Positions 1 through 64,000 of a DNA stretch of 64,000 nt are shown piece by piece. Numbering within the stretch: the stretch's first letter is position 1; every line of letters begins with the position of its first letter. Location of the stretch: assembly GCF_000423025.1 (NCBI RefSeq), contig NZ_AUHE01000002.1, forward strand, positions 186,001-250,000, written 5' to 3'. Origin of the DNA: Gordonia shandongensis DSM 45094 (GTDB lineage Bacteria; Actinomycetota; Actinomycetes; Mycobacteriales; Mycobacteriaceae). A program made the position numbers and the translations under genes. The notes beneath the pieces were generated by a model. That model was not told the origin of the DNA. It worked only from the letters and a program-made list of their open reading frames with translations, and did not search any database.

Positions 1-68
1 TGGCGACGGGAATCGAACCCGTGTGCACGGCTTTGCAGGCCGTTGCCTCACCACTCGGCCACACCACC
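1..68 (-). tRNA. tRNA-Cys(GCA), copy 2, 3' end cut by window edge
   Basis: On the minus strand the sequence folds as a cloverleaf with a GCA anticodon in the CTGCAAA loop and a standard T-loop. The last bases of the acceptor stem lie beyond base 1. It is almost identical to the complete copy at 442-512. It is the second gene of a Gly-Cys pair with tRNA-Gly at 90-162. Confidence 0.93.
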
Positions 69-89
69 AGGTGCGAGGAACTCGCTCCG

Positions 90-162
90 AGCGGATGACG
101 GGATTCGAACCCGCGACCCTCACCTTGGCAAGGTGATGCGCTACCAGCTGCGCTACATCCGC
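90..162 (-). tRNA. tRNA-Gly(GCC), copy 2
   Basis: A complete 73-nt cloverleaf on the minus strand with 7-bp acceptor stem GCGGATG/CATCCGC, discriminator T and GCC anticodon in TTGCCAA. It is the same as the copy at 554-626. Upstream sequence (163-220) also resembles the region upstream of the other copy, so the promoter was probably duplicated with the gene. Confidence 0.95.
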
Positions 163-285
163 GTGTCGGTGAGCATGTCTTGTGGACGATGTCGCTCACC
201 GGCGACACCAAACACTAGCGGGGCGGTCGTCGCAATTGCAAACCGGGTGGCGCGGCGGTGCTTCGAGGTGTCGGTGACGATACGA

Positions 286-309
286 AAGGCCCGGCGGATG
301 CCGGGCCTT
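286..309 (-). terminator. Intrinsic terminator of the first tRNA Gly-Cys-Val unit
   Basis: A perfect 10-bp inverted repeat (AAGGCCCGGC / GCCGGGCCTT, 4-nt loop), followed on the minus strand by TTT. It lies just downstream of tRNA-Val(GAC) and separates the Gly-Cys-Val unit from the second Gly-Cys pair. Confidence 0.75.
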
Positions 310-350
310 CGCCGTGAGAGTCGGTCGCTCCGCGACGGAGTCTGCGATGG

Positions 351-422
351 TGCGCGATACAAGGATTGAACTTGTGACCTCTTCCGTGTCAGGGAAGCGC
401 TCTCCCACTGAGCTAATCGCGC
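351..422 (-). tRNA. tRNA-Val(GAC)
   Basis: A complete 72-nt cloverleaf on the minus strand: acceptor GCGCGAT/ATCGCGC, anticodon GAC in CTGACAC. It is third in the order Gly-Cys-Val, an arrangement also found in mycobacteria. A terminator hairpin follows at 286-309. Confidence 0.95.
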
Positions 423-441
423 GAGAGATTCGGTGCGGTGG

Positions 442-512
442 AGGTGGCGACGGGAATCGAACCCGTGTGCACGGCTTTGCAGGCCGTTGCCTCACCACTC
501 GGCCACACCACC
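442..512 (-). tRNA. tRNA-Cys(GCA), copy 1
   Basis: A complete 71-nt cloverleaf on the minus strand, acceptor GGTGGTG/CGCCACC with one G-U pair, GCA anticodon. It lies between tRNA-Gly (554-626) and tRNA-Val(GAC) (351-422) and was probably co-transcribed with them. It is duplicated at 1-68. Confidence 0.95.
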
Positions 513-553
513 CGAGACGCGTGGCGCCTCGGCGCGAGCCGGGGCTCGCTCCG

Positions 554-626
554 AGCGGATGACGGGATTCGAACCCGCGACCCTCACCTTGGCAAGGTGA
601 TGCGCTACCAGCTGCGCTACATCCGC
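554..626 (-). tRNA. tRNA-Gly(GCC), copy 1
   Basis: A complete 73-nt cloverleaf on the minus strand with GCC anticodon and the same sequence as 90-162. It is the first gene of the Gly-Cys-Val unit and lies downstream of a good promoter at 671-699. Confidence 0.95.
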
Positions 627-670
627 ACGCTCGTGAGCAGCCTTGTGGGCGTCGCTCACCAGCGAGGAGA

Positions 671-699
671 ACATTAGCGGTGCGGGTGCGTGGAGACAA
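671..699 (-). promoter_or_regulatory. Promoter of the Gly-Cys-Val tRNA unit
   Basis: On the minus strand, TTGTCT (699-694) and TAATGT (676-671) are 17 bp apart and lie about 45 bp upstream of tRNA-Gly. This fits a primary sigma-factor promoter. The second Gly-Cys pair has a related -10-like TAGTGT at 217-212. Confidence 0.55.
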
Positions 700-713
700 A
701 TCGGCTGGTCAGC

Positions 714-733
714 GAATCACGTGTGTGTGATTC
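714..733. promoter_or_regulatory. Inverted repeat between divergent tRNA units
   Basis: A perfect 7-bp inverted repeat, GAATCAC-N6-GTGATTC, in the 220-bp space between the divergent tRNA-Gly and tRNA-Val(CAC) genes. Its size and symmetry fit an operator for a dimeric regulator, but no regulator is known. Nothing else was seen in 627-846 beyond the tRNA promoter. Confidence 0.3.
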
Positions 734-846
734 CGCAGGTCGGACCGGGGAGTGGTGACCCACGATTTGTCGACGGCCGATAGGGGTGTGTACGCTCATC
801 CCTCGTGCGACACCGACCGGCGTCGGCGCCGCACGCAACTCGATAG

Positions 847-918
847 GGTCCCGTGGCTCAGTGGAAGAGCGTCCCGTTCACACCGGGAAGGTCGCTGGTT
901 CGATCCCAGCCGGGACCA
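847..918 (+). tRNA. tRNA-Val(CAC)
   Basis: A complete 72-nt cloverleaf on the plus strand: acceptor GGTCCCG/CGGGACC, CAC anticodon in TTCACAC, discriminator A. It is transcribed away from the other five tRNAs. Its 3' end (906-919) recurs as a 14-bp direct repeat at 1752-1765, as expected when an element has used the gene as an attachment site. Confidence 0.95.
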
Positions 919-919
919 C
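906..919 (+). repeat. Possible attachment-site core in tRNA-Val 3' end
   Basis: The 14 bases covering the 3' T-stem and acceptor of tRNA-Val(CAC), running one base past the gene, are repeated exactly at 1752-1765. Integrases of many genomic islands use tRNA 3' ends, so this may be one half of an att pair. No integrase gene is visible nearby, so the assignment is inferred. Confidence 0.4.
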
Positions 920-939
920 TGCTATTAGGCCAGTTCAGA

Positions 940-967
940 GGCGCTTTCCGTCGACGCGGAGGGCGCC
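940..967 (+). terminator. Intrinsic terminator of tRNA-Val(CAC)
   Basis: A 10-bp stem (GGCGCTTTCC / GGAGGGCGCC, two G-U pairs, 8-nt loop) begins 22 bp after the tRNA. It is followed by the pyrimidine-rich CTTCCTGTTCC. Confidence 0.6.
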
Positions 968-987
968 CTTCCTGTTCCGTGGACTCT

Positions 988-1131
988 CTATGGAAACGGC
1001 TTCAATGCCGAGTCCAGGTGTTCGCTCAACCGCGTGGCCACCTGCTCCAGGTCGTCCGGGTCGGCGTCGAGGAGTGCGGATTGTTCCCACCAGTGGGCGT
1101 GGGTCTGGTGGGTCCACGTCACCCGAGGCAT
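988..1131 (-). CDS. Possible small protein or gene remnant, 47 aa
   Basis: A 47-residue frame on the minus strand begins at ATG 1131 and ends TAG at 988. It contains a Trp-pair segment (HAHWWEQ, residues 11-17) followed by an acidic, amphipathic-looking stretch (residues 22-43). Codons have the high GC3 typical of real genes here, and the peptide reads like protein rather than noise. There is no clear ribosome binding site and I recognise no family. It lies between the two copies of the tRNA-Val att-like repeat, so it may be the C-terminal scrap of a lost gene. Treat as doubtful. Confidence 0.25.
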   Translation of the reverse strand: MPRVTWTHQTHAHWWEQSALLDADPDDLEQVATRLSEHLDSALKPFP

Positions 1132-1281
1132 CGGTGGCCGACTCGATCGGCGCACCGGTCCATGAAACTGTGGGCATCTGACGCTCATCGGTGCGGAGTC
1201 GGCGTGAGATTGCGCCAGGCGTCCTGTGCGCATCATGCGCGATGACCGTGATTGTGCCCGTTCGCTGACTACTGTGGCCTT

Positions 1282-1722
1282 ATGTTCGACGCAGACCCGA
1301 CCGCCGTCGACCTCGGACGGTTCGTGACCTCCGCACCCGAGGCTGTGTGGCGTGCGTTGACCGAGTCCGATCTGGTGGCTCAATGGTTGGCGCGGCCCGT
1401 CGGGATGGTTGCCGAGGTCGGCGTTGTTTTCGTTTTCGAGATCCCCTCCGACCCGCCGGGTGAAGCCGCCTGTGAAGTGCTCGTTGTCGAGCCGAAACGG
1501 CGATTCGAGCACACCTATACAGACCTGCGCGCCAAACGTCCGGCGCGTTGGGTTATCCGATGGTCGCTGGTGCCGAAGGGGCGCGGCACGCGTGTCGTGT
1601 TCCGATTCGATGGCTTCGATGCCAACGACCGGATGCAACGTATGGCGCGCAACGCGCTCGAACGCGGCTACGACCGGACGGTGTTACCCGAACTAGCCGA
1701 ATTCGTGAGTACGATGCGCTAG
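1282..1722 (+). CDS. SRPBCC/AHSA1-like protein
   Basis: This 146-residue protein looks like the AHSA1 branch of the START/Bet v1-like (SRPBCC) superfamily, small helix-grip domains with a hydrophobic cavity. The N-terminus has the family pattern (strand, then APEAVWRALTESD and a Trp), the middle carries strands ending PKRRFEHTY and RWSLVPKGRGTRVVFRFDGF, and a long C-terminal helix closes the fold (about 115-142). Many relatives in actinobacteria have no assigned ligand. I chose ATG 1282 over the upstream TTG 1252 because family similarity starts there. It stands alone within the stretch bounded by the tRNA-Val repeats (906-919 and 1752-1765). Fold fairly sure; function unknown. Confidence 0.75.
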   Translation: MFDADPTAVDLGRFVTSAPEAVWRALTESDLVAQWLARPVGMVAEVGVVFVFEIPSDPPGEAACEVLVVEPKRRFEHTYTDLRAKRPARWVIRWSLVPKGRGTRVVFRFDGFDANDRMQRMARNALERGYDRTVLPELAEFVSTMR

Positions 1723-1751
1723 AACGTCACCGGCATTCAAGCCGGCAACGG

Positions 1752-1765
1752 CCAGCCGGGACCAC
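1752..1765 (+). repeat. Copy of tRNA-Val(CAC) 3' end (att-like)
   Basis: An exact 14-bp copy of tRNA-Val(CAC) bases 906-919, in the same orientation and about 0.85 kb away. The sequences on both sides differ. A specific 14-mer is not expected twice within 1 kb by chance, so this looks like the distal border of a small or decayed insertion. Confidence 0.4.
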
Positions 1766-1889
1766 AAGAATAAGACCCTGGCCCCAACGACTGGCCGATC
1801 GCCTCGACTTCTCCGAGAGCCTTGTATACCCCCGTTCAAACCATCTCGGTGTCGCCGTGAGGGGCGGACCGCTCGGCAGCGGGAGGCAC

Positions 1890-1917
1890 GGCCATCCTGT
1901 CGGACGGAGGGATGGCC
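1890..1917. other. Hairpin, possible weak terminator
   Basis: An 8-bp inverted repeat, GGCCATCC / GGATGGCC, with a 12-nt loop. No T-run follows on either side, so it is a poor intrinsic terminator. It lies 170 bp after the AHSA1-like gene. Confidence 0.25.
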
Positions 1918-2334
1918 GGTATTCGAGTATCGACGATGATCGTCGACGATGCATGGTTGCGTTTATGCAATACTGTATTCTGGTCAGCCGATCCGGTTGA
2001 GCCGTGCGGGAGAGTGCGGTCACGCTGTGAAGGGGGAACACACTGTGGGGGAATTTTCGGACTCGCCGATTCGTCGTCGGCGCTCGCGGTACGCCGTGGA
2101 GGTGTAGATCGTGGCCTTCGGTGACACGCGGAATAACGCAATGACTGATCAAATGATCGTCCATTACAGGCTGAGTCGGCCGTGCAGCAGCGTTCCGCGG
2201 AACAGTCCAACGCCGACCCCAGGTTCTCGCCACCATTCCTGGACTCAGCACGAGGCGATTGCCTCAATGGAAACGCGGTCGATGGAGAAGGTGAACACGG
2301 AGACGCGGTGACGGGTGGTTCAAAGGGGTGTGGG

Positions 2335-2724
2335 GTGGTTCAATTGGTAGGGATACAAGCGGTTTCTGAGCCTGTATCAACTGTCGCTGATTCATCTTCT
2401 TGGGTCTTGGGTGCAGTGGGTATTGTTCTGATGATTGTTGGGCTGTTGGTTTCAACTGCTCTGGTGAGTCGGGGTCGATATTGGTGGGCCTTATCTCCTA
2501 TTTTACCGGCTTCCATACCGTTTTTTGTTGCGTTGACAATTGATTCTGGTTTTCTCGTCGGATTCGTTGGTGTTCTTATGATCGATTGTTATACCTGGGC
2601 GTTGGCGTATGGTAATGGAAGTGGGGAAGTGTTCGTCAAGCGAGATTGGGACGATATCAAAGACCTGTTTTCCTGGATACCCAGAAAGCATCGTAGAGAG
2701 GACTTTCGCGGACCACGTTTCTGA
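2335..2724 (+). CDS. Low-GC small membrane protein of unknown function
   Basis: A 129-residue frame read from GTG 2335, placed 6 bases after AAAGGGG. It has two to three hydrophobic segments: about residues 20-43 (WVLGAVGIVLMIVGLLVSTA), 50-66 and 69-88. A charged, basic C-terminus (about 95-129) rich in Lys, Arg and Asp is probably cytosolic. The same frame is open upstream to 2182, but that part resembles the non-coding flank. Base composition is strikingly lower in GC than every neighbour, with many T-ending codons (ATT, GTT, TTT), so recent horizontal acquisition is likely. I do not recognise a family. The position next to a tRNA att-like repeat fits cargo of a small island, for example an immunity or stress membrane protein, but that is speculation. 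Confidence 0.6.
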   Translation: MVQLVGIQAVSEPVSTVADSSSWVLGAVGIVLMIVGLLVSTALVSRGRYWWALSPILPASIPFFVALTIDSGFLVGFVGVLMIDCYTWALAYGNGSGEVFVKRDWDDIKDLFSWIPRKHRREDFRGPRF

Positions 2725-2864
2725 TCGGAGAAGAGCGCCCTCGCGCCCTCCACGACCGTGAGTTCCGGATGCGCCGGTAGGCCGCCGGCCGAGTGCTGAT
2801 CGGACGTTTCGGACGCTGCGGTGCGTCGTGCGTCGTCGATGCAGCGCAGCAGTATTATCGCGAC

Positions 2865-4193
2865 GTGAGAGCAGAGGGCGCGCACGAGCGTCGGGTGACC
2901 TGGCCGATGGTGATCGTGGCGGCTGCGGGAGCCGTCCTGATCATCGCGTGGTGCATCTGGGTGGTACCCATCGATCACCCGGTGTACGGACTGTTCAACA
3001 TGGGCGTCGACAATCACGTGTACCGAGGAGGCGCCGAAGCCGTCTGGAACGGCACCCCGCTCTACGACGGCCCCGTCTACAAAGTCTGGCAGTTCACCTA
3101 CCCGCCCTTCGCCGCCCTGATCCTCGTACCCCTGGCCTGGACGGGACTGCACGGCGCACAGGTGCTGTGGAACATCGGCAACGTGGTGTGCCTGCTCGCC
3201 GTGGTCGCGATGTCGCTGCGCGCCCTGCACTTCCGATTCGACCGCCGCTTCGTCGCATTCGTGATCGGCTTCAGCATCGCCGTCGTCGGGCTCGAACCGG
3301 TTCACACGACGCTGTGGAACGGCCAGATCAACCTGCTGCTGGCGGTCCTGGTGATCGGCGACCTCGCGCGTCGGTCAGGACGCTGGACAGGGATCGGCAC
3401 CGGCCTGGCCGCCGGCATCAAACTCACGCCGATCTTCTACGCCGCCCACCTGATCACGACCCGCCGATGGCGCGCGGCGATCACGCTGATCATCACCTTC
3501 GCGGCCACGATCGCGATCGGGATCGCGGTCCTGGGCTCGCAAGGGGTGGAGTTCTGGACCGTTCGCCTCACCGAGACCGGACGGATCGGCCCCTTGACTC
3601 ACCCGGCCAACCAGTCGTTGAACGGATTCTTCGCCAGGCTGGGGCCGATGGGCCTCGGGAATCCGCCGAACTGGCTGTGGATTCCCACCGGGGTGCTGGT
3701 GGGATGCCTCGGCCTCTGGGCGGCGTGGTCGGCGCACCGCGTCGGCCGCGACCTGCTCGCGATCAGCATCACCGGGATGACGTCAGCGGCGGTGTCCCCG
3801 TTCTCCTGGGGCCACCACTGGGTGTGGGTGGTTCCACTGCTGCTGATCGCCCTCGTCGAAGCCGTCGACGCCGTCGACCGCACCCGCGTCCGGACCTGGG
3901 TGTGGGCACTCGCGCCGATCGCGGTCGTCGCATCGACCTTCACCTGGTGGCGCCGGTCGACCGTCACGTCGCGCGACGGCGTCGAACACCTGCGCCTGCG
4001 ATTCGGGATCTTCCGGTTCATCCGATCCCCGCAGGGGCCCGGCTGGGAGATCGCGCTGCGCCTCGCGGGCAGCGGCGCCTACGTCCTGTTGCTGCTGGCG
4101 ACGATCGCGGTAACGCTGTGGTGGACGCGGCGAGTCGAACCGATACGATTCAAGCCGACCGTGTCCGAAAGCGCGAGCGCGCATTCAGACTGA
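2865..4193 (+). CDS. GT87-family polyprenol-phosphomannose mannosyltransferase
   Basis: A 442-residue polytopic membrane protein of glycosyltransferase family 87 (formerly DUF2029). In mycobacteria such enzymes (PimE, Rv2181) use polyprenol-phosphate mannose outside the membrane to add alpha-1,2-mannose to PIMs, lipomannan or lipoarabinomannan. Signs: a first membrane helix (about 12-34), then an extracytoplasmic loop with the acidic NMGVDNHVY motif (Asp49, the expected catalytic position), a conserved YPP (FTYPPFAAL), WNGQIN further on, and about ten hydrophobic helices. GTG 2865 was chosen because the 24 upstream codons are poorly protein-like. It precedes thrS by 30 bp and lies near the PIM genes, which fits lipoglycan synthesis. 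Exact acceptor unknown. Confidence 0.8.
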   Translation: MRAEGAHERRVTWPMVIVAAAGAVLIIAWCIWVVPIDHPVYGLFNMGVDNHVYRGGAEAVWNGTPLYDGPVYKVWQFTYPPFAALILVPLAWTGLHGAQVLWNIGNVVCLLAVVAMSLRALHFRFDRRFVAFVIGFSIAVVGLEPVHTTLWNGQINLLLAVLVIGDLARRSGRWTGIGTGLAAGIKLTPIFYAAHLITTRRWRAAITLIITFAATIAIGIAVLGSQGVEFWTVRLTETGRIGPLTHPANQSLNGFFARLGPMGLGNPPNWLWIPTGVLVGCLGLWAAWSAHRVGRDLLAISITGMTSAAVSPFSWGHHWVWVVPLLLIALVEAVDAVDRTRVRTWVWALAPIAVVASTFTWWRRSTVTSRDGVEHLRLRFGIFRFIRSPQGPGWEIALRLAGSGAYVLLLLATIAVTLWWTRRVEPIRFKPTVSESASAHSD

Positions 4194-4223
4194 AGATCCG
4201 AGACTGATTCGAGGAGTTGGACC

Positions 4224-6326
4224 GTGTCCGACAATGCCGCCCCCGCGGAAAGACTGTGCCTGCCCGACTCGTTCCGGGTGCCGGCCGGCACGACCGCGGG
4301 CGCCGCGATGCGGGACGTCGAACTCCCCGAGGGCACAGTGCTGCCGAACAAGGGGCCGCAGGCGGTCGTCGTCGTTCGCGAGGCCGACGGCACCCTGCGC
4401 GATCTCGCGTGGGCACCCGAGATCGACACCTACGTGGAGCCCGTCACCGCCGACTCCGACGACGGCCGAGCCGTGATCCGTCACTCGTGCGCCCACGTCC
4501 TGGCCCAAGCGGTCCAGGAGGCGAATCCCGACGCCCACCTCGGGATCGGACCACCGATCGTCGACGGCTTCTACTACGACTTCCAGGTCGACGACCCGTT
4601 CACCCCCGAGGACCTCGCGGCCCTCGAGAAGCGGATGCGCAAGATCATCAAATCGGGTCAGCGTTTCTCGCGGCGCGTCTACGAGTCGAAGGACGCCGCC
4701 CGGGCCGAACTGGCGAACGAGCCGTTCAAACTGGAGCTCATCGACGACAAGGGCGCCGCCGACGACGACGAGATCATGGAGGTCGGCGGCGCGGAACTGA
4801 CGGCCTACGACAACCTCAACCCGCGGACCGGGGAACGGATCTGGGGCGACCTGTGCCGCGGCCCGCACGTGCCGACCACGAAGTACATTCCGGCGTTCAC
4901 GCTGACCCGCAGCTCGGCCGCCTACTGGCGCGGCGATCAGAGCCTCGCGGGGCTGCAGCGCGTGTACGGGACCGCCTGGGAGTCGACCGAGGCGATGGAC
5001 GAGTACCTCGACCGCCTGGCCGAGGCCGAGAAGCGCGATCACCGCCGTCTCGGGTCCGAACTCGACCTGTTCAGCTTTCCCGACGAGCTCGGCTCGGGCC
5101 TGCCGGTCTTCCATCCCAAGGGCGGCATCATCCGCAAGGAGATGGAGGACTACTCGCGCGAGCAGCACGCGGCCGCCGACTACGAGTTCGTCAACACCCC
5201 GCACGTGACGAAGGGGCACCTGTTCGAGGTGTCGAAGCACCTCGACTGGTACGCCGACGGAATGTTCCCGCCGATGCACCTCGACGCCGAGTTCAACGAG
5301 GACGGCACGGTTCGCAAACCCGGCCAGGACTACTACGTCAAGCCGATGAACTGCCCGATGCACAACCTGATCTACCGGTCGCGCGGCCGCAGCTACCGCG
5401 AACTGCCGCTGCGGTTGTTCGAGTTCGGTTCGGTGTACCGGTACGAGAAGTCCGGCGTCGTGCACGGGTTGACGCGGGCGCGCGGCTTCACCCAGGACGA
5501 TGCGCACATCTACTGCACGCAGGAGCAGGTGGTCGAGGAGCTGACCACCACGCTGAACTTCGTGCTGCAGTTGCTCAAGGACTACGGCCTCGACGACTTC
5601 TACCTCGAGCTCTCGACGAAGGACCCGGAGAAGTACGTCGGCACCGACGAGGTGTGGGACCAGGCCACCGAGACGCTGCGCCAGGTCGGCGAGTCGTCGG
5701 GTCTCGAACTCGTGCCGGACCCGGAAGGCGCCGCGTTCTACGGGCCCAAGATCTCCGTGCAGGTCAAGGATGCGCTGGGCCGCACCTGGCAGATGTCGAC
5801 GCTGCAGCTCGACTTCTTCGAGCCCGAACTGTTCGAGCTGGAGTACACCGCCGGCGACGGCACCAAGAAGCGACCGGTCATGATCCACCGCGCGCTGTTC
5901 GGTTCCATCGAGCGCTTCTTCGGCGTGCTGACCGAGCATTACGGGGGCGCCTTCCCGGTCTGGCTCTCGCCGGTCCAGGTGGTCGGCATTCCGGTGGCCG
6001 AAGCCTTCGTGCCGCACCTGCAGGCCGTGGTCGGCCGGTTGAAGAACCGTCGGGTCCGCGCGGAGGTCGACTACTCCGACGACCGCATGCAGAAGAAGAT
6101 CCGCAACCACACCACCGCCAAGGTGCCGTTCATGCTGCTGGCCGGCGAACGCGATGTGGAGGCCGGCGCCGTCAGCTTCCGCTTCCGCGACGGGACCCAG
6201 CTGAACGGTGTGCCCGTCGACGAGGCGATCGTCGCGATCGACGAATGGGAGGAGTCGCGTCGCAACGATTCCCCGACCGCGGACACCATGCAGGAGTTCC
6301 TCGACGCCGCGCGCAAGCGGCGGTGA
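4224..6326 (+). CDS. thrS: Threonyl-tRNA synthetase
   Basis: Class II aminoacyl-tRNA synthetase, 700 residues, charging tRNA-Thr in the cytosol. Domains in order: N-terminal TGS region (about 10-75), editing domain with the HSCAH zinc/hydrolysis motif (87-91), catalytic core with the zinc-binding Cys in KPMNCPMHN and motif 2 in [15 protein letters not shown], motif 3 near [10 protein letters not shown], and an anticodon-binding domain (about 585-690). Length is normal for the family. GTG 4224 follows the site GAGGAG by 8 bases. No T-box leader was seen in the 30-bp space after the GT87 gene. It heads the conserved thrS-HIT-pgsA-patA-pimA run known from M. tuberculosis. Confidence 0.98.
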
Positions 6327-6343
6327 GCGGGGGAGCGAGTGCC

Positions 6344-6871
6344 ATGACCGACCCGGATCACCTGCAGCGACTGTGGACGCCGCACCGCATGAGCTACATC
6401 ACCGCGACGGCTCCCCGCCGAGCCGCCGACGGCGGGGAGCTCACCGGGCACCCGTTCCTCGACATTCCGCGGATGAACGACGAGGACGGGCTCATCGTCG
6501 CGCGCGGCGAGACGGTGTATGCGGTGCTGAACCTGTACCCGTACAACCCCGGACACTCGATGGTGGTCCCGTACCGGCAGGTCGCGGACCTGGAGGATCT
6601 CACGGCCGCCGAGGCCGACGAGCTGATGGCCTTCACCCAGCGGCTGATCCGCGTGATCAAATCGGTGTCGAGACCCGACGCGTTCAACGTCGGTCTCAAC
6701 CTCGGCTCGGCGGCGGGCGGCTCGCTGTCGGAACACCTGCACCAGCACGTGGTCCCGCGATGGACCGGCGACGCCAACTTCATCACGGTCGTCGGTGACA
6801 CCAAGGTGCTGCCGCAACTGTTGGCCCAGACCCGCGCGCTGCTGGCTGAAGCTTGGAACGAGATCGGATGA
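6344..6871 (+). CDS. HIT-family dinucleoside polyphosphate phosphorylase/hydrolase
   Basis: A 175-residue histidine-triad protein. The HLHQHVVP motif near residues 130-137 is the nucleotide-binding and catalytic triad (HxHxH), and NLYPYNPGHSMVVPYR is the second conserved block. The M. tuberculosis protein at the same place (Rv2613c) has been characterised as a diadenosine tetraphosphate phosphorylase, so cleavage of Ap4A is the likely role. Start ATG 6344 lies after GGGGAGCGAG, 17 bp downstream of thrS; because synthetases make Ap4A as a by-product, co-expression is logical. It precedes pgsA by 10 bp. Confidence 0.88.
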   Translation: MTDPDHLQRLWTPHRMSYITATAPRRAADGGELTGHPFLDIPRMNDEDGLIVARGETVYAVLNLYPYNPGHSMVVPYRQVADLEDLTAAEADELMAFTQRLIRVIKSVSRPDAFNVGLNLGSAAGGSLSEHLHQHVVPRWTGDANFITVVGDTKVLPQLLAQTRALLAEAWNEIG

Positions 6872-6881
6872 GGGGGACCGC

Positions 6882-7604
6882 ATGCTGAGCATCCGAGGAC
6901 GCGCGTCGGTGTCGAAGGTGACCGCTCCGATCGGTCGCGCCCTGATCCGCACCGGACTCACTCCCGATGCGATGACGATCGTCGGCACCATCATCACGGT
7001 CGCCGCGTCGATCGCCCTGTTCTCCCAGGGCTATCTGTTCGCCGGTGCCCTGGTGACGTGGGCGTTCGTGATGTTCGACATGCTCGACGGGGCGATGGCG
7101 CGCGCTCGGGGCGGGGGGACCCGCTTCGGGTCGGTGCTCGACGCCACCTGCGACCGGATCGCCGACGGCGCGATCTTCGGCGCCCTCGCCTGGTGGGCGG
7201 CGATCACCGAGCCGCACGAACTGCTGCTGATCGCGACCATGATCTGCCTGGTGACCTCGCAGGTGATCTCGTATGCCAAGGCCAGAGCGGAGGCGGCCGG
7301 GCTCGACGGCGACGGCGGTCTGATCGAGCGTCCGGACCGACTGATCATCGTCCTCGTCGGCGCCGGTTTGACCGATTTCCCGGGCCTGCATTGGACGTGG
7401 GCGATTCACGTCGCCATGTGGCTCCTCGCCGTCGCCTCGGTGATCACCGTGGCGCAGCGGATGTGGTCGATCTACATGTCGCCGGGTGCGCGCGATCTGA
7501 TCCCGACCCCCGCCGCTGCCGCTGACGCCCCCAGTGCGGACGGGGCCGCAGACCACGACGGGGCCGCAGACCACGACGGGGCCGCAGACGAGGACGGGGC
7601 CTGA
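6882..7604 (+). CDS. pgsA1: Phosphatidylinositol phosphate synthase
   Basis: A 240-residue membrane enzyme of the CDP-alcohol phosphatidyltransferase family. In mycobacteria the enzyme at this locus joins CDP-diacylglycerol to inositol phosphate, the first committed step to phosphatidylinositol and PIMs. The signature is complete: Asp66, Asp69, Gly70, Ala/Arg72-75, Gly84, Asp87 and Asp91 (in FDMLDGAMAR and GSVLDATCDR). About six hydrophobic helices follow. The C-terminal tail (about 220-240) is an acidic GAADHD-type repeat encoded by an 18-bp tandem repeat (7539-7601). ATG 6882 follows GGGGGA. patA begins one base after the stop. Confidence 0.93.
   Translation: MLSIRGRASVSKVTAPIGRALIRTGLTPDAMTIVGTIITVAASIALFSQGYLFAGALVTWAFVMFDMLDGAMARARGGGTRFGSVLDATCDRIADGAIFGALAWWAAITEPHELLLIATMICLVTSQVISYAKARAEAAGLDGDGGLIERPDRLIIVLVGAGLTDFPGLHWTWAIHVAMWLLAVASVITVAQRMWSIYMSPGARDLIPTPAAAADAPSADGAADHDGAADHDGAADEDGA
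7539..7601 (+). repeat. 18-bp tandem repeat in the pgsA1 3' end
   Basis: Three copies of an 18-bp unit beginning GACGGGGCCGCAGAC (7539-7556, 7557-7574, 7575-7592), plus a half copy. They encode the acidic tail of pgsA1, while in a second frame they read as Pro/Gln/Thr repeats that extend patA upstream. The copy number is likely to vary between strains. Confidence 0.85.
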
Positions 7605-7605
7605 C

Positions 7606-8553
7606 GTGCTGGCGCGACTGTCGGAATTCGCCGCCGATCTCGGCTACCGGACCGGTTGGGCCGCAGTCCGGCACGCCCCGGAGCCGATGGCGCGCGGCCT
7701 GTTCGACGCGGTCGGCACCGTCGCGGGCCGGCGCGGCGGCGGACCCGAGCAGCTCCGTCGCAACCTCGCCCGCGTGATCGGCGCCGCACCCGACGAGGTC
7801 CCCGGGGAACTCATGGAGCAGGCGATGCGCTCCTACGCGCGATACTGGCGGGAGGCCTTCCGGCTTCCGTCGACCGACCCGGACGACATCGTCGCGTCCG
7901 TGCGGATGTCCGATCACGACCGCCGCGTCGTCGACGAGGTCTGCACGTCGGGGCGCGGCGTCGTCATGGCGCTGCCGCACTCGGGGAACTGGGACATCTG
8001 CGGGGTGTGGCTGGTGGCCCACCACGGAACGTTCTCGACGGTCGCCGAGCGATTGAAGCCCGAATCGCTGTTCGACCAGTTCGTCGCCTACCGCGAATCG
8101 CTCGGCTTCGAGGTGTTCCCGCTGACCGGGGGAGAGCAACCGCCCTTCGCGACCCTGGCCGATCGACTGCGGGCGGGCGGTATCGTCTGCCTCATGGGCG
8201 ACCGCGATCTGTCGCACCGGGGCGTTCCGGTCGAACTGTTCGGTGAGCGCACCCGGATGCCGGCGGGGCCGGCGAAGCTCGCGATCGAGACCGGCGCACA
8301 CCTGCTGGCCGTCCACCACAGCTACCCGGACGCCGAGACCTCCCTGATCCGCTGCGGAACGGTGATCGACACCTCCGGTGGGGTCGCGGCCGCCACCCAG
8401 GCCCTCGCCGACGCCTTCGCCGAGGGGATCGCCGCCGCCCCCGCCGACTGGCACATGCTGCAACCGCTCTGGGAGGACGACTGGTCGCAGGCCCGCCGGG
8501 ATCGCCTGGCCGGCCCGCAGGACGACTCTCCGACGCAGGGCGGACGTCGATGA
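7606..8553 (+). CDS. patA: PIM acyltransferase PatA (LpxL/HtrB-like)
   Basis: A 315-residue acyltransferase that in mycobacteria transfers palmitoyl from CoA to the 6-position of mannose in PIM1/PIM2, at the inner face of the plasma membrane. The HX4D motif is present as HSGNWD (His125, Asp130), matching the catalytic His126/Asp131 of the mycobacterial enzyme. A second conserved block reads CLMGDRDLSHRGVPVELFG. Start GTG 7606 was preferred over a GTG at 7534 because the longer version only adds the repeat-encoded tail of pgsA1. It overlaps pimA by 4 bases (ATGA). Confidence 0.93.
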   Translation: MLARLSEFAADLGYRTGWAAVRHAPEPMARGLFDAVGTVAGRRGGGPEQLRRNLARVIGAAPDEVPGELMEQAMRSYARYWREAFRLPSTDPDDIVASVRMSDHDRRVVDEVCTSGRGVVMALPHSGNWDICGVWLVAHHGTFSTVAERLKPESLFDQFVAYRESLGFEVFPLTGGEQPPFATLADRLRAGGIVCLMGDRDLSHRGVPVELFGERTRMPAGPAKLAIETGAHLLAVHHSYPDAETSLIRCGTVIDTSGGVAAATQALADAFAEGIAAAPADWHMLQPLWEDDWSQARRDRLAGPQDDSPTQGGRR

Positions 8554-9674
8554 GAATCGGGATGATCTGCCCGTACTCCTTCGATGTACCCGGTGGCGTG
8601 CAGGCGCACGTCGTCGAACTCGCCGAGGTGTTCCTGGGCCGCGGCCACGAGGTTCGCGTGCTGGCTCCGGCGGGCCCGGACGTGGAACTGCCGCCGTACG
8701 TCGACTCGGCGGGGCCGGCGTTGGGCATCCCGTACAACGGGTCGGTGTCGCGGGTGACGTTCTCGCCGCGGGCGTACCACCGGTTGCGGCGGTGGATCGA
8801 GGTGAATCGATTCGACGTCCTGCACGTGCACGAGCCGAACGCCCCCAGCCTGTCGATGCTCTCGCTCATGGTCGCCACCGGGCCGATCGTCACCACGTTC
8901 CACACCGCCACCACCAAATCGCTGTGGCTGACGGCGTTCGACTCCATGCTTCGGCAGTACCGGGAGCGGATCAGCGGCAAGATCGCCGTCTCGGAGCTCG
9001 CCCGACGCTGGCAGATGGAGTCGCTGGGCAACGATGCCGTGGAGATCCCGAACGGCGTCGACGTTCCCGCATTCGCCGCCGCCGAACCCCTCGAAGGCTA
9101 TCCACGCCCCGGTCGGACAGTGATGTTCCTCGGGCGATACGACGAACCCCGCAAGGGCATCGACGTCCTGATGCGGGCGTTGCCGCACATCGTCGAGCGG
9201 TTCCCCGACGTCACGGTCCTCGTCGTCGGCGGCGGGAACGAGAAGGCCCTGCGTCGACGGGCGCGCAACCTGTCGGGGCATCTGGAGTTCCTCGGCATGG
9301 TCGACGATGAGACCAAGGCGCGTGCGCTGAGCAGTGCGGACGTCTACGTCGCGCCGAACCTGGGCGGCGAGAGCTTCGGAATCGTCCTCGTGGAGGCCAT
9401 GGCGGCCGGCGCCGCGGTGGTGGCGAGCGATCTCGTCGCCTTCTCCCGTGTGCTCGACGGCGGCACCGCGGGCCGACTGGTGGCGACGGGCTCGCCCGGA
9501 GAACTGGCCGACGCGGTGATCGACGTCCTCGGTGACGACGCGGCGCGCGCGGACCTGATCGCCCGCGGTCGGGCACGCGCCGACCGTTACGACTGGTCGC
9601 AGGTCGCCGACGAGATCTTGCGCGTCTACGAGACCGTGACCCTGGGGGCCGGCCCCGTCGTGGTGTCGGATTGA
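8550..9674 (+). CDS. pimA: Phosphatidylinositol alpha-mannosyltransferase
   Basis: A GT4/GT-B enzyme of 374 residues that adds the first mannose from GDP-mannose to phosphatidylinositol, starting PIM synthesis on the cytosolic membrane face. Residue numbering even matches the M. smegmatis enzyme: the GGV loop at 15-17, His118 (FHTA), Arg196, Glu199 and Lys202 (GRYDEPRKG), and Glu274 (GGESFGIVLVEAM). It overlaps patA by ATGA and is followed 10 bp later by a LemA-like gene. The order pgsA-patA-pimA is the core PIM cluster of Mycobacteriales. Confidence 0.96.
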   Translation: MRIGMICPYSFDVPGGVQAHVVELAEVFLGRGHEVRVLAPAGPDVELPPYVDSAGPALGIPYNGSVSRVTFSPRAYHRLRRWIEVNRFDVLHVHEPNAPSLSMLSLMVATGPIVTTFHTATTKSLWLTAFDSMLRQYRERISGKIAVSELARRWQMESLGNDAVEIPNGVDVPAFAAAEPLEGYPRPGRTVMFLGRYDEPRKGIDVLMRALPHIVERFPDVTVLVVGGGNEKALRRRARNLSGHLEFLGMVDDETKARALSSADVYVAPNLGGESFGIVLVEAMAAGAAVVASDLVAFSRVLDGGTAGRLVATGSPGELADAVIDVLGDDAARADLIARGRARADRYDWSQVADEILRVYETVTLGAGPVVVSD

Positions 9675-9684
9675 GGGGCCCGCG

Positions 9685-10203
9685 GTGACGATCTCGACCG
9701 CCGTCGGTGGTGCCCTCGGCGTGGTCGCCGTGATCGCCCTGGTCTGGGTCGGTGTGCTCGCGGCCACCCGGGCGACGAGGCTCGACCGCCTCAACGTCCG
9801 TGTCGACCTGGCCGGGGTGGCGCTGTTCGCAGCACTCGAGCGCCGTGCCGTGGTGGGCCGCGCGCTCGCCGCTGCCGACCCGGACGCCGACGGTGCCGGC
9901 GAGCTGATCCGCGCGGCCGACGCCGCGGAGACCGCCGACCGCCGTGAGCGAGAGGCGTGCGAGAACCGACTGTCGGTGGCGCTGTCCCGCATCGACACGG
10001 GGCAGCTGCCGCCCGCGCTGGTCGCCGAACTCGCCGACGCGCAGGTGCGCATCACGATGGCCCGCCGGTTCTACAACGACGCCGTCCGCGATGCGCGGAC
10101 CCTGGGGAGCCGTCGCATGGTCCGCTGGCTTCGGCTCGGAGGGCACTCCCGGCTCCCCGAGTACTTCGAGATCACCGAACGTGTGAGCGGTCACCGGCCG
10201 TGA
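9685..10203 (+). CDS. LemA-like membrane-anchored protein
   Basis: A 172-residue protein with one N-terminal transmembrane helix (about 8-28) followed by helical, Ala/Arg/Asp-rich sequence. The C-terminal block RRFYNDAVRDARTL...PEYFEI closely resembles the signature of LemA proteins (FYNDAVRDYNT then YFE). LemA function is poorly defined. In M. tuberculosis the gene after pimA (Rv2609c) encodes a larger membrane protein with a NUDIX domain; no NUDIX box is visible here. GTG 9685 begins 10 bp after pimA, so it is probably in the same operon. Confidence 0.65.
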   Translation: MTISTAVGGALGVVAVIALVWVGVLAATRATRLDRLNVRVDLAGVALFAALERRAVVGRALAAADPDADGAGELIRAADAAETADRREREACENRLSVALSRIDTGQLPPALVAELADAQVRITMARRFYNDAVRDARTLGSRRMVRWLRLGGHSRLPEYFEITERVSGHRP

Positions 10204-10303
10204 CGCGGGGCCGGCGGGAACGGACCCCGGCGTTGGTCCGGGCCCGAGCGATCGGGTTTACTTGTGAGGACCGACAGCACGCCACTTCGCAGGAGATTCA
10301 TCA

Positions 10304-11209
10304 GTGACCACCGATCCGACCACCGCATCCGAGACCGGCACCGCGCGGGTGAAGCGAGGCATGGCCGAAATGCTCAAGGGCGGCGTCATCATGGACGTGG
10401 TCACCCCGGATCAGGCCAAGATCGCCGAGGACGCCGGCGCGGTCGCGGTGATGGCGTTGGAGCGGGTCCCGGCCGACATCCGGGCCCAGGGCGGCGTCTC
10501 GCGGATGAGCGACCCCGACATGATCGACGGCATCATCGAAGCGGTGTCGATCCCCGTCATGGCGAAGGCGCGCATCGGGCATTTCGTCGAGGCGCAGATC
10601 CTGCAGAGCCTCGGCGTGGACTACATCGACGAGTCGGAGGTCCTCACGCCGGCCGACTACGAGAACCACATCGACAAGTTCGCGTTCACGGTGCCGTTCG
10701 TGTGCGGTGCCACCAACCTCGGCGAAGCCCTCCGTCGGATCACCGAGGGCGCGGCGATGATCCGCTCGAAGGGCGAGGCGGGGACCGGCGACGTGTCGAA
10801 CGCGACCACCCACATGCGGCGCATCCGGCAGGAGATCCGCCGTCTCGGCTCGCTGCCGACCGACGAGCTCTACGTGGCCGCCAAGGAACTCCAGGCGCCC
10901 TACGACCTGGTCGCCGAGGTGGCCGCCGCCGGCAGGCTGCCGGTCACCCTGTTCACCGCCGGCGGTATCGCGACTCCGGCCGATGCCGCGATGATGATGC
11001 AACTGGGCGCCGAGGGCGTGTTCGTGGGTTCGGGCATCTTCAAGGCGGGCAACCCGGCCGAGCGTGCCGCCGCAATCGTCAAGGCGACGACTTTCCACGA
11101 CGATCCCGACGTTCTCGCCTCGGTGTCGCGCGGACTGGGGGAGGCGATGGTCGGCATCAACGTCGACGACATCCCGCAGCCGCACCGACTGGCCGAGCGC
11201 GGCTGGTAG
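10304..11209 (+). CDS. pdxS: Pyridoxal 5'-phosphate synthase lyase subunit
   Basis: A 301-residue (beta-alpha)8 barrel that builds pyridoxal phosphate from ribose 5-phosphate, glyceraldehyde 3-phosphate and ammonia supplied by PdxT. Key residues are intact: Asp31 (IMDVVTP), Lys88 (MAKARIGH, Schiff base) and Lys157 ([10 protein letters not shown]), matching Asp24, Lys81 and Lys149 of B. subtilis. GTG 10304 follows AGGAG. pdxT is 5 kb downstream (16301), not adjacent: a regulatory cassette, an antisense acyl-CoA oxidase and tesB lie between. The two subunits must therefore be expressed from separate transcripts. Confidence 0.97.
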
Positions 11210-11277
11210 AAACATCATCAGGCCGTGGCGACGGTGACCGTCGTCGACGGCAGTCCCATCCGATCTCAGGGAGCATC

Positions 11278-12087
11278 ATGGACGACCCGAACATTCTGCG
11301 CGATGAGGCCGTGACCGGTCGCGACGAGGTCGGCGGGCTGGTCGTGGACTGGTCGGTCGTCTGTCATGTGGGTCGCGTTCGCGAAGCCAACGAGGATGCG
11401 GCGCTCGCACTTCCCGGTCGGTACCTCGTCGCCGACGGGATGGGGGGTCACGACAGCGGTGAACTGGCCAGCGAGGCGGCACTGCAGACGCTCGCGTCGT
11501 CGCCCGTCGGCGAATCGGTGGAGGCCACCCAGGACCACGTCGGCGCCCTCCTCCGCGAGGCGCAGGACCGTATCGGCGAATTCGGGACCGAGACGGGTCG
11601 ACGTGCGGGCACCACGATGACGGGTGTCGTCCTCGCCGATGACGACGGGACGCCGACGTGGCTGGCGTTCAACATCGGGGACTCGCGGACCTACCTGTAC
11701 TCCCGGGGCGTGCTCTCGCAGGTCAGCGTCGACCACTCGCAGGTGCAGGAGATGGTGGACGCCGGACTGCTCACCCACGAGCAGGCGCGGGTCGATCCGC
11801 GCCGCAACGTCATCACCCGTGCACTCGGCGCAGGCATGGCCGAACCGGTCGCGGACTTCTACAGCTTTCCCGCCGCCGACGGAGACGTCATCCTGGTCTG
11901 CTCGGACGGACTCGACGGTGAACTCGAGGACGACGAGATCTCGGTGATCCTCGAGGCCTCGCCGGACAACGAGGTCGCCGCCGCAGCCCTGGTGGAGGCG
12001 GCACTGGAGTGCGGTGCACACGACAACGTGACGGTGACGGTGCTCTCGGTGACCGGTGCGGCGTCGGGAACGACCACCGAGGTCTGA
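11278..12087 (+). CDS. PP2C-family Ser/Thr protein phosphatase
   Basis: A 269-residue soluble metal-dependent phosphatase of the PPM/PP2C family. Metal-binding motifs are in order: REANEDAALAL (about 34-44), VADGMGGHDSGE (51-62), NIGDSRTYLY, VCSDGLDGE and HDNVTVTVL near the C-terminus. There is no transmembrane segment, unlike mycobacterial PstP, so it is probably cytosolic. ATG 11278 follows CAGGGAG. The stop overlaps the start of the next gene (TGATG), which encodes an FHA phosphothreonine-binding protein, so phosphatase and reader are probably made together. No kinase gene lies in the window. The substrate is unknown. Confidence 0.88.
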   Translation: MDDPNILRDEAVTGRDEVGGLVVDWSVVCHVGRVREANEDAALALPGRYLVADGMGGHDSGELASEAALQTLASSPVGESVEATQDHVGALLREAQDRIGEFGTETGRRAGTTMTGVVLADDDGTPTWLAFNIGDSRTYLYSRGVLSQVSVDHSQVQEMVDAGLLTHEQARVDPRRNVITRALGAGMAEPVADFYSFPAADGDVILVCSDGLDGELEDDEISVILEASPDNEVAAAALVEAALECGAHDNVTVTVLSVTGAASGTTTEV

Positions 12088-12851
12088 TGACGATGCACCC
12101 GGGCGGCGGCGGTCCGGGGCCCGGGGCCCCGGACCTGGGCAGCACCTTCGTCGAGTACTGCGGTGAGCGGTACCCCGTCGTCGCCGGGCATCCGTTCTAC
12201 ATCGGTCGGGAAGCGACACTGACCGTCGACGACAATCCCTATCTCCATCGCCGGTTCCTCGTCCTGCACGAGGAGAACGGGATGTGGTGGCTCACCAATC
12301 TCGGCACCCACCTGTCGGCGACCGTGACGGCCTCGGATCTGGGGTTCACCGGCACGCTGGGACCGGGGGCGCGCATGCCGCTGGTCTTCGGCCGGACGAG
12401 CATCGTGTTCACCGCCGGTCCGACGACCTACGAGGTCCTCGTGCAGGCCGGCTCGCCGAATGTTCAGGCCCCGACGGTCGAGAGCTTCGTCGGGGGCAAC
12501 ACGACACGGGGCGTGCCGAACTTCACCGAGAGCCAACGCCTCGCGATCCTGGTGCTCGCCGAAGCGATCCTGCGGCGCGACGGGACCGGGGCGAGCGCCA
12601 TTCCGAGTTCGGCGAAGGCCGCCGCACGGTTGGGGTGGTCGCTGACCAAGTTCAACCGGAAACTCGACAACGTCTGCGACAAGCTCGACATGATCGGGGT
12701 GAGCGGCATGCGTGCCGGCGGGGGCAGGCTCGCCACCAACCGGCGCCTCCGGCTGGTGGAGTACGCGCTGTCCACGCGCGTGATCAGCCGAGACGATCTC
12801 CCCCTCCTCGACACGGAGTTCGCCCGCAACCAGCCTCCTGACCTGCAGTGA
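12087..12851 (+). CDS. FHA-domain protein with C-terminal helix-turn-helix-like region
   Basis: A 254-residue protein. The N-terminal half (about 20-125) looks like a forkhead-associated domain: FYIGREATLTVDDNPYLHRRF is the usual GR...LxxD...SR/HxxF pattern with Arg/His in the binding loops, followed by WWLTNLGTHL. The C-terminal half (about 145-250) is helical, with SAKAAARLGWSLTKFNRKLDNV resembling a helix-turn-helix unit. FHA domains bind phosphothreonine, so phosphorylation may control DNA binding; that is inference. It overlaps the PP2C gene and lies upstream of a LuxR-type regulator, with a palindrome-rich promoter between. ATG 12087 was chosen for the overlap; ATG 12093 is also possible. 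Confidence 0.75.
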   Translation: MTMHPGGGGPGPGAPDLGSTFVEYCGERYPVVAGHPFYIGREATLTVDDNPYLHRRFLVLHEENGMWWLTNLGTHLSATVTASDLGFTGTLGPGARMPLVFGRTSIVFTAGPTTYEVLVQAGSPNVQAPTVESFVGGNTTRGVPNFTESQRLAILVLAEAILRRDGTGASAIPSSAKAAARLGWSLTKFNRKLDNVCDKLDMIGVSGMRAGGGRLATNRRLRLVEYALSTRVISRDDLPLLDTEFARNQPPDLQ

Positions 12852-12856
12852 TGCCA

Positions 12857-12872
12857 TGGGGAGTTCTCCCCA
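12857..12872. promoter_or_regulatory. Perfect 16-bp palindrome upstream of the LuxR gene
   Basis: TGGGGAGTTCTCCCCA is a perfect palindrome 6 bases after the FHA gene. It is followed by a second palindrome, CATCGACCGATG (12871-12882), and by a related half-palindrome, GGGAGTTCCC, at 12924-12933. The shared GGGAGTT core suggests two binding sites for one regulator. Hairpin formation in RNA is also possible, but no T-run follows. Confidence 0.5.
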
Positions 12873-12923
12873 TCGACCGATGGCGGAATCCCCCATAGCG
12901 TTCTTTCCAACAGGCCCGGAACA

Positions 12924-12933
12924 GGGAGTTCCC
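12924..12933. promoter_or_regulatory. Second GGGAGTTCCC site upstream of the LuxR gene
   Basis: A 10-bp near-palindrome sharing GGGAGTT with the site at 12857-12872, about 67 bp away. It lies 22 bp before the start codon at 12956, within the likely 5' leader. Paired sites bracketing a promoter are typical of autoregulation. Confidence 0.35.
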
Positions 12934-12955
12934 GGGGTGAAGGAAGGAAACGACA

Positions 12956-13411
12956 ATGACCGTCACCGCAATCTCCACCGAGTCGACCCGCCAGCACGGA
13001 ACCCGCGCGGCGCGCGGACCCGTCACTCGTCCGACCCGCCCGGGCGCTGCGGTCGAGCGTCGTCGCCGCGAAGCCCTCGCCCGCCTCAGCGCCCGCGTGA
13101 TGCCCCTGCCGGGGCAGCCGCTCCACGCGGTGCCCGCTCCCGCTCCCGTGCGGACGGTCGAGCCGCCGGTCGCGTCGACGCTGCCCCGTCCGACCCTGAC
13201 CGACCGCGAGGTCGAAGTGCTGCGGACCTGGCTGATGCTCGACTCGAAGCCGGCCGTCGCCGAGGCTCTCTTCATCTCGTTGGGCACCGTGAACACGCAC
13301 CTGACACGGATCCGTGCCAAGTACGCCGACCTCGGGCGGCCGGCGTCGACGAAGGCCGCCCTGGTCGCGCGTGCCATCCAGGACGACATCGTCGACATCG
13401 ACGAGTTGTGA
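12956..13411 (+). CDS. LuxR-type (GerE HTH) regulator without receiver domain
   Basis: A 151-residue protein with a C-terminal LuxR/GerE helix-turn-helix (about 80-148): LTDREVEVLRTWLMLDSKPAV followed by LFISLGTVNTHLTRIRAKY, which contains the Glu, Val and recognition-helix positions of the family. The N-terminal 75 residues are Arg/Pro/Ala-rich and lack a receiver or ligand-binding domain, so activation must come from elsewhere. ATG 12956 follows GAAGGAAGG. It is in line with the PP2C and FHA genes, separated by 104 bp of palindrome-rich DNA. It probably acts on its own promoter or on neighbours, but no target is proven. Confidence 0.85.
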   Translation: MTVTAISTESTRQHGTRAARGPVTRPTRPGAAVERRRREALARLSARVMPLPGQPLHAVPAPAPVRTVEPPVASTLPRPTLTDREVEVLRTWLMLDSKPAVAEALFISLGTVNTHLTRIRAKYADLGRPASTKAALVARAIQDDIVDIDEL

Positions 13412-13447
13412 GGTCCCCGGGGTGCCGGACCCGCGGGCCCGTCGGGG

Positions 13448-15394
13448 TCAGCCGTGCCGCAGCATCGGCACGTCGAGACAGACCGGCGGCACCCCGAAGG
13501 CGTCGACCAACGTCTGCGCGTACGGACGCAGGTCACCGCACAGGTCGTTGACCCCTCGGCGGATGGCCTTGGCGCGCTCCACGCTGACATGGCGGTGCAT
13601 GAGATACCAGCCCAGATCGTCCTCGAGGAGCGAGTAGACGAACAGGTTGCGGATCTTCTTGAGGACGTCCCGCGTCTCGCGGTGGTCGACGCGACCGATG
13701 ACGTCGACGAAGACCTCCAGCACGACGCGTTCGATGTGCGAGGTGCCGACCTTGATCAGATGGTCCTGGGTGTCGGTGAAGACGGCCTGCACGTCGGCGT
13801 CCGGCTCCTGTGCCCGGCGCATCCGCGCGGCGGCGGTGCTGGTGAGGTGTTCCTCGCGGTTGCGAAGCAGGCGCAGCTGGGTGCCCGGGTGGGTGAGGTC
13901 GCTGTTCTCCGGGTCCTCGTCGGAGTCGTCGAGGAGCGTCTGCACCACCTGGCGGGCGGCGGTCTTCTCCAGGGCGTAGTTCTTGGCCATGTTGGCCACG
14001 AACCGGACCCAGCCGAGGGCGTCGAGCTCACGGACGTCGTCGGCGTAGTAACCGAGCTGCTGCTTGGCGACGAGTTGGGTGAGGATGAGGTTGTCGCCCT
14101 CGAAGGTGGTGAACACGTCGATGTCGCCGCGGAGCAGCGGCAGCAGGTTCTCGGACATGTAGCCGGCGCCGCCGCACGCCTCTCGCGCCTCATTGATCGC
14201 ACGGGCGGCCAGCTCGGTGTGACCGGCCTTGATCGCCGCGGCCTTGGTCTCGAGCTTCCGGACCGTGTCGGGGTCGACGGTGTCGGGGTCGGCCGACTGG
14301 ATCTCGTGGAGTTCGGCGGTCACCTCGTTCTGGGCGAGAGCGAACGCATAGGCCCGCGCGACCAGGGGGAGCAGGCGCCGCTGATGCGTCCGGTAGTCCA
14401 TGAGGAGGAGTTCGTCGTCGCCGCCCGCGACCTCGAACTGCCGACGGATGAGGGCGTAGTTGACGGCCAGCGCCAACCCGAATCGGCCAGCGGCGCCCGC
14501 CGACGCGCCGACGGTCACGCGGCCGCGGACGAGGGTGCCCAGCATTGTGAAGAAGCGACGGTTGTCGGATTCGATCGGGCTCGAGTAGGTCCCGTCCTCG
14601 GCGACGTCCGCGTACCGGTTGAGCAGGTTCTCGCGCGGGATCCGCACCCGGTCGAACATGATCCGGCCGTTGTCGACCCCGGGCAGCCCGCCTTTGTATC
14701 CGCAGTCGGAGGTGGTCACGCCGGGCAGGTCGGAGCCGTCGGCGTCACGGAGGGGGACCACGAAACAGTGGACGCCGCGGCCGGTGGGCTCCTCGCCCGG
14801 CCCGGCCGTGACGAGCTGCGCGAACACGGCCGCATACCGCGCGTGCTGCGCCGCACCGCCGATGTAGTCCTTGCGGGCGCTCGGCGTCGGCGAGTGGATC
14901 TCGAACTCTCCGGTCTCGGGCAGGTACGTCGCGGTGGTCTCGAGTTCCTGCACATTCGAGCCGTGCCCGGTCTCGGTCATCGCGAAGCATCCGAGGACGT
15001 CCAGGTCGATCAACCCGCGAACGTACTCGTCATGGTGTCGCCGAGTCCCGAGGTTCTCGATCGCCCCGCCGAACAGGCCCCACTGGACGCCGGCCTTGAC
15101 CATCAGCGACAGATCGCCGTAGCCGAGCGTCTCGATCGCCGTCACGGCGCCGCCGACGTCGCCGGTTCCGCCGTGCTCGGTGCGGAAGCCCTGGGCGGGG
15201 AAGCCGAGGCCGACCATGTCCTTCATCTGTCCCAGGACGCGGGTGCGGTAGTCGTCGAGGGACAGATCCGCCCGCGGGACGAGCTGCTGGTCCTCGATCT
15301 GCTTGCGGACGATGTCGCGCGTCGGGGCCCACTGGCCGTCGAGGATCGAACGGAGACGTGCGGTCAGGTCGCTCTGGGTGCTCTCTGCGGTCAT
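13448..15394 (-). CDS. Acyl-CoA oxidase / acyl-CoA dehydrogenase family protein
   Basis: A 648-residue flavoprotein of the acyl-CoA oxidase family, which oxidises acyl-CoA to trans-2-enoyl-CoA in beta-oxidation. Segments: N-terminal helical domain (1-130), FAD/substrate middle domain with CFAMTETGHGSN (136-147), and C-terminal domains with CGGAGYM (407-413) and the catalytic-base motif TTFEGDN (Glu432). Length matches acyl-CoA oxidases rather than the shorter dehydrogenases. It runs opposite to its neighbours: it converges on the LuxR gene (37 bp) and diverges from tesB across only 55 bp, where both promoters must lie. It is not found between pdxS and tesB in M. tuberculosis, so it was probably inserted here. 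Confidence 0.88.
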   Translation of the reverse strand: MTAESTQSDLTARLRSILDGQWAPTRDIVRKQIEDQQLVPRADLSLDDYRTRVLGQMKDMVGLGFPAQGFRTEHGGTGDVGGAVTAIETLGYGDLSLMVKAGVQWGLFGGAIENLGTRRHHDEYVRGLIDLDVLGCFAMTETGHGSNVQELETTATYLPETGEFEIHSPTPSARKDYIGGAAQHARYAAVFAQLVTAGPGEEPTGRGVHCFVVPLRDADGSDLPGVTTSDCGYKGGLPGVDNGRIMFDRVRIPRENLLNRYADVAEDGTYSSPIESDNRRFFTMLGTLVRGRVTVGASAGAAGRFGLALAVNYALIRRQFEVAGGDDELLLMDYRTHQRRLLPLVARAYAFALAQNEVTAELHEIQSADPDTVDPDTVRKLETKAAAIKAGHTELAARAINEAREACGGAGYMSENLLPLLRGDIDVFTTFEGDNLILTQLVAKQQLGYYADDVRELDALGWVRFVANMAKNYALEKTAARQVVQTLLDDSDEDPENSDLTHPGTQLRLLRNREEHLTSTAAARMRRAQEPDADVQAVFTDTQDHLIKVGTSHIERVVLEVFVDVIGRVDHRETRDVLKKIRNLFVYSLLEDDLGWYLMHRHVSVERAKAIRRGVNDLCGDLRPYAQTLVDAFGVPPVCLDVPMLRHG

Positions 15395-15449
15395 GCGTTC
15401 GAGACTACCTGCGCCGATCCGGGCCGTCCGGAGGTGAGATAATCGCCGG

Positions 15450-16304
15450 GTGGCGATGATTCAAGAGGTCCTGGCGGTCGAACGCATCGATGACGACATC
15501 TATCGTGGCGGCGCGTTCCCGAGTCAACTGCGTCGGACGTTCGGCGGTCAGGTCGCCGGGCAGTCCCTCGTCGCGGCCACTCGCACGGTGGACGCGAACT
15601 ACGCCGTCCACTCCCTGCACGGATACTTCCTGCGCCCCGGACGGCCGTCTGAACCGGCGGTGTTCCTGGTCGACCGGGTCCGCGACGGTCGCTCATTCGT
15701 CACCCGCAGGGTGAGCGCCGTCCAGGACGGCGAGGTGATCTTCTCCATGTCGGCGTCGTTCCACATCGTGGACGACAAGGGCATCGAACACCAGGACGTG
15801 ATGCCGCCGGCACCCGACCCGGAGTCGCTCCCGGATCGCCGCGCCGTGGGCTCGGAGAACGAGCGCAAGCTCTTCGCGGAGTGGGACAACTTCGACATCC
15901 GGATCGTCGACCAGGAGCACACGGCGCGGTTCCCGGGTCTCGCCGCCCGCCAGCAGGTGTGGTTCCGGTACCGGGAGTCGCTGCCCGACGACCACCTCCT
16001 GCACGTGTGCACCCTGGCGTACATGAGCGACATGACGCTGCTCGGGTCATCGAAGGTCGCCCACCCCGGGGTGGCGACCCAGAACGCCTCGCTCGACCAT
16101 GCGATGTGGTTCCTGCGGAAGTTCCGCACCGACGACTGGCTGTTGTACGACCAGACGTCGCCGTTCGCCGGCGGCGGGCGCGCGCTGACCCAGGGGCGGA
16201 TCTTCACCCGCGACGGCCAGATGGTCGCGGCGGTGACCCAGGAGGGGCTCACGCGCCTCGGGGTCAACGACACGCTCGTCTCATCGCCGACACGAGAGCA
16301 GTGA
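15450..16304 (+). CDS. tesB: Acyl-CoA thioesterase II
   Basis: A 284-residue double hot-dog thioesterase that hydrolyses acyl-CoA to fatty acid and CoA. Recognisable family blocks are [13 protein letters not shown] (about 29-41), [11 protein letters not shown] (53-63), SLDHAMWFL (the catalytic Asp) and [19 protein letters not shown] with a final QEGL. The catalytic Asp, Thr/Ser and Gln positions of E. coli TesB are therefore present. GTG 15450 has GGAGGTGAG upstream. It overlaps pdxT by 4 bases (GTGA), so the two are translationally coupled, as in the M. tuberculosis tesB2-pdxT order. Confidence 0.93.
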
Positions 16305-16939
16305 GTCACCGGATCGGCGTCCTCGCCCTCCAGGGGGACGTCCGCGAGCATCTGGGGGCCCTCGAGCGGTGCGGAGCCCGACCGGTGCCGGTTCGCCGCC
16401 CCGCGGAGCTCGACGCCCTCGACGGGCTCGTGATCCCCGGCGGCGAGTCGACGGCCATCGGCCGGCTGCTGCGGGTCTTCGACATGGTCGACCCGCTCCG
16501 CGGGCGCCTGCGCGACGGGCTCCCCGCATACGGTTCGTGTGCGGGGATGATCCTGCTGGCCACGACGATCCTCGACACCCGCGCCGATGCGGTGCACCTC
16601 GACGCCGTCGATGCATCGGTGCGACGCAATGCGTTCGGTCGTCAGACCCAGTCGTTCGAGGCCGACGTGCCGTTCGCCGGAATCACCGACACGCCCGGGG
16701 CCCAACCGATGCGGGCCGTGTTCATTCGGGCGCCGTGGTTCGAGGAGGTCGGACCGGACGTCGAGGTCCTCGCTCGCGTCGAGGACCCGCTCTCCGACCC
16801 GCCGGTCTCCGACGGGGCCGGCGGCGGTCGCATCGTGGCGGTTCGGCAGGGCGACGTGCTCGCGACGTCGTTCCATCCCGAGGTCACCGGCGACGTGCGG
16901 GTGCATCGGTACTTCGTCGACATGGTCGCGGCAGCGTAG
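16301..16939 (+). CDS. pdxT: Pyridoxal 5'-phosphate synthase glutaminase subunit
   Basis: A 212-residue class I glutamine amidotransferase that releases ammonia from glutamine and channels it to PdxS. Triad: Cys80 (YGSCAGM), His192 and Glu194 (SFHPEVTGD). Other hallmarks are [11 protein letters not shown] at the start and the IPGGEST loop (45-51). Start GTG 16301 overlaps the tesB stop. The partner gene pdxS lies 5 kb upstream and on a different transcript. It precedes the yebC gene by 102 bp. Confidence 0.96.
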
Positions 16940-17041
16940 ACTTCTTGGCGCTGCCGGACGACCTCTTGCGGGATGCGCCGCCCCTTCCGGGGATCGCGCC
17001 CCACCGTTCGGACTCTGACACACAAGGAAGGGATCACCACC

Positions 17042-17797
17042 ATGGCCGGCCACTCCAAATGGGCCACCACGAAGCACAAGAAGGCGGTCATCGACGCCAA
17101 GCGCGGCAAGATGTTCGCCAAACTCGTCAAGAACATCGAGGTGGCGGCCCGGACCGGCGGTGGCGACCCGAGCGCGAACCCCACGCTCTTCGACGCGATC
17201 CAGAAGGCCAAGAAGAACTCGGTTCCCAACGACAACATCGAGCGGGCCCGCAAACGCGGCGGCGGTGAAGAGGCGGGCGGCGCCGACTGGCAGACCATCA
17301 TGTACGAGGGATACGGCCCGAACGGTGTGGCCGTCCTGATCGAGTGCCTCACCGACAACCGAAACCGCGCCGCGAGCGAGGTCCGCACCGCGATGACGCG
17401 GAACGGGGGCAACATGGCCGACCCGGGGTCGGTGGCGTACCTGTTCACCCGCAAGGGCGTCGTGACCCTGGAGAAGGGCGACCAGAGCGAGGACGACGTC
17501 CTCATGGCGGTGCTCGACGCAGGCGCCGAGGAGGTCTCCGATCTCGGCGAGGCGTTCGAGGTGGTCAGCGACCCGGGTGACCTGGTGGCCGTCCGGACGG
17601 CCCTGCAGGAGGCGGGGATCGACTACGACTCGGCGGAGCCGGACTTCCGCGCATCGGTGGAGGTGCCGGTGGACGCCGACGGCGCCCGCAAGGTGATGAA
17701 GCTGATCGACGCACTCGAGGACTCCGACGACGTGCAGAACGTCTACAGCAACATCGACATCAGCGACGAGGTCCTCGCTGAGCTCGACGCCGACTGA
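17042..17797 (+). CDS. YebC/PmpR-family translation or transcription factor
   Basis: A 251-residue YebC/TACO1-family protein, normal length. It opens with the invariant [15 protein letters not shown], followed by the basic segment [17 protein letters not shown] and VPNDNIERA; the second and third alpha/beta domains are recognisable ([22 protein letters not shown]). Family members are described as DNA-binding regulators and as factors easing ribosome stalling; the role here cannot be told from sequence. ATG 17042 follows AAGGAAGGG. It precedes ruvC by 84 bp, the usual arrangement in actinobacteria. Confidence 0.93.
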
Positions 17798-17804
17798 TAG
17801 GCTC

Positions 17805-17820
17805 TCGAACAACTGTTCTC
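17805..17820. promoter_or_regulatory. LexA (SOS) box upstream of ruvC
   Basis: TCGAACAACTGTTCTC matches the actinobacterial LexA consensus TCGAAC-N4-GTTCGA at 10 of 12 conserved positions and lies 62 bp before ruvC. LexA control of ruvCAB is known in mycobacteria, which supports a damage-inducible promoter here. Confidence 0.7.
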
Positions 17821-17881
17821 ATCGGGTCTCGTCTCGTCGGGGCGTCGACGCCGCTGAGGTCGATCGGGAGGTGAATCCCTG

Positions 17882-18475
17882 GTGCGAGTGATGGGGGTCG
17901 ATCCGGGGCTCACCCGGTGCGGTATCGCGCTGGTGGAGTCCGGTGCCGGTCGGACCGTGACGGCGCTCGACGTCGACGTGGTCCGGACGCCGTCGACCAT
18001 GGACCTGGCCGAACGGCTGCTGGTGATCCACCGGGCGGCGGAGCACTGGCTCGACACGCACCGCCCCGAGGTGGTCGCCGTCGAGCGCGTCTTCGCGCAG
18101 CGTCAGGTCAGCACCGCGATGGGGACGGCGCAGGCGGCGGGCGTCGTCGCGCTCGCCGCGGCCCAGCGGGGACTGCCGGTGCGATTTCACACGCCCAGCG
18201 AGGTCAAGGCGGCGGTGACCGGCTCCGGACGCGCCGACAAGGCTCAGGTGACGGCCATGGTCACCCGCATCCTGGGCATGCAGACGCCGCCGAAGCCTGC
18301 CGATGCCGCCGACGCCCTCGCGCTGGCGATCTGTCACTGCTGGCGCGGACCGGTGAACGATCGGATGCAGGAGGCGGCCGCGCGGGCCCGCGAGGCGCAG
18401 CAGGCGCACCGCGCTCGGCTGCGCGAGGCCCAGAGGGAGGCCCGGATCGTCGCGGGCGGGAAGGCGGCATTGTGA
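17882..18475 (+). CDS. ruvC: Crossover junction endodeoxyribonuclease RuvC
   Basis: Holliday-junction resolvase, 197 residues, which cuts symmetrically at branched recombination intermediates. The four acidic metal-binding residues are present: Asp7 (GVDPGLT), Glu68 (VAVERVFA), Asp141 and Asp144 ([11 protein letters not shown]). The C-terminus carries an extra Arg/Gln/Ala-rich helix (about 160-197). GTG 17882 follows GGGAGGTG. It overlaps ruvA by 4 bases and opens the ruvCAB operon behind a LexA box. Confidence 0.97.
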
Positions 18476-19071
18476 TCGCGTCGGTCTCCGGCGAAGTCAT
18501 CGACATCGCGCTCGACCACGTCGTGGTGGAGTGCGCGGGCGTGGGGTATCGGGTGCAGGCGACCCCGCCGACGCTCGGCACCCTGAGTCGGGGGGCGACG
18601 GCCCGACTGCTGACCACGATGGTCGTCCGCGAAGACGCCATGACGCTGTACGGATTCACCGATCCGGAGGCCCGTGATCTGTTCATCCTGCTGCAGACGG
18701 TCACCGGCGTCGGTCCCCGGCTCGCGATGGCCACCCTGGCCGTCCTCGAGCCGCAGAGTCTCCGGCGGGCGTTGGCCGATTCGGACACCAAGGCGCTGAC
18801 GGCGGTGCCCGGCATCGGCAAACGGGTGGCCGAGCGGTTGGTGGTGGAACTGCGCGACAAGGTTCCCGCCGTCGCCGGTCCCGAGGCGCCGAGCGTGGCG
18901 GCCCCCGTCGTCGGAGGCGTCGGAGCGCAGGTCGCCGAGGCGTTGGTGGGGCTCGGTTTCACCGAGTCCGCGGCGCAGAAGGCGGTCACGGCTGTTCTCG
19001 CCGACGATCCCGACGCCGATTCGGCAGCGGTGCTCAGGGCGTCGCTCGGGGCACTCGGTCCCCGCCGATGA
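18472..19071 (+). CDS. ruvA: Holliday junction DNA helicase subunit RuvA
   Basis: A 199-residue junction-binding protein that loads RuvB and holds the four-way junction. Domain I (1-65) starts [11 protein letters not shown], domain II carries two helix-hairpin-helix motifs ([13 protein letters not shown] and [15 protein letters not shown]), and the C-terminal domain III (about 150-199) contacts RuvB. GTG 18472 overlaps ruvC, and the stop overlaps ruvB (ATGA), so the three genes are translationally coupled. Confidence 0.97.
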
Positions 19072-20153
19072 GCACCGATTGGGAGTCCGGCGTCCCGGAC
19101 GGTTTCCTCAGTGGAGCGCCGCTCGACGGTGACCGCGATCTCGACGCCGGCCTGCGTCCGGGCAGCCTGGGTGATTTCATCGGTCAGCCGCGGGTGCGCG
19201 AACAGTTGGAACTGGTGCTGCACGCCGCCCGGGCGCGCGGGCGCACCCCCGATCACATCCTGCTGTCGGGTCCGCCCGGGCTCGGTAAGACGTCGCTGGC
19301 CATGATCATCGCGGCCGAGATGGGGGCGGCCATCCGCATCACCTCGGGCCCGGCGCTCGAACGGGCCGGGGACCTGGCTGCGATGCTGTCGAACCTCGTC
19401 GAGGGCGATGTGCTGTTCATCGACGAGATCCACCGGATCGCGCGGCCCGCCGAGGAGATGCTGTACCTGGCGATGGAGGACTTCCGCGTCGACGTCGTCG
19501 TCGGCAAGGGCCCCGGGGCCACCTCGATTCCTCTCGACGTCGCGCCGTTCACGCTGGTGGCGGCGACGACGCGGTCGGGCGCGCTCACCGGTCCGCTGCG
19601 GGACCGTTTCGGCTTCACCGCCCACATGGAGTTCTACGAGCCCGTCGAACTGGTCCGCGTCCTGCAGCGGTCGGCATCGATCCTCGGCATCCCGATCGAC
19701 GCGGATGCCGCCGCGGAGGTCGCCGGGCGCTCACGCGGTACGCCGCGAATAGCCAATCGCCTGCTGCGCCGGGTCCGCGACTACGCCGAAGTGCGGGGCG
19801 ACGGTCGTGTCGACGTCGCCGCCGCACGGTCCGCGCTGGCGGTGTACGACGTCGACGAACTCGGGCTCGATCGCCTCGACCGCGCGGTGCTGGGATCTCT
19901 GGTGCGGAGTTTCGGGGGCGGCCCGGTGGGCGTCTCGACGCTCGCGGTGGCGGTCGGGGAGGAGCCGGCGACGGTCGAAGAGGTGTGTGAGCCCTTCCTC
20001 GTCCGCGCGGGAATGATCGCGCGCACGCCTCGCGGTCGGATCGCCACGGCGGCGGCCTGGCGCCACCTGGGACTGACGCCCCCGCACGACGCCGTCGCCC
20101 AGGGTCACGGGGTGCGAGTCCGTGAGGACGGGCCCGACGCGCTGTTCGATTGA
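19068..20153 (+). CDS. ruvB: Holliday junction branch-migration ATPase RuvB
   Basis: A hexameric AAA+ motor of 361 residues. Walker A is GPPGLGKTS, Walker B is LFIDEIHR, sensor 1 lies in AATTRSGAL, the arginine finger region is GPLRDRFG, and the C-terminal winged helix ends QGHGVRV. It is the last gene of ruvCAB; yajC starts 59 bp later. Confidence 0.98.
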
Positions 20154-20212
20154 GGGTGACGTGCGGCACCTGGTGACGGGTGTGCACGCCGGCGCCTGGC
20201 ACACTGGAGCGC

Positions 20213-20581
20213 ATGGGAAATTTGATCCTTCCGCTGATGCTGCTCTTGATGCTCGGGTTCATGCTGTTCAGCGTCCGGAACCAGAAGAAGCGTGCCGCGG
20301 CGATGAGCGAGATGCAGAACTCGTTGGAGCCCGGCACCCGCGTCCAGCTGATCGCCGGACTGTTCGGCACGGTGGCCGACGTGTCCGAGGGCGACTCGGT
20401 GAAGATCGAGATCGCTCCGGGTGTGATCACCGAGTGGAACCGCCAGGCGATTCGCGAGATCATCTCACCGGACGTCGACGACGCGCCGTTGGGTGCGGAT
20501 GCTCCCGACATCGAGAGCATCGACGACTCCGAGGCGGATGCCGACCGGCCTTCGCTGAACCCGAACGACGACGAGAAGTAG
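20213..20581 (+). CDS. yajC: Sec translocon accessory subunit YajC
   Basis: A 122-residue protein with a single N-terminal membrane helix (about 3-20, LILPLMLLLMLGFMLF), the family block RNQKKRAAAMSEMQNSLEPG, and a small soluble domain. The C-terminal 35 residues are acidic and look disordered. YajC associates with SecDF in the membrane. ATG 20213 starts the family homology; an in-frame start at 20180 would add 11 unlikely residues. secD follows 9 bp later. Confidence 0.93.
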   Translation: MGNLILPLMLLLMLGFMLFSVRNQKKRAAAMSEMQNSLEPGTRVQLIAGLFGTVADVSEGDSVKIEIAPGVITEWNRQAIREIISPDVDDAPLGADAPDIESIDDSEADADRPSLNPNDDEK

Positions 20582-20590
20582 ACGACGCAC

Positions 20591-22216
20591 GTGAGTAGAC
20601 CCAACCGCAGCGCCGCAGCCCCCGGGCTGCGGCGCGAGGCTCCGCCGTGGCAACCGCTGACCGCGTTCTTCGTGGTCCTGGCAGCGATCTTCGCGCTCGT
20701 GTACTTCACCGGCGGCGGAAGCCCGGAACCGAAGCTCGGCATCGACCTGCAGGGCGGCACCCGGGTGGTGCTCACGGCACGGACCGATACGGGGCAGAAA
20801 CCCGATAAGGCGCAGCTCGATCAGGCACGCCAGATCATCGATCAGCGTGTCAACGGGCTCGGTGTGAGCGGCTCGGAGGTCGTCATCAACGGTGACGACA
20901 CCCTCGTGATCACGGTGCCCGGTGAGGACGGCAACCAGGCCCGCTCGCTGGCGCAGACCGCGCGCCTGTTCATCCGTCCGGTCGTGGCGACCGAGATGGC
21001 GGTCCCGCAGAAGACCGATCCCGACGCCAAGAAGCTGTCGGACATGACGCCTGACGAGCAGAAGGCCGCGATCGAGGCGCAGCGCCAGGTGCGTCAGGCT
21101 CCGGCCGACGCCGACGAGGCGGCCCTGGCGAAGCTGCGCGAGGAGATGAGCAAGGTCGACTGCGCGACGAATGCGCCCGACCCGCTCGTCGGCTACGACA
21201 AACCCGACGAGTACCTGGTGGCCTGCGGTGACGCCGAGAACGGCGGTCCCGAGGGGCAGGTCTTCCTGCTCGCACCGATGATCATCGACGGCCGTGACGT
21301 CGACAAGGCGTCGAGCGGCCAGAACGACATCGGCAAATGGGTCGTCAACCTCGAGTACAAGGGCGAGGGCCGGAAGACGTGGGTCGACTACACCGCAGCC
21401 AACATCGGCAAGCAGACGGCCGTCACCCTCGACTCCCGCGTGGTCAGCGCCGCGACGATCAACTCCCGGATCGACGGTCCCACCGAGATCAGCGGTGACT
21501 TCACCAAGAAGCAGGCCGAGCAGCTGGCGAACGCCCTCAAATACGGTTCGCTGCCGCTGTCGTTCTCGAACTCCGATGCGCAGACCGTGTCGGCGACCCT
21601 CGGACTGCATTCACTTCGGGCCGGTCTCATCGCGGGACTCGTCGGTCTCATCGCAGTCCTGCTGTACTCGCTGCTGTACTACCGCGCGATGGGCTTCCTG
21701 TCGGTGCTGTCCCTGATTCTCGCCGGCGCGATGGTCTACGGGATCATCGTGCTGCTCGGCCGGTGGATCGGGTTCACCCTCGACCTGGCAGGCATCGCCG
21801 GTCTGATCATCGGCATCGGCATGACGGCGGACTCGTTCGTCGTCTACTTCGAACGCATCAAGGATGAGATGCGCGAGGGCAGAACCGTCAGATCCGCGGT
21901 CACCCGCGGCTGGCAGAGTGCGCGGCGAACGGTGTGGACCGGCAACGCGGTGAGCTTCATCTGCGCGGCCATCATCTACCTGCTCGCGGTCGGCGCCGTC
22001 CGGGGCTTCGCCTTCACCCTCGGCCTGACCACGCTCATCGACATCGTGATCGTCTTCCTGGTGACCCACCCGATGGTCGTGATGGCGAGCCGCAACGCAT
22101 TCCTGTCGCGTCCGTCGATCAACGGTCTGGGCGCCGTCTCGGATGTGGCGCGCAAGCGCCGCGCGGCCCAGGCTCAGGCACGAAACGCCGCTCGAACCCA
22201 GGGGGAGGCCCAGTGA
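20591..22216 (+). CDS. secD: Protein translocase subunit SecD
   Basis: A 541-residue RND-type membrane protein that uses the proton gradient to complete Sec-dependent export. It has a first transmembrane helix (about 23-41), the LGIDLQGGTRVVL motif, a large extracytoplasmic region (about 45-335), then five helices with the GLIIGIGMTADSFVVYFERIKDE block in the fourth (proton-relay helix). GTG 20591 starts it 9 bp after yajC. It overlaps secF by 4 bases (GTGA), so the pair is coupled. Confidence 0.97.
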   Translation: MSRPNRSAAAPGLRREAPPWQPLTAFFVVLAAIFALVYFTGGGSPEPKLGIDLQGGTRVVLTARTDTGQKPDKAQLDQARQIIDQRVNGLGVSGSEVVINGDDTLVITVPGEDGNQARSLAQTARLFIRPVVATEMAVPQKTDPDAKKLSDMTPDEQKAAIEAQRQVRQAPADADEAALAKLREEMSKVDCATNAPDPLVGYDKPDEYLVACGDAENGGPEGQVFLLAPMIIDGRDVDKASSGQNDIGKWVVNLEYKGEGRKTWVDYTAANIGKQTAVTLDSRVVSAATINSRIDGPTEISGDFTKKQAEQLANALKYGSLPLSFSNSDAQTVSATLGLHSLRAGLIAGLVGLIAVLLYSLLYYRAMGFLSVLSLILAGAMVYGIIVLLGRWIGFTLDLAGIAGLIIGIGMTADSFVVYFERIKDEMREGRTVRSAVTRGWQSARRTVWTGNAVSFICAAIIYLLAVGAVRGFAFTLGLTTLIDIVIVFLVTHPMVVMASRNAFLSRPSINGLGAVSDVARKRRAAQAQARNAARTQGEAQ

Positions 22217-23313
22217 CCGGCAAACGCAGGAACGACGCCGCACAGGATGCGACGCCGACCGACGACTCCGAGAAGCGGACGACCGAATGGTCCGACGCCG
22301 ACTACGTCGCCGACACCAATCAGGGGTTCTTCGCGCGGCTCTACTCGGGTACGGGAGCCTTCGACGTCGTCGGACGGCACCGCCGCACCTGGTATGCCGT
22401 CTCGGCGGTGCTGATGGCGATTGCGATCGTGTCGATCGCCGTGCGGGGCTTCACCTTCGGCATCGACTTCGAGGGCGGCACCCAGGTGTCGATGCCGGTC
22501 CGCGACGGCGTCACGACGTCGTCTGTCGAACAGGTCTTCACCGACACGATCGGTGAGGCGCCGCAGTCCGTGCAGACCGCAGGAGCGGGGGCTTCGGCCA
22601 CCGTTCAGCTGCGCACCGAGACGCTGGACGAGGCGCAGACCGGGAAGCTGATCCACGCGTTCGCGACCGAATTCGGTCCGGCGATCACCCCGGCCGACGT
22701 GAACTCGTCGGACGTCAGTTCCACGTGGGGCCAGGAGATCACGCGCAAGATGCTGATCGCGTTGGTGGTGTTCCTCGCCGTCGGGTTCATCTACATCACG
22801 ATCCGCTTCGACAAGGAGATGTCCATCGCCGCGATGGCATCGCTGATCTTCGACCTCGTGGTGACCGCGGGAATGTATTCGCTCGTCGGTTGGGAGATGA
22901 CGCCCGCGACGGTGATCGGCCTGCTCACGATCCTCGGCTTCTCCGTCTACGACACCGTGGTGGTGTTCGACAAGGTCGAGGAGAACACCCGGTCGGTTCT
23001 GGTGACATCGCGGCGCACGTACGCCGAACAGACGAACCTCGCGGTCAACCAGACGCTGATGAGATCGATCAACACGACGGTGATCTCGGTGCTGCCGATC
23101 ATCGCGCTCATGGTCGTCGCCGTCTGGATGCTCGGCGTCGGAACGCTCAAGGATCTCGCGCTGATCCAGCTCGTCGGCGTCGTCGTCGGCACGTTCTCGT
23201 CGGTGTTCTTCGCGTCGCCGGTCCTGGTGACGCTCAAGGAGCGCAACGAGAAGATCAAACGGCACACCGAGAAGGTTCTCGCGCGCCGCCGACGCGAACA
23301 GGCAGCGGTGTGA
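22213..23313 (+). CDS. secF: Protein translocase subunit SecF
   Basis: A 366-residue partner of SecD with six membrane helices. The N-terminal cytoplasmic stretch (1-55) is charged. TM1 precedes the FGIDFEGGTQVSM motif, and LLTILGFSVYDTVVVFDKVEEN is the conserved block in TM4. GTG 22213 overlaps the secD stop. The next gene, a lipoprotein, overlaps by 4 bases. Confidence 0.97.
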   Translation: MTGKRRNDAAQDATPTDDSEKRTTEWSDADYVADTNQGFFARLYSGTGAFDVVGRHRRTWYAVSAVLMAIAIVSIAVRGFTFGIDFEGGTQVSMPVRDGVTTSSVEQVFTDTIGEAPQSVQTAGAGASATVQLRTETLDEAQTGKLIHAFATEFGPAITPADVNSSDVSSTWGQEITRKMLIALVVFLAVGFIYITIRFDKEMSIAAMASLIFDLVVTAGMYSLVGWEMTPATVIGLLTILGFSVYDTVVVFDKVEENTRSVLVTSRRTYAEQTNLAVNQTLMRSINTTVISVLPIIALMVVAVWMLGVGTLKDLALIQLVGVVVGTFSSVFFASPVLVTLKERNEKIKRHTEKVLARRRREQAAV

Positions 23314-25001
23314 TCGGCCCGCGGCTGCGGAGGGCCGCAGCGTTGCTGGCGGTCACCGCGGCCGCGGGCGCCCTGCTCACCGCGTGCGGCGGCGACGACC
23401 GGTCGGACATCGACTACCTGGTCGACGCCGGTGTGCGCACGTACAACGCCAACACCCGGGTCGGGCACGCCGACGGCACCCTGATGGCGCTGACACGGGT
23501 GCTCCCGGGGTTCAGCATCGTGGGACCCGACGGTCAGGTCATCGCCGACCGCGACATCGGCACCGTGGCCGTGGAGGACGGCGCCGACCTCACGCTCCGC
23601 TACACCTTCGGACCCGACGCCGTGTATTCGGACGGCGTGGCGATGACCTGCGACGATCTCCTGCTGGCGGCGACCGCACTCGGTGGGCGGGTGAAGGGCT
23701 TCGATGCGGCGACCGACGCCGGCTACGCCGACATCGCGCGCGTCGACTGCCGACCGGGCGACCGGTCGGCGACCGTGGTCTTCGATCGCGGGCGCGGCTA
23801 CGGCCAGTGGAACGAGCTGTTCGGAGCCGGCACCCTCCTCCCGGCTCACGTGGTCGCGCGGCTCGCCGGAGTGCCGAACGTCGTCGACCCGATCCGCGAC
23901 GGCGACAAGAAGGCTCTCGCGAAGATCGCGAAGGCCTGGAACACCGGTTTCTCCCTGACACCCGGGGCCCCCGTCGACGAGAAGGTCTTCCTGTCGTCGG
24001 GGCCGTACCGAATCGACGGCTACTCCGACGACGGTGGTCTCACCCTCGTCGCGAACGACAAGTGGTGGGGGACCGCGCCCGCGGTCGACTCGATCACGGT
24101 GTGGCCGCGTCAGGCGCGCGGGAAGGCCGACATCGACGGATCGCGCGCACTGGTGGTCGACACCGCGGACCTCACTGCGGCCGATGAGGCGCTGGGCCGC
24201 GCCACGGCGACGACCCCGCCGGACCGAACGCGCATGCGGGACGAGCCGCCTCTCGCCGTGACGCAGCTGGTCTTCGCGGCGCGCGGAGTGGGCGGCGACT
24301 CCCTGGTTCGGCGCGCACTGGCCTCCTGCATGCCTCGTGATGCGCTCGCCCGGCAGTACGGCGCCAACGGTGTCGTCTGGAATCTGCGCACCGTCTCCCC
24401 GGCCGATCCGCTCGGTCCCGCGCTCAACGCGCAGTACGGTCGCCGCTATCCACGCTCGGATGTGGCGCGGGCACGCGGCCTGCTCGCACAACGCGACGAT
24501 GGTGCCCGCAAACCACGGGTCCGCATCGGTTTCCCGGCGCCGTCCCGCGAGGACGCCGGGATCGTCTCGGCGATCGCCGACGCCTGCGCACCCGCCGGGA
24601 TCGACGTGGTCGACGCATCGAAGCCGGACATCTCACCGGGATCGCTCGGCGACACCGTCGACGCCCTGCTGATGTCGGACGGCGGGTTCGCCGCCACCAG
24701 CACCGCCTCCGGGTTCCCCGAGGCGTTCGCCTTCGCGACGGGGGATCCGCTCAACCTCTCGAAGTTCCGCAATCGGTCGGTCACCGGGGCGATCTCCGAA
24801 CTGGCTCGCACCACGAGCGACAGCGCCCGCCTGCCGCTGCTGCGCAGGATCGAGACCGCGACGTGGGACCAGCTGCCCACGATCCCGCTGTTCGGGACCG
24901 TCAGGGAGCGCGGCTCCTCGGAATCCGTCACGCATGTCGTCCCGGGGCTCGGGGCGTCCGGCACCGGATGGAACATGGACCGCTGGGGAGTGCGGGAGTG
25001 A
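23310..25001 (+). CDS. Lipoprotein, extracellular solute-binding protein family 5
   Basis: A 563-residue lipoprotein with a signal peptide (1-25) and lipobox LLTAC (Cys26), so anchored outside the membrane. The rest resembles SBP_bac_5 peptide/solute-binding proteins: KVFLSSGPYRIDGY, DKWWGTAPAVDSI, and a C-terminal block WDQLPTIPLFGTV. The M. tuberculosis gene at this position is the lipoprotein Rv2585c. No permease or ATPase gene is near; the partner transporter is unknown. It overlaps secF and apt by 4 bases each, suggesting it is made in step with the export machinery. Confidence 0.85.
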   Translation: MIGPRLRRAAALLAVTAAAGALLTACGGDDRSDIDYLVDAGVRTYNANTRVGHADGTLMALTRVLPGFSIVGPDGQVIADRDIGTVAVEDGADLTLRYTFGPDAVYSDGVAMTCDDLLLAATALGGRVKGFDAATDAGYADIARVDCRPGDRSATVVFDRGRGYGQWNELFGAGTLLPAHVVARLAGVPNVVDPIRDGDKKALAKIAKAWNTGFSLTPGAPVDEKVFLSSGPYRIDGYSDDGGLTLVANDKWWGTAPAVDSITVWPRQARGKADIDGSRALVVDTADLTAADEALGRATATTPPDRTRMRDEPPLAVTQLVFAARGVGGDSLVRRALASCMPRDALARQYGANGVVWNLRTVSPADPLGPALNAQYGRRYPRSDVARARGLLAQRDDGARKPRVRIGFPAPSREDAGIVSAIADACAPAGIDVVDASKPDISPGSLGDTVDALLMSDGGFAATSTASGFPEAFAFATGDPLNLSKFRNRSVTGAISELARTTSDSARLPLLRRIETATWDQLPTIPLFGTVRERGSSESVTHVVPGLGASGTGWNMDRWGVRE

Positions 25002-25561
25002 CCGTCGAGCACGCGGGTCGGCTGAGCCGTGCGGGCGAGGCCATCGACAGGCTCGCTCGGCTCATCCCCGATTTCCCGGAGCCCGGGATCGCGTTCAAGG
25101 ACCTGACACCCGTCCTCGCCGACGCCGCGGGATTCGACGCGGTGGTGTCGGCACTCGCCGATGCGTGCCGCGGCGCCGACCTCATCGCGGGCATCGACGC
25201 CCGCGGGTTTCTCCTCGGCGGTGCGATCGCCCGTGAGCTGGGCGTCGGCGTCATCGCCGTCCGCAAGGGCGGCAAGCTTCCCCCGCCGGTCGTCGGGGTC
25301 GACTACACCCTCGAGTACGGAACGGCGCGATTGGAGGTGCCCGCCGACGGCATCGACGTCGCCGACCGACGCGTCGCGGTCGTCGACGACGTGCTGGCCA
25401 CCGGCGGGACCGTGGTCGCGGCATGCCGACTCCTGGCGGGGATGGGGGCGCGCATCGATCCGGTGGCGATCGTGATGGAGCTGGCCGGACTCGGCGGCCG
25501 GTCGGCGATCGCTGCGGGGGCCGGACCTGCGATTCGGGTGCATAGCCTCTGCGAAGGCTGA
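24998..25561 (+). CDS. apt: Adenine phosphoribosyltransferase
   Basis: A 187-residue type I phosphoribosyltransferase converting adenine plus PRPP to AMP (purine salvage). The PRPP loop is [15 protein letters not shown] (about 127-141), and the family blocks [17 protein letters not shown] and [14 protein letters not shown] are present. GTG 24998 overlaps the lipoprotein stop. It is 13 bp from rel, the usual actinobacterial pairing. Confidence 0.95.
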
Positions 25562-25574
25562 GTACCATCGCCGT

Positions 25575-27872
25575 ATGAGCGATCCCGATACCAAGCGTCC
25601 GGACGACGGTTCTCCGCTGAGTTCGCGACGGGTTCGCGCACGTCTGGCCCGACGGATGACGGCCGCGCCGCGCAGTGCCGTCGCCCCGGTCCTCGAACCG
25701 TTGGTGAGCCTGCACCGCGAGGTCTACCCGAAGGCCGAAGTCGCGGTCCTGCAGCAGGCGTACGACATCGCCGATCGGCACCACACCGGCCAGTTCCGCA
25801 AGTCCGGTGACCCGTACATCACGCACCCGCTCGCCGTTGCGACGATCCTCGCCGACCTGGGCATGGACACCACGACCCTCGTCGCGGCGCTCTTGCACGA
25901 CACCGTCGAGGACACCGGGTACTCGTTGGAGCAGCTCGAGACCGACTTCGGCGCGGAGGTGGCGCACCTCGTCGACGGGGTGACGAAACTCGACAAGGTC
26001 GCGCTGGGAAGTGCGGCGGAGGCCGAGACGATCCGCAAGATGATCATCGCGATGGCGCGGGACCCGCGGGTCCTGGTGATCAAGGTGGCCGACCGTCTGC
26101 ACAACATGCGCACCATGCGCTTCCTGCCGCCGGAGAAGCAGGCGCGCAAGGCTCGCGAGACCCTCGAGGTGATCGCTCCGCTGGCGCACCGCTTGGGAAT
26201 GGCGACCGTGAAGTGGGAGCTCGAGGACCTGTCGTTCGCGATCCTGCACCCGAAGAAGTACGAGGAGATCGTGCGCCTCGTCGCCGATCGTGCGCCCAGC
26301 CGCGACACCTATCTGGCGCGGGTCAGGACCGACCTCAACACCGCGCTCGGGGCCGCGAAGATCACGGCGACCGTCGAGGGACGCCCGAAGCACTACTGGT
26401 CGATCTATCAGAAGATGATCGTCCGCGGTAAGGACTTCGACGACATCCACGATCTGGTGGGGATGCGGATCCTGTGCGATGAGGTCCGCGACTGCTACGC
26501 CGCGATCGGTGTGGTGCATTCCCTGTGGCAGCCGATGGCGGGCCGTTTCAAGGACTACATCGCCCAGCCCAGCTTCGGTGTCTACCAGTCGCTGCACACC
26601 ACGGTCATCGGACCGGAGGGCAAGCCGCTGGAGATCCAGATCCGTACCTTCGAGATGCACCGGACCGCGGAGTTCGGCATCGCCGCCCACTGGCGGTACA
26701 AGGAGGGACGCAAGGGTCGCGGCCGCAAGCCGACCGACGTCGCCGAGATCGACGACATGGCGTGGATGCGCCAGCTCCTCGACTGGCAGCGGGAGGCGGC
26801 GGATCCGGGGGAGTTCCTCGAATCCCTCCGGTACGACCTCGCCGTCCGCGAGATCTTCGTCTTCACCCCCAAGGGCGATGTGATCACCCTGCCCTCCGGG
26901 TCGACACCGGTGGACTTCGCCTACGCCGTCCACACCGAGGTGGGCCACCGGTGCATCGGAGCACGGGTGAACGGACGGCTCGTCGCCCTGGAACGGGCGC
27001 TGGAGAACGGAGAGGTCGTCGAGGTCTTCACCTCGAAGGCCGAGAGCGCGGGGCCGAGCAAGGACTGGCAGAGCTTCGTCGTCTCGCCGCGAGCCAAGAC
27101 CAAGATCCGCCAGTGGTTCGCCAAGGAACGGCGTGAGGAGGCCCTCGAACAGGGCAAGGACGCCATCGTCAAGGAGGTCCGCCGCGGCGGCCTCCCGGTG
27201 CACCGGCTGGTGTCCGGAGAGTCGATGACGGCGCTGGCCAAGGAGTTCGGGTTCGCCGACGTCGACGCCCTCTACACGGCGGTCGGCGAGAGTCACGTTC
27301 CGGCCGGCCGCGTCGTCCACCGGTTGGTCGCGATGCTCGGCGGTGTCGAGGCGGCCGAGGAGGAGATCGCCAACCGCGCGACACCGTCGAGCCCGACGAT
27401 GCGGCGCAGACAGTCCGGCGACTCCGGCGTCGTCGTGGAGGGCGTCGACAACCTGCTCATCAAATTGGCGAAATGCTGCACACCGGTGCCCGGCGACGAG
27501 ATCATCGGTTTCGTCACCCGAGGCGGCGGCGTCAGCGTCCATCGTGCGGACTGCACCAACGCCGACGATCTGCGTTCCCAACCCGAACGGTTGCTACCGG
27601 TGAACTGGGAACCGAACCCGTCGTCGGTGTTCCTGGTGGCGATTCAGGTCGAGGCTCTCGACCGTCACCGGCTGCTGTCGGACGTGACGCGGGTGCTCGC
27701 CGACGAACGCGTCAACATTCTGTCGGCGTCGCTCACGACCAATCGCGATCATGTCGCGGTGAGCAAGTTCACCTTCGAGATGGGCGACCCGAAACACCTC
27801 GGACACGTGCTGAACGTGGTCCGCAACGTCGAGGGCGTGTACGACGTCTACCGGGTCACGTCGGCGGCGTAG
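25575..27872 (+). CDS. rel: Bifunctional (p)ppGpp synthetase/hydrolase
   Basis: The stringent-response enzyme, 765 residues, making and degrading (p)ppGpp. Domains: HD hydrolase with His84 and HD at 108-109 ([10 protein letters not shown]), synthetase (about 240-390, with [10 protein letters not shown] and [10 protein letters not shown]), TGS ([21 protein letters not shown]), a zinc-finger-like segment with the CC pair in [11 protein letters not shown], and a C-terminal ACT domain. Both active sites look intact. ATG 25575 is 13 bp after apt. It converges on the cyclophilin gene, with a terminator between. Confidence 0.97.
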
Positions 27873-27904
27873 GTCCGGAGCCGGCTCCGTGCCGACGGTC
27901 GGAG

Positions 27905-27939
27905 CCCGAGATCCGGACCGGATCGGTCCGGATCTCGGG
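27905..27939. terminator. Strong bidirectional terminator between rel and the cyclophilin gene
   Basis: A perfect 16-bp inverted repeat (arms 27905-27920 and 27924-27939, 3-nt loop GAT) in the 77-bp convergent space. There is no T-run, as is common for actinobacterial hairpins. Confidence 0.75.
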
Positions 27940-27949
27940 GATGATCCGA

Positions 27950-28888
27950 TCAGTCGTCGGAGACCGAGGTGGACTTGATCTCCAGGCGTTCCTTCGGCAG
28001 CCCGTCCTCGGGCGTTCCGATCGGTCCGGGGTCGATGCCGCCGCCGGCGACCTCGTCGATCACCTTCATCCCGGCGTCGTCCACGTGGCCGACGACCGAC
28101 AGCGTCGGCGGCAGCTCGGTGTCCTTCGTCACGACGAAGAACTGGGCGCTGCCGGTGTCGGTCGTGCCGCTCTCGGGGTTGTTGCTGTTGGCGATCGCGA
28201 TGGTCCCGCGCGGATAGACGACCGGGGCGGCCATCCCGACCTGGGCGTACTGTTCGGCGTTCTTGCCCGGCGCGAACCCCTCGGGGACGTCGAGCTCGTC
28301 GGGGCTGGTCCATCCGGGACTCCCCGCGCCGGTCCCCGTCGGATCGCCGCACTGCAGGACGCGCAGTCGGTCGCTCTGGGCCAGGCGGTGGCACACCGTG
28401 CCGTCGTAATAGCCGTCGGACGACAGCGAGATCACGGCGTTGACGTTGCAGGCCGCGTCCGAACGGTCCAGCGTCACCGGGATCTCGCCGCGGTTGGTGG
28501 TGAGCGTCCAGTCGACGGTCCCGGTGTTCAACACCCGACTCTCGGGCTTCGGGGCCGTCCGAGCCTTCCCGTCACCGGTGTGCAGGTAGGCCAACTGCTT
28601 CTCCGCCTCGGCCTTCTGCTCGGGCGGAGCCGCGTCGACCTGCTGCTTGGCGAGCTCGATCATCTTGTCCCAGTCGCGGTCGGCGTCGGTGTACGTGCAC
28701 TCGGTGTGCCGCTCGTTGTCCCAGTGGCGGTAGTAGAAGTATCCGCCGAGTGCTCCTGCGGCGAGGACGGCGACACCGCACACCGCGATGAGCGTGATCA
28801 TCCGTCGGCGTGCGGCCTGGCGTTCCCGCTCAAGCCGCTCCTCGAGCTTTCGACGGGCGGCTTCGCGACGCTCTTCGTTGGTCGACAC
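27950..28888 (-). CDS. ppiB: Membrane-anchored cyclophilin-type peptidyl-prolyl isomerase
   Basis: A 312-residue protein with a charged cytoplasmic N-terminus (1-29), one transmembrane helix (about 30-52) and an external cyclophilin domain (about 125-305). Family blocks are YYDGTVCHRL, QCGDPTGTGAGSPGW, RGTIAIANSN and GSAQFFVV, so the prolyl isomerase fold is complete. It probably assists folding of exported proteins. Start GTG 28888 lies 10 bases after AGGAGG on the minus strand; an upstream extension in the same frame looks non-coding. It is divergent from the glyoxalase-like gene (150 bp). Confidence 0.93.
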   Translation of the reverse strand: MSTNEERREAARRKLEERLERERQAARRRMITLIAVCGVAVLAAGALGGYFYYRHWDNERHTECTYTDADRDWDKMIELAKQQVDAAPPEQKAEAEKQLAYLHTGDGKARTAPKPESRVLNTGTVDWTLTTNRGEIPVTLDRSDAACNVNAVISLSSDGYYDGTVCHRLAQSDRLRVLQCGDPTGTGAGSPGWTSPDELDVPEGFAPGKNAEQYAQVGMAAPVVYPRGTIAIANSNNPESGTTDTGSAQFFVVTKDTELPPTLSVVGHVDDAGMKVIDEVAGGGIDPGPIGTPEDGLPKERLEIKSTSVSDD

Positions 28889-29038
28889 GCTGGTGGAACC
28901 TCCTGTGCGGCGTGTGAAGCATGGATCGGTGCGTACAGCGGGCCCCATGCTATCGCAGGGGACTGGGAGGTCGATGAGACAATGGTCGGCACGTGTCGTC
29001 CGGCGGTGAGCCGGAGAGTGCCGAGGAGGAACCCCACC

Positions 29039-29722
29039 ATGCTGATCGCCGGATTTCCTGCCGGGATGTTCCAGACGAACTGCTATCTGGTCGCCCAGGA
29101 GCGGGGGAGCGAGGCCGTCATCATCGACCCGGGGCAAGACGCGGCGCCGACCGTGCGCACCGCCCTCGCCGAACACGACCTGACCCCGGTCGCGATCTTT
29201 CTGACCCACGGGCACCTCGACCACACGTGGAATTCCACGGAGCTGGCCGACGAATACTCGATCCCGGTCCACATCCACGCGGACGACCGTCCGATGCTCA
29301 CCGATCCGGGGATGGGCATCGGCAGTGCGCTGTCGGCGATGATCGGGGAGCAGACGTTCACCGAGCCGGAGAAGGTCGTGGAGTTCGTCGACGGCGAGGA
29401 CGTCGAGGCCGCCGGTTTCCGCTGGCAGGTCGCCCATGCGCCGGGGCATTCACGCGGAAGCGTCCTGCTGACCCCCGGTGCGGGGGAGGTCTGCTTCTCC
29501 GGCGACGTACTCTTCAACGGGTCGATCGGTCGGACGGACCTCCCCGGCGGAGACCACCGACAGCTGCTGGAGTCGATCGCGACGACCCTTCTGGTCCGCG
29601 ACGACGACGTGGTGATCCTGCCCGGTCACGGCCCGCAGACCACGATCGGCGCCGAGCGGACGAGCAATCCGTTCCTCACCGAGGTTCCCGATGCGACGAA
29701 GAAAGGACGTTTCGGACTGTGA
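29039..29722 (+). CDS. Metallo-beta-lactamase-fold hydrolase (glyoxalase II-like)
   Basis: A 227-residue MBL-fold hydrolase. The metal motif [10 protein letters not shown] (HxHxDH) lies at about residues 57-66, with further ligands in [16 protein letters not shown] and ILPGHGPQT. Such proteins are annotated as hydroxyacylglutathione hydrolases, though mycobacteria use mycothiol, so the natural thioester is uncertain. ATG 29039 follows GAGGAGG. It overlaps hisS by 4 bases, the same order as Rv2581c-hisS in M. tuberculosis. Confidence 0.88.
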
Positions 29723-30987
29723 GCGGAGAATTCGCCGCGCCGAAAGGCATTCCGGACTACTACCCACCGGCTTCGGCCGACTTCCTGGCGGTGCGCGAAG
29801 CGCTGACGGAAGCCGCGCACCGCGCCGGGTACGGCCACATCGAACTGCCGATCTTCGAGGACACGGCCCTGTTCGCCCGCGGGGTCGGGGAGTCGACCGA
29901 CGTGGTGAGCAAGGAGATGTACACCTTCGCCGATCGCGGTGGACGCACCGTGACCCTGCGTCCCGAGGGAACGGCAGGCGTGATGCGCGCCGTGATCCAG
30001 CACGGACTGGATCGGGGGCAGCTTCCGGTGAAGCTCTGTTACTCCGGCCCGTTCTTCCGCTACGAGCGGCCCCAGGCCGGCCGCTACCGGCAGCTCCAGC
30101 AGGTCGGGATCGAGGCGATCGGCGTCGACGATCCGGCGCTGGACGCCGAGGTGATCGCCGTCGCGGACGAGGGGTATCGGCGACTCGGACTGAGCGGCTA
30201 CCGCCTCGAGCTGACGTCCCTGGGCGACGACACCTGCCGCCCCCGATACCGGGAGGCGTTGCAGGCCTTCCTGTTCGGGCTCGATCTGGACGAGGCGACG
30301 CGCGACCGGGCAGCGATCAACCCGCTGCGGGTGCTCGACGACAAGCGCCCCGAGATCCGCGAGGCCACCGCCGATGCGCCCTTGATGATCGATCATCTCA
30401 GCGATTCGGCCCGCGATCACTTCGACGCGGTCCGCGCGCATCTCGACCGGCTCGGTGTCGAATACGTCCTCAACCCTCGTCTGGTGCGCGGGCTGGACTA
30501 CTACACGAAGACCACCTTCGAATTCGTGCACGACGGCCTCGGCGCACAGTCGGGGATCGGCGGCGGCGGTCGCTACGACGGACTGATGAAGCAGGTCGGC
30601 GGCAGACAGGATCTGTCCGGGATCGGCTTCGGGATCGGCGTCGACCGGACCGTTCTCGCACTCGAGGCCGAGGGCGCGTCGGTGGCCGGACGCGGTCGCG
30701 TCGACGTGTACGGCGTCCCGATGGGCGGCGCCGCCAAGTCGGAGCTCGTCGCGATGGCCGCGGACCTCCGGGCCGCGGGCGTGAGCGTCGATCTGGCGTA
30801 TGGGGATCGCGGGCTCAAGGGCGCGATGAAGGCGGCGGACCGATCGGGAGCCCGGGTGGCCCTCGTGCTCGGGGACCGCGAACTCGACGAACGGACCATC
30901 GAGGTCAAGGACCTGACGTCGGGAGACCAGCGTCGGGTGTCGCTCGACGGGGCGGTCGCGGCGGTCCGCGAACTGCTCGCCGACTAG
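29719..30987 (+). CDS. hisS: Histidyl-tRNA synthetase
   Basis: A 422-residue class II synthetase for tRNA-His. Motif 2 is [15 protein letters not shown], the histidine-binding signature is [12 protein letters not shown], motif 3 is [10 protein letters not shown] with GFGIGVDR, and the C-terminal anticodon-binding domain starts near residue 335. GTG 29719 overlaps the preceding gene. It converges on the zinc peptidase with only 13 bp between; no terminator hairpin is obvious there. Confidence 0.97.
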
Positions 30988-31000
30988 GACCGCGGACCGA

Positions 31001-31843
31001 TCACAGGTCGTCGGTGGCGAAGGTGTCGCACCGGCGCGGATCGCCGGTGGAGTACCCCGTCGTCACCCAGCGGACGCGCTGCGCCGCCGAGCCGTGAGTC
31101 CAACTCTCCGGGTTCGCGGACGATCCGGTGATCGTGTCGTCTCCGATCGCCTTGGCGGAGGCGATGACCGTCTGGATCTGCTCGTCGGTGATCGGCTCGA
31201 GCATCGCGTCGGGCCCCTCGTCGGCCTTCGACATCCAGACGCCGGCCAGGCAGTCGGCCTGCAACTCGATGCGGACCGATCCGTCGTTGCCCATGCGCTG
31301 CCCCTTGGCGAGAACCCCCGTGAGGTTCTCGACGTGGTGGCCGTACTCGTGGGCGACCACGTACTCCTGGGCGAGGGGGCCGTCCGAGCCGCCCATCTGC
31401 TTGAGCTGAGCGAAGAACGCGGGATCGAAGTAGGCGGTCTTGTCGCCGGGACAGTAGAAGGGCCCCATCGCGGAGGTGCCCGCACCGCATGCGGTGGCGA
31501 TCGATCCGCTGAAGATCTTCGTGGCCGGCCGCGTGTATCCCGACATCAGCGATCCCCACACACGATCGAGGCTGACGGTGGTGGCGACGATTCGGCAGAC
31601 GTCGTCGGAGTTGGCCTGCTCGATCGTGCAGTTCGCGATGTGTTCACTGAGGGCCTGGTCGGAGGCGCCCGTCGGGGCCGAGCCGGGGTCGCCGCCCATG
31701 ATCTGACCCGGGTTGACCCCGAAGAGCAGCGCGACGATGGTCACGATGAGCCCGACGCCGCCGCCGAGCGCCATCCGACCGCCGCCACCGCCGCCGGCCG
31801 AGACGTTTCCGCCGCCGAGCGGCCCACTGCCTTGGAAGGTCAT
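31001..31843 (-). CDS. YpfJ/KPN_02809-family neutral zinc metallopeptidase
   Basis: A 280-residue membrane-anchored protein. A Gly-rich N-terminus (1-25) precedes one membrane helix (about 26-45). The outer domain carries the zincin motif HEYGHH (165-170) with a third ligand likely in ELQADCLAGVW, and paired cysteines (72, 83, 119, 131) that could form disulfides outside the cell. The M. tuberculosis counterpart is Rv2575. The substrate is unknown. It is divergent from aspS (151 bp). Confidence 0.88.
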   Translation of the reverse strand: MTFQGSGPLGGGNVSAGGGGGGRMALGGGVGLIVTIVALLFGVNPGQIMGGDPGSAPTGASDQALSEHIANCTIEQANSDDVCRIVATTVSLDRVWGSLMSGYTRPATKIFSGSIATACGAGTSAMGPFYCPGDKTAYFDPAFFAQLKQMGGSDGPLAQEYVVAHEYGHHVENLTGVLAKGQRMGNDGSVRIELQADCLAGVWMSKADEGPDAMLEPITDEQIQTVIASAKAIGDDTITGSSANPESWTHGSAAQRVRWVTTGYSTGDPRRCDTFATDDL

Positions 31844-31874
31844 GGGCCAACATTAGCCGCGAATGCGACGCGAC

Positions 31875-31904
31875 TGTCGCGGTGTCCGCGGCGATCCGTA
31901 GAAT
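31875..31904 (+). promoter_or_regulatory. Candidate aspS promoter
   Basis: TGTCGC (31875-31880) and TAGAAT (31899-31904), 18 bp apart, lie 91 bp upstream of aspS in the divergent space. The -10 fits the primary sigma consensus; the -35 is weak. The leader has two GCACACTG-like repeats but no T-box. Confidence 0.35.
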
Positions 31905-31994
31905 CGGGCGCACGAAGATCGCACACTGACGGCACACTGTCGACTCTCTCGGGCCTCTCCCCGGCATTCGTGCTGCGCAGAAGGAAGGAAGCAC

Positions 31995-33779
31995 GTGCTC
32001 CGCACTCATCTCGCCGGATCGTTGCGTCGACAGGACGCATCGCAGACCGTGACCGTCGCCGGATGGGTGGCGCGGCGGCGCGACCACGGCGGAGTGGTCT
32101 TCATCGACCTTCGCGACTCGTCCGGACTGGTGCAGGTCGTGTTCCGGGACGAGGCGGTCGCGGAGGCCGCGCACCGACTGCGCGCAGAGTTCTGCATCCA
32201 GGTGACCGGCGAGGTCGAGATCCGCCCGGAGGGCAGCGAGAACAGTGCGCTCGCCTCGGGCGCGATCGAGATCAACGCCACCGAACTGGTCGTTCTCAAC
32301 GAGTCGGCCCCGCTGCCCTTCCAACTCGACGAGCAGCCGGGCGAGGAGGCCCGGCTGCGACACCGATACCTCGACCTGCGGCGCGAGGGGCCCGCGCGGG
32401 CCATGCGCCTGCGCTCGGAGGTGAACGCGGCCGCCCGCACCGTCCTCGCGAGCCACGACTTCGTGGAGGTCGAGACCCCGACGCTGACCCGATCGACCCC
32501 GGAGGGGGCACGCGACTTCCTGGTTCCCGCCCGCCTGCAGCCGGGCAGCTTCTACGCCCTGCCGCAGAGCCCGCAGCTGTTCAAGCAGCTCCTGATGGTG
32601 GCGGGGATGGAGCGGTACTACCAGATCGCACGCTGCTACCGCGACGAGGACTTCCGCGCCGACCGTCAGCCCGAGTTCACCCAGCTCGACGTCGAGATGA
32701 GCTTCGTCGACGAGGACGACGTGATCGCCCTCGCCGAGGAGATCCTCGCGGCGCTGTGGAAGCTGATCGGCGTCGAGATCAACACGCCGATCCCGCGCAT
32801 CACCTATGCCGATGCGATGCGCCGGTACGGCAGTGACAAACCCGACCTGCGCTTCGACATCGAACTGGTCGAGTGCACGGAGTTCTTCGCCGACACCCCG
32901 TTCCGCGTGTTCAAGGCCCCGTACGTCGGCGCCGTCGTCATGGCGGGCGGCGCGTCACAGCCGCGCCGACAGCTCGACGCCTGGCAGGAGTGGGCCAAGC
33001 AGCGGGGCGCCAAGGGACTGGCGTACGTCCTCGTCCAGGAGGACGGCACGTTGACCGGACCGGTCTCGAAGAACATCTCCGAAGCCGAACGCGAGGGCAT
33101 CGCGGCGCACGTCGGCGCCGAGCCGGGCGACTGCATCTTCTTCGCGGCCGGGGCGACCAAGCCGATGCGGGCACTGCTCGGTGCGGCACGCGATGAGATC
33201 GCCGCCAAACTCGGGCTCATCGCCGACGACGCCTGGGCGTTCACCTGGGTCGTGGACGCCCCGATGTTCGAACCCGCCGACGACGCGACGGCCGCCGGCG
33301 ACGTCGCCGTGGGCTCCGGCGCCTGGACCGCGGTGCACCACGCCTTCACCTCGCCGAAACCGGAATGCCTCGACGCCCTCGAGGCAGACCCGGGAGCGGC
33401 GGTCGCCTACGCCTACGACATCGTGTGCAACGGAAACGAGATCGGTGGCGGATCCATCCGTATCCACCGTCGCGACGTGCAGGAACGCGTCTTCGCGATC
33501 ATGGGGATCGGCGAGGACGAGGCCCGGGAGAAGTTCGGCTTCCTGCTCGACGCCTTCGCCTACGGAGCGCCGCCGCACGGCGGCATCGCCTTCGGCTGGG
33601 ACCGGATCACATCGCTGTTGGCCGGGGAGCCCTCGATCCGCGAGGTGATCGCGTTCCCGAAGTCCGGCGGGGGTGTCGATCCGCTGACGGATGCACCGGC
33701 GCCGATCACGCCGCAGCAGCGCAAGGAGTCGGGGATCGACGCGCGCCCCGCGACACAGGAGAAGGCGTCCGACGCCTGA
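31995..33779 (+). CDS. aspS: Aspartyl-tRNA synthetase (bacterial type)
   Basis: A 594-residue class II synthetase. N-terminal OB-fold anticodon domain (1-105, [15 protein letters not shown]), catalytic core with motif 2 [19 protein letters not shown], an inserted GAD domain (about 290-415), and motif 3 GIAFGWDRI near 535. Whether it charges only tRNA-Asp or also tRNA-Asn cannot be decided here; many actinobacteria use the non-discriminating form with GatCAB. GTG 31995 follows GAAGGAAGG. The kinase-like gene follows after 7 bp. Confidence 0.97.
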
Positions 33780-33786
33780 GGAAGCC

Positions 33787-34932
33787 ATGACCGTACTCGC
33801 TGACGACAGGATCACGTCAGTACTCGACGTCGCCGCCGGCGTGCTCGCGAAGCGGGCCGGGACGGCGGTCCACCTCGACGACCCGGAGGACCTCGGCGGC
33901 TCGGGGCGCACCGCGGTGCTCCGTGCCCGAGTCATCGACAATCCCGTCTCCCTCGACCGGACCGTCGTGGTCAAGGCGTTCGACGAGGAGACGCCCGCCG
34001 CTCAGGTCCTCCGCGAGATCGCCTCGTACCGGTACGCGACGGCCCTGCCGACACAGTCGCGTCCGGGTCCCCAGCTGTTGGCATCCGACCTCGACGCACG
34101 CGTCCTGGTCCTCACCGACCTGGGGAACGGGCGGTCGATGGTCGAGGTGCTCGGCTCCGACGACCCCGACGACGTGGAGCGCGGGGTCAGCGCCTGGGGA
34201 CAGGCGCTGGGACGCATGCACGCCGCGACACTCGGCGGCGACGAGGACTTCGCCACGCTGCTGCGGATCAGCGGCAAGAGCGTGAAGGGATCGGTCCGCA
34301 AGGCCGTCGCCGCGGGCGGCGGCGTCCGAGACGAGGCCGCCGCGGCGTTCGCGGCGTTCGACGACGTCACCAGGCAACTCGGCGTCGACCTGCCGACCGA
34401 TGCCAGGGACCTGCTCGGCGAGGGGCTGGCGCTCTTCGACGACGGCGACTTCCGGGCCTTCAGCCCGGCGGACGTCGGACCGGAGAACATCCTCCTCAAC
34501 GGTGACGGCATCAAGTTCATGGACTACGAGTGGGGTGAGTTCCGCGACGCCACGCTCGACGTCGCCTACGCGCAGGCCACGTTCCCGGCACGACTGTCGG
34601 TCGATGTCGTCGGGCATCGACCGGAGTTGGAGACCGCACTGTCGGATGCGTGGCGTGCCGAGGTGAAGCCGCTGTGGCCGTCGATGACCGACCGCGGCCT
34701 CGAGAACCGCATCCTCAAGGCCCGGACGCTGTGGGTGTGGCTGTCCACGTACTGGATGATTCGCGGCGACGCCACCGGTCACGACTGGGCGCTGCACACG
34801 ACCGACGCCCGAGTCCTGCTGTCGCGGTGGGCCGACCTCGCCGACGCCGGCGAATCCGTGGGCGCCGCCGACGGCTTCGTCGACTGCGCCGACCGCGTGC
34901 GGGAGGCACTGCGGGTCTTCTGGTTCGGGTGA
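33787..34932 (+). CDS. Aminoglycoside phosphotransferase (APH)-like kinase family protein
   Basis: A 381-residue protein with the layout of the APH/choline-kinase superfamily. The N-lobe has VVVKAFDEE (likely ATP-binding Lys) and a hinge around LVLTDLGNGRSM; the C-lobe has the catalytic loop region PADVGPENILL and the metal-binding DYEWGEFRDATLD. The usual HxDxxxxN is PxDxxxxN here, so the first histidine is missing; Asp and Asn remain. The C-terminal third (about 280-381) is helical with several Trp. The substrate is unknown and drug resistance should not be inferred. It lies between aspS (7 bp) and rarA (3 bp). Confidence 0.75.
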   Translation: MTVLADDRITSVLDVAAGVLAKRAGTAVHLDDPEDLGGSGRTAVLRARVIDNPVSLDRTVVVKAFDEETPAAQVLREIASYRYATALPTQSRPGPQLLASDLDARVLVLTDLGNGRSMVEVLGSDDPDDVERGVSAWGQALGRMHAATLGGDEDFATLLRISGKSVKGSVRKAVAAGGGVRDEAAAAFAAFDDVTRQLGVDLPTDARDLLGEGLALFDDGDFRAFSPADVGPENILLNGDGIKFMDYEWGEFRDATLDVAYAQATFPARLSVDVVGHRPELETALSDAWRAEVKPLWPSMTDRGLENRILKARTLWVWLSTYWMIRGDATGHDWALHTTDARVLLSRWADLADAGESVGAADGFVDCADRVREALRVFWFG

Positions 34933-34935
34933 GTC

Positions 34936-36318
34936 GTGACGGGAGACTTGTTCGCGGACACACCCGATGACGACGGATCCGACAGCCACGGATCCGACAC
35001 CCACGGGCCCGACACCCGCCCCGCGCCGCCGCTGGCGGTGCGGATGCGTCCGAGATCCCTCGACGAGATCGTCGGCCAAGACCACCTCCTCGGTCCGCGG
35101 TCGCCGCTACGACGGTTGATCGGCGGATCGGGAGCCGCATCGGTCCTGCTCTACGGTCCGCCCGGCACCGGGAAGACGACGATGGCCTCGATGATCAGCC
35201 AGGCGACGGGCGGACGTTTCGAGGCGCTCTCGGCACTCTCCTCGGGTGTCAAAGAGGTTCGGGCGGTCATCGACGGAGCGCGTCGACGGCTGGCGCACGG
35301 TCAGCAGACCGTCCTGTTCATCGACGAGGTCCACCGCTTCTCCAAGACTCAGCAGGACGCCCTGCTCGACGCCGTGGAGAACCGCGTCGTGCTTCTCGTC
35401 GCCGCGACGACCGAGAATCCGTCGTTCTCGGTCGTCGCTCCGCTGCTGTCCCGGTCGCTGGTGCTGCAACTTCGCTCGCTGTCGGACGCCGACGTCCGCG
35501 AGGTCCTCACCCGGGCCGTCGAGGATCCCCGCGGACTGGATGGGGCGGTGAGCCTCACACCGGAGGCGCTCGATCACCTGGTCGCGGTGTCCGGCGGCGA
35601 CGCCCGTCGTGCGCTGACCGCGCTGGAGGCCAGCGCGGACGCGGCCGACGACGGGGACACCGTCGACGTCGAGGACGTCGAGGCGGCGATCGATCGGGCC
35701 GCCGTGCGCTACGACCGCGACGGTGACCAGCACTACGACGTGATCAGCGCGTTCATCAAATCGATCCGCGGCTCCGATGTGGACGCCGCCCTGCATTATC
35801 TGGCGCGGATGATCGTCGCGGGGGAGGATCCGCGGTTCATCGCCCGGCGCCTGATGATCCACGCGAGCGAGGACGTGGGGATGGCCGATCCGACGGCGCT
35901 CCAGTCGGCGGTCGCCGCCGCGCAGGTCGTCGCCCTCGTCGGCATGCCGGAAGCGCGACTGGCGCTGGCACAGGCCACCATCCACCTGGCGACGGCGCCG
36001 AAGTCGGGGGCGGTCATCTCGGCGATCGGCGCCGCGATGGCCGACGTCTCGGCGGGACGCGCCGGTGCGGTGCCCCCGGCCCTGCGCGACGGCCACTACG
36101 CCGGCGCCGCCAAGATGGGGCACGGGGTCGGGTATCGATTCCCTCACGACGACCCCGACGGAGTGCTCGCGCAGCAGTATCCGCCCGACGAACTCGTCGG
36201 TGTGGACTATTACGCGCCGACCGATCACGGGTACGAGCGGGAGATCGGTCCGCGTGTCGGCCGGCTGCGGTCGATCGTCCGAGGACTCGCCGCCCGGACG
36301 CGCTCGCGTCGCGCGTAA
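34936..36318 (+). CDS. rarA: Replication-associated recombination protein A (AAA+ ATPase)
   Basis: A 460-residue clamp-loader-like AAA+ protein of the RarA/MgsA/WRNIP1 family that acts at stalled replication forks. Walker A is [10 protein letters not shown], Walker B is LFIDEVHRF, sensor 1 is [10 protein letters not shown], and the C-terminal tetramerisation part contains [19 protein letters not shown]. The acidic N-terminal 30 residues are a low-complexity SHGSDTHG type. GTG 34936 starts 3 bp after the kinase-like gene. Same order as in M. tuberculosis, where it precedes alaS. Confidence 0.95.
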
Positions 36319-36333
36319 ACTCGCCGTGACGAC

Positions 36334-36370
36334 TGCTCGCCGAGGACCCCTTCCGGTGAGCGGGCGAGCA
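36334..36370 (+). terminator. Hairpin between rarA and alaS
   Basis: An 8-bp inverted repeat (TGCTCGCC / GGCGAGCA) with a 21-nt loop in the 92-bp space. No T-run follows, so it may be a weak terminator or an alaS leader structure. Confidence 0.3.
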
Positions 36371-36410
36371 TCAATGAACCGACCACTTCGAAGACAGGGA
36401 CATCGCCGCA

Positions 36411-39095
36411 GTGCAGACGCATGACATCCGGAAGCGCTTCCTGGACCATTTCATCCGGGCCGGGCACACCGAGGTGCCCAGTGCCTCGCTGATTCTGGAC
36501 GATCCGAATCTCCTGTTCGTCAACGCCGGGATGGTCCCGTTCAAGCCGTACTTCCTCGGCGATCAGACGCCGCCGTACGACCGGGCGACGAGCGTCCAGA
36601 AGTGCGTGCGGACCCTCGACATCGACGAGGTCGGCATCACCACCCGCCACAACACGTTCTTCCAGATGGCGGGCAACTTCTCGTTCGGCGACTACTTCAA
36701 ACGCGAGGCGATCTCACTGGCGTGGTCGCTGCTCACCGGTCCGGTCGCCGAGGGCGGCTACGGCATCGACCCGGATCGGCTGTGGCCGACGGTGTACGTC
36801 GACGACGACGAGGCCGAGGCCATCTGGCGGGAGGAGATCGGTGTGCCCGCCGAGCGGATCCAGCGTCGCGGGAAGAAGGACAACTACTGGTCGATGGGTG
36901 TTCCGGGACCCTGCGGACCGTGTTCGGAGATCTTCTACGACCGGGGGCCGGACTACGGCGTCGAGGGCGGACCGGAGGCCGACGAGGACCGCTACATCGA
37001 GATCTGGAATCTCGTGTTCATGGAGAACGAGCGCGGTGAGGGACTGACGAAGGACGACTACGAGATCCTCGGACCGCTCCCGAAGAAGAACATCGACACC
37101 GGTATGGGCGTGGAACGCGTCGCATGCCTGCTCCAGGGTGTCGACAACGTCTACGAGACCGACCTGTGCAAGCCGATCATCGATCTGGCCAGCGAGATCA
37201 CCGGTCGCCGCTACGGCGCCGGCGACCAGGACGACGACGTCCGGTTCCGGGTGGTCGCCGACCACGCGCGGACGGCGGCCATGCTCATCGGCGACGGCGT
37301 GGTTCCGTCCAACGACGGTCGCGGTTACGTCCTGCGGCGACTCCTGCGCCGCGTGATCCGCTCGATGCGTCTGCTGAGCGCGCACGGTGACCGGGACTCG
37401 ACCGCGCCGTCGATGGAACGCATCATCACCGCCGTCATCGATCTGATGGCGCCCTCGTACCCGGAGCTCGAAGAGCAGCGGGAGCACATCGTGTCGGTGG
37501 CCGCGGCCGAGGAGAACACGTTCGGACGGACGTTGGCGGCGGGGTCTCGGCTCTTCTCGGAGGCGGCCGAGGCGACCCGCTCGGCGGGACGCGCCGCGAT
37601 CAGCGGATCGGACGCCTTCGCCCTCCACGACACCTACGGCTTCCCGATCGACCTGACCCTGGAGATGGCGGCCGAGGCCGGCCTCGAGGTCGACCGCGAC
37701 GGCTTCTCCGAGCTCATGGCGCAGCAGCGCCGGCGGGCGAAGGACGATGCGAACGCTCGCAAGTCGTCGCACGCGGACCATTCGGTGTACCGCGAGTTCC
37801 TGGACCGCGGGCCGACGGTGTTCACCGGATTCGACGAACTGGTCTCGGAGGCACGGGTGCTGGGACTCGTATCCGCCGGTGAGCGCGTCCGGTCGGCGTC
37901 GCCGGGAACAGAACTCGAGGTGATCCTCGACCGGAGCCCGCTGTACGCGGAGTCCGGCGGCCAGATGGCCGACCAGGGGAGCATCACCACCGGCGACGGC
38001 GTGCGGCTCGCGGTCAAGGACGTGCAGAAGGTCGGTAAGAAGCTCTGGCTCCACAGGGTGGTCGTCGACGCCGGCGAGATCGTCGAAGGCGACGAGGTGC
38101 TGGCGTCGGTCGACGCCGGCTGGCGTCACGGCGCCACCCAGGGGCATTCGGGCACCCATCTGGTGCACGCTGCGCTCCGCCAGGTGCTCGGTCCGACCGC
38201 GACGCAGGCGGGGTCCCTCAACCGTCCCGGGTACCTGCGGTTCGACTTCCATGCCGGCGCCGGACTCACGGAGTCCCAGCGCGAGGAGATCGAGCAGATC
38301 GCCAACGGCGCCGTCGAGGCCGATTACGCGGTCAACACCTTCGAGACGGATCTGGCGAAGGCGAAGGCGATGGGCGCGATGGCGCTCTTCGGCGAGAACT
38401 ACGGGGATCGTGTGCGCGTCGTCGAGATCGGCGGCCCGTTCTCGATGGAGCTGTGCGGCGGGACCCATGTGGGAAGCTCCGCGCAGATCGGACCGATCAC
38501 CGTGATCGGGGAGTCGTCGGTCGGGTCGGGAACTCGTCGCGTCGAGGCCTATGTGGGAATGGACTCCTTCCGGTACCTCTCACGCGAGCGGGCGCTCATG
38601 GCCGGTCTGGCGGCGTCGTTGAAGGTGCCGTCCGACCAGGTGCCCGACCGTGTGGAGCAGCTGGTCCTCAAACTCAAGGAGGCGGAGAAGACCGTCGAGG
38701 CGCTGCGCGCCGAACAGGCGAGGGCCGACGTGGCCGGACTCATCGACTCCGCGGTGAGTGCCGGTGACACTCTCGTGGTCGCCGGCCGTGTCGGTGACGG
38801 CGTCGACGCCAACGGCCTGCGGGGCCTGGTCGCCGACCTGCGCGGTCGGGTCGCCGACCGCAACGCGGTGGTCGCGCTCTTCTCGACGGCCGGGGACAAG
38901 GTGCCGTTCGCGATCGGGACCACCGAGGCGGCCCGCGACGCCGGCCTCAAGGCCGGTGACCTGGTCCGCGAGGTGGCTCCGCTGGTCGCCGGTCGGGGTG
39001 GCGGAAAGCCGGACCTCGCTCAGGGGTCGGGGTCGGACGCCTCGGGTATCGACGCGGCGTTGTCCCGGGTGCGAGACGTGATCGGCACCCGGTGA
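36411..39095 (+). CDS. alaS: Alanyl-tRNA synthetase
   Basis: An 894-residue class II synthetase with catalytic domain (1-250; [32 protein letters not shown]), tRNA-recognition domain (to about 450), editing domain with HSGTHLVH and CGGTHVG (zinc and hydrolysis of mischarged Ser/Gly), and a C-terminal C-Ala domain (about 770-894). The usual HSATHLLH is HSGTHLVH, a mild change. GTG 36411 gives the expected [14 protein letters not shown]-type start. The stop overlaps yqgF (GTGA). Confidence 0.97.
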
Positions 39096-39520
39096 TCGAG
39101 CCGCGCGGTCGCCGGATCGCCATCGACGTCGGCAGCGTCCGAATCGGCGTCGCGGTATGCGACCCGGACGGAATCCTGGCCACCCCGGTGGAGACGGTGC
39201 GCCGCGCGAAGGACGGCTCCGACGTCGCCCGCATCGTGTCGATCGTCACGGAGTACGAGGCCGTCGGCATCGTGATCGGACTTCCCCGCACGCTGCGCGG
39301 TGAAGAGGGGGCCGCGGTCACCGAGGCCCGCCGATTCGGAAAGCAGCTGTCAACTGCGCTGACGGATGTTCCGATCGAGTTCTCGGACGAACGTTTGACG
39401 ACCGTGACCGCGACGACGGCGTTACGCGCGTCAGGAGTGAAAGCGCGTGATGCGCGTGCCGTCGTGGATCAGGCGGCCGCGGTCGCTATCCTTCAAGGAT
39501 GGCTTGACGGTCACCGATAG
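39092..39520 (+). CDS. yqgF: Putative pre-16S rRNA nuclease / Holliday junction resolvase-like YqgF
   Basis: A 142-residue RNase H-fold protein (RuvX/YqgF). The first acidic residue lies in [14 protein letters not shown] (Asp13), followed by [12 protein letters not shown], the second acidic in [10 protein letters not shown] and the last in [15 protein letters not shown]. Family work supports 5'-end processing of 16S rRNA. GTG 39092 overlaps alaS. mltG follows after 29 bp, as in M. tuberculosis Rv2555c-Rv2553c. Confidence 0.92.
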
Positions 39521-39549
39521 GTGTTCGCCGATGAGAAGGATGATCTCTA

Positions 39550-41436
39550 GTGTCTGAACAGGACCACCCGACCGACGCCGGTCGTCCCGCCTCGGGGGAG
39601 CCCGGGACCGGGGGAACCATGCCTCCGACACCTGCGTCGCGCGGGCGCTACGCGCCGACGGGCGGAGGGCAGTCGGGAAACCGGCATCGACGTCGACGGA
39701 CCCCCGGCGATCCGACGACGACGGGGAGCATCCCGATCGTCCGCGTCGGCGAGTCGCTGCCCGACCCCACCATCGAGTACCGGACACCGCCGCCGCCGTC
39801 GGGTGAGCCGTCACCGTATTTCGAAGTGCGGTATCAGACCTCGGAGGTCCAGGGCCTCTCGTTCACCGAGCCGGCCGTGCCTCCCGCACCCCCCGGACCG
39901 CCGCCGTCGAACTCCCCGGTGCCCCCGACCCCCGCGAGCCGACCGGCGCCCGTGAGCCCGCCGTCGGCCGCTGCTTCGGCCCCTCCGGTGCCGCGGTCCG
40001 AGACGGCGCCGCCCATGCACCCGACATCCCCCACGCACACGGGAACCCCCCCGCACGCCGGGTCCGCCGAGGCGATGGGAACGGGTCCGGCGGCCGGGGC
40101 GGGATTCGACATCCTCGACGACAGCCGCCACGCGCAGCCCGAGGGGGATGAGGAGGTGACCGGCCCGCAGCGGCCGGTGACGGCCGTCCCCGCGCATCCC
40201 GACCCTGCGGTACCGGACTCTGCGGTACTGGACTCTGCGGTACTGGACTCTGCGGGTGCCGACGACGAGGACGGAGTCGTCGAACGTCCGATGCCGGCGC
40301 GGCGACGCAACCGGCGGGTCCTCTGGGCCGTCCTCGCGCTGCTGCTCGTCATCGTCCTGGTCCTGGCCGGATTCGCGCTCAAGGCGTTCGGAGTCTTCGA
40401 ATCCGACAAGGACTACGACAGCACGGTCGGACAGGGCGCGGCCCTCGTCGAGGTCGAGAGCGACTCCTCCATCCGCGACATCGGCACCACCCTCGCCGAC
40501 GCCGGTGTCGTCGGCAGCCGCAAGGCGTTCGTGAACGCCGTCGGCGACCGGACCGTCGACATGGGCTTCTACCGACTGCCCAAGGAGATCTCCGCCGCCG
40601 CCGCCGTCGCGAAGATGCAGGGCGCCCAGAACCGCGTGGGACGCATGGTGATCCCGGAGGGCCGACAGCTCGACTCCAAGAAGGGCGCCGACGACCAGGT
40701 GATCCCCGGGGTGTTCGACGAGATCGCCCAGGCCACCCACGTCGAAACCGACGACGAGACCTACGGCGTGACCGCCAAGGAACTGTCGGAGACCGCAGCC
40801 TCGGCCACCGCCGACGATCTCGGCGTCCCCGGCTGGGCCCGCGCAGCCTTCGACGAACTCCACGGTGATCACCGTCGGATCGAGGGGCTCATCGCCTCGG
40901 GGGCCTGGGAGACGCTCAATCCGCGCGACGACGCGAAGACCCTGCTCCGCCACCTCGTGACCGAGTCCTCCAAGCGGTACACCGCGTGGGGGCTCGAATC
41001 GGCGGGCGAGACCCAGATGACCCCCTATCAGACCCTCACGATCGCCTCGATCGTCGAAGCCGAGGTTCGCGACGACGCCGACTACCCCAAGGTCGCGCGG
41101 GTGATCTTCAACCGGCTCGGCGCCGACCAGCGGTTGGAGATGGACTCCACCGCCAACTACACGGCCGCCATCGCGAACATCGACCTGTCGACCGAGGCGT
41201 ACGCCGACAAGAACGCGTGGAACACCTACCATCACAAGGGGTTGTCGGTCACCCCCATCGGCGCCGTCGGGGAGAAGGCGATCGACGCCACGCTCCACCC
41301 GGCGCCGGGCAACTGGATGTACTTCGTCACCGTCGACAAGGCGGGTAAGACCCTGTTCTCGAAGACCTTCGAGAAGCACAAGCAGAACCGCAAGCTCGCC
41401 TGCCGGAACAAACTCCTTGCGACCGGCTGTGAGTGA
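39550..41436 (+). CDS. mltG: Endolytic murein transglycosylase MltG with long Pro-rich cytoplasmic tail
   Basis: A 628-residue single-pass membrane enzyme that cleaves nascent peptidoglycan strands outside the membrane. The first 255 residues are a low-complexity Pro/Ala/Ser/Thr-rich cytoplasmic region, including a 15-bp tandem repeat (40207-40251). Then a transmembrane helix (about 257-280), a LysM-like segment, and the YceG catalytic domain with Glu in IASIVEAEVRD and RVIFNRLG, SPIG-like VTPIGAVGEKAID. Other MltG proteins lack such a long tail, though actinobacterial ones vary. It may interact with cell-elongation proteins. GTG 39550. Confidence 0.93.
   Translation: MSEQDHPTDAGRPASGEPGTGGTMPPTPASRGRYAPTGGGQSGNRHRRRRTPGDPTTTGSIPIVRVGESLPDPTIEYRTPPPPSGEPSPYFEVRYQTSEVQGLSFTEPAVPPAPPGPPPSNSPVPPTPASRPAPVSPPSAAASAPPVPRSETAPPMHPTSPTHTGTPPHAGSAEAMGTGPAAGAGFDILDDSRHAQPEGDEEVTGPQRPVTAVPAHPDPAVPDSAVLDSAVLDSAGADDEDGVVERPMPARRRNRRVLWAVLALLLVIVLVLAGFALKAFGVFESDKDYDSTVGQGAALVEVESDSSIRDIGTTLADAGVVGSRKAFVNAVGDRTVDMGFYRLPKEISAAAAVAKMQGAQNRVGRMVIPEGRQLDSKKGADDQVIPGVFDEIAQATHVETDDETYGVTAKELSETAASATADDLGVPGWARAAFDELHGDHRRIEGLIASGAWETLNPRDDAKTLLRHLVTESSKRYTAWGLESAGETQMTPYQTLTIASIVEAEVRDDADYPKVARVIFNRLGADQRLEMDSTANYTAAIANIDLSTEAYADKNAWNTYHHKGLSVTPIGAVGEKAIDATLHPAPGNWMYFVTVDKAGKTLFSKTFEKHKQNRKLACRNKLLATGCE
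40207..40251 (+). repeat. 15-bp tandem repeat within mltG
   Basis: Three copies of GCGGTACYGGACTCT (40207, 40222, 40237) encode AVPDS/AVLDS repeats in the cytoplasmic tail. The unit length keeps the frame, so copy number can change without harm. Confidence 0.85.
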
Positions 41437-41472
41437 CCCCCGGTCCGGACTCACGCGGTCGCGGACGTGCCG

Positions 41473-42294
41473 ATGAGCGCGGGTCGGGCCGCGGTGCTCG
41501 GCTCGCCCGTGGCCCACTCGAAGTCGCCGGACCTCCATCGGGCAGCCTATCGGGCGCTCGGCCTGCACGACTGGACGTACGAGGCGATCGACACGACGGC
41601 CGAACAGTTGGCGGGCAGGGTGCACGATGCCGGACCCGAATGGGTCGGGTTCTCGGTGACGATGCCCGGGAAGCTCGAGGCACTCCGGATCGCCGATGAG
41701 CGCACCGAACGCGCCGAGCTGATCGGATCGGCGAACACCCTGGTGCGCACCGAACGCGGATGGCGTGCCGACTGCACCGACGTCGACGGCATGAGCGGCG
41801 CGTTGACCGAGGTCGGGTACACCGGCGGCGACGCCGTCCTCATCGGGGCCGGCGGCACGTCGTTGCCGACGGTCGCGGCCCTGGCCGACGCCGGCGCCGA
41901 CCGGGTGTCGGTCGTCGCGCGCAGCCCCCAGCGTGCGCAGAGCACCGTGGAACTGGCGCGCAGGCTCGGCCTGCGCGCCCGGGTCGTCGACTTCGCGGAC
42001 TCCGGCGCGCTGACCGAGGCATGTGCCGCGTCCGCGGTCACGGTGTCGACGGTGCCGGCGTCGGCGGCGGCGACGGTCGCGCACCCCGTGGCGTCGTCGC
42101 CGCGATTCGTCGATGCGATCTACGATCCGTGGCCGACACCGGCGGCGAGCGCTGTTCGGGCCGCCGGCGGCGTGGTCGTCGGCGGTCTCGTGATGCTGGT
42201 GAACCAGGCCTTCAGCCAGGTCGAACAGTTCACCGGCCGCCCCGCGCCCCGTGCCGAGATGGCGGCCGCGATCGGCCTGTGGACCGACGCCTAG
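41473..42294 (+). CDS. aroE: Shikimate dehydrogenase
   Basis: A 273-residue enzyme reducing 3-dehydroshikimate to shikimate with NADPH. Substrate site: GSPVAHSKSP (Ser pair), the catalytic Lys in VTMPGKLEA, Asn in GSANTLV and Asp in CTDVDGM. The cofactor loop is IGAGGTS. In place of the common VTIPHK the sequence reads VTMPGK, conserving the Lys. ATG 41473 is preferred; GTG 41467 would add two residues. It is part of a run with the aro genes but separated from aroC by a prepilin peptidase gene. Confidence 0.93.
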   Translation: MSAGRAAVLGSPVAHSKSPDLHRAAYRALGLHDWTYEAIDTTAEQLAGRVHDAGPEWVGFSVTMPGKLEALRIADERTERAELIGSANTLVRTERGWRADCTDVDGMSGALTEVGYTGGDAVLIGAGGTSLPTVAALADAGADRVSVVARSPQRAQSTVELARRLGLRARVVDFADSGALTEACAASAVTVSTVPASAAATVAHPVASSPRFVDAIYDPWPTPAASAVRAAGGVVVGGLVMLVNQAFSQVEQFTGRPAPRAEMAAAIGLWTDA

Positions 42295-42327
42295 CGTCTC
42301 GACCCGATCGACGGCGACGATCGGAGC

Positions 42328-42726
42328 ATGGATCCGATGCCCGCGCCGCTGCTCTGGACGCTGCTCGCCTGGTTGCTGGCGGTCGCCGAGACCGATCGAC
42401 GGACCGGCCGGATCCCCAATGCGCTGGTGCTTCCGGGCGCGGCGGCGACACTCGCCTGTGCGGCCGTCGAACCGACCGTCGGATACGCCGCGGTCGCGGC
42501 CGTCGCGCCGTACCTCGTCGCCTACCGCGCTCGCGCGTGCGGCGGCGGTGACGTGAAGTTCGCCGTGCCGTGCGGCGGACTCGCCGGCGACCCCGTCGGC
42601 GCCCTGGTGATGGTGGTTCTCGCCGCACTCGGGACCCTCGTGGCGGCCTGCGTGACGCGGCGACGGCAGCTGCCGCACGGACCGGCGATGGCGGTGGCCG
42701 CGGCGACGGTGATGATCCTCCGCTGA
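42328..42726 (+). CDS. Small A24-type prepilin peptidase
   Basis: A 132-residue membrane protein of the prepilin peptidase C-terminal (A24) family. Catalytic aspartates are in ETDRRTGRIPN (the first Asp, followed by the RIPN motif) and GGGDVKFA (GxGD). About four hydrophobic helices. It lacks the N-terminal methyltransferase domain. In M. tuberculosis Rv2551c is at the same place. It would process type IV/Tad-like pilins, but no pilin genes are in the window. ATG 42328 (or 42337). Confidence 0.85.
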   Translation: MDPMPAPLLWTLLAWLLAVAETDRRTGRIPNALVLPGAAATLACAAVEPTVGYAAVAAVAPYLVAYRARACGGGDVKFAVPCGGLAGDPVGALVMVVLAALGTLVAACVTRRRQLPHGPAMAVAAATVMILR

Positions 42727-42779
42727 ACCCGGCATCCTGACTGTGCTCGCCCGCGGTGCTTCTGGAACAATCGGTACTC

Positions 42780-43975
42780 GTGTTGCGCTGGATTACTGCC
42801 GGAGAGTCCCACGGGCCCGCCCTCGTCGCCATCGTCGAGGGCATGGTCGCCGGTGTGGAGGTCACATCGTCCGACATCGCCGAACAGCTCGCCCGCCGGC
42901 GTCTCGGCTACGGTCGTGGCGCGCGGATGAAGTTCGAGGCCGACGAGGTGACCGTGATCGGTGGCGTCCGCCACGGCCTCACCATGGGCGGTCCGGTGGC
43001 TGTCGAGATCGGCAACACCGAGTGGCCCAAGTGGAAGCAGGTGATGTCGGCCGACCCCGTGGATCCGGAGGAACTCGAGGGCAGCGCCCGCAACGCACCG
43101 TTGACCAGACCGCGCCCCGGGCATGCCGACTACTCGGGCATGCTCAAGTACGGCTTCGACGATGCGCGCCCGGTGCTCGAACGCGCCAGCGCCCGAGAGA
43201 CCGCGGCTCGGGTGACCGCCGGCACGGTGGCACGGAACTTTCTGCGGCAAGTCTTCGGAATCAAGATCGTCTCGCACGTGATCTCCATCGGCGCGAGCGA
43301 ACCCTACGTGGGCCCGGCTCCCGCCGCCGATGACCTCGCCGCCATCGACGCGAGCCCCGTGCGTGCCTTCGACAGTGCCGCCGAGGAATCCATGATCACC
43401 GAGATCGAGGCGGCCAAACGCGACGGAGACACCCTCGGCGGTGTCGTCGAAGTGGTCGCGACCGGCGTCCCGATCGGTCTGGGCTCCCACGTCAGCGGCG
43501 AGGCGCGACTCGATGCGCGACTCGCGGGCGCCCTCATGGGCATCCAGGCGATCAAGGGAGTCGAGGTCGGCGACGGTTTCCGCACGGCACGGCGCCGGGG
43601 GAGCGCCGCCCACGACGAGATGGTGCCCGGCCCCGACGGAGTCCTGCGGTCCACGAACCGTGCGGGCGGCCTCGAGGGCGGGATGACCAACGGCGAACAA
43701 CTCCGCGTCCGTGCGGCGATGAAGCCGATCTCGACGGTCCCTCGCGCTCTCGCGACGGTCGACATGAGCACAGGAGAAGCGGCCAGCGCGATCCACCAGC
43801 GCAGCGACGTCTGCGCGGTGCCGGCGGCCGGTGTGGTCGCCGAGGCGATGGTGGCGCTCGTCGTGGCGCAGGCGGCGTTGGAGAAGTTCGGCGGCGACTC
43901 CGCGGCGGAGACGCACGCCAACCTCACCGCCTACCTCGCGACCGTCGACGCGCGTTCCGGCCACCGGGAGGCGTG

Positions 43976-43976
<1 letters not shown>
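42780..43976 (+). CDS. aroC: Chorismate synthase
   Basis: A 398-residue FMN-dependent enzyme converting EPSP to chorismate, the end of the shikimate pathway. Signatures: [15 protein letters not shown] at the start, GRGARMKFE (about 42-50), [16 protein letters not shown], and SSAAHDE-like [27 protein letters not shown] near the end. GTG 42780 fits the family start; upstream codons are non-homologous. The stop meets aroK (TGATG). Confidence 0.97.
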
Positions 43977-45683
<1,707 letters not shown>

Positions 45684-45720
45684 TCGTCGGTCTGTCCCGG
45701 GCCGCGGGACAGACCGACGA
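45684..45720. terminator. Terminator hairpin after aroB
   Basis: A perfect 16-bp stem (45684-45699 and 45705-45720, 5-nt loop GGCCG) immediately after the aroB stop. It serves aroB and possibly the convergent membrane gene. Confidence 0.75.
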
Positions 45721-45745
45721 TAGCCGCCGGGTGGGCGGTGAAATT

Positions 45746-45806
45746 CAGACGGTGATAATCAGACGGTGATAATCAGACGGTGATAGTCAGACGGTGATAG
45801 TCAGAC
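45746..45806. repeat. 14-bp tandem repeat crossing a stop codon
   Basis: Four copies of CAGACGGTGATARY-like units (45746, 45760, 45774, 45788; the first two end AAT, the last two AGT), then a partial CAGAC. The stop codon of the minus-strand membrane gene (TGA, 45803-45801) lies within the final copy. Confidence 0.9.
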
Positions 45807-46298
45807 AGGGGCGATCTGCTGGGTCGCGGCCTCGTCGGCCTCACCCTGCTGCTCGGCCTTGCGCTGCTCGCGGCGAATGAGGAACCGGCCGAACGTGACG
45901 CCGAAGAACGCCGGAACGTAGACGACCAGCGTGATGAACGAGCCGCCGGCGAGGATCTCGATGAGGAAGTCGGCCTGCCCGATGCCGTTGAGCCAGCTGA
46001 CCGGGCTCCACACGCCGAGGATCCACGAGACCAGGCAGGAGATCAGTCCGGCCATCACGCCGACCTTCAGCCACCGGACCGTGAGGTCGGCGTAGTCGTC
46101 GGGATCGGCGTTCTCGCGGGCGTCCTTGATGCCGTCGACGCCGCCCCAGATCATCGCGACGAGGACCACCGCGATGATCGCCAGCCAACGCCAGATCGGC
46201 GACGACAGCGGCGCGGTGACGACCGCGATACTGAGAATGATGCGTGCAGCGATGTGCACGATGGACATCACGGTGCCACGCAGTAGCCACGAACTCAT
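45801..46298 (-). CDS. B-4DMT-like four-helix membrane protein
   Basis: A 165-residue protein with four predicted membrane helices (about 8-28, 33-52, 75-98, 112-135), a DGIKDARENADPDDYADL loop after TM2, and a charged C-terminus (RREQRKAEQQGEADEAATQQ). It corresponds in position to M. tuberculosis Rv2536; the family is annotated as a B-4DMT transporter with no proven substrate. The stop codon lies inside a tandem repeat, so the C-terminus may vary. ATG 46298 is divergent from pepQ across 63 bp. Confidence 0.8.
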   Translation of the reverse strand: MSSWLLRGTVMSIVHIAARIILSIAVVTAPLSSPIWRWLAIIAVVLVAMIWGGVDGIKDARENADPDDYADLTVRWLKVGVMAGLISCLVSWILGVWSPVSWLNGIGQADFLIEILAGGSFITLVVYVPAFFGVTFGRFLIRREQRKAEQQGEADEAATQQIAPV

Positions 46299-46361
46299 GG
46301 GGACACCGTACCGGGATGGAACATGTTCAACAACGCCGACATGCAGTTGAGGAGTACACAG

Positions 46362-47495
46362 ATGACTGATCAGAGCCCCCGCGGCGGCGTCCACGAACGC
46401 CGGCGCGGAGCCCTCGCGGCGTCTGCCGAAGGGCGGCCCGAAACCTCCGACGTCGACGCATTCCTGGTGACGTCCCAGGTCAACGTGCGGTATCTCACGG
46501 GCTTCACCGGAAGTAACGGCGCTCTCATCGTCGGTGCGGGCGACCGTCCGCGGAGCGGCGACCGGATCGGAACCGACGGCCGCTACACCGGTCAGGTGGC
46601 CGCGCAGGCCGGCGACCTCGAGGCCGTCATCGACCGCGCGACCGCGTCGGCGCTGATCGCTCACGCGACCGCGAACGGCCTGCGCCGCATCGCCGTCGAG
46701 GGCGACGACCTGACGGTGTCGGCGTTCGGGCGGCTGCGGGACGCCGCCGAATCGGCGGGCGCCGAACTGGTCCCGCTCGACGGCTGTGTGGCCCGACTGC
46801 GGATCACCAAGGACGCCGACGAGGTGGCCGCCATCGCGGCGGCCTGCCGCATCGGCGACGAGGCGCTCGGCGCGCTGATCGACCGGGGTGCGATCGCGCC
46901 CGGCCGGACGGAGCGGGCGGTGGCCCGCGACCTGGAGTGGGAGATGTTCGGCCTCGGCGCCGACGCGATCGCGTTCGAGACGATCGTGGCGGCGGGGGCG
47001 CACTCCGCGATCCCGCACCATCGTCCGACCGACGCCGTGTTGACCGTCGGCGACCTGGTGAAGATCGACTTCGGCGCCGTCGTGGACGGGTACCACTCGG
47101 ACATGACGCGCACCGTGGTGCTCGGCGAGCCCAGCGCATGGCAGCGCGAGATCCACGCCGTGGTGGAGCGGGCCCAGCAGGCGGGCCGCGACGCGCTCGC
47201 CGTCGGCGCCGACCTCCGGACCATCGACGCCGCAGCACGCACCGTGATCGCCGACGCCGGGTACGGCGAGTACTACGTGCACGGGCTCGGGCACGGGGTG
47301 GGTCTCGAGATCCACGAAGCGCCGGGGATCGGGGCGGCGGCGAGCGGTACACTGCCTGACGGCGCAACGGTCACCGTCGAACCGGGGGTGTACCTCCCGG
47401 GGCGCGGCGGCGTACGGATCGAGGACACCCTGGTGGTTGCCGAATCCGGGCCCCGATTGCTGACGACCACACCCAGGACGCTCCGCGTCCTGTGA
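46362..47495 (+). CDS. pepQ: M24 family Xaa-Pro dipeptidase
   Basis: A 377-residue metallopeptidase cleaving X-Pro bonds. The C-terminal pita-bread domain has the five metal ligands: Asp in KIDFGAVVDGYHSD and MTRTV, His in HGLGHGVGLEIHE, and Glu in TVEPGVYLPG and RIEDTL. The N-terminal creatinase-like domain starts VDAFLVTSQVNVRYLTGF. ATG 46362 follows GAGGAGT; an earlier ATG 46323 would add 13 residues. efp follows after 39 bp, a widespread pairing. Confidence 0.92.
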   Translation: MTDQSPRGGVHERRRGALAASAEGRPETSDVDAFLVTSQVNVRYLTGFTGSNGALIVGAGDRPRSGDRIGTDGRYTGQVAAQAGDLEAVIDRATASALIAHATANGLRRIAVEGDDLTVSAFGRLRDAAESAGAELVPLDGCVARLRITKDADEVAAIAAACRIGDEALGALIDRGAIAPGRTERAVARDLEWEMFGLGADAIAFETIVAAGAHSAIPHHRPTDAVLTVGDLVKIDFGAVVDGYHSDMTRTVVLGEPSAWQREIHAVVERAQQAGRDALAVGADLRTIDAAARTVIADAGYGEYYVHGLGHGVGLEIHEAPGIGAAASGTLPDGATVTVEPGVYLPGRGGVRIEDTLVVAESGPRLLTTTPRTLRVL

Positions 47496-47534
47496 ACGAA
47501 CCGCTCGAACCCGACCGATAGGGAGAACACGCAT

Positions 47535-48098
47535 ATGGCGTCGACCGCCGACTTCAAGAACGGCCTCGTGCTCAAGATGGAGGGCCAGCTCTGGCAGATC
47601 CTCGAATTCCAGCACGTCAAGCCCGGCAAGGGACCCGCCTTCGTTCGCACCAAGATCAAGAACGTGCTGTCGGGCAAGATCGTCGACAAGACCTTCAACG
47701 CCGGCGTCAAGGTCGAGACGGCGACGGTCGACCGCCGCGACATGACCTACCTCTACAACGACGGCACCGACTACGTGTTCATGGACTCGGAGACCTACGA
47801 CCAGGTCGCGATCGCACCGGAGACCGTCGGCGACGGCGCACGGTTCCTCCTGGAGAGCATGACCGTGCAGGTCTCCACGCACAACGACGTTCCGCTCAGC
47901 GTGGAACTGCCGGTCACCGTCGAGCTCGAGGTCACCCATACCGATCCGGGACTGCAGGGGGACCGCTCCACCGGCGGGACCAAGCCCGCGACGCTCGAGA
48001 CCGGTGCCGAGGTTCAGGTCCCGCTGTTCATCAACACCGGCGACCGGCTGAAGATCGACTCGCGCGACGGCGGCTACCTCGGCCGCGTCAACCACTGA
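47535..48098 (+). CDS. efp: Elongation factor P
   Basis: A 187-residue factor that relieves ribosome stalling at polyproline. Three domains: KOW-like N-terminal domain with the tip Lys32 in KPGKGPAF, and two OB folds (from about 66 and 130). The end [18 protein letters not shown] is typical. ATG 47535 follows GGGAG. Polyproline-rich proteins such as MltG in this window would be natural clients. nusB follows after 22 bp. Confidence 0.97.
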
Positions 48099-48120
48099 TC
48101 AGACGGGCAGTTCGACTCAC

Positions 48121-50177
<2,057 letters not shown>

Positions 50178-50181
<4 letters not shown>

Positions 50182-51491
50182 CCGTCACCGGTTCGGTACT
50201 GATCAGGAATGTCCGTCCCTACGGTGAAGGCGAGCCGCTCGACGTCGCGGTGACCGACGGCGTGATCGCCGCGGTCGGCGCGGTTCCCGACACGCACGTC
50301 GCAGACGACGAGATCGACGGGCGCGGCGGAGTGCTGCTGCCGGGCCTCGTCGATCTGCACACTCACCTGCGCGAACCGGGACGTGAGGACACCGAGACCG
50401 TCGAGTCCGGATCGCGTGCGGCAGCACGCGGCGGCTTCACCGCGGTGTTCGCGATGGCCAACACGGCGCCGGTCGCCGACAACGCGACGATCACCGACCA
50501 CGTGTGGCGCCTCGGTCGGGAGGTCGGTCTCGTCGACGTGCACCCGGTGGGCGCGGTCACCGTGGGCCTGGCCGGTGAACAACTCGCGGAGATGGGCATG
50601 ATGGCCGACGGCGCCGCCGGAGTCCGATTGTTCAGCGACGACGGCAAATGCGTTCACGACCCGGTGATCATGAAACGGGCCCTCGAGTATGCGACGGGAC
50701 TGGGCGTGCTGATCTCCCAACACTCCGAGGACCCGCGGCTCACGCAGGGAGCGGTCGCCCACGACGGGCCGACCGCGGCCCGTCTGGGACTGGCCGGTTG
50801 GCCCCGCGCCGCCGAGGAGTCGATCGTCGCGCGGGACGCCCTCCTCGCCCGCGATGCGGGCGCCCGGATCCACGTGGCCCACGCGTCGACCGCCGGCACC
50901 GTGGAGCTGATCCGCTGGGCGCGCGGTCAGGGGATCGACATCACCGCCGAGGTGACGCCCCACCATCTGCTGCTGGACGACTCCCGGCTGGCGACCTACG
51001 ACGGAGTGAACCGGGTGAACCCGCCGCTGCGTGAGGAGAGCGACACCCGTGCACTGCGGGCCGCTCTCGCCGAAGGGGTGGTCGACTGCGTCGCCACCGA
51101 CCACGCACCGCATGCGGCACAGGAGAAGTGCTGCGAATTCTCGCAAGCGCGACCGGGGATGCTCGGTCTGGAGACGGCGCTGTCCGTGGTCGCCGAGACG
51201 ATGGTGACCGCAGGGCTCCTCGACTGGCGCGGCGTGGCCCGCGTGATGAGCGAGCGGCCCGCACAGATCGTCGGGCTCGACGATCAGGGGCGGCCGCTCA
51301 CGGCGGGGGAGCCGGCCAACCTCACGATCGTCGATCCGGACGCCACCTGGACGGTGCGGGACGACGCGCTGGCGAGCCGGTCGCAGAACACCCCGTACCG
51401 GGAGATGACGCTGCCCGCCCTGGTGACCGCCACCGTCCTGCGCGGCAGGGTGACCGCGCGGCGCGCCGCGAACGGCGGTGCCTGGCAGTGA
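50178..51491 (+). CDS. pyrC: Dihydroorotase
   Basis: A 437-residue class I amidohydrolase closing carbamoyl aspartate to dihydroorotate. Zinc site: [13 protein letters not shown] (HxH), conserved Asp in ATDHAPHA, and HAS in [13 protein letters not shown] 50178 overlaps pyrB (GTGA). The stop overlaps the next gene. Confidence 0.97.
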
Positions 51492-52063
51492 GCACCGGCC
51501 TGTACTACACGCTGCTCGTCCTCGGCGCCGTCGCCCTGTGGGGCGTTCTGGTGAGCCTCGCGTTGTGGGGTTGGCGGAATCGGGGTCGCAGGCAGCTCGA
51601 GGCGGTCGGTACCCCGCCGACCGCGCCCGCCGACCTCGGCGAACCGATCCGCGGTCCGCACACGGGCCTGTACCTGGGCAGCACCCTTGCGCCGAGTTGG
51701 CAGGACCGGGTCGCCGTCGGCGACCTCGGCGACCGAGCGGACTCCCTGCTCAGCGAGTATTCCGACGGCCTGCTGATCGCCCGGAAGGGGGCATCGCAGA
51801 TCTGGATCCCCCGCGCATCGATCGTGGCGGTCAGGACGGAGCGGGGACTCGCGGGCAAGGCGATGACCCGCGACGGCGTTCTGGTCATCCGGTGGGAGCT
51901 GACGACCGGCACGCAGATCGACTCGGGGCTGCGCGCCGACGACAAGACGGTGTATCCGGAATGGGTCGAGGCGTTCGCGGAGGTCACCGAGAAGGCTTAC
52001 CGGGCCCAAGAGCGCCTGGATGAGAGTGAATCTGGCACCACGAGGAAGAAGGACGAGAGATGA
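51488..52063 (+). CDS. Conserved membrane protein of the pyr operon (PH-like domain)
   Basis: A 191-residue protein with an N-terminal membrane helix (about 5-28), a short linker, and a soluble beta-rich domain (about 55-165: [41 protein letters not shown] and [16 protein letters not shown]) that resembles PH-like domains. The C-terminus is charged. M. tuberculosis has the same gene (Rv1382) between pyrC and carA. Function unknown, but four-base overlaps on both sides show tight coupling to pyrimidine synthesis. Confidence 0.8.
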
Positions 52064-53237
52064 GCAAAGCGGTAATGGTGCTGGAGAACGGCCGGGTCTT
52101 CACCGGCGAGTCGTTCGGCGCGGTCGGCCGCACCCTCGGCGAAGCGGTGTTCTGCACGGCGATGACCGGTTACCAGGAGACGCTGACCGATCCGAGCTAC
52201 CACCGGCAGATCCTGGTGGCCACGGCCCCGCAGATCGGTAACACGGGGTGGAACACCGAAGACAGTGAGAGCCTGCTGGGCCGTCGATCCGAGGTCAGCT
52301 GGTCGGCGGACTTCATCGACCACGGTGACCCCGGGCGGATCTGGGTCGCCGGTTACGCGGTGCGGAACCCGACCCGCCGCGTCTCGAACTGGCGTGCCGG
52401 CTCCTCGCTGGAAGACGAGCTGGCCGCGCAGGGCGTGGTCGGCATCGCCGGAATCGACACCCGCGCGGTGGTGCGCGTCCTGCGGGACAGCGGTGCGATG
52501 CGCGCCGGGATCTTCTCCGGCGACGCCCTCGGCCCGGTCGACGAGATGGTCGAGGCGGTGCGGTCGCAACCGGCGATGGCCGGTGCCGACCTCGCGAGTG
52601 CGGTGAGCACCGCCGAACCGTATCTGGTGCGCGCGGCGGGCGGCAGCGGCAGGCTGACCGTCGCGGCGCTCGACCTGGGGATCAAGGCGAACACGCCCCG
52701 CATGCTCGCCGCCCGCGGTGTCGACGTGCACATCCTGCCGTCGAACGCCACCCTGGCCGACGTGACGGCGGTGAAACCGGACGGATTCTTCCTGTCGAAC
52801 GGGCCCGGCGATCCCGCCACCGCCGATGCGGCGGTCGACCTGACACGGGAGGTCATCGACGCCGGTCTGCCGACGTTCGGAATCTGCTTCGGCAACCAGA
52901 TCATCGGCCGCGCGTTCGGGCGCGAGACCTACAAGCTCCGGTTCGGACATCGCGGCATCAACATCCCGGTCAAAGATCTGACGACCGGGCGCGTCGCCAT
53001 CACCTCGCAGAACCACGGATTCGCGATCGAAGGCGAGGCCGGGGAGGAGTTCGACACGGACTTCGGACCCGCCCGCGTCTCGCACGTCTGCGCCAACGAC
53101 GGCGTGGTGGAGGGCGTGGAACTCCAGACGGGGCGCGTCTTCTCGGTGCAATACCACCCCGAGGCCGCGTCCGGTCCGCACGACGCCGCCAACCTCTTCG
53201 ACAAGTTCGTCTCCGTGATGGAAGGAACCCACTCCTG

Positions 53238-53238
<1 letters not shown>
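52060..53238 (+). CDS. carA: Carbamoyl phosphate synthase small (glutaminase) subunit
   Basis: A 392-residue class I glutamine amidotransferase feeding ammonia to CarB. The catalytic triad is Cys276 (GICFGNQ), His366 and Glu368 (QYHPEAASG). The N-terminal domain (1-180) opens [14 protein letters not shown]. Unusual: the motif [10 protein letters not shown] replaces the more common GICLGHQ. ATG 52060 overlaps the upstream gene; the stop shares a base with carB. Confidence 0.96.
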
Positions 53239-56563
<3,325 letters not shown>

Positions 56564-56567
<4 letters not shown>

Positions 56568-57388
56568 CCGGCGAGGGCTTCGGCGGCCGCTATCGCGCCG
56601 CCGTCGCCGGGCGGGGACGGCTCTGCGCCGGTATCGATCCGCACCCGAGCCTCCTCGAACAGTGGGGACTCCCGGTCACCGCCGACGGCCTCGCCGCATT
56701 CGCCGATGCGTGCGTCGCCGGCATCGCCCCGGTGGCCGCGGTGATCAAACCCCAGGTCGCCTTCTTCGAGATGTTCGGGGCAGCGGGTTTCGCAGTGCTC
56801 GAGCGAGTCATCTCCGGTTGCCGGGAGGCCGGGGCCCTGGTGGTGGCCGATGCCAAACGGGGTGACATCGGTTCCACGATGGCCGCATACAGCACCGCAT
56901 GGCTCGATGAGGCGTCACCGCTCTGCTCGGACGCCGTGACGGTGTCGCCGTATCTCGGGTTCGGGTCGCTCGCGCCCGCCGTGGAGCAGGCGGCGGCCAC
57001 CGGGCGCGCCGTCTTCGCGCTGGCCCGCACGTCGAATCCGGAAGGCGCGCGAGTGCAGACCGCCGACAGTGCGGGACGCAGTGTGGCCCAGTCGATCGTC
57101 GACGACGCCGCACGCGTGAACACGGCCGGTTCGGGCACGGTCGGCGTCGTCGTCGGCGCGACCCGAGACCACGGACTGGACCTGTCGACCCTCTCCGGTC
57201 CGGTGCTCGCGCCCGGCCTCGGAGCACAGGGAGCCACGGCCGCCGACCTGGCCCGGATCTTCGTCGACTGCGATCCGACCTGGATTCTGCCGGCAGCGAG
57301 CCGGAGCATTCTGCGTGCCGGACCGGATCCGGCCGCGCTGGCCGCTGCCGTCGCGGTGACGCGCGACGAGATCGAGGCCGCCCTCTAG
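56564..57388 (+). CDS. pyrF: Orotidine 5'-phosphate decarboxylase (type 2)
   Basis: A 274-residue (beta-alpha)8 enzyme making UMP. The catalytic DxKxxD is [11 protein letters not shown] (Asp96, Lys98, Asp101); [11 protein letters not shown] (21-31) and IKPQVAFFE are typical of the actinobacterial/type 2 form. GTG 56564 overlaps carB. An IS481-family element begins right after the stop codon TAG (57386-57388); the CTAG covering this stop is duplicated at the other end of the insertion (58486-58489), so the gene was kept intact. Confidence 0.97.
57385..57388. repeat. 4-bp target-site duplication (CTAG), left
   Basis: CTAG at 57385-57388 and 58486-58489 flank the IS. The left copy carries the pyrF stop on the plus strand. 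IS481-family elements commonly target CTAG. Confidence 0.7.
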
Positions 57389-58387
57389 GTGTATTGCCCC
57401 GTGAGGTTGTGAACGCGGTCTGAGGGAGCTTGGCCGCCGATGCCGGGTGGGGTCGGTGGTGATTGTAGTGGTGGAGCCATGCGGTGTAGGCGGCTTCTTG
57501 TTCGGCTTCGTTGGCATTGGGTTTCGCGTAGGCCCATTCGGCGGCCAGGGTCTGGTTGAAGCGTTCGACGTTTCCGTTCGTCTGGGGCCGGTAGGGCTTG
57601 GTCGTCTTGTGCTTGATCCCGGTCTCGGCGAGGGCTTCGGCGAACATCGCCGAGCGGTAGTAGGAGCCGTTGTCAGTCATCACTGCGGTCACCGGCACGC
57701 CGCGTTCGGTGAAGAATGTGTTGGCGCGGCGCCAGAACCCGGCCGCGGTTTCGTTGCGTTGGTCGTCGAGGATCTCCGAGTACGCCACCCGGGAGTGGTC
57801 GTCGACGGCGTGATGCAGGTAGCGGTAGCCACGCGAGCCCGGTGCGCCCGAACGGGCAGCCCGGTCGCGGGCCATGCTGGCGGTTCGGTCGGCGGCCGAT
57901 CCGCGATCATGCACGCGCCAGCCTCCATCGTCGGGGACTCGGCCCTGCTTGTTGATGTCGACGTGCACGAGTCGTCCGGGCCGGTCGACCTCGTAGCGTT
58001 TCGGTTGCGGTCTGCGTACCGGTAGTCCGGTGGCCTGGTCGATGTTGTCCAGCCGCGGCATCTGGTAGCGATCGAGGACCCGGCCGACAGTTGAACGCGG
58101 AATACCCAGGTGATAGGCGATCCGGTGCGGCCCCCACCGGCGGGTGCAGCGCAGTTTGATGATCCGGCGCTCGGTGCGGCGGGGCAGCCGGGCCGGTGAA
58201 TGTGCGGGCCGGGAACTACGGTCGGTCAGCACCTGGCCGGCACGGTAGCGGTCGGCCCACCGTTTCGCCGTGGCCGGTGAACACTGGAACCGCTCGGCGG
58301 CACGCCGCAAGGACCACCCCCGTCCACGACCAGGCAAGCGAGGCGTCGACGCCCCTCGGGTGTCAAAGGTGCGTTAGCGTGAGTCAC
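57385..58387 (-). pseudogene. IS481-family DDE transposase, two frameshifts
   Basis: Reading from GTG 58387 gives THANAPLTPEGRRRLACLVVDGG in one frame. The continuation WSLRRAAERFQCSPATAKRW is in another frame; a single base is missing near the G5 run at 58317-58321. The core then reads through intact, with the DDE residues in VDDHSRVAYSEIL, TDNGSYYRS and NGNVERFNQTLAAEW, up to HHYNHHRPH. Near 57450 a second one-base loss puts the C-terminus out of frame: [17 protein letters not shown] plus stop is recovered only in another frame. Its TAG stop (57387-57385) lies in the palindromic CTAG target site shared with pyrF. The element is almost surely non-autonomous. Confidence 0.8.
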
Positions 58388-58485
58388 GAAGACCTCCGTG
58401 GCTAGATCGTGAGTGTGGTAACCCACATCCTGCCCGGAGGTCTTCGTCCTACCTCAGATGTTCACAACGTGTCGGGGAAGTACAC
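57389..58485 (-). mobile_element. IS481-family insertion sequence (degenerate)
   Basis: A 1097-bp element with imperfect terminal inverted repeats of 26 bp (57389-57414 and 58460-58485, 21 of 26 identical; outer ends GTGTA, inner ends GTTGTGAAC) and CTAG duplications. It contains one transposase frame on the minus strand, broken twice. It sits between pyrF and an alpha/beta-hydrolase gene and interrupts neither. Confidence 0.9.
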
Positions 58486-58511
58486 CTAGAAGAGGATGGG
58501 TCGCGGACCCG

Positions 58512-59579
58512 TCAGCCGCGGCCGATCCGCTCGCGGAACGCCGCGATCGCCGGCCAGGTGGCCTGCTCGGCATCGGCGCCCGTGAGCAGCCCGAGGTGGC
58601 TCGACTCGACGGTGTGGAACTCCACGTGCACCGACGAGGTGAACAGGGTCCGACCGTGCTCGGCCGCCGCGTGGCTGACGATGGCGTCGCGGTGCGAGCC
58701 GACCATGAACACCGGCGCCGTGACGGCCGTCAGGTCGACGTCGACATCGCCGAACCGGAGTCGGCCGCGGGCGATCTCGTCGCGGACGATGAGGTTGACC
58801 AGCATCTGTTCGCTCACCCGGCCCGGGTAGCCGGGCAGCGACCCCTGGAAGCGGTCGATCACCTGCATGCGGACCAGCGCGTCGACGTCGTCGAGGTTCT
58901 GCAGAATGTACTTGGGCTTCTTGACCTCGCGTTCCCAGGCGGTGGCCCGGTAGGCCAACCGAACCAGCGGTGAGGGGATCCCGCCGAGGGCACGGAGCGC
59001 ATAGGTGACGGGCCGACCGTCCGTCGGCGCCAGGAGCGCCCGAACCAGCGGGTAGGGAGCGATGCGCTGATAGTTCAACGGTGTACCGACGGTGATCACC
59101 GACCGGATCGGCAGATCGCGGCGTGCACCCGCCGTCAACAGGGAGAGCGTGCCGCCCAGACTCCACCCCATGAGGTCGACGGCGTCGGCTCCCGACCGGA
59201 AGTCGTCGACGACCTCGGCGACCGCTCGGGGAATGATTCCGTCGATGTAGTCCTCGAACCCGAGGCGGCGGTCGGCCCACGACACGCCGCCGAAGTCGAC
59301 GACGTAGGGGACCGTGCCCGTCGACAGCAGGAACTCGACCACCGAGTTCGCCGGGGACGCGTTCGGCGCGAGGTCGTAGCAGGCGGCGGGCACCGCCAGC
59401 GGCGGGACGAGCAGGATCGGGACCGCGCCGCGTGCGCGAGCGGATTCGAGCTGGTCGGGGGAGCCGTAACGGATCAGGCGGGCATTCGGTCGCTCGGAGA
59501 TCGAGACGGACTCGGTGGCGGTCCGCGGTGCGAGGTCATCGGTCAGCACGCGCGCGAGGGTCCGCAGGTCACTCAGCAT
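58512..59579 (-). CDS. Alpha/beta hydrolase, PhaC-like
   Basis: A 355-residue alpha/beta-hydrolase resembling the PHA synthase-like group. It has VPPLAVPAACYDLAP (oxyanion region), YVVDFGGVSWADR, the nucleophile elbow LMGWSLGGT, Asp in VGSHRDAIV and His in VESSHLGLL. True PHA synthases have Cys in GxCxG; here it is Ser, so it is a hydrolase/lipase-like relative. ATG 59579 (minus) is used because the frame beyond is noise over the intergenic space. It is separated from the IS by 26 bp and is divergent from mihF. Confidence 0.8.
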   Translation of the reverse strand: MLSDLRTLARVLTDDLAPRTATESVSISERPNARLIRYGSPDQLESARARGAVPILLVPPLAVPAACYDLAPNASPANSVVEFLLSTGTVPYVVDFGGVSWADRRLGFEDYIDGIIPRAVAEVVDDFRSGADAVDLMGWSLGGTLSLLTAGARRDLPIRSVITVGTPLNYQRIAPYPLVRALLAPTDGRPVTYALRALGGIPSPLVRLAYRATAWEREVKKPKYILQNLDDVDALVRMQVIDRFQGSLPGYPGRVSEQMLVNLIVRDEIARGRLRFGDVDVDLTAVTAPVFMVGSHRDAIVSHAAAEHGRTLFTSSVHVEFHTVESSHLGLLTGADAEQATWPAIAAFRERIGRG

Positions 59580-59811
59580 GGAGCGCACCGTACCCGGTGG
59601 GGTGAACTTTCGGCGCGCCCGGGGCGGTTGCCACACGATCGGGGGCCTCGGGGGTACCGTTTGTGCTGGTCCGATTGCATCGTCGCCGACGCACCGCGTT
59701 AGGCTGGACCCAATTCGCTCGTAGGGCGCAGCCCGAGGCGGACGAATCGCGAGGCGTTGGTATAGCGTCGCGTGGACAAACCGAACTGTAGAAACGAAAG
59801 ACGGAGGAACC

Positions 59812-60126
59812 GTGGCTCTTCCCCAGTTGACCGATGAGCAGCGCGCTGCAGCCCTTGAGAAGGCAGCAGCCGCTCGTCGCGTGCGTGCCGAACTGAAGAA
59901 CCGTCTCAAGAGCGGTGGCACCAACCTTCAGCAGGTGCTGGCCGACGCCGAGAACGATGAGATTCTGGGCAAGATGAAGGTTTCGGCGCTGCTCGAAGCC
60001 CTGCCCAAGGTCGGCAAGGTCAAGGCGCAGGAGATCATGACCGAGCTGGAGATCGCTCCGACCCGTCGCGTCCGCGGCCTCGGCGACCGCCAGCGCAAGG
60101 CGCTGCTCGAGAAGTTCAGCTCCTGA
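59812..60126 (+). CDS. mihF: Mycobacterial-type integration host factor
   Basis: A 104-residue nucleoid-associated DNA-bending protein found only in actinobacteria. Basic N-terminal helix (residues 10-35, [19 protein letters not shown]) and the helix-hairpin-type region [13 protein letters not shown] typical of m[21 protein letters not shown] ends it. GTG 59812 follows GGAGG. A likely -10 (TATAGC, 59761-59766) lies upstream. gmk follows by 2 bp. Confidence 0.95.
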
Positions 60127-60128
60127 GC

Positions 60129-60749
60129 GTGACTCGGGATCACACCCGATCGAGGGGCCGACTGGTGGTACTGGTCGGCCCCTCGGCCGTCGGGAAGTCG
60201 ACAGTCGTGCGCCGACTGCGCGAGCTGGTCCCGAATCTGTGGTTCTCGGTGTCGGCGACGACGCGAGATCCCCGCCCGGGGGAGGTCGACGGACACGACT
60301 ACCATTTCGTCAGCCGGGATCGGTTCGACGAGATGATCGCCGCGGACCAGCTGCTCGAATGGGCGGAGATCCACGGCGGGCTGCAGCGGTCGGGGACCCC
60401 GTCGGCGCCCGTGCGCGAGGCGCTGGACGCCGGCGCGCCGGTGCTGCTGGAGGTCGACGTCCAGGGCGCGCGCGCAGTGGCGGCGGCGATGCCCGAGGCC
60501 AGGACCGTTTTTCTGGCGCCGCCGAGCTGGGACGCACTCGTGTCGCGGCTGACCGGTCGGGGCACCGAGACGGCCGAGGTGATCGAGCGTCGGTTGGCGA
60601 CCGCGCGCTCGGAGATGGCCGCCCGGGGGGAGTTCGACGTCGTCGTCGTCAACGACGATGTCGACGAAGCCGCACGACAATTGGTAAACTTGCTGGTTGG
60701 GCCGTCGTCGCATGACGCGGACCGAACCAAGACTTCGCAGGAGAATTGA
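60129..60749 (+). CDS. gmk: Guanylate kinase
   Basis: A 206-residue P-loop kinase phosphorylating GMP to GDP. Walker A is GPSAVGKST (about 16-24), the GMP-binding block is [20 protein letters not shown], and the family lid lies around [19 protein letters not shown] 60129 is 2 bp after mihF; rpoZ begins right after its stop. Confidence 0.96.
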
Positions 60750-61046
<297 letters not shown>

Positions 61047-61055
61047 GCCGCGCCC

Positions 61056-62312
61056 GTGACCAGAGCTCACGTCATCATCGGGGTGGGCGGTGGCATCGCT
61101 GCCTACAAGGTCTGCTCGGTCATCCGGCACTACACCGAGGCCGGGCACGACGTCCGCGTGATGCCGACCCGCGCCGCACTCAACTTCGTCGGCCGGGCGA
61201 CCTTCGAGGCGCTGTCGGGCAACCCGGTGAGCACCGAGGTCTTCGATGACGTCGACGAGGTGGCACACGTCGCGCTCGGTCGACAGGCCGACCTGGTGAT
61301 CATCGCGCCGGCCACCGCGGACCTCATGGCGCGCGCCGTCGCCGGACGTGCCGACGATCTGCTCACGGCCTCGCTGCTCACGGCGCGCTGCCCGGTGCTG
61401 TTCGTCCCCGCCATGCACACCGAGATGTGGGAACACCCGGCCACCGTCGCAAACGTCGAGACGCTCCGAGGCCGCGGTGCCGTGGTGATGACCCCCGCCA
61501 GCGGCCGACTGACCGGCAGCGACACCGGCGCCGGGCGGATGCCCGAGCCGAGCGAGATCGCCGCGCTCGGCGATCTCCTCCTCGATCGGGCGGACGCGCT
61601 GCCGTACGACCTCGACGGCGTTCGGATGGTGATCAGCGCGGGCGGCACCCGAGAAGCACTCGATCCGGTTCGCTACCTCGGCAACCACAGCTCGGGGAAG
61701 CAGGGCTACGCGCTGGCGCGTGCCGCCGCGCAACGCGGAGCAGCCGTGACCCTCGTCTCCGGCGCGACGTCCGATCCCGGTGATCCCGCCGCCGTGACCG
61801 TCGTGACCGTCGACTCGGCGCGAGAACTCCAGGAACAGATGAGCCTGCTGGCGCGGGAGGCCGACGTCGTCATCATGTCGGCAGCGGTCGCCGACTTCCG
61901 CCCCGTCGCGGTCGCCGATGCGAAGATCAAGAAGACCGCGGGCGGCGAACCCGCGCCCATCGAGCTGGCGACCAACCCCGACATCCTGGCCGGACTGGTC
62001 ACCGATCGCGGGGAGGGACGCATCCCGACCGAGAGCGTCATCGTCGGCTTCGCCGCCGAGACCGGTGACGCCGACGGCGGTGTCCTCGACCACGGTCGCG
62101 CCAAACTCCGACGCAAGGGCTGCGACCTGTTGGTCGTCAACGCGGTCGGGGAGGGCAAGGCGTTCGGCACCGACGACAACACCGGGTGGCTCCTGGCCTC
62201 CGACGGAACCGAGACCGTGCTGCCTTTCGGCTCAAAAACTTTGATGGCGAGCAGAATCCTTGACGTAGTGGCTTCGCTCGTGCCTCATGGACAGGTGCCT
62301 TCGAGCACCTGA
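61056..62312 (+). CDS. coaBC: Bifunctional phosphopantothenoylcysteine decarboxylase/synthetase
   Basis: A 418-residue fused CoA enzyme. CoaC (1-190) starts VIIGVGGGIAAYK and has the PAMHTEMW and GAGRMPEP motifs; CoaB (about 190-418) starts VISAGGTREALDPVR and carries NHSSGKQGYALA. The two-step product is 4'-phosphopantetheine. GTG 61056 follows rpoZ by 9 bp. A short hairpin overlaps the stop. Confidence 0.96.
   Translation: MTRAHVIIGVGGGIAAYKVCSVIRHYTEAGHDVRVMPTRAALNFVGRATFEALSGNPVSTEVFDDVDEVAHVALGRQADLVIIAPATADLMARAVAGRADDLLTASLLTARCPVLFVPAMHTEMWEHPATVANVETLRGRGAVVMTPASGRLTGSDTGAGRMPEPSEIAALGDLLLDRADALPYDLDGVRMVISAGGTREALDPVRYLGNHSSGKQGYALARAAAQRGAAVTLVSGATSDPGDPAAVTVVTVDSARELQEQMSLLAREADVVIMSAAVADFRPVAVADAKIKKTAGGEPAPIELATNPDILAGLVTDRGEGRIPTESVIVGFAAETGDADGGVLDHGRAKLRRKGCDLLVVNAVGEGKAFGTDDNTGWLLASDGTETVLPFGSKTLMASRILDVVASLVPHGQVPSST
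62292..62311 (+). terminator. Hairpin at the end of coaBC
   Basis: CAGGTGC-N6-GCACCTG forms a 7-bp stem overlapping the stop codon. No T-run. Confidence 0.35.
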
Positions 62313-62325
62313 CACCGCGCCTGCG

Positions 62326-62368
62326 GGCACCGACACCGCCCACCGGCACCGACACCGCCTACGGGCAC
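62326..62368 (+). repeat. 19-bp tandem repeat in the metK leader
   Basis: Two copies of GGCACCGACACCGCC (62326-62340, 62345-62359), spaced 19 bp, with a partial third. It makes up much of the 90-bp space before metK. No SAM riboswitch core could be fitted. Confidence 0.6.
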
Positions 62369-62402
62369 GTCACCCATTGACGACTATCTCTGAGAGGAAC
62401 CG

Positions 62403-63617
62403 ATGAGCGCCTCAGCGTCCCGTCTATTCACGAGCGAATCCGTCACGGAGGGGCACCCGGACAAGATCTGTGACGCGATCAGCGACTCGATCCTGGACGC
62501 GATGCTGGCCGACGACCCGACCGCGAAGGTGGCCGTCGAGACGCTGGTCACGACGGGCCAGGTCCACGTCGCCGGTGAAGTCAACACCAGCGCGTACGTC
62601 GACATCCCGACGATCGTCCGCGACAAGATCCTCGAGATCGGCTACGACTCGTCGACCAAGGGCTTCGACGGCGCGTCGTGCGGTGTCAACATCGCCATCG
62701 GAGCCCAGTCTCCGGAGATCGCCCAGGGCCTCACCTCGTCACACGAATCCCGGTACGGCCTCACCGACGACGAGATCGATCGCCAGGGGGCCGGTGACCA
62801 GGGCCTCATGTTCGGTTACGCGGCCGACGAGACCCCCGAGCTGATGCCGCTGCCGATCGCGCTCGCGCACCGGCTCTCGCGGCGCCTCACCGAGGTCCGC
62901 AAGACGGGCGTGCTTCCCTACCTGCGTCCCGACGGCAAGACCCAGGTCACCGTCGAGTACAACGGCGACACCCCGGTCCGACTGGACACGGTGGTGGTCT
63001 CCACCCAGCACGCCGCCGACATCGACCTCGACGGCATGCTCGCCCCCGACATCCGGACGCATGTGCTCCGGCCGGTGCTCGACGAACTCCGGCTCCCGTC
63101 CGCACTCGACACCTCCGACCCGCGGCTGCTGGTGAATCCGACGGGGAGCTTCGTCCTCGGCGGGCCGATGGGCGATGCGGGACTCACCGGGCGCAAGATC
63201 ATCGTCGACACCTACGGCGGAATGGCGCGTCATGGCGGGGGTGCCTTCTCCGGCAAGGACCCGTCCAAGGTCGATCGCAGTGCGGCGTACGCGATGCGCT
63301 GGGTCGCGAAGAACGCCGTCGCCGCGGGACTGGCCAAGCGGATCGAGGTCCAGGTCGCCTACGCGATCGGCAAGGCCGCCCCGGTCGGCCTGTTCGTGGA
63401 GACCTTCGGTACCGAGAACGTCGATCCCGGACTGATCCAGAAGGCCATCTCGCAGGTCTTCGACCTGCGGCCGGGCGCGATCGTCCGCGACCTCGACCTG
63501 CTGGCGCCCATCTACGGACCGACCGCGGCGTACGGTCATTTCGGCCGTACCGATGTGGATCTGCCGTGGGAGCGGACCGATCGCGTCGACGAGCTGCGCG
63601 CGGCCGCCGGACTCTGA
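62403..63617 (+). CDS. metK: S-adenosylmethionine synthase
   Basis: A 404-residue enzyme making SAM from methionine and ATP. Signatures: [16 protein letters not shown] (14-29), [12 protein letters not shown], and the P-loop-like [12 protein letters not shown] 62403 follows AGAGGAA. It closes the coaBC-metK-priA group. Confidence 0.98.
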
Positions 63618-63647
63618 CGCCGGGTGACACCCGCGCGGGGAGAACCG

Positions 63648-64000
63648 GTGTCGGGACCGGCACGCAACCAACGGGTCGCCGCACAGCGGCGACCCGTTGC
63701 TCGCGTTCTGCCGATGCTCGGTCTGGCCCACCTGGACCGCCCGTTCGACTACCTGGTCGACGAACGCTCCGACGCCGATGCGCAGCCCGGCGTGCGCGTT
63801 CGAGTCCGGTTCGCCGGTCGGCTCGTCGACGGGTTCCTCCTCGAACGGGTCGACCGCAGCGATCATGACGGGCGACTCGCGTGGCTCGACCGCGTCGTAT
63901 CGCCCGAACAGGTGTTGACCCCCGAACTGGCGGTCCTGTGCCGCGGTGTCGCCGATCGGTATGCGGGGACCATGGCAGACGTTCTGCGGTTGGCGATTCC
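63648..64000 (+). CDS. priA: Primosomal protein N' (partial, cut by window end)
   Basis: The first 117 codons of PriA. The N-terminus RPVARVLPMLGLAHLDRPFDYLV matches the 3'-DNA-binding domain of mycobacterial PriA, followed by GVRVRVRFAGRLVDGFLLER and DRYAGTMADVLRLAIP. GTG 63648, after GGGGAGA, extends the homology upstream of ATG 63714. A 13-bp perfect palindrome lies within codons 8-17. Confidence 0.92.
   Translation, partial: MSGPARNQRVAAQRRPVARVLPMLGLAHLDRPFDYLVDERSDADAQPGVRVRVRFAGRLVDGFLLERVDRSDHDGRLAWLDRVVSPEQVLTPELAVLCRGVADRYAGTMADVLRLAI
63670..63698. terminator. Strong hairpin inside the priA 5' end
   Basis: A perfect 13-bp inverted repeat (63670-63682 and 63686-63698, loop ACA), 53 bp after the metK stop. 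It resembles a metK terminator, yet it lies within the homologous part of priA if GTG 63648 is the start. It could attenuate transcription into priA. Confidence 0.55.

Follow-up and report, generated by a model that had tools for sequence, protein, structure and literature searches.

The 3' end of a tRNA-Val(CAC) gene in Gordonia shandongensis DSM 45094 occurs a second time a short distance downstream, and the locus raises the question of what process placed a single recognizable gene between the two copies. The window, the whole 64,000-nucleotide stretch of DNA that was analyzed, contains both copies near its left end. We conclude, with a probability of roughly 0.87, that the segment between them is the worn-down relic of a mobile element that integrated into the 3' end of tRNA-Val(CAC) by means of a tyrosine integrase of the kind found in genome G071, a close relative in the genus. 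A relic of this type is of a known kind, and the rest of the history would be ordinary genome decay. The features of the segment and its borders are as follows.

847-919, plus strand: tRNA-Val(CAC), the integration target, called by ARAGORN; attL is formed by its 3'-terminal 14 bases (906-919).
920-1067, no strand assigned: putative left arm of the element, with similarity to the G071 island over 930-1057.
937-969, plus strand: hairpin directly after the tRNA, apparently supplied by the element, from folding of 920-975.
955-1067, minus strand: probable 3' remnant of a gene for a tyrosine integrase, assigned by DNA similarity to G071, with an in-frame stop at 988-990.
1282-1722, plus strand: AHSA1-like gene (Pfam AHSA1), intact and accessory, 146 amino acids.
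1752-1765, plus strand: attR core, an exact repeat of 906-919.
1766-1778, plus strand: original backbone bases formerly 3' of the tRNA.

The initial annotation reported the repeat from inspection of the DNA, and the repeat is exact. The 3' end of tRNA-Val(CAC) at 906-919, CCAGCCGGGACCAC, recurs on the same strand at 1752-1765, and a search of both strands of the complete 3,328,604-base genome locates exact copies at these two positions only. The same pattern read backwards, the control for this count, occurs once. The direct copy at the two segment borders is exactly 14 bp long; ungapped inward extension gives 15/30 matches, i.e. 1/16 past the 14, and outward extension gives 0. The tRNA is 73/73 identical in many members of the genus, and between the copies ARAGORN calls no tRNA.

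A chance or coding coincidence, with the AHSA1-like gene sitting in an ordinary variable intergenic region, is a very improbable explanation of the match. The repeat is only 14 bp, and 11-bp recurrences of the tRNA end do lie near the thrS start in several relatives without integration, where they are taken to be coding or chance matches. However, when 920-2866 was resampled 3000 times under a first-order Markov model, chance produced tRNA 3' suffixes of up to 11 bases (4/3000) and never 14, the 14-mer has no further copy in the genome, and both flanks of the segment have the counterparts in relatives that are described below. The significance of the 14-mer lies in its exactness and its placement, because allowing up to two mismatches gives 3 matches in the window against 1.84 expected by chance.

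Among the open reading frames in the 832 bases that separate the copies, one has a family match, the AHSA1-like gene (Pfam AHSA1, E = 8.6e-14, 52.3 bits versus a curated cut-off of 22.1), and no backbone gene is present. This content agrees with the initial annotation, which had described an AHSA1-like gene and a possible gene scrap; the scrap lies on the minus strand. No intact integrase, replication, transfer or packaging gene is present between the copies, so the segment is not classified as a functional prophage, ICE or satellite. The AHSA1-like gene, whose product is classed as an AHSA1/SRPBCC-like protein, is accessory. It occurs in 15/59 genus genomes including its own (14/58 others), with 41-56% identity in the 11 best matches, and in 0/57 of the other tRNA-Val stretches, some of which end at contig ends and two of which (G063 and G020) cover their intervals in part. 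The segment is thus not conserved in the genus; conservation throughout the genus is what the initial annotation had named as evidence against an insertion. Of eleven AHSA1 loci elsewhere in the genus, a tRNA scan found two tRNAs at one and none at the other 10. Plasmid relatives of the gene were found in six records at 31-59% identity, the best on a Tsukamurella plasmid, and scanning named genomes for the gene yielded no confirmed relative. The segment DNA has no match in the phages searched.

The left end of the segment connects it to an intact island. Window positions 930-1057 align with bases 11-138 past the tRNA-Val(CAC) of G071 (blastn, tRNA excluded, 129 columns, 73%, E = 5.7e-12), and the alignment can be extended with gaps to 1067 with a local score of 81, where the best of 500 Markov-resampled controls scored 28. 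This match to an island with an integrase is a further argument against coincidence. The G071 island (L060 312-10535) is a phage- or satellite-like island of 10.2 kb that sits at tRNA-Val(CAC) and ends in a 48-bp tRNA copy at its far end. It encodes an integrase, an AAA ATPase, an HNH protein, a terminase, a portal and a capsid. The integrase has 433 amino acids (Pfam Phage_integrase, E = 5.7e-21), and about 33 bases separate the end of its gene from the tRNA. The segment and the island share the target tRNA and have similar left ends, in which a hairpin and the C-terminal codons of an integrase lie immediately inside attL. They differ in that G071 keeps the integrase and phage genes and a 48-bp repeat and lacks an AHSA1-like gene at its tRNA-Val. 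Its left end links a tiny islet in which an integrase seemed to be missing to an integrase-bearing island that a close relative carries at this tRNA. As a separate observation, no tail gene is present among the open reading frames scanned in the G071 island, which makes the island a candidate capsid-carrying phage satellite.

The initial annotation saw no integrase, and this part of its description is revised: judged by DNA similarity to the G071 element, the segment probably contains a remnant of the 3' end of an integrase gene. The translation of the scrap is DADPDDLEQVATRL in the window and YADLFEDDLEAVATRL in G071; relative to G071, the window has lost 6 bases and gained a stop. The score of the protein alignment between the scrap and the G071 integrase was reached by 2/1000 shuffles. 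A Y[A/S]DLF..[D/E]L tail is present in 19/20 related integrases of the genus, and a tRNA is present at 14/15 scanned loci of these integrases (15 of the 20 loci were scanned). The translated scrap alone has no match in Pfam or PHROGs, and tblastn against phages (3 records) gave nothing convincing (best E = 6). A profile of the 20 related integrases was searched against 1259 stop-to-stop segments of the window, and the scrap was not among the best matches listed (E = 3.5 and worse). The blastp matches listed for the six frames of 920-1260 included nothing usable. These protein-level results speak against the assignment, and the support for it comes from the DNA alignment. Short scrap-like DNA matches in four other genomes (G011:C28, G000:C3, G072:C49 and G023:C266) have minus-strand translations without a recognizable integrase and were set aside as chance similarity. 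A match to the tRNA end and downstream bases on G011:C57 involves a different tRNA, Arg(CCT), with no integrase recognized by eye among the neighboring open reading frames listed, and was not used as evidence. At this site (L120 3821-3925), some 31 bases similar to window 920-950 come after tRNA-Arg(CCT), possibly another relic.

The right end of the segment retains the sequence that follows the tRNA in relatives. The bases directly after the second copy, AAGAATAAGACCC (1766-1778), match 12/13 of the bases after tRNA-Val in G072, AAGAAGAAGACCC, and 11/13 of those in G077, AACAGTAAGACCC. The bases 3' of the second tRNA copy in G069 match at 10/13. In a genome search, window 1752-1778 aligned with the G072 tRNA end and its downstream bases at 26/27 positions (96%, E = 7.4e-5), and G072 has no further tRNA-end copy of at least 11 bases, i.e. 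its tRNA-Val is unduplicated. None of the relatives matches the 13 bases after the first copy at more than 6/13. The second copy therefore keeps the original right junction (attR), since it precedes the relatives' downstream bases and the first copy does not. This correspondence is likewise at odds with a chance match.

Within the genus, the interval between tRNA-Val(CAC) and thrS is a hotspot of integration. The two genes are consecutive on one contig in the same orientation in 51/59 genomes, own included, and the distance from tRNA-Val to the aligned thrS start ranges from 101 to 66,352 bp with a median of 5,707 bp in these 51 genomes. The distance is only 101-172 bp in 5 genomes, too short for a gene. 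In the remaining 8/59, the genes lie on separate contigs (G026, G033, G070, G078 and G079) or in another order (G007 and G035), and no tRNA-Val match was found in G023. Exact second copies of the tRNA end are present in G071 (48 bp), G019 (30 bp) and G069, G032 and G026 (26 bp each), and near-exact copies in G063 (31 bp, 97%) and G020 (26 bp, 96%). Further copies are located on other contigs in G070 (46 bp, 96%) and G078 (26 bp). A relative of the G071 integrase is encoded just inside the second copy in G019, G069, G032, G026 and G063 (phmmer, E = 2e-6 to 2e-15); phmmer found none there in G020.

Both junctions and the hotspot support site-specific integration followed by decay, and the integration pattern proposed in the initial annotation is borne out to this extent. 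The comparison across the genus that it had suggested gave largely the predicted result. No further exact 14-mer is present in 52/57 other tRNA-Val stretches, a count that leaves out the second copies of G063 and G020, which lie in separate pieces, and the five exceptions (G071, G019, G069, G032 and G026) have longer copies that delimit separate islands. None of the relatives compared, which include no near-identical strain, shows an exact empty site with both flanks. The nearest relatives by thrS (G071, G072 and G066) have other genes between the tRNA and the next backbone gene.

The proposed history starts with a phage-like or satellite-like integrative element that would have used its G071-kind tyrosine integrase to recombine into the 3' end of tRNA-Val(CAC). 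The tRNA would have stayed whole at attL with its 3' end supplied by the element, and the original 3' end with the downstream bases would have been shifted to attR (1752-1778). Deletion would then have stripped nearly everything between, reducing a G071-kind element to the 846 bases at 920-1765. The survivors would be the left arm with the hairpin and the last integrase codons (930-1067), the AHSA1-like gene and attR.

In this history the AHSA1-like gene would be either cargo from near the right end of the element or a later arrival. A less likely but serious possibility is that recombination brought the gene later into the scar of an old prophage and shortened attR to 14 bp in the process. 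It would fit the 48-bp core that accompanies the similar left end in G071, the part of the segment just inside attR, which has no match in the G071 island, the separate replacement of the neighboring block at 1779-2851, and the AHSA1 relatives at other genus loci, 10/11 of them without a tRNA when scanned. It needs one more event, however, and cores of only about 10 bp occur among tyrosine integrases (PMC10865867). The repeat is shorter here than the 7 other duplications at tRNA-Val(CAC) in the genus (26-48 bp), and a short core and a truncated right copy are equally possible reasons for its length.

The alternatives of a decayed element and one mobilizable in trans, left side by side in the initial annotation, differ in support. 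Decay is supported, and it is highly unlikely that an integrase acting in trans could still mobilize the segment. Two direct repeats and a whole tRNA remain, which speaks for such mobilization, but the integrase gene is cut down to its last codons, the repeat is shorter than the seven others at this tRNA, and a search for relatives of the G071 integrase found none in the genome at E = 1e-30.

The hairpin at the left end may have acquired a function. Folding of 920-975 gives -25.5 kcal/mol (z = -2.55; 4/200 shuffles equal it), the G071 counterpart has z = -6.38, and one compensatory C-G/G-C change between the two is apparent by eye. In G072, the bases downstream of the tRNA open a strong hairpin (z = -4.70); the window counterpart is broken (z = -0.94), the backbone terminator hairpin being interrupted past 1766-1778. 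It is conceivable, though rather doubtful, that the hairpin at 937-969 was domesticated as the present terminator of tRNA-Val(CAC), the original terminator beyond attR being broken. If so, the remnant could not be lost without replacing the terminator, and the locus would show a route by which relics in tRNA genes become fixed.

Related systems have been described. Gordonia phages with a tyrosine integrase use tRNA attB sites with common cores of 20-40 bp, and the attB tRNAs in the Table 2 rows listed (to attB-13) are Ala, Arg, Ser, Thr, Lys and Gly, with Val not among them (PMC5559632). The segment shares the tRNA attB and the probable tyrosine integrase with these phages and differs from them in core length, in the tRNA used and in being a relic. 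Within the open-licence literature searched and the table rows listed, no Gordonia attB is assigned to tRNA-Val; the tRNA-Val in PMC13313380 is a phage-encoded tRNA and not an attB. Short-core tRNA-dependent lysogeny (PMC10865867) resembles the segment in its short common core, about 10 bp there and 14 bp here. In that system a phage tRNA takes over from the disrupted host tRNA, whereas here the tRNA is whole and no tRNA lies inside. Small clusters of foreign genes, many adjoining tRNA genes, are read as remnants of integrative elements in PMC2718499, and Mycobacterium has candidate satellite elements located at tRNA genes (PMC10654092).

The DNA to the right of the segment has also been altered. 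It is arranged as follows.

1779-2851, no strand assigned: adjoining accessory block, no repeat bounds found; holds the orphan ORF.
2182-2724, plus strand: orphan ORF; G+C falls to 45-52% at 2301-2700 versus 60-70% for most neighbors.
2867-4193, plus strand: backbone gene, start codon uncertain, with relatives between tRNA-Val and thrS.
4224-6326, plus strand: thrS, backbone.

The block has no counterpart in the other tRNA-Val stretches (best E = 0.45). It occupies the place of an esterase gene and two ABC-transporter genes in G071, G072, G066 and G077; this set is partly kept in G019 and G069, and a search of the 64-kb window found none of it at E = 1e-20. To the right of attR the backbone has thus been changed as well, and no perfect empty site is available for comparison. 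The orphan ORF, whose product is probably a membrane protein as judged by eye, has relatives in 2/58 other genus genomes (G071, 41%; G029, 31%) and no plasmid match. The gene at 2867-4193, which may encode a GT87 mannosyltransferase, has no Pfam or NCBIfam match and is treated as backbone because relatives are present at 20 other tRNA-Val-thrS loci.

Upstream of the segment, tRNA-Cys and tRNA-Gly copies repeat within window positions 1-626, where ARAGORN calls Gly, Val(GAC), Cys and Gly. The window starts inside a further tRNA-Cys-like sequence at about 1-68, recognized by eye. In G071, a Val(GAC)-Cys-Gly set is present twice immediately before tRNA-Val(CAC).
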